The notes beneath the pieces are model-generated. The model was not told the origin of the DNA, made no database searches, and saw only the letters and a program-made list of their open reading frames with translations. Shown piece after piece: positions 1 to 32,089 of a DNA stretch of 32,089 nt. Position 1 is the first letter of the stretch. Each line of letters begins with the position of its first letter. Source of the DNA: Solirubrobacterales bacterium (lineage in GTDB: Bacteria > Actinomycetota > Thermoleophilia > Solirubrobacterales > Solirubrobacteraceae); the NCBI GenBank assembly GCA_019247075.1, contig JAFAPR010000317.1, positions 1 to 32,089 on the forward strand, read 5' to 3'. The position numbers were made by a program, and so were the translations under genes.

Positions 1-65
1 CTCGCCCACCGCTCAAGCACCGCCCGATCCTCACCACTCAAAACAACCTCGGCACGCTCAGCCAT
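1..65 (-). CDS. IS630-family transposase, N-terminal fragment cut by the window edge
   Basis: Only the first 21 codons are inside the window; the gene runs off the left edge. It starts at ATG 65-63 and reads MAERAEVVLSGEDRAVLERWA, the typical opening of actinobacterial IS630 transposases before their helix-turn-helix DNA-binding region. A GGAGGGG Shine-Dalgarno lies a few bases upstream (68-74), partly inside a hairpin. The matching C-terminal end of a transposase of this family lies at the right edge of the window in the same orientation. These are two separate truncated views: joining the window ends would be out of frame and would lack most of the protein. Family assignment is by recognition of the N-terminus plus the terminal repeat. 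Confidence 0.75.
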   Translation of the reverse strand, partial: MAERAEVVLSGEDRAVLERWA

Positions 66-71
66 CACCCC

Positions 72-98
72 TCCATCGTCGTAGATAACGACGATGGA
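72..98 (-). promoter_or_regulatory. Hairpin that can hide the transposase ribosome-binding site
   Basis: Perfect 11-bp inverted repeat (72-82 against 88-98) with the 5-base loop AGATA, ending six bases before the transposase ATG. On the minus strand the GGA of the GGAGGGG Shine-Dalgarno lies in the closing arm. Transcripts entering from outside the element would fold this stem and mask the ribosome-binding site, a known way insertion sequences limit their own transposase. The structure is visible; the role is inferred. Confidence 0.5.
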
Positions 99-170
99 TT
101 CGACCCCCAGCACCCAACGCCTGCGAACTAACGACTCAGGACACTAGTGAATCGCTAGCGCGGGAGGACG

Positions 171-209
171 CTTGGATGTTTCCCGCGAATAGCGCGGTAA
201 ACATCCGAG
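171..209 (-). terminator. Long hairpin downstream of the alcohol dehydrogenase
   Basis: Arms 171-187 and 193-209 pair over 17 positions with one mismatch and one G-U, closing a 5-base loop (AATAG). It lies 10 bases beyond the stop of the alcohol dehydrogenase. No T-run follows on either strand, so it would be a U-less terminator or a 3' stabilising hairpin. Confidence 0.45.
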
Positions 210-218
210 AGGGCGCCG

Positions 219-1208
219 CTAGATGGTCAGAACCGCGGCGCCCCGGAACCGCCCTGCGCGCAGGTCGTCGAGCGCCTGGTTGGCGTCCTCGAGCGCGTAG
301 CCGGTGATGTGGGTCTTGACAGGAACCTTGGGCGCGAGCTCGAGGAACTCGTGCCCGTCGCTGCGGGTCAGGTTCGCCACCGAGCAGACCCTCCGCTCCT
401 CCCACAGCAGCTCGTAATCGAAGCTCGGGATCGGGCTCATGTGAATGCCGCCGCAGACGACCACGCCGCCCCGATCGAGCGCGCGCAAGGCGGCCGGCAC
501 GAGCCCGCCCACCGGCGCAAAGATGATCGCCGCGTCGAGCGGCTCGGGCGGCAGCTGCGATGAGTCGCCGGCCCAGACGACTGAAAGCTCGCGCGCGAAC
601 TCCTGCCCCGCGGTGTCGCCGTCTCGCGTAAAGGCGAACACGCGCCGTCCCTGCCAGCGGGCTACCTGCGCGATGATGTGCGCTGAGGCGCCGAAGCCGT
701 AGAGCCCGAGCCGCTCGGCGTCGCCGCACATGCGCAGGCAGCGGTAGCCGATCAGGCCGGCGCACAGCAGGGGGGCCACCTGCAGGTCGGGGTAGCCCTC
801 TGGAAGCGGGAAGCAGAAGCGCTCGTCCGCGACCGCGTACTCGGCGTACCCCCCGTCGATGTCGCGACCCGTGAACCTCGCCTGGGGGCAGAGGTTTTCG
901 CGCCCGGAGAGACAGAAGCGGCAGGAGCCGTCCGTCCGCCCCAGCCATGGGACCCCGACGCGGCGCCCCTCGCCGACAACCGGGTCGCGCACGCCTTCCC
1001 CGCGGTCCGCCACGGTCCCGACGATCTGGTGGCCGAGCACGCGCGGGGGGGCCGGGACATCGACCTCTCCGTCGAGGAGGTGCAGGTCGGTTCGGCAGAC
1101 TCCGCAGGACTGGACGCGAACCAGGATCTGGCCTGCTCCCGGTCGCGGCACGGGGATGGTGGCCGCGCGCAGAGGGCTGCCGACCCGATCGAAGACCATC
1201 GCTCGCAT
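219..1208 (-). CDS. Zinc-dependent alcohol dehydrogenase (MDR family)
   Basis: A 329-residue medium-chain dehydrogenase that would oxidise or reduce an alcohol/aldehyde with NAD(P). The start at 1208 gives MRAMVFDRVG, the normal beginning of this family; the open frame extends further upstream but without family sequence. Catalytic zinc ligands are seen in SCGVCRTDLH and in LGHQIVG. The structural-zinc loop reads DGSCRFCLSGRENLC, so three of the four usual cysteines are present and the first is replaced by Asp. The nucleotide-binding loop is LYGFGASAH. It stands alone, divergent from the secreted-protein gene at 1262, with only 53 bases between starts. No strong Shine-Dalgarno is visible. The substrate cannot be told from sequence. 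Confidence 0.88.
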   Translation of the reverse strand: MRAMVFDRVGSPLRAATIPVPRPGAGQILVRVQSCGVCRTDLHLLDGEVDVPAPPRVLGHQIVGTVADRGEGVRDPVVGEGRRVGVPWLGRTDGSCRFCLSGRENLCPQARFTGRDIDGGYAEYAVADERFCFPLPEGYPDLQVAPLLCAGLIGYRCLRMCGDAERLGLYGFGASAHIIAQVARWQGRRVFAFTRDGDTAGQEFARELSVVWAGDSSQLPPEPLDAAIIFAPVGGLVPAALRALDRGGVVVCGGIHMSPIPSFDYELLWEERRVCSVANLTRSDGHEFLELAPKVPVKTHITGYALEDANQALDDLRAGRFRGAAVLTI

Positions 1209-1261
1209 CTGGTTCGAAGCAGAATCTTCAAGCGGCCCGGCGATCCGCGTATCTTTTTCAT

Positions 1262-2218
1262 GTGGGGCGCAGGGCATCTGTTTTGATCGTAGTCTTGGCG
1301 GCAGCGTGTCTGCTCGCGCTGACTGGACCGCGCACAAGCCTGGGCAGGGATGTCGCGCGCGGCGCACGGGCCGCCAGAACGAGCGACACGCCGCCCGGCT
1401 TCTGGTATGGCACCGACAGTCAATACGTCAACGTCAGCGGCCCGCCTCCCTACAAGACACCAGTGATCGGCGGCGCGTACGGCGGCTATATCGGGATGCT
1501 CGGCAAGTGGTCGTACTTTCTCCGGTGCCGGGTGTCGCCTCCCACCTGGTCGAAGATCAACTCCGCCCAGGCCAATCTCAACTTCCAGAAGTACGACAAG
1601 GGCGTAGGCACGGCCGGGTACTGGTTCATGGGGGGACCCGGCGTCGACCCCCGCTACAACGGCACTGTGGAAGAGGCCAACAACTGGGGCACCAGGCAGG
1701 CGGCTCGCGCGCTGTCCAACATGCGGGGGTTGCCCGCCGACCAGCGGCCCATCTACCCCATCATGTTCATGGACATCGAGTTTCCGGGAAACGGACCGGC
1801 TTCGGACAACGGCTGGAACACCGTCTATACATCCCCCTGTAGCGGCAAGGTGCGCCACCACCACATCCCGGCATCGGTGGATCGAGCCGTCTTCAACGGT
1901 TTCTGGGGCTACATACGCGCCACACACAACCTCACGCCGGGGGTCTACTCGGCTCGGGGCACCTGGCGCACAATCTTCGGGACCCGTAGCGCGAGCAGCG
2001 TCCCCCACACCCCCCAGTGGACCTTCGAGCCCGAGACCTCAAACCTCTCCAACGCCCCCTCGGGGTGGTGCTTGCGCGGGATCGCGGGCTGCGCCCAGTT
2101 CTTCGGCGGGGTCACGCGGTCCAGCAAATTCGCGGTCATGTGGCAGTTCTCAGGGGGCGGCGGCGTGCGCAACGGCATCGGCGACTTCGACCAGATCGAC
2201 GGACGAACCTTCGGCTAG
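1262..2218 (+). CDS. Secreted protein with a glycoside-hydrolase-like (DUF1906/GH25-like) fold
   Basis: A 318-residue protein of uncertain function. The GTG at 1262 is chosen because it gives a classic signal peptide: GRR, then the hydrophobic stretch VLIVVLAAACLLALTG. The mature part begins with GFWYGTDSQYV and contains PIMFMDIEFPG in the middle and TPGVYSARGTW later. This pattern (an acidic residue at the end of a beta strand, then GVYS) recalls TIM-barrel lysozyme-like and Rv2525c-like secreted domains. Several cysteines in the mature part could form disulfides. It is divergent from the alcohol dehydrogenase and convergent with the NUDIX gene. The fold is inferred from motifs only; a substrate cannot be named. 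Confidence 0.7.
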   Translation: MGRRASVLIVVLAAACLLALTGPRTSLGRDVARGARAARTSDTPPGFWYGTDSQYVNVSGPPPYKTPVIGGAYGGYIGMLGKWSYFLRCRVSPPTWSKINSAQANLNFQKYDKGVGTAGYWFMGGPGVDPRYNGTVEEANNWGTRQAARALSNMRGLPADQRPIYPIMFMDIEFPGNGPASDNGWNTVYTSPCSGKVRHHHIPASVDRAVFNGFWGYIRATHNLTPGVYSARGTWRTIFGTRSASSVPHTPQWTFEPETSNLSNAPSGWCLRGIAGCAQFFGGVTRSSKFAVMWQFSGGGGVRNGIGDFDQIDGRTFG

Positions 2219-2227
2219 TGGCGCCAA

Positions 2228-2296
2228 CCGCGCCGGCGAGCGGCCGCGCTCACTCGCCCCGGCGAGCCAAGTAGTCAGCCGCGCCGGCGAGCGGCC
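2228..2296. repeat. 18-bp direct repeat in a convergent gap
   Basis: CCGCGCCGGCGAGCGGCC occurs exactly at 2228-2245 and again at 2279-2296. The second copy covers the last codons of the NUDIX gene. It looks like a small local duplication of that gene's tail; no function is claimed. Confidence 0.6.
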
Positions 2297-2805
2297 AACC
2301 ACAGCAACCCGATCAGCGTCTTTGAGTCCTCGCACTCGGCGATCGCCTCGTCGAGCCGGTCAAGCGGCCAGCGCACGATCTCGATGCGCTCGCTGCGGTC
2401 GGGCTCGAAGTCTGGATCTACGGAGAGTCCGGTGGCCTCGTAAAGCCATATCCGCTCGTCGCTGAATCCGGGGCTGGTGTAGAAGACAAAGATCTCCTTC
2501 CAGCGCTCGGCGTGCTGCCCGATCTCCTCCGCAAGCTCGCGCTTGGCCGTGTCGAGCGGTGACTCGCCCTCCACGTCCAGCTTCCCGGCAGGAACCTCGA
2601 GCGACGCCGTCGCGCCAACCACCTCGCGCGGCTGGCGCGTGAGCCACACCGAGTCCTGCTCGAGCGCCACAACTCCGACGGCTCCCGGGTGCCACACCTT
2701 CTCCCGCGACACCTCGGTGCCGTCGTCGTGACGGTAGCGCTCGATCCCCGTCCTGATCATTCGCCCCTGGAACCGGACCTCGCTTCCCAGCGCGTCAAAC
2801 CCCAC
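2275..2805 (-). CDS. NUDIX hydrolase, ADP-ribose pyrophosphatase type
   Basis: A 176-residue hydrolase of nucleoside diphosphates linked to a second group, most like ADP-ribose pyrophosphatases. The NUDIX box lies at about residues 74-96: GKLDVEGES, then REL-EE-G, with the metal-binding glutamates present. The upstream EVPAGK and downstream YTSPGFSDE fit the ADP-ribose subgroup. The start is GTG 2805, supported by GAGGAA seven bases upstream; an ATG at 2760 is a weaker alternative. It overlaps the end of the peptidase gene by 11 bases, which suggests translational coupling. Confidence 0.88.
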   Translation of the reverse strand: MGFDALGSEVRFQGRMIRTGIERYRHDDGTEVSREKVWHPGAVGVVALEQDSVWLTRQPREVVGATASLEVPAGKLDVEGESPLDTAKRELAEEIGQHAERWKEIFVFYTSPGFSDERIWLYEATGLSVDPDFEPDRSERIEIVRWPLDRLDEAIAECEDSKTLIGLLWLAARRRG

Positions 2806-3927
2806 GAGCGGCTTCCTCGAACAGCGCGATGGCGACCTCGAACATGCCGTCGAGTGCATCGATGCTGATCCGCTCGTCGGGCTGGTGGTTGCGCTCCGTC
2901 CCGTCCGCGAGGTTGGTGCACGGGAAGCCTTGCGCCTCGAGCGAGTTGGCGTCCGAGGCGCCGCCGGTCTGAATGTGGCGCGGCTCGTAGCCGGTGCAGC
3001 GCAGCGCGCGCTCGGCCAGGACCACCTGGGGCGCCGTCGCGCGCGTGCGATAGCCCTTGAACACCTTCTCGACGGTCACGTCGAGGTCGCACTCGGTGGC
3101 ATTGGCGGCGTCGCCGAGGTGGTCGACCATCTCGGTCGCCAACGCGTCCGCCGTCACGTGGTCGAGGCTCCGCGCCTCGGCCACGAGCTCGCAGCGCTCT
3201 GGAACCACGTTCATTCCCGTGCCGCCGGCGATCGTCCCGACGTTGGCGGTCGTCGCCGGGTCCAGACGCCCCAGCCGCATCGCGGCGATGCCGCGGGCGG
3301 CGGCCTGGATCGCGCTGCGGCCATCCTCCGGCCGCAGCCCGGCGTGGGCCGCGCGGCCGCGGAGCTCCGCGACGATCCGGTACTGGGTCGGGGAGGCCAG
3401 CACGATCTCGCCGACGGGCGTGGCGTGGTCAAAGACATAGCCGAAGCGGCTCCGAAGGAGCGAGGCATCGAACTCCCTGGAGCCGGCCAGCCCCACCTCC
3501 TCGCAGACGGTGAAGAGCACCTCGAGGCCGATCTCGGGCGGCTCTGGACCGGCGCTCAGCCGCCGCGCGAGCTCGATCATGATCGCCACAGCGGACTTGT
3601 TGTCGGCGCCGAGGATCCCGTCGTTCGCGTTCTCGAAGGCGCCGTCCACCAGCACCGGCTCGACGGGAGCCGTGAGCGGCACCGTGTCGAGGTGGGCGCT
3701 GAGCAGAATCGAGTCCTCGCCGCGGCCCGCGACGCGGGTCAGCAGGTTGCCCGCGTCGGACCCGGCGCGCGGTCCGGCGCCGTCTTCGGCCACCTCGAGC
3801 CCGAGCCGCCGCAGCTCGGCGGTGACCCAGTCGGCGCAGGCCCGCTCGCGACCCGAAGGAGACTCGATTCTGCAGAGGCTCGTGAAGGTCTCGTGGAGCT
3901 GGTCGCGCTCCCTTTCGGTGCAGCGCC

Positions 3928-3931
<4 letters not shown>
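2795..3931 (-). CDS. M20-family metallopeptidase (peptidase T-like)
   Basis: A 378-residue dizinc aminopeptidase or amidohydrolase of the M20 clan. Visible active-site elements are SAHLDTVP (His80, Asp82), GADNKSAVA (bridging Asp110), [10 protein letters not shown] (Glu144 general base, Glu145 ligand), VFDHATP (Asp168) and the dimerisation-domain [10 protein letters not shown]. The C-terminal [10 protein letters not shown] fits the peptidase T/tripeptidase subgroup. It starts at GTG 3931, whose GTGA overlaps the TGA of pyrG, so translation is probably coupled to CTP synthase. Its stop overlaps the NUDIX gene. The likely substrate is a small peptide, but an N-acyl amino acid cannot be excluded. 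Confidence 0.88.
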
Positions 3932-5601
<1,670 letters not shown>

Positions 5602-5718
5602 TCCTTTTCCTCAGTCTAGACGGGCGATCGCACCGTACCGCGCTCGCCGGACGCTGCGCGGTCTGCGGGCCGTTAGCGGGCCCCGCGCGCGTGCGCCCAG
5701 CTTCCCGCGCGCGTGCCT

Positions 5719-7419
5719 CTACGCCGCCCGCAAGAGCGCGCGTGCGTGCTCGCTCGCGGAGCTGTCCTTCTCGCTGGCGCCGAGCATCCTCACGAGCTCC
5801 GCCACAACCGCGTCGCCGCTCAGCTGCGCGACCGCGGCAACCGTGGTCTCGTCCACGGTCCGTTTATCGATGCGGAAGTGGCGGTCGGCCACCGCGGCGA
5901 TCTGCGGCAGGTGGGTGATGCACAGGACCTGCCGGCGGCGAGCCAGCGCTCGCAGATGCTGGCCCACCGCGCGCGCGGTATGGCCGCCGATCCCGGAGTC
6001 GATCTCGTCGAATACCAGCAGCTGCCGCGGTGACGCACCCTCGGAGTGATCGGCGGCTGTCATCAGCGCGAGCATGACCCGTGAGAGCTCGCCGCCGGAA
6101 GCGATCTCGCGCAGGGGGCCGGCGCCCACGCCCGGGTTGGCCGAAAGACAGAAATCGACGGTGTCGGCGCCGCGCTCTCCAATCCCCTCGGCCCTGGGCG
6201 AGACCTCAACCGCGAACCGCGCTTCTTTGAGCGCCAGCTGCTCCAACCGGCTCGCGACCGCCGCGGCGAGCTCGGGGGCGGCCGCCCGCCGCCCTGCCGA
6301 CAGCTCGGCGGCCAGGCGCACGAGTTCGCCGCGAGTCTCCTCGTGCTGCACCTCGGTCTCCCGGAGCGAGACGTCGGCGCGGTCGAGCTCCCCGAGCCGC
6401 CGGCGACACCGTTGCGCGTGGGCGAGCACGCCTTCGATCGAGCCGCCGTGCTTGCGCTTGAGGCGGGCGAACCGCTCGAGCCGCTCCTCGATCTCCTCGA
6501 GCCCGTCCGGGTCTCCCTCCTGCGCGAGCGCGTAGGCGCGCAATTCCCCGCCGAGATCCTGTGCCTCGTATACGAGTCCCAGCAGCCGCTCGCACAGCGG
6601 CTCCAGCGAGCGATCGACCTCGGCCGCGGCCTGTAGCTCGCGGAGCGGCGCAGAGAGCATCTCGAGTGCCCCGGCGCCGGCGTCGGGGGAGATCGCCTGC
6701 GCACCCGCGGCGGCCGCCGCCTGGAGGCGCTCGCAGGAGCGCAGGCGGTTGCGCTGCGCTAAAAGCTCACCCTCTTCCTCTTCGCTCGGCGCGGCCGCCT
6801 CGATCTCATCGAGCTCGAAGGTGAGCAGGTCGAGCTCGCGTTCACGTGCACCTGCGAGCTCCTGCAGCTGACACAGCCGTCGCTCGAGCGCCCGCGTCTG
6901 CGCATGGGCGGCGGCGAGACGGTCGCGCAGGGCGGCCTGGCCGGGTCCGCAATGCGCGTCGAGCAGCTCCAGCTGCGCGCGCGAGATGGTGAGCTTGCGG
7001 TGCTCGTGCTGCCCATAGAAGCCCAGCAGCTGGTTGCCCACCTCGCGCAGCTCGGCGACGGTCGCGCAGCGCCCGCAGAGATACGCGCGCGTGCGGCCAT
7101 CGGGCCACACGCGCCGGGCCAGCACCAGCTCCTCGGTCTCCGCCGGCAGCCTGTCGAGGATCTCCGCCACGGCTTCGGTGGCTCGCAATGCGCGCCGCTC
7201 GCGCGCGGGCAGCGAGAAGACGGCCTCGACATAGGCCTCTTTGGCGCCCGGGCGAACGATCGCGGTCCTCACCCGGCCGCCGAGCAGCAGCTCGAGCGCT
7301 TGCGCGAGCACGGTCTTCCCGGCGCCGGTCTCGCCGGTGAGGACGTTCAGGCCGCGGGCAAGCCGCAACTCGGTGCGCTCGAGCAACAGCAGGTTCTCGA
7401 CGCGCAGCTCTTCGAGCAC
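5719..7419 (-). CDS. recN: DNA repair protein RecN
   Basis: A 566-residue SMC-like ATPase of double-strand-break repair. The N-terminus holds LEELRVENLLLLE and the Walker A GETGAGKT (residues 29-36). The middle is Ala/Glu/Arg-rich coiled coil. The C-terminal half has the ABC signature SGGELSRVMLAL, the Walker B LLVFDEIDSGIGG and the switch region CITHLPQIAAVAD, all RecN hallmarks. It starts with GTG 7419 and is separated from nadK by 55 bases. Neighbouring recN with nadK and tlyA is common in Gram-positive bacteria. Stress or SOS control is not evident from the upstream sequence. Confidence 0.97.
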   Translation of the reverse strand: MLEELRVENLLLLERTELRLARGLNVLTGETGAGKTVLAQALELLLGGRVRTAIVRPGAKEAYVEAVFSLPARERRALRATEAVAEILDRLPAETEELVLARRVWPDGRTRAYLCGRCATVAELREVGNQLLGFYGQHEHRKLTISRAQLELLDAHCGPGQAALRDRLAAAHAQTRALERRLCQLQELAGARERELDLLTFELDEIEAAAPSEEEEGELLAQRNRLRSCERLQAAAAAGAQAISPDAGAGALEMLSAPLRELQAAAEVDRSLEPLCERLLGLVYEAQDLGGELRAYALAQEGDPDGLEEIEERLERFARLKRKHGGSIEGVLAHAQRCRRRLGELDRADVSLRETEVQHEETRGELVRLAAELSAGRRAAAPELAAAVASRLEQLALKEARFAVEVSPRAEGIGERGADTVDFCLSANPGVGAGPLREIASGGELSRVMLALMTAADHSEGASPRQLLVFDEIDSGIGGHTARAVGQHLRALARRRQVLCITHLPQIAAVADRHFRIDKRTVDETTVAAVAQLSGDAVVAELVRMLGASEKDSSASEHARALLRAA

Positions 7420-7474
7420 GATAAGGGTGTACCAGGGGGTCCCGACGGAGAGGGGATCGCGGCTCCGAACGGCC

Positions 7475-8395
7475 CTACGGCGCCGCGAGCCGTCCGAACT
7501 TCTCGCGCAGACGGTGGTAGAAGGTAGTTCCCGGGACCTGCGCCAGTGCCGCCTGGTCGTCGAGAAAGCGCAGCTCGAGCTGTTCGCCGTCGGCGATCGT
7601 CCCCGCGGGACGGCCGTCGACGGTGATGTCCACCGGCTCTTCCTCCGAGCGGTTAAAGATCGTCAGCAAATCGCCCGGAGCGACCACAAGCGAGCGCGCG
7701 GTCAGCGAGTGGGGCGCGATGAAGGAGACCGCGAAGCCCTCCACGCCCCAGGCCAGAATCGGGCCGGCGTTGGCGAGGTTGTAACCGGTCGACCCTGCGG
7801 GCGTGGCGACCACCAGTCCATCGCAGCGCACGCGCCCCACCTCGTCGGCGCCGACCGCGTAGGCCAGGTAAGCGACGCGCTTGCCCGGCTGACGGTGGAT
7901 CGACACGTCGTTGATCGCGAGCCAGTGTGGCCTTTCGCTGGAGAGCGTGATTCCCGGCAGCGAGAGGACCTCGAAGTCGCCCCGGAAGGCCGCCTCGAAA
8001 CCCGCCGCCGCCTGGTCGCGGTCGATCGTGGCGAGGAAGCCGACCTCGCCGAAGTTGACCGCGAACACCGGTATCCCCGTGCGCGCGTAAAGGCGCAGCG
8101 CGCTCAGGATCGTGCCGTCGCCACCCAGCGCGAAGCAGATATCCACGTCGCGTCTGACCGTCGCCTCGAGCTCCAGCCCGTCGGCCCGGGAGAGACCGTG
8201 CTTGGTGGTCTCCACGGGGTCGAACAGCAGCAGCGCGCCGGCACGGCGAGCGAACTCGAGCAGCAGCTCGAGCGCCGGCCCGGTCTCAGCCGGGCGGCGG
8301 TGGGTCAGGACGGTCGCCGTCCGTACCGGCGTCGTGGGCCGACGGTGCAGCAGCGAGGGCGAGCGATCCCGCGCCCCGGTCGCGGTGCTTTTCAC
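7475..8395 (-). CDS. nadK: NAD kinase
   Basis: A 306-residue kinase making NADP from NAD. It contains the diagnostic GGDGTILSAL (residues 91-100), NFGEVGFLA, INDVSIHR and the ATPAGSTGYNLANAGPIL segment of the NAD site. The start at GTG 8395 shares GTGA with the stop of tlyA, so it is probably translated by coupling. The first ~25 residues (Arg/Thr/Pro-rich) are not conserved and the true start could lie slightly inside. It sits in the usual tlyA-nadK-recN order. Confidence 0.96.
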   Translation of the reverse strand: MKSTATGARDRSPSLLHRRPTTPVRTATVLTHRRPAETGPALELLLEFARRAGALLLFDPVETTKHGLSRADGLELEATVRRDVDICFALGGDGTILSALRLYARTGIPVFAVNFGEVGFLATIDRDQAAAGFEAAFRGDFEVLSLPGITLSSERPHWLAINDVSIHRQPGKRVAYLAYAVGADEVGRVRCDGLVVATPAGSTGYNLANAGPILAWGVEGFAVSFIAPHSLTARSLVVAPGDLLTIFNRSEEEPVDITVDGRPAGTIADGEQLELRFLDDQAALAQVPGTTFYHRLREKFGRLAAP

Positions 8396-9180
8396 GGCTC
8401 CACCTCGCTCGCGGCGAGCTCCAACTCGCCCACGCCCATCCGCTCTCCCTCCGCCAGCCAGAGAAAAGTCTCGCGATTCCCCTTCGGCCCGGGGAGCCCG
8501 GAGCTTGCATAACCCTGGACGGACACGCCGAGACGCCTCGCCGCCTCCCCCACCTCGACCAGCGCGCTCCGGCGCACCGCCGCGTCGCGGACCACCCCGC
8601 CCTTGCCCACGCGCTCCCTACCCACCTCGAACTGTGGCTTGACGAGCGCCAGGCAGTCGAACCGGGCGGCGGCGCAGCCGAACACGGCGGGCAAGACATT
8701 CGCCAGTGAGATGAACGAGACATCGATCACGATGAGGTCGGGAGCGTAGGGAAGATCTTCGCCACGGAGCCGGCGGGCGTTGCACCGCTCGATCACGGTC
8801 ACCCTCGGGTCGGTGCGCAGCGCATAGTGCAGCTGTCCGTAGGCCACGTCGACGCATGTGACCTCGGCGGCGCCGTGCCGCAGCAGACAGTCGGTGAATC
8901 CTCCCGTGGAGGCACCCACGTCCAGGGCGCGGCGTCCCTGCACCCGCAGGCCAAACGCGCCCAGGGCGTGCTCGAGCTTGAGGCCCCCGCGGGACACGAA
9001 GCGCTCCCGTTCCAGCAGCTCGAGCTTGGCCTCCTCACAGACGAGCTGTCCGGGCTTGGCGGCGCGCCTGCGCTCGGGCAGGAGCAGCACCTCGCCCGCC
9101 AGCACCGAGGCTGCCGCTCGCGTCCGCGAGGGGAACAAGCCCCGCTCGAAGAGCAGCTGGTCCAAGCGGATTCGCTTCAT
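8392..9180 (-). CDS. tlyA: TlyA-type rRNA 2'-O-methyltransferase (hemolysin TlyA family)
   Basis: A 262-residue protein that in mycobacteria methylates riboses of 16S and 23S rRNA and confers capreomycin sensitivity. The N-terminal S4 RNA-binding domain (RLDQLLFERGLFPSRTRA) is followed by FVSRGGLKLEHAL and a Rossmann methyltransferase fold with the SAM loop ALDVGASTGGFTD (about residues 85-97). VIDVSFISL and LVKPQFEVG supply the catalytic Asp and Lys region. The start ATG 9180 lies six bases after a CRP-type palindrome, so this gene and the coupled nadK are candidates for control by that site. Confidence 0.95.
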   Translation of the reverse strand: MKRIRLDQLLFERGLFPSRTRAAASVLAGEVLLLPERRRAAKPGQLVCEEAKLELLERERFVSRGGLKLEHALGAFGLRVQGRRALDVGASTGGFTDCLLRHGAAEVTCVDVAYGQLHYALRTDPRVTVIERCNARRLRGEDLPYAPDLIVIDVSFISLANVLPAVFGCAAARFDCLALVKPQFEVGRERVGKGGVVRDAAVRRSALVEVGEAARRLGVSVQGYASSGLPGPKGNRETFLWLAEGERMGVGELELAASEVEP

Positions 9181-9185
9181 CGTGA

Positions 9186-9201
9186 AGTGATCTAGATCAC
9201 A
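9186..9201. promoter_or_regulatory. CRP/GlxR-like operator upstream of tlyA
   Basis: A 14-bp perfect palindrome (9187-9200) sits within AGTGATCTAGATCACA, which matches 15 of 16 positions of the actinobacterial CRP/GlxR consensus TGTGA-N2-TA-N2-TCACA, including the central TA. It also resembles an FNR box. It ends six bases upstream of the tlyA start codon, a position that would suit repression. The match is seen; regulator and effect are inferred. Confidence 0.55.
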
Positions 9202-9317
9202 GTGCGCTGCTCAATTGCGAGCGACGATATCAGCGGGTGCCCGGCTTGCCCGGCCCTACGGAGGCTAATGCGCTCCGGCGGCGTGGCGCACCGCCCCGCC
9301 GAGACACGCACATACAT
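9192..9317 (-). CDS. Possible 41-codon upstream ORF in the tlyA leader
   Basis: A short reading frame in the dxs-tlyA gap. It begins at ATG 9317 directly after an unusually good Shine-Dalgarno for this window (GGGAGGAGAG at 9318-9327). It would encode a basic 41-residue peptide beginning MYVRVSAGRCATPPERI. Its TAG stop falls inside the CRP-type palindrome, 11 bases before the tlyA ATG. A second ATG four bases later opens a different 27-codon frame. No family is recognised; it may be a regulatory leader ORF or chance. Confidence 0.25.
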   Translation of the reverse strand: MYVRVSAGRCATPPERISLRRAGQAGHPLISSLAIEQRTVI

Positions 9318-9329
9318 CTCTCCTCCCGT

Positions 9330-9356
9330 GAGCGGCCCGCCCCGTGCGGGCCGCTC
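9330..9356 (-). terminator. GC-rich hairpin after dxs
   Basis: Perfect 10-bp stem (9330-9339 with 9347-9356) and a 7-base loop, starting 12 bases beyond the dxs stop. There is no T-run after it on the minus strand. It probably ends or attenuates dxs transcription before the tlyA leader. Confidence 0.5.
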
Positions 9357-9368
9357 CATTTGCGGCGT

Positions 9369-11324
9369 CTACGCCAGCGCGCCCGTCTTGCCGGCGACAG
9401 CCTCGCGGATGCGCTCTGCGATGCGCGCGCCGGTGTAGCCCACCTCCTCGTGGAGCAGCTTGGGCGCGCCGTGCGTGACATACCGGTCGGGGAGGCCCAC
9501 TCGGAGAATGCGGGCCTGCGAGGCGGCGCCGGCGCCCATCTCCGAGAGCGTCTCCCATACGGCGGACCCGAAGCCTCCCGCCAGGACGCCCTCTTCCACG
9601 GTCACGAGCAGGTCATGCTCGGCGGCGAGTTGCGCCACCAGCCCGGCGTCGATGGGCTTCGCGAAGCGCGCGTCCGCAACGGTCACGAGCAGACCGTCCT
9701 GCGCGAGCAGATCGGCGGCCTCGAGCGCCTTGCCGACGCCCGTCCCATAACCGAGCAGCGCGACCCGCGCGGGACCCGAGCCACCCTCGCGCAGGATCTC
9801 GCCGGCGCCGATCTCGAGCGCCCGTGGACGGTCGGGCAACGGCACGCCGACCGCGGCGCCGCGTGGGTATCGCAGCGCAATCGGGCCGCCGTCGTACGTG
9901 AGCGCGGTGCGCAGCATGTGCACCAGCATGGCCTCGTCGCGGGGCGCCATCAGGACGATGTTGGGCAGGCAGCGCAGGTAGGCGATGTCGAACGCGCCGT
10001 GGTGGGTGGGTCCGTCGTCGCCGACCAGCCCGGCCCGGTCCATCGCGAAGACCACGTTTAGCTTCTGCAGGCAGACGTCGTGGACGATCTGGTCGTAGGC
10101 GCGCTGCAGGAACGTCGAGTAGATCGCGGCAACTGGCTTGCAGCCTCCGAGCGCCAGTCCAGCCGCGAGCAGGACGGCGTTCTGCTCGGCGATGCCCACG
10201 TCGAAGTAGCGGTCCGGCAGCTCGTGCTGGAGGATGTTGAGCCCGGTGCCGGAGTTCATCGCCGCGGTGATGCCGAGCACGCGCCGGTCGCGGCGGCATT
10301 CGCGCACCAGCGCCTCGCCGAACACCTGGGTGTACTGAGGCGGCGCCGGCGCCGTCGACTTGGCCGCGGACTTGCTCGCGGGGCGCCCATTGGAGATCGA
10401 TTTCGGCTTGGCCGCGTGCCATTTCTCCATACCTTCCAGCCCGCCCTCCTCCGCCGGAGCGAAGCCCTTGCCCTTGACGGTGGCGCAGTGGATCACGACG
10501 GGACGCTGCGCGGCCAAAGCGTCGCCCAATGCCCGGCGCAGCGCGCGCACGTCGTGCCCGTCGATCACGCCGATGTAGGCGAAGTCGAGCTCCTCCCACC
10601 AGAGTCCTGGCGCCCAGAAGGCCTTCAGCGACTCCTTCACGTGCGGCCCGAACCGCTCGAAGGCCGATCCGATGCCGACCGGCAGCCGCGTGAGCCCGCC
10701 CTCGAAATCCTCGCGCGCGTGCCACAACCTGGGGTTCAGGCGGATGCGGTTGAACTGGCGCGAGAGTGCGCCCACGTTGGGGGCGATCGACATGCCGTTG
10801 TCGTTCAGGATCACCACTACCGGGGTGCCCTGACCGCCCGCGTGGTGGACCGCTTCGAAGGCCACACCGCCGGTCATCGCGCCGTCGCCGACGACCGCGA
10901 CCACCCTGCCGTCCTCGCCATGACCCCGGCGCATCGCTTCCTTGAGCCCGACCGCATATCCGATCGCGGTCGAGGCGTGGCCGGCGCCCATGATGTCGTG
11001 CTCGGACTCCGAGATCGCGCAGAACGGCGCCAGCCCGCCGTACTGGCGGATCGTGTCCAGCTGCTCGGAGCGGCCGGTGAGGATCTTGTGGGGGTAGGCC
11101 TGGTGGCCGACGTCCCAGAGGATCTTGTCGCGGGGCGACTGGAGCATCGAGTGCAGCGCGACAGCGATCTCGCAGGCCCCGAGGTTCGCGCCGAAGTGGC
11201 CACCGATCTCCCCCACCGTCTCGATGATGTGCTCACGCACTTCCTGGGCGAGCGCCTGAAGCTCCTCCTCGGACAAGCCGTGGACGTCCTCTGGACGGTG
11301 GATGCGCTTCAAGAGATCTGACAT
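9369..11324 (-). CDS. dxs: 1-deoxy-D-xylulose-5-phosphate synthase
   Basis: A 651-residue thiamine-diphosphate enzyme, first step of the MEP isoprenoid pathway (pyruvate + glyceraldehyde 3-phosphate). It shows WDVGHQAYPHKILTGR, the TPP motif VVGDGAMTGG followed by LNDN, the pyrimidine domain with FDVGIAEQNAV, and the AGLVGDDGPTHHGAFDI signature. A Lys/Ser/Ala/Pro-rich linker of about 25 residues (near 305-330) separates the first two domains. The start ATG 11324 immediately follows the TGA of the prenyl synthase without any gap, so both are one translational unit. Confidence 0.97.
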   Translation of the reverse strand: MSDLLKRIHRPEDVHGLSEEELQALAQEVREHIIETVGEIGGHFGANLGACEIAVALHSMLQSPRDKILWDVGHQAYPHKILTGRSEQLDTIRQYGGLAPFCAISESEHDIMGAGHASTAIGYAVGLKEAMRRGHGEDGRVVAVVGDGAMTGGVAFEAVHHAGGQGTPVVVILNDNGMSIAPNVGALSRQFNRIRLNPRLWHAREDFEGGLTRLPVGIGSAFERFGPHVKESLKAFWAPGLWWEELDFAYIGVIDGHDVRALRRALGDALAAQRPVVIHCATVKGKGFAPAEEGGLEGMEKWHAAKPKSISNGRPASKSAAKSTAPAPPQYTQVFGEALVRECRRDRRVLGITAAMNSGTGLNILQHELPDRYFDVGIAEQNAVLLAAGLALGGCKPVAAIYSTFLQRAYDQIVHDVCLQKLNVVFAMDRAGLVGDDGPTHHGAFDIAYLRCLPNIVLMAPRDEAMLVHMLRTALTYDGGPIALRYPRGAAVGVPLPDRPRALEIGAGEILREGGSGPARVALLGYGTGVGKALEAADLLAQDGLLVTVADARFAKPIDAGLVAQLAAEHDLLVTVEEGVLAGGFGSAVWETLSEMGAGAASQARILRVGLPDRYVTHGAPKLLHEEVGYTGARIAERIREAVAGKTGALA

Positions 11325-12221
11325 TCAATGACTCCGCGTGGCGATGAAATCTGTGATCTGTTCGAGCTCCGTGCCCTGGCCAGGCGCTGCACGAGCGAGG
11401 TGGGCACGGGCCCGCTCATGCGACTCCGCGGCCAGCTTGCGCGCACCCTCGAGGCCGAACTCGCTCACGTAGGTACGCCTACCCAGCCGTTCGTCGCTGC
11501 CCTGCGGCTTACCGAGCGTCTGCGTCGATCCCGTCACGTCGAGAACGTCGTCGACGATCTGGAACAGCACTCCCAGCTCGCCCGCGAAGGCTCTGAAGCT
11601 AACGATTGTGTCAGTTTTAAGGCTACCCACGAGCAGTAGCACACAGTCAATGCTGGCCGCGATCAATTTGCCGGTCTTCAACTCGTGCAGGCGTCGTAGC
11701 CCCTCGGGACCGGCCGGCGCCGTCCCCGCCACGTCGATGTACTGACCGCCGACCATACCCCTCACGCCGGTCGCGACGGCGAGTTCGCGGGCCGCCGCGA
11801 GCACGCGGGCCGCCTCGCCCTGCTGTTGCGAGAGCAGCAGCGCAAAGGCCTCGGCGTAGAGGCCGTCCCCGGCAAGGATCGCGACGTCTTCGCCGAACGC
11901 GCGGTGGCAGGTCGGCTGACCGCGGCGCGTGTCGTCGTCGTCCATCGCCGGCAGGTCGTCGTGGATCAGCGAATAGGTGTGGATCAGCTCGATCGCCGCC
12001 GCCAGGGGCAGTACGGAGGAAGGCTCCAAGCCGACGGCGGCGGCGGTGGCAAGCGCCAGCACGGGCCGGATGCGCTTACCCGGGGCGAGCAGCGAGTAGC
12101 GCATGGCCTCCTGGAGCCCGTCGGTGGTGGGGTCCTCCGAGAAGCGCAGGTTGACCAGGTAGGTCTCGACCTCCGCCTGGAGATGCTCCGGGAACCCGAC
12201 CGTTTTTTCGGGAGCTGCCAC
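11325..12221 (-). CDS. ispA: Polyprenyl (farnesyl/geranylgeranyl) diphosphate synthase
   Basis: A 298-residue all-alpha prenyl transferase that condenses isopentenyl diphosphate onto allylic primers. The first Asp-rich motif is DDLPAMDDDD (Asp88, Asp89, Asp94), whose two extra residues are typical of bacterial FPP synthases; the second is DDVLD (Asp224-Asp228). GKRIRPVL and ELKTGKLI are also present. FPP versus GGPP product cannot be decided by eye. It starts at GTG 12221, placed directly against the edge of a MITE-like element that has replaced its natural upstream sequence. dxs follows with no gap. Confidence 0.93.
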   Translation of the reverse strand: MAAPEKTVGFPEHLQAEVETYLVNLRFSEDPTTDGLQEAMRYSLLAPGKRIRPVLALATAAAVGLEPSSVLPLAAAIELIHTYSLIHDDLPAMDDDDTRRGQPTCHRAFGEDVAILAGDGLYAEAFALLLSQQQGEAARVLAAARELAVATGVRGMVGGQYIDVAGTAPAGPEGLRRLHELKTGKLIAASIDCVLLLVGSLKTDTIVSFRAFAGELGVLFQIVDDVLDVTGSTQTLGKPQGSDERLGRRTYVSEFGLEGARKLAAESHERARAHLARAAPGQGTELEQITDFIATRSH

Positions 12222-12387
12222 TAGTGTGCCGTCCGGTAATCGGGGTGCATGGAGCGCGAGACCCGGGGGCCGTCAGGCAAGGACGCAGAAACCGACGCGC
12301 AGCAGCGCTGCGCGAGGTTTCGAGGACGCAGCATGGCGGCCATCCGGGGCCGCGATACATGTGCTCTGATTGCCGGACGGTGCACTA
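12222..12387. mobile_element. 166-bp MITE-like element with TA target duplication
   Basis: The two ends are inverted repeats: inward from the left TAGTGTGCCGTCCGGTAATC (12222-12241), and from the right, on the minus strand, TAGTGCACCGTCCGGCAATC (12387-12368), 17 of 20 identical. Both finish in TA, the duplicated target of IS630/Tc1-type elements. The interior holds no credible gene. Removing the element and one TA rebuilds CGCAGTAGTGGCA, in which the TAG stop of the xseB-like gene shares its G with the GTG start of the prenyl synthase. The repeats share TAGTGT with the IS630 end at the left edge of the window, so mobilisation by such a transposase is plausible. Confidence 0.65.
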
Positions 12388-12630
12388 CTGCGCGGACGGC
12401 AACGGCAGCTGGCCGGGCAGGTCGGGCAAGGGCTCGACCGCCGCGCGCGCACGCTCATCCATGGCGGCCCCGAGCCTGGCGACGCGCGAAGCCAGCTGGG
12501 CACACTCATCGATCGCTTCTAGCGCCGCCTCCGGCTCGAGTCTCCCGGAGCGCAACCGTTGCGCCGTGTCGCGGAGGCTCGTGGCGAGCTCGCCCATCTG
12601 CTGGGCGAGCTCGGACATCTGATCGCTCAC
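12385..12630 (-). CDS. XseB-like small protein (exonuclease VII small subunit candidate)
   Basis: An 81-residue, probably all-helical protein. The segment RLRSGRLEPEAALEAIDECAQLASR aligns in shape with the XseB core (short helix, S-G-x-L/P-x-E-x-A, second helix), where XseB binds the large subunit XseA. In many Gram-positive bacteria xseA-xseB-ispA-dxs-tlyA-nadK-recN is the gene order, and here the gene lies directly before the prenyl synthase, which supports the call. The usual acidic start of the XseB helix is poorly kept and no xseA is found upstream. The stop TAG is now supplied by the end of the MITE-like element. Start is GTG 12630 or ATG 12618. Confidence 0.5.
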   Translation of the reverse strand: MSDQMSELAQQMGELATSLRDTAQRLRSGRLEPEAALEAIDECAQLASRVARLGAAMDERARAAVEPLPDLPGQLPLPSAQ

Positions 12631-12737
12631 GCCTGCGGAGGGTAACGATCCGCTTCCCGGAGCCCGCTCCCGGCCGCGCCCGGCCTAACACCACGACAAC
12701 ATGCGCGGCCGGTGCGAACGATGGCGATCTGGTTTCG

Positions 12738-13151
12738 CTATCCGCAACCTGAACGCCATAGTTCGTCGAGGGCAGCGTTGACGAGCGTGTCCGCGCGGGC
12801 GTTCTGGGCGCGCGGGACCGTGCGGATCTGCCACTCCAAGCCGTCGAGCGCGCGCAGAACGCCCGCGTGGAGCGGCTTTAGCGCCGAGTGCTTGACGCGA
12901 TAGGCGCCCGTCAGCTGGCGGGCGACCAGTTCCGAGTCACCGATGATCTCGAGCTCGTCGGCCCCCAGCGCGCGGGCCGCGGCCACGCCGCGCAGCAGCG
13001 CCCGGTACTCGGCCACGTTGTTGGTTGCCAGCCCGATCCCCTCCGCGATCTCCTGGAGCACCGTGCCGTCGGGATCGGAGACGACCACCCCGATCGCGGC
13101 CGGCCCGGGGTTGCCGCGCGCGCCACCGTCGACGTTCACGACGAGCTTCAC
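12738..13151 (-). CDS. Ribonuclease HI-like protein
   Basis: A 137-residue RNase H-fold protein that would cut RNA in RNA-DNA hybrids. The four acidic catalytic positions are visible: Asp in VNVDGGARGNPGP, Glu in NNVAEYRALL, Asp in IGDSELVARQL, and Asp in NARADTLVN. This is the short RnhA-like form common in Actinobacteria and archaea, without the basic protrusion of the E. coli enzyme. It starts at GTG 13151, ten bases after the stop of the zinc-ribbon gene. A second, unrelated RNase H (RnhB) is encoded at 28773-29402. Confidence 0.9.
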   Translation of the reverse strand: MKLVVNVDGGARGNPGPAAIGVVVSDPDGTVLQEIAEGIGLATNNVAEYRALLRGVAAARALGADELEIIGDSELVARQLTGAYRVKHSALKPLHAGVLRALDGLEWQIRTVPRAQNARADTLVNAALDELWRSGCG

Positions 13152-13161
13152 GGCGAGGCAC

Positions 13162-13869
13162 TTACTTGCGCAGCGCGAGCTCGCCGTACTCGTCGGCGGC
13201 GGCGTTGGGCTCGCGCTCGCCGGGCTCGAGCTCATCGAGCTCGCCTCCCTGGGCGGCCACGCGGACGCTTGGCACCGCTTCGGCCAAGTCGACCTCGTAG
13301 CGGTACCAGCACAGCTCCCAGGCCGCGACCACGCGGACCACGCTGGCCTCGTCATGCGAGGGGAGGACCGAAACCGCGGGGGACCCGAGCGAGCGTCCCA
13401 CGCCGGCGATCGTGCGGATGTGTTCGGAGTCGTTGAAGGCCCGGATCGCGGCGGCGACCTTCTGCTCGGGGGTGGCGGGAACGGCGTGCGCGTGCCGGGA
13501 CTCGTGCGCGACGTCAGCCGCATGACCGGCCGCGCCGAGGCGCTCCGGCCCATGGGCCGGCGGCGGCAGACCGTCGCCGTTGTAAAGCTCGAAGCCTCCG
13601 CCGTTGGCACGCTGGTCAGCCTGCCCCGCGTGCAGCCAGGGCAGCAGCGTACGCCTCCGCTCACCGGCCTCCTCGCCGGGCAGGTAGGTCGGAACCGTTC
13701 CTTCGAGGACCCAGCCGCCCTCGAGCGCCCGCGGGACGCACAGGTCGCACACCCAGTGTCGCTCGCCGGCCGCCACGTACACGTCGGCATGCTCGCCCCG
13801 CAGCAGGTTGCGGCCGCACACTTCGCAGGTCGTATGGGTAGTGGAAACGCGGATGTTTCTCGTGATCAT
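13162..13869 (-). CDS. Zinc-ribbon protein of unknown function
   Basis: A 235-residue protein with two CxxC pairs near the N-terminus (Cys15/Cys18 in CEVC and Cys41/Cys44 in CDLC), which should bind one structural zinc. A middle segment rich in Ala, Gly, His and Pro is followed by a conserved-looking region (AAIRAFNDSEHIRTIAGVGRS, shortened here) and AAWELCWYRYEVDL. The C-terminus is acidic. It has no membrane segment and no enzyme motif that I recognise. It precedes the RNase HI-like gene by ten bases and follows fusA2, so it may belong to nucleic-acid metabolism; this is only contextual. GAGAGGAG lies somewhat far upstream of ATG 13869. Confidence 0.75.
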   Translation of the reverse strand: MITRNIRVSTTHTTCEVCGRNLLRGEHADVYVAAGERHWVCDLCVPRALEGGWVLEGTVPTYLPGEEAGERRRTLLPWLHAGQADQRANGGGFELYNGDGLPPPAHGPERLGAAGHAADVAHESRHAHAVPATPEQKVAAAIRAFNDSEHIRTIAGVGRSLGSPAVSVLPSHDEASVVRVVAAWELCWYRYEVDLAEAVPSVRVAAQGGELDELEPGEREPNAAADEYGELALRK

Positions 13870-13945
13870 GGCGTAGCGAGACTCCTCTCTGCACGCTATG
13901 AACGAACCCTACCCTGCGCGGCGGCGGGGAGCAGTCTAAGTGGTT

Positions 13946-16018
13946 TTAAGCCTTGACGGCCTCGCGTTCCGCCCGGGCCTCCTCCACGACCTTGCCCGCG
14001 AGATGGCCAGGAACCTCTTCGTAGCGCAGGAATTCCATCGTGAACTCGCCCCGGCCGCCTGTGATCGAGCGCAGGTCGGGCGCGTAGGAGAGCATCTGCG
14101 CCATCGGCACCTCGGCCTTGACCTCGGTCATGCCGGCGCCCGCCGGCTCCATGCCCAGCGGCCGGCCTCGCCTCGAGTTGAGGTCCCCGATCACGTCCCC
14201 GACGGCGTCCTCGGGAACCGTCACGGTGACGAGCACGATCGGCTCGAGCAACACGGGCGAGGCTTCCTGCAACGCCTGCTTCATCGCGAGCGAGCCCGCC
14301 ACCTTGAAGGCCATCTCTGAGGAGTCCACGGTGTGGTACGAGCCGTCGTAGAGGCGCACCCGCACGTCCTTGACCGGGTAGCCGGCGAGCACGCCCTCCT
14401 GCATCGCTTCCACCACGCCCTTCTCGACCGCGGGGATGAAGCCCGAGGGGATCACGCCGCCCTTGATCTGGTCCACGAACTCGAACCCCTCTCCCGGCGC
14501 GAGCGGCTCGATTGCGATGTGGGCGTCGCCGAACTGGCCGCGGCCGCCCGTCTGCTTCTTGTGGCGGCCGTGGGCCTTGGCGGGCTTGCGGATCGTCTCC
14601 TGGTAGGGCACGCGCGGCGGCTTCAGGTTGACCTCCGCCCCGAAGCGCGACTTCAACCGCCCGACGATCACCTCCACGTGGATCTGGGAGAGGCCGGCGA
14701 CGATCTGCTCGCCGGTTTGGGGGTCGCGATGCAGGTCGATCGTGGGGTCTTCCTCCTGCAGCCGGCGTAGCGCGGTGAAGACCTTGTCCTCGTCGCCCTT
14801 GCTCTTGGGCTCGATCGCGAAGGCCATCACCGGGGGCGGCAGCTTGATCTGGGGCATCTCGACCGCCTCGTCGCGCGAGGACAGCCAGTCGCCCGCGCGC
14901 GTCTCCTTGAGCTTCGCCACCGCACCTATGTCGCCGGGGCCGAACTCGGTCGCGTGGCCGGTCTTCTGGCCCTCGAAAGTCAACAGCGTTCCCACCCGCT
15001 CCTTGCCATGGGTGCGGGTGTTGAGCACTTGCGAGTCCTGCTTGAGCACGCCCTGGTAGACGCGGAAGAGGTTGATCCGCCCGGCGAACGGGTCGGCCCT
15101 CGTCTTGAAGACGTACGCGTACATGTCATTGTCGTCGACGGCTTCGAGCTTGATCTCACCGACCTTTGGTCCGCCGTGCTTGACCGGCGAGGGCAGGTCC
15201 TCGACGATCGCGTCCAGCAGCCTGTTGGTCCCCAGATTGCGCGTCGCCACGCCGCAGGTGACCGGGTAGATGCCGCCGTGGTTGGTGCCGTCCTTGAGCG
15301 CGGTCACGATCTCCTCGTGGGAGATCTCCTCGCCTTCGAGGTAGCGCTCCATCAGCGCGTCGGAGTTCTCGGCGACCTCGTCCATCAGCTTCTCGCGGTA
15401 CTCCTGCGCCTGCGCCTCGAGCTCTTGCGGGATCGCACCCTCGCTGCAGTCGCGCGCGGAGCCCTCGTAGCGGTAAGCCTTCATGTCGACGAGGTCGATC
15501 ACGCCCGAGACCTCGTGCTCCGAGCCGACCGGGATCGCGGTCGCTACCACGTGCGAACCGAAGGCGCCCTTGAGTGCCTCGAGCGTGCGGAAGAAGTCAG
15601 CCCGCTCGCGGTCGAGCATGTTGACGAAGATCAGCCGGGCGAGGTCGAGCTCGGCGGCCCGCTGCCACAGCCGGATCGTCTGTACCTCGGCGCCCATCAC
15701 GGCGTTGACCACGAAGATCGCCGACTCGCACACCCGCAGAGCGCCGAGCGCGTCGGCGACAAAGCTGGGATCCCCTGGAGTGTCGATCAGGTTGACCTTG
15801 CGGTCCTGCCACTCGAACGAGGCAAGCGCCGCCGAGATCGACATCTGGCGGCCCTTCTCGTCCTCGTCCGCATCGGACACGGTGCTGCCATCGACCACCG
15901 AGCCCAGCCGGTTGATCACCCCGGTCTCGTACAGCAGCGCCTCGTGCAGGGAGGTCTTACCGGCGCCGCGGTGGCCGACGAGCGCCACGTTTCGGATTCG
16001 ATCCGCGGCCTTGTGCAT
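13946..16018 (-). CDS. fusA2: Elongation factor G-like protein (EF-G2 type)
   Basis: A 690-residue translational GTPase homologue with the five-domain EF-G layout. The P-loop is GHRGAGKT (residues 15-22) and G3 is DTPG (79-82). The G4 motif, normally NKxD, reads NMLD (133-136), so the lysine that packs on the guanine is methionine. The C-terminal part has GRGQFGDAHIAIEP and SRRGRPLGMEP as in EF-G domains IV-V. Actinobacterial EF-G2 proteins are a separate group from the main fusA, which lies in the str operon; the M. smegmatis one binds GTP but was reported not to support translocation. Start ATG 16018 has a strong AAGGAGAGGAG. It follows the triple palindrome. Confidence 0.92.
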   Translation of the reverse strand: MHKAADRIRNVALVGHRGAGKTSLHEALLYETGVINRLGSVVDGSTVSDADEDEKGRQMSISAALASFEWQDRKVNLIDTPGDPSFVADALGALRVCESAIFVVNAVMGAEVQTIRLWQRAAELDLARLIFVNMLDRERADFFRTLEALKGAFGSHVVATAIPVGSEHEVSGVIDLVDMKAYRYEGSARDCSEGAIPQELEAQAQEYREKLMDEVAENSDALMERYLEGEEISHEEIVTALKDGTNHGGIYPVTCGVATRNLGTNRLLDAIVEDLPSPVKHGGPKVGEIKLEAVDDNDMYAYVFKTRADPFAGRINLFRVYQGVLKQDSQVLNTRTHGKERVGTLLTFEGQKTGHATEFGPGDIGAVAKLKETRAGDWLSSRDEAVEMPQIKLPPPVMAFAIEPKSKGDEDKVFTALRRLQEEDPTIDLHRDPQTGEQIVAGLSQIHVEVIVGRLKSRFGAEVNLKPPRVPYQETIRKPAKAHGRHKKQTGGRGQFGDAHIAIEPLAPGEGFEFVDQIKGGVIPSGFIPAVEKGVVEAMQEGVLAGYPVKDVRVRLYDGSYHTVDSSEMAFKVAGSLAMKQALQEASPVLLEPIVLVTVTVPEDAVGDVIGDLNSRRGRPLGMEPAGAGMTEVKAEVPMAQMLSYAPDLRSITGGRGEFTMEFLRYEEVPGHLAGKVVEEARAEREAVKA

Positions 16019-16046
16019 GCCTATCTCCTCTCCTTCAAATTTTTAT

Positions 16047-16118
16047 CGGGGGCGCGCATGCGCGCCCCCGTGGGTCGGCGCATGCGCCGACCCAGGCCGG
16101 ACCGCATGCGGTCCGGCC
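16047..16118. repeat. Three contiguous 24-bp perfect palindromes
   Basis: Palindromes occupy exactly 16047-16070, 16071-16094 and 16095-16118 with no base between them. Their 12-base arms are CGGGGGCGCGCA, TGGGTCGGCGCA and GGCCGGACCGCA, each followed by its exact reverse complement. All share the centre CGCATGCG but differ in the outer arms, each change being matched on the other side. The block begins three bases after the stop of the sigma-factor gene and ends 28 bases before the fusA2 start. It could form three stacked RNA hairpins with CAUG loops (terminator), a cruciform, or an array of dimer-binding sites. Confidence 0.9.
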
Positions 16119-16121
16119 ACT

Positions 16122-16907
16122 TTAATCAAGTTCGGCCGCGAGTTTCGACCGCAACCGCAACGCCGCCTTGGCGTGCATCTGGCTGACCCGTGATTCGGTC
16201 ACCCGCAGCACCTCGCCGATCTCGCGCAGTGTCAACTCCTCGTAGTAGTAGAGAGCGATCACGAGCCGCTCGCGGTCTGGCAGGGCGAGGATGGCCTCGG
16301 AGATCCGGCGGCGGCGCTCCAGGACGTCGAATATCTCCTGCGGGTCGGGCGCCTCGAGGTCGGCCACGGTCTCGATCAGCGAGACCTGGTCCCCGCCGCG
16401 CTCGGGCGCGTTCCACAGTTCGTCGAGCGCGACGATCGTGGAGCGGGATATCTCGAGCAGTGCTTGGTGGAGCTCCTCGACCGTGATCGCCAGCTCCGCC
16501 GCCAGCTCTTCGTCGGTGGGGGCGCGCAACAGGCGGCCCTCCAGCTTCACATTGGCCCGTTCGAGCTCACGCGCGCGGGCTCGGACGGTGCGCGGGACCC
16601 AGTCGAGTGCCCGTAGCTCGTCGAGGATCGCGCCGCGGACGCGGGGGATCGCGAACGTCTCGAATTTGACCTCGCGCGAAGGGTCGAACCGCTCGATCGC
16701 GCCGGTCAGCCCGGAAAGCCCGTAGGAGATCAAATCTGCCTCCTGCACATGCGCGGGGAGGGCAGAGTGAAGCCGCCCGGCCACGTACTTCACCAGCGGC
16801 GCGTAGGCCAGCACCAGCGCTTCCTTGGCCCGGCCTTCGTCGCTGCAGTGGTAACGCCGCCAAAGTTCGCGCAGCTCGACCGCCTTGAGCTCCGCGTCGG
16901 TGTTCAT
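16122..16907 (-). CDS. whiG: RNA polymerase sigma factor, FliA/WhiG family
   Basis: A 261-residue alternative sigma factor. Region 2 shows PLVKYVAGRLHSALP, DLISYGLSGLTGAIERFDP and KFETFAIPRVRGAILDELR, the last being a FliA/WhiG hallmark. Region 3 follows with DWVPRTVRAR. Region 4 contains ALPDRERLVIALYYYEELT and the helix-turn-helix LREIGEVLRVTESRVSQMHA. In Streptomyces whiG lies near dprA and a Xer recombinase in this same chromosomal neighbourhood, which favours a WhiG-type role (developmental or envelope genes) over flagellar control; no flagellar genes are in view. Start ATG 16907 has AGGCGAG upstream; the frame is open for 18 more codons. Confidence 0.9.
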   Translation of the reverse strand: MNTDAELKAVELRELWRRYHCSDEGRAKEALVLAYAPLVKYVAGRLHSALPAHVQEADLISYGLSGLTGAIERFDPSREVKFETFAIPRVRGAILDELRALDWVPRTVRARARELERANVKLEGRLLRAPTDEELAAELAITVEELHQALLEISRSTIVALDELWNAPERGGDQVSLIETVADLEAPDPQEIFDVLERRRRISEAILALPDRERLVIALYYYEELTLREIGEVLRVTESRVSQMHAKAALRLRSKLAAELD

Positions 16908-16997
16908 CTCGCCTGGAACTGTCACATCGGAAGCGACCCGCGGCTGGCGCGCCCGGCGCACACCACCTCTCTCTCTCCCCGCACGGGCCGCTCGGGC

Positions 16998-17930
16998 TCA
17001 GGCACGCGGATGGGCGCGCGCGTAGGCCGACTTCAGCCGCGCTGATTCGACCCGAGTGTAGACCTGCGTCGTGGAGAGGGTGGCGTGTCCGAGCAGTTCC
17101 TGGATGACGCGCAGGTCGGCGCCGCCCTCGAGCAGATGCGTGGCGAAGGAATGGCGGAGCGAGTGCGGGTGGGTGCCGGTCAGCGCGGAGGCACCGTCGG
17201 CCTCGGCGGCCGCGCGCCGCGCCCAGAGACGCAGCCGCCGCCTGACGTCGGAGGTCTGGAGCGCCCGGCCCGATTTCGATAAGAACAGCGGCGCTTGCGC
17301 CGGACTCCCGTCCGCGATGCCGACGAGTGCCGGGCGCCCCCGCGACAGGTAGCGCTCAAGCGCTGCGAGCGCGTGCTCGCCGGTCGGTACCAAGCGCGTC
17401 TTGGAGCCCTTGCCCTCGACGCGCACGAGCTCCGCGTCGAAGTCAAGCGAAGAGACGGTGAGCGAGACCAGCTCGTGCGCTCGCAGCCCACACGCGTAGG
17501 CGAGCTCGAACAGCGCCCGGTCGCGGAGCTGGAGCGGGGTGCTCGCACCGATGCGGTCGAGAAGGGCTGCCACGTCGTCCGCTTTGAGCACGTGGGGAAG
17601 GTGCTGGGGCCGCTTCGGCGTGGTGAGCAGCTCGGCCGGATTGTCTTCGCGCCCGCCCCGCTCCACGTCGACTCCTACCAACCCCCGCAGGGCCGCCAAC
17701 TTGCGCGCTACGGTCGCGGGGGCCCGGCCCTCCTCCGACAACGACGCCGCGAAGCGGCGCAGGGCGCGGACGTCGACGGAGGCGGGCTCGAGCGCGTGCG
17801 CGCTCGCCCAGCGCGCGAACTGCAGGACGTCAGCGCCGTAAGCCCGCTGCGTGTTGGCCGCAACCGCCTGGCGGCGCAGTTGCGCATGGAAGGCATCGAT
17901 CAGTTCCTGCCAGGCGGGCGACGGCTCCAT
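16998..17930 (-). CDS. xerC: Tyrosine recombinase XerC/XerD
   Basis: A 310-residue site-specific recombinase resolving chromosome dimers at dif during cell division. The N-terminal SAM-like domain (TQRAYGADVLQFARW) is followed by the catalytic domain with Arg150 (CGLRAHELVSL), Lys174 (VEGKGSKTR), His256 and Arg259 (HPHSLRHSFATH), His282 (LLGHATLSTTQ) and nucleophile Tyr291. The set is complete. The start ATG 17930 (MEPSPAWQEL) is chosen because residues upstream lack family character. Its position near whiG and dprA is the classical one for the chromosomal Xer protein, so it is not a phage integrase. XerC versus XerD cannot be decided by eye. Confidence 0.93.
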   Translation of the reverse strand: MEPSPAWQELIDAFHAQLRRQAVAANTQRAYGADVLQFARWASAHALEPASVDVRALRRFAASLSEEGRAPATVARKLAALRGLVGVDVERGGREDNPAELLTTPKRPQHLPHVLKADDVAALLDRIGASTPLQLRDRALFELAYACGLRAHELVSLTVSSLDFDAELVRVEGKGSKTRLVPTGEHALAALERYLSRGRPALVGIADGSPAQAPLFLSKSGRALQTSDVRRRLRLWARRAAAEADGASALTGTHPHSLRHSFATHLLEGGADLRVIQELLGHATLSTTQVYTRVESARLKSAYARAHPRA

Positions 17931-17989
17931 GTCTTTTTGCGAGTTGCGCGGAGAGCGGACCACGCAGGCGGTGTTCGCCGCCTGGGACC

Positions 17990-19585
17990 CTAGGCCTCCC
18001 GCGGGAGCGCGGATGGAGACTCGAGCGCGCCCAGCTCCCCCCGGGCGGCGCGAAGCATGTCGCGGGCCACCCGCTCCCACGAGTAACCGTTCGCCACCGT
18101 CCGCGACAACGCCGCCCCGGCCGCGATCCTGGCCTGCGCCGGCGTTCGCAGCCACCGGATCACACGCGCTGCGATCTGGCGAACGGCGTCCTCGCGCAGC
18201 TCAAAGGAGACCAGGTCCCGCATGGGTGCCGGCAGGCTCGGGGCGAGCACGCGCGAGACCTCGGCCAGACCGGAGTGAGCGGCGCTGATCGGCAGTGTGC
18301 CGCAGGCGGCGGCCTCCGCGGCCACCATGCCGAAGGACTCGGGGAACGTGCTCGGTACGACGATCGCGTCGCACAGCGGCAGCAGCGACGCCAGCTCCTC
18401 GTGCTCGAGCCGGCCCGTGAAGAGCACGCGTCCGCGCAGCGCCTCGGCCGCCTCCAGGTACGCCGCCCGCTCGTCCGACCGCTCTAGCCAGCGGAGAAAA
18501 GCGCTGGCGAAGGCCGCGTCGCCCTCGCCCGCCGGGCCGCCGTGAAGCAGCCGTCGCGCCGTCTCCAATTCGCCGCGGCACAGGGCACGGAGCAATCTCT
18601 GCGCCCCCTCTCGCCAGGCGCCGAAGCCGGCCACGGCAAGCGTCGCCGGCGGGATCTCCGCCAGCACCAGGGGCCACGCCAGCAGCGCCAGGTCGACCCC
18701 CTTGGCGAGGATCAGCTTGCCGACGAACGCGACCAGCGGCGTATCAGGAGGCTTGTCGGCAAGCGCCTCTAGCGCGCGAGCGGTGGCTGCCTCGTCGCGC
18801 TGGAAGTCGGAAGGTGTGTCGCGCTCCCCGTTGCGGTCCACTGGCAGCCCGGCCAGCACCCGGACGCGCAGCCTCTGGGCCGCCGCCGCAAGGCCTGCCT
18901 GCGCCCTCTCGGGTGCCAGCTGACGAAACCGATGCACATCGACGCCGGGCGGCCCGAGCCGCGTGCGCGCCGGCAGCGAGGGATCCGCGAGCGCCTCCCA
19001 AAGGCTTTGCGCCGTATGGCGAGAGCCGACCAGGATCCCCCTGGCCGGAGCAAGTCCTTCGCGCGCGTACGGGAGGAACCGGGGGTGTGGCTTGACCGTG
19101 TACTCGAGCGCCGAGCCGTGGATCGTGACCGCGTACGGCACCTCTCTGCTGGCAAGCGCGCGCGCCAGGATCGCCGGTCCCATGATCAGGTGGTTGGCGA
19201 GCGCCAGCTCGGGCGCGGAGCGCCCCACCACCTCGGATGTCGCCGCGACGTTCACATCCAGATAGGTTTGGAGCTCGTCCCCGCTGCAGTCCGGGAAGAG
19301 GCGTGCCTCCACGCCCTCGTAGCGGTCGAGCACGTACACGGGCAGAACCCCACCGATCGGTGGCCGGTAGACAGTGCAGCCAACGTTTCTCACCCGCCTG
19401 ATGCGCAACGTGCCCGCGTCCCAGTCGCCCACCGCGCCGACGAAGTCGAGCTCCTCGGAGTGGCGCTCCTGTGAGAGGAGGTGCACCTCGTGGCCGAGCT
19501 CGACCAGCGCCGCGGCCAGGTTCGCGTTGTAGACGTTCGAGCCGGTCCCGCGCAGCAGGTAGCCGTGAAAGATCAGCACCCGCAC
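17990..19585 (-). CDS. Glycosyltransferase family 4
   Basis: A 531-residue GT-B glycosyltransferase, probably using a nucleotide sugar at the cytoplasmic face. The N-terminal domain begins VLIFHGYLLRGTGSNVYNAN, with the glycine-rich acceptor loop. The C-terminal donor domain has VAFVGKLILAKGVDL and the family motif PSTFPESFGMVAAEAAACG, an E-x7-E pattern. It is longer than the usual 380-400 residues because of an insertion of roughly 60-80 residues with a helical, Arg/Glu/Ala-rich stretch in the donor domain. Start GTG 19585 lies 33 bases beyond the L,D-transpeptidase stop, so both are probably co-transcribed for envelope polysaccharide work. The substrate is unknown. Confidence 0.88.
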   Translation of the reverse strand: MRVLIFHGYLLRGTGSNVYNANLAAALVELGHEVHLLSQERHSEELDFVGAVGDWDAGTLRIRRVRNVGCTVYRPPIGGVLPVYVLDRYEGVEARLFPDCSGDELQTYLDVNVAATSEVVGRSAPELALANHLIMGPAILARALASREVPYAVTIHGSALEYTVKPHPRFLPYAREGLAPARGILVGSRHTAQSLWEALADPSLPARTRLGPPGVDVHRFRQLAPERAQAGLAAAAQRLRVRVLAGLPVDRNGERDTPSDFQRDEAATARALEALADKPPDTPLVAFVGKLILAKGVDLALLAWPLVLAEIPPATLAVAGFGAWREGAQRLLRALCRGELETARRLLHGGPAGEGDAAFASAFLRWLERSDERAAYLEAAEALRGRVLFTGRLEHEELASLLPLCDAIVVPSTFPESFGMVAAEAAACGTLPISAAHSGLAEVSRVLAPSLPAPMRDLVSFELREDAVRQIAARVIRWLRTPAQARIAAGAALSRTVANGYSWERVARDMLRAARGELGALESPSALPREA

Positions 19586-19618
19586 GAATGTCGCCCGAGC
19601 GTCGCCCGGACCGCCCCG

Positions 19619-21307
19619 CTAGACCACGTTGACCAGCGTGCCGATCGGCGTGTACGGATACACCCTTCCCGCCTGGGAGAACGGCATCTCCACGCAGCCG
19701 AGGCTCTGCGGAAAGCCGTAGGACGCGCGGATGAAACCGTGCAGGGCGTCGCCACCGTTGAAATAGCTGGTATATGGGATCCCGGGATCGGAGTAGTGCG
19801 ACCCGTCGGGGTTTGTGCCGCTCATCGTGGTGACGCGGAGATGCGTGAACGTGGGGAAGGTGCCTTGTGCGGTGGGGGCCGACGAGATCCCAGTGTTGAC
19901 GAGCCCGTGGACTACCACTTTCCCGTCGTGCCAGGTGGTCTCGGTCTCGGGGCTCCCCTCGCTCACCGTGACGAACGTGTAGCCGAAGGTGGAACGTTGG
20001 TTGGCGGTGGCCGCCTTGATCAGCGCCCGCCAGACCGCCGGAGTCGCGACGCCGTCGGTGAACGGGCTGGCGTAGCTGCTGGAGATCAGGCCCTGGTTCG
20101 CCTCAAACGCCATGATCGCGCCCTTCGTAACCACGCCCGACGCCGTAGGCGACCAGTCGGAGCGCAGCGCCGCGGGGATGTTGGGGTAGCGCCAGGTGAA
20201 CGTTCCTTTGGGCGGGTTTACAGCCGCAGCGAGCTGCGCCTGCGGCGTCGAAGCCGGCGGCTTGCCGGCGTAATGGAAGGTGACCGGGAGGTAGCCGAGC
20301 TGGGCGAGCAGCTGATGGAGGCGGACGATGGAGCCGGGCGGCACCCTCCAGGTGGCGCGCGCCCCGCGGGCGTCGTTAGTGGCCCCAACAAGCGCCACCC
20401 CCGCCGGGAGGCCTAGCTTGACAGTGGCTCCCAGGCCGTAGCCGGAGCCGCTCGGCTGGAAGGAGATTACGTGGCTCGAGAGCACCTTCCAGCTGCCGGT
20501 GCCCGCTGTGATCGCAGGATGGTTCTTGCCGAGCACCGAGGTGACCGGCTGCGAGAAGGTCAACGTGATCGGCTCATCGGGGGTCAGCCGCGCCCCCGGA
20601 TTAGGGTTCGCCACCGCGCTCGCGCGAGCGAGGCCCGCCGGGAACCAGCTCACTGGCACGGCTATCGCGCGCTCCCAGGTGCGCGGCGCGCCGGCGACCA
20701 TCACCGAGCCAGCGCGTCCGGGACGAGGCAGGGTGATGCTGTCCTGGGCGCTCGCAAGGACGCGGCGGCGCACCGCTCCAACCGTGCCGTAGGTGACCGT
20801 CCGCACCGGCTTGTCGAAGGCCACGCGCAGGGGCGCGCCATTGCTCAGCGTCAAAAAGCGCGAGCGCAGCTGGGCGGAGGGCGTGACCGTGCCGAGGGTC
20901 ACGCGCTCGGTCGAGCCGCCCAGCCACGAGATCCACCCCGGGCGCTTGACGATCGCCACAATCGACACGCGCTGGCCCGCGGGCAGGGGCTTGCGCGGCC
21001 ACACCTCGTTAGCGCGCACGACAACCGGCACTTGCGCCCCATGGGGGCCCGTCGTCACCGTGACGCGCCCGAGTGTGCCCCCGCCGATAGGCATGCCCAC
21101 GGCCGCGAGACCGGGCCCGTCGGCGGTGACGCTCGCGCTCGACGTGCTGACCACGATCCCGGCCGCGACCAGCGCGGCGACCAACGCGAGACCGATGGCA
21201 ATCGGCACGATCGGACGGCGAGCGCGGCCACGTGACCCCAGCCGGTCGTAGGCAAGAAGCCGACGTTCATAGGCACTCGCGGGACGGAGATACGAGATGT
21301 GCGCCAT
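19619..21307 (-). CDS. Membrane-anchored L,D-transpeptidase
   Basis: A 562-residue cell-wall enzyme forming 3-3 cross-links in peptidoglycan. It has a cytoplasmic N-terminus, one membrane helix at about residues 33-55 (IAIGLALVAALVAAGIVV), Ig-like regions (LTPDEPITLTFSQPVTSV) resembling those of mycobacterial Ldt proteins, a small region with HQLLAQLGYLPV, and the YkuD catalytic domain at the C-terminus. The catalytic motif is complete: His523 in LHGFIRASYG, then SLGCVEMP with Cys538. The start ATG 21307 follows 141 bases of non-coding sequence that must hold the promoter. L,D-transpeptidases are insensitive to most penicillins. The glycosyltransferase follows. Confidence 0.92.
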   Translation of the reverse strand: MAHISYLRPASAYERRLLAYDRLGSRGRARRPIVPIAIGLALVAALVAAGIVVSTSSASVTADGPGLAAVGMPIGGGTLGRVTVTTGPHGAQVPVVVRANEVWPRKPLPAGQRVSIVAIVKRPGWISWLGGSTERVTLGTVTPSAQLRSRFLTLSNGAPLRVAFDKPVRTVTYGTVGAVRRRVLASAQDSITLPRPGRAGSVMVAGAPRTWERAIAVPVSWFPAGLARASAVANPNPGARLTPDEPITLTFSQPVTSVLGKNHPAITAGTGSWKVLSSHVISFQPSGSGYGLGATVKLGLPAGVALVGATNDARGARATWRVPPGSIVRLHQLLAQLGYLPVTFHYAGKPPASTPQAQLAAAVNPPKGTFTWRYPNIPAALRSDWSPTASGVVTKGAIMAFEANQGLISSSYASPFTDGVATPAVWRALIKAATANQRSTFGYTFVTVSEGSPETETTWHDGKVVVHGLVNTGISSAPTAQGTFPTFTHLRVTTMSGTNPDGSHYSDPGIPYTSYFNGGDALHGFIRASYGFPQSLGCVEMPFSQAGRVYPYTPIGTLVNVV

Positions 21308-21448
21308 TTTTCAGATGCCTAATTCACGTGAAGCCGGAAAGGTCCTTCTCCCGCTGGCGTGGACGATTCGCCCAGAAAATCGTAGCGAGCAGATCAATCC
21401 GGGGAGTGCTAAAGGCTGATTAGCGCGCCACCCGCGCCTGTCGAGGGG

Positions 21449-23164
21449 CTAATGGGTGACGGCGCCCTCGGAGGCGCTGGAGACCAGGCGGGCGTATTTG
21501 CGAAGCGCGATCCCAGCGTCGGCGCGCGACGGCGGCACGTGCCGGTGGGCCCGCGCCTCGAGCTCCCGGTCGGAGATCGCTACGTCGAGACGCCGCTGCT
21601 CGGCGTCGATCGTGATCTGGTCGCCATCGCTGATCAGACCGATCGGCCCACCCCGGGCAGCCTCCGGGGCGATGTGGCCGACCATCAGGCCGCGGGTCGC
21701 GCCCGAGAACCGCCCGTCGGTGATCAGCGCCACCTCCTCGCCGAGTCCCTCGCCCACCAGTGCGGCGGTGACCGCCAGCATCTCGCGCATCCCAGGTCCC
21801 CCGGCAGGGCCCTCGTTGCGGATCACGACCACGTCGCCCGGCGCGATCTGGCCGGCGCCGACCGCGCGCATCGAGTCCTCTTCGGACTCGAACACGCGCG
21901 CGGGGCCAGAGTGCCTGACCCGCTCGTGCCCCGCCAACTTGACCACCGATCCTTCGGGGGCAAGGTTGCCATGCAGGATCGCCAGGCCGCCGGTGGGTTT
22001 GATCGGGTCATCCAACGGCCGCACGACCTCCTGGCCCGCCGTCTCGGTCGCCTCGTCGGCGTGATCGCCCACGGTGCGGCCGGTCACCGCCATCGCCTGC
22101 TCGTGCAGCAGACCCGCCTGCTTGAGCCGCTTCAGGACCAGCGGGACCCCGCCAGCTTGGTGGAGATCGGGGGCGGTGTATCGGCCCCCCGGTTTCAGGT
22201 CGCACAGCAGCGGTGTGCGGCTCGAGATGCGGTCGAAGTCGTCGATCTCGAGCTCGACCCCCCGTTCCCGCGCGACCGCGAGGAGATGGAGGACACCGTT
22301 GGTCGACCCGCCGCTGCACGCGATCGCGGCGATCGCGTTCTCGAGCGCGTCGCGGGTGATGATCTCACTCGGTCTGAGTCCGCGCCGCAGCACGTCGACC
22401 ACCAGCCGGCCCGCGTCGTAGGCGACCTGGGGCTTGCGGCCGTCCTGCGCCGGAACCATGGAAAGGCCCGGCGGAGAGATCCCCAGCACCTCGAACGCCA
22501 TGGCCATCGTGTTGGCGGTGAACTGTCCGCCACAGGCCCCGGGGCCCGGAGAGGCCGCCTCCTCGAGCTCCCTGAGGTCGGCATCGGTGATCCGTCCGGC
22601 CGCGCGGGCGCCCACGGCCTCGAACACCTCCTGGATCGTGACCTGCTCTCCGCGGTAATGACCAGGGAGAATCGAGCCGCCATAGAGCATCACGCTTGGC
22701 ACGTCGAGCCGGCAGAGCGCCATCACGGTCCCCGGAATCGTCTTGTCACAACCCGAGATCGCAATCACGGCGTCGAACATGTGGGCGTCGCAGACCATCT
22801 CGATCGAGTCTGCAATCAGCTCGCGACTGGCGAGCGACGCGCGCATGCCCGGGGTGCCCATCGTGATGCCATCCGAGATTGCGATCGTGTTGAGCTCCAT
22901 CGGCGTGGCGCCGGCGGCGCGGATGCCATCCTTGACTCTGGCCGCGAGCGCGCGCAGGTGGAAGTTGCACGGCATCGTCTCGATCCAGGTGTTGGCGACC
23001 GCCACGATCGGCTTGGCGAGCGCCTCCTCGTCATAGCCGATCCCTTTGAGGTACGCGCGCGCAGGGGCCCGCGCGGGGCCCTCTGTGAGCGCCCGGCTGC
23101 GGTGCTTGACGTCGAAGGCGCTCGCGCCTGGGATGGGCGCCGTGTCCTCGTTGCGCGCGGTCAC
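21449..23164 (-). CDS. ilvD: Dihydroxy-acid dehydratase
   Basis: A 571-residue Fe-S enzyme of branched-chain amino acid synthesis, converting dihydroxy acids to 2-keto acids. Cluster ligands appear in [10 protein letters not shown] and [14 protein letters not shown]. Other hallmarks are [35 protein letters not shown], and the C-terminal [12 protein letters not shown] with GHIAPEA. Length is normal for the family. It starts at GTG 23164, six bases after the stop of a membrane-anchored hypothetical gene. No other ilv or leu gene is nearby, so it is a detached pathway gene. Confidence 0.97.
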
Positions 23165-23170
23165 GAGCCG

Positions 23171-23776
23171 TCAGCCGCCGGGCCGCGCGGGTGCGCGGTC
23201 GTGGCGCTGGCGGAGCCGCACACGTTCCCACTGGTGCAGCCGCCAAAGATCGCGCCTCACCTTCTCCGCGGCGAGCTGACGGCCGGGGAGGTGCATGTTG
23301 GCCTGCTCGAGCAGCCGCCGCTCGTCGCCCGTGAGGGCCATCCACTTGGCGAGCACATCATCGGAGTCCGGCAGCAGCTCACTGCCGTAGGGCCGCTCGA
23401 GGTCGGGGAAGGTGACGCAATACTCGTTCAGGAGGCGGTGGGTCTGGGCGAGGTAGGAGACGACCGGTTTGTGGGGATAGATCAAGAAGCCGTACGGGGC
23501 GCCGCCGGTGCCGCCGGGCCCGTTGGCGAGCTTGCCCCACACGCGGATGAACCCGAGCTCGCGGTACATCGCCCAGTCCTCCTCGCCCACGCACGAGCGC
23601 AGCAGCTCGCGCGCCCGTTGCTCGGCCCGCCGCTCGCGGCCGGGGTCATACGGTGGCGCCGGCACGACCCGGACGCGCGCTTTGTGGCGCCGCCACGCCT
23701 GGGCTACGAGCGGCGCGAGCTCCTCCGCCAGAAGCGCGGCCACGACCAAGGCGGTTGCCGCAAGCGCCAGGAGCAT
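23171..23776 (-). CDS. Conserved hypothetical protein with an N-terminal membrane anchor
   Basis: A 201-residue protein. The first ~20 residues (LLALAATALVVAALLAEEL) form one membrane helix, followed by a basic segment (RRHKARVRVV) and a soluble, mostly helical domain with many charged residues. Recognisable stretches are CVGEEDWAMYRELGFIRVWG, GGAPYGFLIYPHKPVV and LALTGDERRLLEQANMH (the last shortened at its start). I have the impression of a lineage-restricted actinobacterial family but know no function. It lies between the small thiD-linked gene and ilvD, with short spacings, and is probably in their operon. Confidence 0.8.
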   Translation of the reverse strand: MLLALAATALVVAALLAEELAPLVAQAWRRHKARVRVVPAPPYDPGRERRAEQRARELLRSCVGEEDWAMYRELGFIRVWGKLANGPGGTGGAPYGFLIYPHKPVVSYLAQTHRLLNEYCVTFPDLERPYGSELLPDSDDVLAKWMALTGDERRLLEQANMHLPGRQLAAEKVRRDLWRLHQWERVRLRQRHDRAPARPGG

Positions 23777-23813
23777 CCGCGCCTCGCTAGGCGGCCGACC
23801 TCGTCATCGATGC

Positions 23814-24059
23814 CTAAACCCCTCCGCCCGCGGCCCGCGGGAAGAAGATCACGCGCTCGCTGGCGGGGGGAATCTCCTCGAACGAGGCTACCATCCTTGT
23901 GTCGTTCCGCCCCTCGCCGCTTGGCACGGCCGCCCACAGACCTTGGTCCAGCTGACGGCGAAACTCCTCCACCAGACACTCCCGATCCTGCGCGCTCTCC
24001 ACGTCACCTTCGGCGATCAACGCCTCGCCGTGCCCGGGCCTCATCCGCAGCAAGCGCAC
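23814..24059 (-). CDS. Small conserved protein downstream of thiD
   Basis: An 81-residue soluble protein beginning VRLLRMRPGHGEALIAEGD and ending ERVIFFPRAAGGGV. The middle has CLVEEFRRQLDQGLWAAVP and MVASFEEIPP. Start GTG 24059 is chosen because the coding character begins there and it lies only seven bases after the thiD stop, which suggests coupling. The frame is open further upstream but opposite thiD. The FFP-R-A-GG tail looks like a conserved signature; no catalytic residues or metal site are obvious. Function unknown. Confidence 0.7.
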   Translation of the reverse strand: MRLLRMRPGHGEALIAEGDVESAQDRECLVEEFRRQLDQGLWAAVPSGEGRNDTRMVASFEEIPPASERVIFFPRAAGGGV

Positions 24060-24066
24060 GCCGGGA

Positions 24067-24873
24067 TTATGCCAGAGCGGGCTCGATCCCAGCACGAGCG
24101 AGGACGTCCACCGGACCGGGCCCCGACCCCACCCGGACCAGGCCGTGGGAGACCGCGGCTGCCGCCAGCTCGCGCGCGAGCCGCGCGGCCGCGAGCGGCT
24201 CCCATCCCCACGCCAGCGCGGCCGCGAGCACCGACGAGTGCGTGCAGCCCGAGCCGTGAGCGGCGCCATCGGCGTGGCGCTCACCGGGCAGCTCGAAGAG
24301 ATGGTCGCCATCGAAGAACACGTCCGTGGTCGTGTCGAGATGGCCGCCCGTGACCACGACCACGTCGGGACCTAGTCCGCGCACGGCGCGGGCGAGCTCG
24401 GCGGGCTCGGCTTGCGTCAGTCCGGTCAGTGCGCGGGCCTCCGGAACGTTGGGGGTAGCGACGGTGGCCCGAGGCAGCAGCAGCTCTATCAGCGTTCGGT
24501 GTGCGGTTGGATCGAGCAGGACCGCGCCCGATTCCGCGACCAACACGGGGTCGAGCACAACCGGGGTGCCGGGGTCGAGCTCCTCGAGCGCGCCTGCCAC
24601 CGCTTCGACCGTGGAGGCGTTACCGAGCATGCCGATCTTGACTGCGTCGACGCCGAGGTCCTGCGCGACCGCTCGCACCTGCGCGACGATGACGTCGGCC
24701 GGCACTGTGTGCACCGCGACCACAGTGGTCGTGTTCTGCGCGGTGATCGAGGTGATCGCGGTCATCCCGTGGACGCCGCAGGCCGCGAATGCCTTGACGT
24801 CGGCCTGAATGCCCGCGCCGCCGCCCGAATCGGAACCTGCGATCGAGAGCGCGCGCGGGATGCGAAGGGCCAT
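24067..24873 (-). CDS. thiD: Hydroxymethylpyrimidine/phosphomethylpyrimidine kinase
   Basis: A 268-residue ribokinase-family enzyme that phosphorylates HMP and HMP-P for thiamine synthesis. The start ATG 24873 yields MALRIPRALSIAGSDSGGGAGIQAD, of which SIAGSDSGGGAGIQAD is the family signature (substrate site). Further elements are VDAVKIGMLG, LDPVLVAESG, TPNVPEA, VVVTGGHLD and the anion-hole/catalytic AHGSGCTHSS. No other thi gene or TPP riboswitch is visible nearby. It is separated by 71 bases from the dprA stop and followed closely by a small unknown gene. Confidence 0.95.
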   Translation of the reverse strand: MALRIPRALSIAGSDSGGGAGIQADVKAFAACGVHGMTAITSITAQNTTTVVAVHTVPADVIVAQVRAVAQDLGVDAVKIGMLGNASTVEAVAGALEELDPGTPVVLDPVLVAESGAVLLDPTAHRTLIELLLPRATVATPNVPEARALTGLTQAEPAELARAVRGLGPDVVVVTGGHLDTTTDVFFDGDHLFELPGERHADGAAHGSGCTHSSVLAAALAWGWEPLAAARLARELAAAAVSHGLVRVGSGPGPVDVLARAGIEPALA

Positions 24874-24944
24874 GGAGGCTGAGGGTGCCACAGCGCCGCA
24901 CATGGGGAAGAACCTCGCCTGGGGCCGGCCGCCTGAACACAGCC

Positions 24945-26036
24945 CTACGGCACCACCGAGAAGCGTCCCCCCGGCCCGCGCCGGACGTACCCGCACAGCT
25001 CGAGCTCGCTGATCCCCGCCAGCGCCTGCTCGGGACTGAAGCCGGACTGCCCCAGCGCAGCGATCGTGTCGTGACCCTTGCCGACCGCGCAGAGCAGCCG
25101 CTCGAGCTCCTCGCGCAGCGGCGGGCGCACCGCCTCGCGGTACGTCACGACCCCCTCCCCGAACAGCTCATCGAGCACGTCCTGGGGGCGCCGGATCAGC
25201 GTCGCTCCCGTGCGAATCAGTCCGTTGCATCCGCCCGCGAGATCCGACGTCACGCGGCCCGGGACGGCGCCCACGGGGTGACCCAGCTCGCGCGCGTACG
25301 AGGCGGTCACCAACGCGCCCGAGCGCGCGCCGGCCTCGACCACCACGGTCACGGCCGCCAGGGCGGCTATGAGTCGGTTGCGGGCGGGGGGTGCCCACCG
25401 CCTGACGGCGGCGCCCGCGGGGAGCTCGGAGAGGATCGTGCCGGTGGCGACGATCCGCCTGTACAGAGGGCGGCGCGACGCCGGGTAGGGCCGGTCGGCC
25501 CCGCCCGGCAGAACTGCCACGGTCGCGCCGTGGGCGGCAAGCGTCCCGGCGTGGGCCGCGGAGTCGGTCCCGAGCGCCATCCCGCTGATCACAGTCAGCC
25601 CGGCCGTGGCCAGGCCGCGCGCCAGCGAGCGAGCGACATCCAGGCCGTAGCCCGAGGCGCGGCGGGCGCCCACGATCGCGACCGAATCGCGTTCGAGCAG
25701 GGCGAGGGCGCGTTCAAGACTGCCCGAGACGTGAAGCACAGCCGGTGGCGCATCAAGCGAACGCAGCTGCGCCGGATAGGCGGGGTCGCAACGGCAGATG
25801 AGCCCGAGGCCCGCGACCGATGCCCGGGCGCGGAGTGCCCCGACATCGAGCCGGCATAGCTCCCGCTCTATTCCGGGGCGCCGCCGTCCCGCCAGCGCCG
25901 CGATCAACTCGTCATCGGGGAGCGCCAGCACGTCGGCGGCTCTCCCCCCGGCTCGGTCGAGGTGTCCACCGAGGCGCTGGGTCAGCCAGGACCGCGCGAT
26001 GCAGCGGTCGCAGGCGCGGCCGGGATCAAGCGACAA
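24945..26036 (-). CDS. dprA: DNA-processing protein DprA
   Basis: A 363-residue protein that loads RecA onto incoming single-stranded DNA during transformation. The Rossmann core contains SVAIVGARRASGYG, LTVISGMALGTDSAAH, AVLPGGADRPYPA, PPARNRLIAAL (usually FPxRNRIIA), VVVEAGARSGALVTA and the GHPVGAVPG region. A C-terminal winged-helix segment (near LLCAVGKGHDTIAALG) is present. The N-terminus has CDRC and a helix-hairpin-helix-like stretch. The likely start is TTG 26036, overlapping comM by 11 bases; the comM-dprA pairing is standard. Confidence 0.95.
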   Translation of the reverse strand: MSLDPGRACDRCIARSWLTQRLGGHLDRAGGRAADVLALPDDELIAALAGRRRPGIERELCRLDVGALRARASVAGLGLICRCDPAYPAQLRSLDAPPAVLHVSGSLERALALLERDSVAIVGARRASGYGLDVARSLARGLATAGLTVISGMALGTDSAAHAGTLAAHGATVAVLPGGADRPYPASRRPLYRRIVATGTILSELPAGAAVRRWAPPARNRLIAALAAVTVVVEAGARSGALVTASYARELGHPVGAVPGRVTSDLAGGCNGLIRTGATLIRRPQDVLDELFGEGVVTYREAVRPPLREELERLLCAVGKGHDTIAALGQSGFSPEQALAGISELELCGYVRRGPGGRFSVVP

Positions 26037-27582
26037 GCTCGCCGCCCGGACCGAGTGACGCCGCCCCCAGCTCTTCTCCGGGGGCGCCCGCGCGCTGACG
26101 GAGCGCCAGCGCGCTCAGCACGTGCTCCCGGGTCACGCGCGGCGAGCGGTCGAGGTCCGCGATCGTCCTCGCCACCCGCAGCACCCGGTGACGGCCTCGG
26201 GCGCTCAGCGCTCCGACTGCGTAAGCCCGGCCGAGCAGCTGGTCTGTCCGCGCGTCCAGGGGGACCAGCCTGCGCAGGAGACGTACGTCCATCTCGCCGT
26301 TGCAGCGTGCCACCGTTGCGGCCAGCCGCGCACGCTGGCGCTCGCGCGCATCGGCGACCCGTTCGCGCGCCGCCGATGAGGTGGTGGCTGGTGGCCCACG
26401 AAGCTCCGCCTCGGTGGGCCGCTGCACGTTGACCAGCAGGTCGAGGCGATCGAGCAGCGGGCCGCTCAAGCGGCGCTGGTGGCGCCTGAGCTCCGGTTCT
26501 CCGCAACGGCATCTGTCCCCCACGCCGGCGAACCCGCAAGGACAGGGGTTCGTCGCGGCGACCAGCATAAACGCGGTCGGGAAGGAAAGCGCCCGCTGTC
26601 CGCGGACGATCGTGACATGGCCATCCTCGAGCGGCTGGCGCAGGGCGTCGAGGCTTGAGCGCTGAAACTCGGCCAACTCGTCGAGGAAGAGGACGCCGTG
26701 GTGGGCGAGCGTGGCTTCCCCCGGTCGGGGCGGCGAGCCACCGCCGACGAGTCCCGCCGGGGAGATCGTGTGATGGGGGGCGCGAAAGGGGCGGCTGGTG
26801 AGCAGTCCGTCGGCGTGCAGTCCGGCGACGCTGTGGATTCTGGTCACCTCAAGCGCCTCCGCCCTGGTCATCGCGGGCAAGATCGAAGGCAGCCTGCGCG
26901 CGAGCATCGTCTTGCCGGTTCCGGGCGGCCCTTCGAGCAGCAGATTGTGTTCACCGGCGGCCGCGATCTGCAGCGCCAACACCCCAGCGGCCTGGCCCCT
27001 GATATCGGCCAGGTCTGGACCAGGGCGCGTCGCGGGAGGGCGCGGCTTGGGTGGCGGGAGTGGCGGTGGTTGACTCCCCATGACGACATCTGCCGCCTCG
27101 GACAGGGTGGCGACGCCCGCGACCTGAAGGCCTCCGACCAGCGCCGCTTCGCGCGCTCGTTCCCGCGGGACGATGAGACGGCCGATGGTCGCCCGCCGCG
27201 CGCCTTCGGCCACCGCCAGGGCGCCGGGAGAGTCGCGCAGCGCGCCAGTCAGCGACAGCTCGCCGAATACCGCGTAGCACTCGACCGCCTTGGCCGAGAT
27301 CTGTTCGCTGGCCGCCAGCACCGCCAGCGCCAGCGCGGCGTCGAAACCCGGCCCCACCTTGCGCAGGAAGGCAGGTGCGAGGTTGGCGGTGATTCGCCTC
27401 TGCGGAAACTCGTAGCCGGAATTGTCGATCGCCGAATGGACCCGCTCGCGCGACTCGCGCACGGCGGCGTCGCCCAGCCCGACGATCGCAAACGCGGGCA
27501 GACCCGAGCGGATGTCCACCTCGACCCACACCTGACGGGGGTCGACCCCGTCGATCGCGAACGTGCAGACCCGGGCGAGCAC
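26026..27582 (-). CDS. comM: YifB/ComM family AAA+ ATPase (Mg-chelatase-like)
   Basis: A 518-residue ATPase; ComM of Vibrio and Haemophilus is a branch-migration helicase that extends recombination during transformation. GTG 27582 is chosen because it yields LARVCTFAIDGVDP after Met, the usual family start. The N-terminal Lon-like domain has VEVDIRSGLPAFAIVGL and ESRERVHSAI. The AAA+ core carries Walker A GPPGTGKT (about residues 218-225), Walker B GVLFLDELAEF, and a zinc-binding cluster NPCPCGFAG...CRCG. The C-terminal Mg-chelatase domain ends with RVARTIADLDRS. Overlaps dprA; divergent from yraN with a 139-base gap. Confidence 0.94.
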   Translation of the reverse strand: MLARVCTFAIDGVDPRQVWVEVDIRSGLPAFAIVGLGDAAVRESRERVHSAIDNSGYEFPQRRITANLAPAFLRKVGPGFDAALALAVLAASEQISAKAVECYAVFGELSLTGALRDSPGALAVAEGARRATIGRLIVPRERAREAALVGGLQVAGVATLSEAADVVMGSQPPPLPPPKPRPPATRPGPDLADIRGQAAGVLALQIAAAGEHNLLLEGPPGTGKTMLARRLPSILPAMTRAEALEVTRIHSVAGLHADGLLTSRPFRAPHHTISPAGLVGGGSPPRPGEATLAHHGVLFLDELAEFQRSSLDALRQPLEDGHVTIVRGQRALSFPTAFMLVAATNPCPCGFAGVGDRCRCGEPELRRHQRRLSGPLLDRLDLLVNVQRPTEAELRGPPATTSSAARERVADARERQRARLAATVARCNGEMDVRLLRRLVPLDARTDQLLGRAYAVGALSARGRHRVLRVARTIADLDRSPRVTREHVLSALALRQRAGAPGEELGAASLGPGGELVA

Positions 27583-27721
27583 CGCCGCAACGCTATTGAG
27601 AGACCGATCACGCGTGGGTGACGGCGCTTGAAAAAGCGGCGGCGCCCCGCGCGCGCTTCGGCGCAAGGTTGGCGCAGTCCGTGTCCCAACCGTTACAGGT
27701 TCAGCTGTACGGTCGGGTTCC

Positions 27722-28123
27722 ATGGACGGCGAGGCGCTTCGTGCACGCAGCCTGGGTCGGCTCGGCGAGGACGTGGCGGCCGATCATCTCGTGCGGCGCG
27801 GGTTCGCGATCCTCCAGCGCAACTACCGGACCCGCTGGGGCGAGATCGACATCGTCGCCTTCGACGGGCGCACTCTGGTCTTCTGCGAGGTCAAGTCGCG
27901 GGGGTCAGCGCGAGCCGGCGGACGGCCTGGACCAGCGGCCGTGGCGCCTCTTGAGTCGCTGCGCCCGCGCAAGCGGGCACAGGTGCGGAGGATGGCCACC
28001 AGCTGGATGAATGAGCGGTTCGAGCGTCCGTTCGCGGCGGAACTCAGGTTCGATGCGATCGGCGTTACGTTTGACCGGCGCGGTGCGCTGCTCGGTCTCG
28101 AGCACCTCGAGGGAGCCTTCTAG
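27722..28123 (+). CDS. yraN: YraN family (UPF0102) endonuclease-like protein
   Basis: A 133-residue protein with the restriction-endonuclease-like fold of the UPF0102 family. Motifs visible: LGRLGEDVAADHLVRRGF, RNYRTRWGEIDIVAFDG (Asp in GEIDIVA) and LVFCEVKSRG (Glu-x-Lys), which together make a PD-(D/E)xK active site. The biochemical role is not settled; it usually sits between rnhB and comM. Here it lies on the plus strand, opposite to those neighbours. The start ATG 27722 follows GGTCGGGTTCC without a clear Shine-Dalgarno. Confidence 0.92.
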   Translation: MDGEALRARSLGRLGEDVAADHLVRRGFAILQRNYRTRWGEIDIVAFDGRTLVFCEVKSRGSARAGGRPGPAAVAPLESLRPRKRAQVRRMATSWMNERFERPFAAELRFDAIGVTFDRRGALLGLEHLEGAF

Positions 28124-28176
28124 GACGGCGCTGGCAAGGGGCACCCTTGACCCTCCGATGCGTCATCGAAATTGGG

Positions 28177-28182
28177 TATAAG
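28177..28182 (+). promoter_or_regulatory. Possible -10 element for the stress-protein gene
   Basis: TATAAG stands out in GC-rich sequence 58 bases before the ATG at 28241. A TTGACC at 28147-28152 is 24 bases away, too far for a standard -35. It could be used by an alternative sigma factor. Weak evidence. Confidence 0.25.
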
Positions 28183-28240
28183 AGGTCCGTCAGCGCCGCT
28201 GAAATCTCTTGAAGTTCGTCGATCCGCTCGCGGAGAAAAA

Positions 28241-28714
28241 ATGTCAGCCGAGGATCCGAAGGGCCCAGTGATTCTGTGTTGGGATGGATCGAGCAGCGCA
28301 AGCCGTTCGATCGAGCACGCAGCCCGGATCCTTGGGCAGCGTCGCCGGGCGATCGTGTTATTCGCGCACGTCCCGGTGGAGGCTCATGGTGGCGTTGTCG
28401 GCGTCCTCACCGGCCGACCGTCTCCGGACGCTCCGATCATGGGCGCCGCAGATGCGGAAGGCCTCCTCGAGGAGGGGGTTCGGATAGCGGGGGAGGCGGG
28501 TTTCGAGGCCTCCGGCCTGCGCATCGCGGCCGATCGCAAGACGGCGGAGATCATCGTCGAGACGGCAAAGGAGCAGGATGCGATGCTCGTCGTGATGGGC
28601 CAGCGTGGTCGGACTGGTCTCAAGTCGACGCTGCTAGGTCTCGGCTCGGTCGCTCAGCAAGTCCTTGGCACCTACGGCGGTGCGGTGTTGCTGGTGGGGC
28701 CGACCCCGGCCTGA
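28241..28714 (+). CDS. Universal stress protein (UspA family)
   Basis: A 157-residue single-domain USP. After PVILCWDGSSSASRSIEHAA (ATP-binding Asp) the protein ends with MLVVMGQRGRTGLKSTLLGLGSVAQQ (split motif), the nucleotide-binding G-x2-G-x9-G-S/T region. Here the stretch between the second Gly and the final Gly-Ser is about two residues longer than usual, so ATP binding needs checking. Start ATG 28241 has GGAG six bases upstream; the longer open frame upstream lacks family sequence. It stands as a single gene on the plus strand, convergent with rnhB. USPs in Actinobacteria often respond to hypoxia or dormancy; nothing here shows that directly. Confidence 0.9.
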   Translation: MSAEDPKGPVILCWDGSSSASRSIEHAARILGQRRRAIVLFAHVPVEAHGGVVGVLTGRPSPDAPIMGAADAEGLLEEGVRIAGEAGFEASGLRIAADRKTAEIIVETAKEQDAMLVVMGQRGRTGLKSTLLGLGSVAQQVLGTYGGAVLLVGPTPA

Positions 28715-28772
28715 GGCCCCTACGACAGCTCAACCGCCGAGCAGATCCGCGAGCTCGTTGCGGATAGAGGCG

Positions 28773-29402
28773 CTATTGCGGCCAGCTGAGCTGCTGGTAG
28801 GCGATCGACTGAAACGAGAGCCGATGCAGCGGAGAGACGCCCAGCCGCTCTATCGCCTCTCGATGCTCGGGTGTCGAGTAGCCGACATGCTGGGCGAATT
28901 GGAAACCGGGGTGCGCGTGGTCCGCGCGGCGCATGTACCGATCGCGCGTCTCCTTGGCGATCACGGAGGCGGCCGCGATCGCGGCACTGCGGGCATCGCC
29001 GCCGACCACTGCGCGGCTGCCGGGCCCACCCAGGGAGAAGCCGTCGCTGAGGCAGATGCAGCCGTCGCACCAGACGCGGCGCAGAGCGTCGCGCAGCGCG
29101 GCGAGATTGGTGGCGTGCAGGCCGCGAACGTCGATGCCCGGCGCGCAGCGCGAGACGATCGCCACCCGGGTTGCGATGCGCAAGATCACCGTGAACAGCT
29201 CCGCGCGGGTCTCGGGCGTGTGCTGCTTGGAGTCGTTCAGCGCCCCCAGTGAGCGCACATCCCCGGGGCGCAGCCGCTCGAGATCGAACAGCACGGCCGC
29301 TGCCACAAGCGGACCCGCCAGCGAGCCTCGACCGGCCTCGTCGGCGCCGGCCACGAACCGTGCCCCGAGAGCGCGGTCAAAGGAAAAGAGGCGCCGGCCC
29401 AT
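28773..29402 (-). CDS. rnhB: Ribonuclease HII
   Basis: A 209-residue enzyme removing single ribonucleotides and RNA from DNA. The start ATG 29402 (MGRRLFSFDRALG) is supported by the short spacing after lepB; the frame is open further upstream inside lepB. Catalytic residues: Asp21-Glu22 in AGADEAGRGSLAGPL, Asp in CLSDGFSL and Asp in VGGDARSAAIAAASVIAK. The C-terminal HPGFQFAQHVGYSTPEH is typical. It follows lepB by 13 bases as in many Actinobacteria. Confidence 0.95.
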   Translation of the reverse strand: MGRRLFSFDRALGARFVAGADEAGRGSLAGPLVAAAVLFDLERLRPGDVRSLGALNDSKQHTPETRAELFTVILRIATRVAIVSRCAPGIDVRGLHATNLAALRDALRRVWCDGCICLSDGFSLGGPGSRAVVGGDARSAAIAAASVIAKETRDRYMRRADHAHPGFQFAQHVGYSTPEHREAIERLGVSPLHRLSFQSIAYQQLSWPQ

Positions 29403-29415
29403 GCGGCGCTGACCC

Positions 29416-30045
29416 CTAGAGGAAGCCGATGCGATCCGGGGGCCAGTAGGTGAAGAAGGCGGTCCCGATGATCCACTTCGACGGGACCGGCCCCCAGAAG
29501 CGGCTGTCGTCCGAGTCTCCACGGTTGTCTCCCATCATGAAGTACTCGCCGGGCGGAACGGTAATCGGCTTGGGCAGATTGCACTCCGGGACCCCGCCGC
29601 ACGGCTCTATGTAAGAAGCCTTCTCGCGGACGCCGTTGCGGATCACGTAGCCGTTGACGATCGAGATGCGGTCTCCCGGGAGGCCCACGACGCGTTTTAT
29701 GTATGTCTGGTTGGACTCGCGCGGGACGGGCTTGCCGCAAGCCTGCGCATGACCGGGCCCTTGGTTCGGGTTTCCGCAGATGGGATTGTCCGGATTGGCG
29801 CCCGCCGGCGGGTGAAAGACCACGATGTCGCCCAGACCGGGGTTGCCGGCCAGGCGGTTGGTCAGCACGCGCTGGCCGATCGTGAGCGTGGGCTCCATCG
29901 AGCCGCTGGGGATGCGGTAAGGCTTGACGACGAAGGCCTGCACAAGCAGTGCGATCCCGATCGCGACCGCGACCGTGAACAGAAGCTCGACGAGGGACTT
30001 GATGCCGGACCTGGCGGCACCTTTGGTACGACCGGTCATCGTCAT
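29416..30045 (-). CDS. lepB: Signal peptidase I
   Basis: A 209-residue membrane protease that cleaves Sec and Tat signal peptides outside the membrane. One membrane helix (residues about 18-40, LLFTVAVAIGIALLVQAF) is followed by box B RIPSGSMEPTL with nucleophile Ser49 and box D YIKRVVGLPGD with general base Lys117. Box E is GDNRGDSDDSRFWGPV. A loop of some 25 residues before the Lys region holds two cysteines (Cys90, Cys103), and CGGVPEC lies later, so extracellular disulfides are possible. Start ATG 30045 or the second ATG at 30039. Immediately upstream is a fragment of another signal peptidase. Confidence 0.96.
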   Translation of the reverse strand: MTMTGRTKGAARSGIKSLVELLFTVAVAIGIALLVQAFVVKPYRIPSGSMEPTLTIGQRVLTNRLAGNPGLGDIVVFHPPAGANPDNPICGNPNQGPGHAQACGKPVPRESNQTYIKRVVGLPGDRISIVNGYVIRNGVREKASYIEPCGGVPECNLPKPITVPPGEYFMMGDNRGDSDDSRFWGPVPSKWIIGTAFFTYWPPDRIGFL

Positions 30046-30126
30046 CTACAGGAACCCGCTGCGGTCGGGGGGCAGGTGGCCGAGAGGCACCTCGCCGATG
30101 ATCCAGGAGGCCCGAATCGGCCTCCA
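30046..30126 (-). pseudogene. Remnant of a second signal peptidase I (C-terminal end only)
   Basis: In the rplS-lepB gap the minus strand reads WRPIRASWIIG, then EVPLGHLPPDRSGFL and a TAG. It matches the end of the intact LepB next door (WGPVPSKWIIG ... WPPDRIGFL). The two DNA stretches align without gaps over about 84 bases, roughly 60% identical by eye. The TAG is directly followed by the ATG of lepB. It has no own start, membrane helix or catalytic residues. It looks like what is left of a tandem lepB copy after deletion of its front part. Confidence 0.7.
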
Positions 30127-30142
30127 GGCATCCCTCCGGGCG

Positions 30143-30640
30143 TCACTCCTGCGCTTCGTCCGCGTCGCCGGCGGCTGAGTCCTCGGCGGCTGACTCATCC
30201 GCGACGCCGGTGTCCTTGGCGCCGGCCGCGTCAGGGGCCGGTTCAGCGGGCTGCTCGGCATATACAAGCTCCCGTTCGACGAGCTCCTCCGGTCCCGTGG
30301 AGCGCCGCTCGCGGACCCGAGCTCGCTTGCCCACGCGGGAGCGCAGGTAGTACAGCTTGGCTCGCCGGACGTCACCCCTGGCGGCCACCTCGATCCGTTC
30401 GATTTTCGGCGAGTGCAGAGGGAAGGTCCGCTCCACCCCCACACCAAACGACTGCTTTCTCACGGTAAATGTCTCTCTCGCACCGTGCCCCTGGCGCTTG
30501 ATCACGACGCCCTCGAACACCTGCGTGCGCCGGCGGGTGCCCTCGATCACCTGGAAGTGGACGCGCAGGCGGTCGCCGGCGTCGAATTTCGGCACGCGGC
30601 GAAGCTGGGCGCGCTCAAGGCTGTCGATCACGGTGCTCAT
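30143..30640 (-). CDS. rplS: Ribosomal protein L19
   Basis: A 165-residue large-subunit protein at the 30S-50S interface. Start ATG 30640 gives [14 protein letters not shown]. Family segments are [54 protein letters not shown] and the [18 protein letters not shown] end. L19 is normally about 115 residues; here an acidic, Ala/Glu/Asp-rich tail of about 50 residues follows (from roughly residue 115), probably disordered. It follows trmD as usual. Confidence 0.96.
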
Positions 30641-30690
30641 CTGAAACCGGGGGGCGAGGGCCGCCAGAAGCCGGGACAGCAACGATGGGC

Positions 30691-30714
30691 GGTGCCCCGA
30701 CCGCGCGGGGCGCC
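30691..30714 (-). promoter_or_regulatory. Hairpin between trmD and rplS
   Basis: A 9-bp stem (30691-30699 with 30706-30714, one G-U) closes a 6-base loop and begins at the trmD stop codon. It is about 50 bases before the rplS start. It could be an attenuator or a processing site that lets the two genes be expressed at different levels. The structure is visible; function is inferred. Confidence 0.35.
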
Positions 30715-31400
30715 TATGGTAGCGGACGTCCCGTCGCCCGCGAACGACTCTGCGCCAGGCGCCACTCCCGGATGCGGGCGTGGTGGCCGGAGAGCAGAAC
30801 CTCGGGCACCCGCCAGCCGCGGTGGTCCGCTGGACGGGTGTAGTGCGGGTACTCCGGAGCGCCCTCCAGCGCCGTTGAGAAGGACTCCTCCACCGGCGAG
30901 GTGGCGTCCCCGAGAGCGCCCGGCAGCTTGCGCAGTACCGCGTCGACCACGACCATGGCGGCCAGCTCGCCGCCCGACAGCACGTAGCGACCGATCGACA
31001 GGCAGCCGCTCGAGAAGTGCTCGATGATCCGTTCGTCGAAACCCTCGTAGCGGCCGCACAGAAGCGTCAGCGCGGGCTCGGCGGCCAGCTCTGAAACGAG
31101 CGACTCATCGAGCAGCTGCCCCGAGGGAGCCAGCGCCAGGACCCGCCGGCGCTCTGGCAACACCACGGGGTCGATGCCGTAGCGTGCTCGCAGCGCGGCC
31201 TCGACCACGTCGACCCGCAGCACCATGCCCGCACCCCCGCCAAAGGGGGTGTCGTCGACCTGGCCCGCCCGCAAGGGCGTGTGGTCGCGGTAGTTCACGT
31301 ACCCAAGCGCGTGTCCGTGAGCGAGAGCGCTGACCACGTGGTGCTGGCGGGCGAACCATCCGAAGGCCGCGGGAAAGAGCGTGAAGACGTCGATCTCCAC
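30714..31400 (-). CDS. trmD: tRNA (guanine37-N1)-methyltransferase
   Basis: A 228-residue SPOUT-class enzyme that makes m1G37 in tRNA and prevents frameshifting. Visible are DVFTLFP at the start, [21 protein letters not shown] (split here as a motif region), the trefoil-knot segments [13 protein letters not shown] and [20 protein letters not shown], and the C-terminal [15 protein letters not shown] and [14 protein letters not shown]. Start GTG 31400 lies two bases after the rimM stop. Essential gene; normal length. Confidence 0.96.
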
Positions 31401-31402
31401 CG

Positions 31403-31930
31403 CTACCCGGCCGACGGCCCGCGGCAGCGGTTGGCGCCGACGCTCGAATCGGCATGCACGAAGTCGAGGGCAACCTCGATCTCCCCGCGGTCGAGGTCAA
31501 CCCCGCGCACGGCGTCGGCGACCAACGGGACGAGCAGCTCGCCTCCGGCGTCGAGCTCGACCGCGAGGGCCTCGCAGGACGGGAAAGCCTCAAGCCGCCT
31601 CACCGAACCAATGAGCCGACCGGTGGTGACGACCCGCATGCCCTCGAGGTCGTCCGCCCACCACTCGTCGTCTGGGAGCGCGGGGGCGGCTTCCCGTGAG
31701 CACAGAAGCTCCTGCCCGCGCAGCGTCTGCGCGGCCTCCCGATCCTCCAGGCCCGCGAGGCGGACGATCGGTCTAGCGTCGGTCCCGGCTCGACGCACGA
31801 TCTCGCGCTCGCTGCCGGACGCAAAGACCGTCCGCCCGGCAGACAGCAGCTGCGGCGTGGGATCGGTGACGTGGAAGCTCCCGTCCAGTCCATGGGGCCG
31901 TCCAACTCGCCCCGCTCGCAGCCAGGTCAT
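31403..31930 (-). CDS. rimM: 16S rRNA processing protein RimM
   Basis: A 175-residue factor for maturation of the 30S head. The N-terminal domain begins LRAGRVGRPHGLDGSFHV, the family signature (GRxxxxHGxxG). The PRC-barrel domain includes DDEWWADDLEGMRVV and the LVPLVADAVRGVDLDRGEIEV end. Its normal upstream partners in Actinobacteria (rpsP and a KH-domain gene) are missing because an insertion sequence ends at 31944-31945, only 13 bases before the ATG at 31930. Transcription must therefore start inside the element, in those few bases, or come from read-through of the transposase. Confidence 0.95.
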   Translation of the reverse strand: MTWLRAGRVGRPHGLDGSFHVTDPTPQLLSAGRTVFASGSEREIVRRAGTDARPIVRLAGLEDREAAQTLRGQELLCSREAAPALPDDEWWADDLEGMRVVTTGRLIGSVRRLEAFPSCEALAVELDAGGELLVPLVADAVRGVDLDRGEIEVALDFVHADSSVGANRCRGPSAG

Positions 31931-31942
31931 GCAGCGCCGGCC

Positions 31943-32089
31943 CTAGTCACCTGAGTCAGAAATCCGCTGGCAGTAGCCGGCGAGGCTGGTGAGGATCTCG
32001 TCTGCGGTTTTGTGCCAGACGTAGGGCGTGGGGTGCTCGTTCCAGTTGGCGATCCAGGTGCGGATCGAGGCGACGAGGTCGCGGACCGA
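31943..32089 (-). CDS. IS630-family transposase, C-terminal fragment cut by the window edge
   Basis: The last 48 codons of a DDE transposase entering from beyond the right edge. It contains IRTWIANWNEHPTPYVWHKT and the ADEILTSLAGYCQRISDSG end, the standard IS630 C-terminus after the last catalytic Glu. The stop TAG consists of the TA target dinucleotide plus the first flanking base (position 31943), so termination is completed by host DNA. Same orientation as the N-terminal fragment at the left edge. Confidence 0.85.
   Translation of the reverse strand, partial: SVRDLVASIRTWIANWNEHPTPYVWHKTADEILTSLAGYCQRISDSGD
31944..32089 (-). mobile_element. IS630-type insertion sequence, transposase-end side (partial)
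   Basis: The outer end is the inverted repeat TAGTCACCTGAGTC (31944-31957), 12 of 14 identical to the repeat at 133-146. TA 31944-31945 is the presumed target duplication. Transposase codes through to the repeat, leaving no non-coding margin on this side. The element borders rimM and has separated it from the upstream ribosomal operon. Confidence 0.75.

What the first reader, a model, noticed from the sequence alone, without database searches (positions are those of the whole stretch)
16047..16118. Three perfect 24-bp palindromes tiled end to end between a sigma factor and fusA2
Each palindrome is exactly 24 bp, they abut with zero spacing (16047-16070, 16071-16094, 16095-16118) and all share the centre CGCATGCG while their outer arms differ with full compensation. 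Ordinary terminators are single hairpins of irregular length; identical length and exact tiling suggest either a repeated palindromic unit whose arms have drifted under pairing constraint, or a designed array for a protein or RNA structure. Placement 3 bases after the sigma stop and 28 bases before fusA2 suggests control of one of them. Seen: the palindromes. Inferred: function.
Basis: partly seen in the sequence, partly recalled or inferred. Interest (0 to 1): 0.82.

Follow-up and report, generated by a model that had tools for sequence, protein, structure and literature searches.

The report
Dispersed triple perfect-palindrome element
A soil bacterium and some of its relatives carry, at the edges of many genes, a small DNA element made of three back-to-back perfect hairpins whose stem letters keep changing but nearly always on both sides at once, which suggests that the stems are rewritten as DNA rather than repaired one letter at a time.

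Summary
In detail: three perfect 24-bp palindromes abut at 16047-16118. It is not a local curiosity. The same architecture (three, rarely four, abutting 22-24 bp palindromes centred on CATG, arms free to differ) occurs at 16 places in this genome by spacing pattern alone and in 14 of 121 relatives, all in one family; the 20 palindromic hits of a truncated GTDB scan are from Solirubrobacterales-type MAGs. It is a dispersed extragenic element with a polar flank motif, GGA-[array]-AAC, mostly close to stop codons. Arrays occupy orthologous gaps in different species, yet arms differ widely while pairing stays nearly perfect: 2629 of 2655 inner pairs, 3 G-U. Hairpins of one genome that differ at one pair position differ symmetrically in 80 of 87 comparisons. 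This fits DNA-level arm rewriting (template switching) better than stepwise RNA compensation. Function is inferred from placement: a BIME-like gene-border hairpin cluster. REP membership fails (other tag, variable stems, no RAYT association). No Rfam match; my searches of open-licence papers found no description.

The parts
16047..16070 (.). palindrome 1 of 3 (24 bp, perfect; 10-bp stem, CATG loop)
16071..16094 (.). palindrome 2 of 3 (24 bp, perfect)
   Evidence: not listed as a separate pair by the repeat finder
16095..16118 (.). palindrome 3 of 3 (24 bp, perfect)
16047..16118 (-). the whole array; scores 99 bits with covariance model R1 on the minus strand (it is one of the 38 arrays that trained the model)
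16122..16961 (-). upstream neighbour: WhiG/FliA-like sigma factor, stop codon 3 bp from the array
13946..16018 (-). downstream neighbour: elongation factor G-like protein, start 28 bp from the array

Best explanation
It is one copy of a dispersed, non-coding, extragenic element: a unit of three (rarely four) abutting palindromes of 24 (sometimes 22) bp, nearly always perfect, each a 10-bp stem closed by a CATG loop, bounded by a polar motif GGA...AAC. Shown: the family, its architecture, its gene-border placement, its presence at orthologous gaps, near-identical copies inside genomes, and symmetric change of stem pairs. Inferred: (1) stems are kept perfect mainly at the DNA level, by replication template switching that copies one arm onto the other, so that a mutation is either erased or becomes a symmetric pair change; selection keeps hairpin length, number and loop, not the stem letters; (2) the cluster acts at gene borders much as BIMEs do, as a symmetric hairpin barrier on both strands (transcription boundary or mRNA 3' end, and possibly a site for a protein that reads CATG-looped DNA hairpins); (3) copies spread or overwrite each other within a genome by an unidentified mechanism that leaves or prefers GGA/AAC ends.
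For: Family: 16 arrays in the own genome by spacing only; 14 of 121 relatives by covariance model. Pairing: in 46 windows (45 arrays) found without any arm requirement 1224 of 1242 outer pairs are Watson-Crick and 126 of 138 hairpins perfect; in an alignment of 38 arrays, from which five imperfect ones had been left out, 1139 of 1140 cells pair, 30 of 30 pairs show double changes, 316 double-change cells, 2 G-U. Symmetric rewriting: 80 symmetric against 7 one-sided among same-genome hairpins differing at one pair position, 40 against 4 in 14 near-identical array pairs (comparisons not independent); G-U hardly commoner than A-C (8 against 5 in all). Placement: 33 convergent (median 6 bp to the nearer, 13 to the farther stop), 46 codirectional (median 11 bp after the stop, 30.5 before the next start), 11 divergent. 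Orthologous gaps: 17 locus pairs, 10 gaps, with both neighbours homologous. Polar flanks: 45 AAC within 2 nt of an array end against 1-10 in displaced controls; GGA and AAC at opposite ends 14 against 0-1. Copying: two arrays of G025 identical in all 30 stem pairs at different sites. Filled/empty site: G009 has an array between two convergent genes that lie end to end, without array, in G008. Template switching as a maker and keeper of perfect stems is published (PMC8794818, abstract and passages).
Against: No RNA, protein or replication data. Template switching explains symmetric arms, not fixed length or the CATG loop, so selection or copying must still act. Most searches used CATG, so loop invariance is partly ascertainment; one array of the own genome (L295, G000:C189) has CACG and CGTG loops. 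11 divergent arrays, two of them 19-25 bp from both starts, do not fit a pure 3'-end role. No terminator-like site at the window's copy. Array orientation does not follow transcription (8 with, 14 against among the 22 confidently oriented codirectional ones). Arms of orthologous arrays are little more alike (mean 18.5 of 30 pairs over 12 three-hairpin comparisons) than random pairs (15.9, sd 3.3), and by eye two or three of the orthologous pairs lie in opposite orientation (flanks), so shared sites may be insertion hot spots rather than inheritance. No mobilising gene found among three families tried.
Confidence: 0.5

Rival explanations
1. Plain bidirectional terminator: a hairpin cluster after the stop codon ends transcription on both strands; arms vary because only RNA stem stability matters and are kept by ordinary stepwise compensation.
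For: Placement close to stops; three strong stems; hairpin clusters are proposed to terminate transcription, often without poly-U (PMC8355165, abstract and one section); inverted repeats with 4-nt spacers are the preferred kind in bacteria and are enriched downstream of transcription ends (PMC13155455, passages).
Against: Few G-U intermediates and 80:7 symmetric changes; exact 24-bp unit, three copies and self-complementary CATG loop are not needed for termination; 11 divergent arrays; no terminator-like site at the window's copy (other copies not scanned); orientation of the flank motif ignores transcription.
Confidence: 0.3
2. Non-autonomous mobile hairpin element (REP/MITE-like): a host or element enzyme recognises CATG-looped single-strand hairpins and inserts the unit at GGA/AAC sites; shared sites are hot spots and stems are born perfect.
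For: Identical or near-identical arrays at different sites within genomes; polar flank motif; a filled and an empty site; copy number from none detected to about 18 within one genus.
Against: Same gaps occupied in different species and in one case in two genera, with the distance to the conserved gene often kept to a few bp; no target duplication of 5 nt or more; presence does not follow Y1 transposase, reverse transcriptase or IS110 genes. The enzyme is unknown.
Confidence: 0.3
3. Protein-binding array: a dimer binds each CATG-centred palindrome, for instance to organise the chromosome, as matS sites (recalled) or gyrase-bound REPs do.
For: Two-fold symmetry includes the loop (294 of 295 CATG); both strands are equivalent; about 16-18 arrays in the richest genomes; gyrase targeting of E. 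coli REPs is mentioned in PMC3733652 (passage).
Against: Arm letters vary freely, so a duplex-reading protein would see only CATG and would not need palindromic arms; the arms matter only in hairpin or cruciform form.
Confidence: 0.2

Closest known systems
REP/BIME elements (repetitive extragenic palindromes; GTAG and CGTC super-families, PMC3733652, abstract and passages)
   Same: Short extragenic palindromes in several copies, between convergent or codirectional genes, close to gene 3' ends, with an unpaired motif beside the hairpin.
   Different: [quoted passage not shown] here stem letters are free, G-U is rare, units abut exactly in threes, the loop is CATG, the flank motif is GGA/AAC, and RAYT genes do not go with them.
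Hairpin-cluster intrinsic terminators (PMC8355165, abstract and one section)
   Same: Several hairpins shortly after a stop codon, without need of poly-U.
   Different: Those are predicted from unrelated sequences genome by genome; this is one dispersed family with fixed unit length, number and loop.
Template-switch (quasipalindrome-correction) hairpins (PMC8794818, abstract and passages; PMC7202029, listing and start of abstract)
   Same: Perfect stems and symmetric multi-base changes; G in the 5' arm favoured (1546 G to 1025 C).
   Different: Described as a mutation process in rRNA genes and E. coli hot spots, not as the mode of life of a dispersed element family; the 5' U excess that the intrastrand model also predicts is not seen (164 T to 153 A).
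Repetitive hairpin-forming elements and GC clusters of mitochondrial DNA (PMC2800124, PMC4478555; search listing and start of abstract only)
   Same: Dispersed hairpin-forming or palindromic elements, thought to be mobile.
   Different: Mitochondrial; I did not compare sequences or structures.

Membership tests
REP (GTAG/CGTC) | unpaired GTAG or CGTC tag at one end of the hairpin | tested here: not met
   flank consensus of 97 arrays is GGA...(G)AAC(A); GTAG and CGTC themselves were not counted
REP (GTAG/CGTC) | repeated extragenic palindrome, dispersed | tested here: met
REP (GTAG/CGTC) | family held together by stem sequence, with GT pairs frequent | tested here: not met
   stems vary at all 30 pairs; 8 G-U among 2948 pairs
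RAYT-mobilised REP | Y1 transposase (PF01797) in bearing genomes | tested here: not met
   no match in bearing G000, G008, G009, G013, G019, G021, G023; matches in G002, G011, G017, G020, G024, which have no arrays; bearing G016 has one; G025, G027, G065, G076 not tested; drafts incomplete
MITE / classical IS-derived element | target-site duplication | tested here: not met
   no direct flanking repeat of 5 nt or more in 97 arrays; 2-4 nt ones slightly above re-paired flanks (41/28.4, 9/6.0, 3/1.2)
intrinsic terminator | GC stem followed by U-tract | tested here: not met
   no terminator-like site at window 15700-16500; other copies not scanned
intrinsic terminator | transcript ends at the hairpin | not testable with these tools
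   no RNA data
known Rfam family | covariance-model score over the gathering threshold | tested here: not met
   best 28.1 bits against 112 needed, window 15800-16400
template-switch-maintained hairpin | symmetric stem changes with few mismatched intermediates | tested here: met
   80:7 and 40:4, 316 double-change cells and 2 G-U; comparisons are not independent
template-switch-maintained hairpin | observed single events rewriting an arm | not testable with these tools
   needs strain resequencing

The most novel reading that the evidence does not exclude
A family of genetic elements whose heritable identity is a shape rather than a sequence: three CATG-looped hairpins of fixed size whose stem letters are continually and symmetrically rewritten at the DNA level (by template switching or by a dedicated hairpin-copying enzyme), and which thereby stay self-complementary across genera while sharing little stem sequence.
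Probability: 0.4. Interest if true: 0.85.

Novelty: new variant of a known kind. Interest (0 to 1): 0.7.

Why it matters
How long hairpins stay perfectly paired while their sequence changes is an open question. This family offers 295 catalogued hairpins of one design, with near-identical copies inside single genomes, so symmetric (one-step) against stepwise compensation can be measured directly by resequencing related strains. It also adds a structure-defined class of extragenic repeat, for which my searches found no description, in poorly known soil Solirubrobacterales.

Tried and rejected
RAYT (PF01797), reverse transcriptase (PF00078) and IS110 (PF01548) as mobilising partners: presence does not follow arrays. 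Reverse transcriptase is missing from bearing G013, G025, G027, G028 and G076 and present in several genomes without arrays; IS110 is missing from bearing G076 and present in most genomes without arrays. These were guesses at families, not a genome-wide profile. Rfam: nothing over threshold. Phage origin: 23 IMG/VR stretches match the GCATGC spacing pattern, 0 of 44 placements is palindromic. Target duplication: none of 5 nt or more. Orientation with transcription: none. Paper searches for a description: (open-licence PMC only); 'no description found' claims no more than that.

Rows dropped: L027 (non-palindromic tandem repeat with the spacing) from all array counts; 28 rows that were runs of N in L151; L295 (changed loops) from the 97; L013 and L297 were added by hand, and centres were added by spacing where only two palindromes had been chained. 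Alignment A1 used 38 of the 49 arrays oriented: L009, L032, L042, L049, L053 were left out as imperfect and L039, L041, L044, L047, L051, L129 only to limit size; the four-palindrome array L016 was out before. The 46 windows include two overlapping windows of L016, so 45 arrays. One search compared 13 of the 17 orthologous pairs; four differ in the number of hairpins recognised. The flank control had 10 restarts against 30.

Full report
What is there. As RNA each is a 10-bp stem with a CAUG loop.

It is a family. A DNA search of the own genome with 251 bases around the array gives 15 further matches at 73-90% identity; several (C19, C6, C294, C123) span the 72 bp and end within a few bases of its edges. 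The copies read are themselves three palindromes with other arms, not all perfect. A pattern that fixes only RCATGY every 24 bp, with arms free, finds 13 forward matches (12 arrays) in the own genome and none for the reversed control; over 61 genomes it matches in 7, all of the same genus, one of the 47 forward matches being a false, non-palindromic tandem repeat (L027). Freeing the spacing to 22-26 bp gives 18 forward matches in the own genome: 16 arrays (one counted twice) and one chance hit; three arrays have a 22-bp middle palindrome. A covariance model from 38 arrays matches 14 of 121 relatives: 10 of 28 of the same genus and four genomes of two other genera of the same family; counts per genome are capped by the tool, and the weak hits in G019 and G092 were not inspected.

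Architecture. I catalogued 97 arrays with 295 hairpins: 87 with three palindromes, 7 with four, 3 with two recognised. The loop is CATG in 294 of 295, bearing in mind that most searches used CATG and that one array with changed loops (L295) is outside the count. All 30 stem pairs show changes on both sides. Non-array sequence of the same loci, 343 kb, has 4 perfect 10-bp/4-nt hairpins, as many as chance would give (2 in shuffled sequence). Inverted repeats with 4-nt spacers are in general the preferred kind in bacteria (PMC13155455, passages), so loop length alone is not special.

Stems change symmetrically. In the set found without any arm requirement 1224 of 1242 outer pairs are Watson-Crick. 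In the catalogue 2629 of 2655 inner pairs are; the exceptions are 3 G-U, 2 A-C and 21 others, about two thirds of them in three decayed hairpins; the outermost pair is looser (259 of 293) because some palindromes are 22 bp long. If stems were kept by stepwise compensation in RNA, G-U intermediates should stand out; for REPs the frequency of GT pairing is indeed noted (PMC3733652, passage). Hairpins of one genome that differ at exactly one pair position differ symmetrically in 80 of 87 comparisons; in 14 near-identical array pairs 40 differences are symmetric and 4 one-sided (comparisons not independent). Over 13 orthologous comparisons the tally is 231 same, 133 symmetric, 16 one-sided, 11 of the 16 in comparisons with one array that has a decayed hairpin (G009:C266). 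Replication template switching produces such changes (PMC8794818). It does not explain the fixed length, number or loop.

Where it sits. With a simple codon-usage gene caller trained on this window, 33 arrays lie between convergent, 46 between codirectional and 11 between divergent genes, 6 overlap a predicted ORF and one lacks a neighbour. Median distances are 6 and 13 bp to the nearer and farther stop (convergent), 11 bp to the stop and 30.5 bp to the next start (codirectional). Flanks carry a polar motif, GGA before and (G)AAC(A) after: summed score 335 against 135 for flanks displaced by 40 bp, and the AAC excess also holds against six displacements. The motif's orientation is not tied to transcription (8 with, 14 against). 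No target duplication of 5 nt or more.

Age and turnover. In 17 locus pairs covering 10 gaps both neighbours are homologous between species, in one gap across two genera (G008, G025 with G076, G028); in one pair (G000:C294, G008:C70) the second homologous gene lies 700-780 bp away. Among the genes are UvrC, a class I tRNA synthetase, GMP synthase, an enoyl-CoA hydratase/5'-3' exonuclease pair and a divergent HpcH/MaoC pair. In the window's own gap, G025 has an array in the same place with six fully compensated pair differences, G008 a 24/22/24 array elsewhere in a longer gap, and the other 21 same-genus gaps have none (three of these are cut short or lack EF-G next door). Yet arms of orthologous arrays are little more alike than random ones, whereas near-identical arrays occur inside genomes, two of them identical in all 30 stem pairs. 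So copies overwrite each other, spread, or re-enter the same sites. One site is filled in G009 and empty in G008, where the two convergent genes meet end to end; in G016, G022, G023 and G027 the right-hand gene also lacks an array but the left-hand gene was not matched. On two single-gene trees the bearing genomes of the genus fall in one part of it, mixed with non-bearing ones.

How it probably works. I think the element is a gene-border hairpin cluster comparable to BIMEs in what it does, maintained as a shape: DNA-level arm copying keeps stems perfect, selection or copying keeps size, number and loop. Because the loop is itself self-complementary, both strands present the same hairpins, which suits a two-way boundary or recognition of the DNA hairpin. 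The boundary role is inferred from placement only.

What it is not. REP membership fails on tag, stem conservation and RAYT. The window's copy lacks the U-tract of an intrinsic terminator and has no Rfam match, though hairpin clusters without poly-U are proposed to terminate (PMC8355165). No palindromic array was found in viral contigs with the all-GCATGC pattern.

Noticed in passing
L062 (G009, sigma/EF-G gap); similar pieces in L063, L066, L075: The same gap in G009 carries a different, larger structure: a long inverted repeat beginning GTCCATGGGACC that encloses two hairpins and is flanked by others (read by eye). It may be a second dispersed palindromic family.
   Followed up: no
L295 (G000:C189), about 1945-2020: An array in which two loops have changed from CATG to CACG and CGTG while two stems stay paired; perhaps a decaying copy.
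   Followed up: no
L026, L285 (G009:C6, G016:C43): Arrays 19-25 bp from the predicted start codons of two divergent genes, at nearly the same distances in both species, leaving almost no room for promoters outside the array.
   Followed up: partly
L260, L262, L266, L267, L270, L272 (G065): In G065 (another genus of the family) six arrays have four palindromes, some with one- or two-nt spacers, unlike the strict triples usual in the window's genus.
   Followed up: partly
window 12790-12871: An 86% complementary 29-nt inverted repeat with a 24-nt gap inside the 3' part of the RNase H-like gene (12738-13790, minus strand).
   Followed up: no
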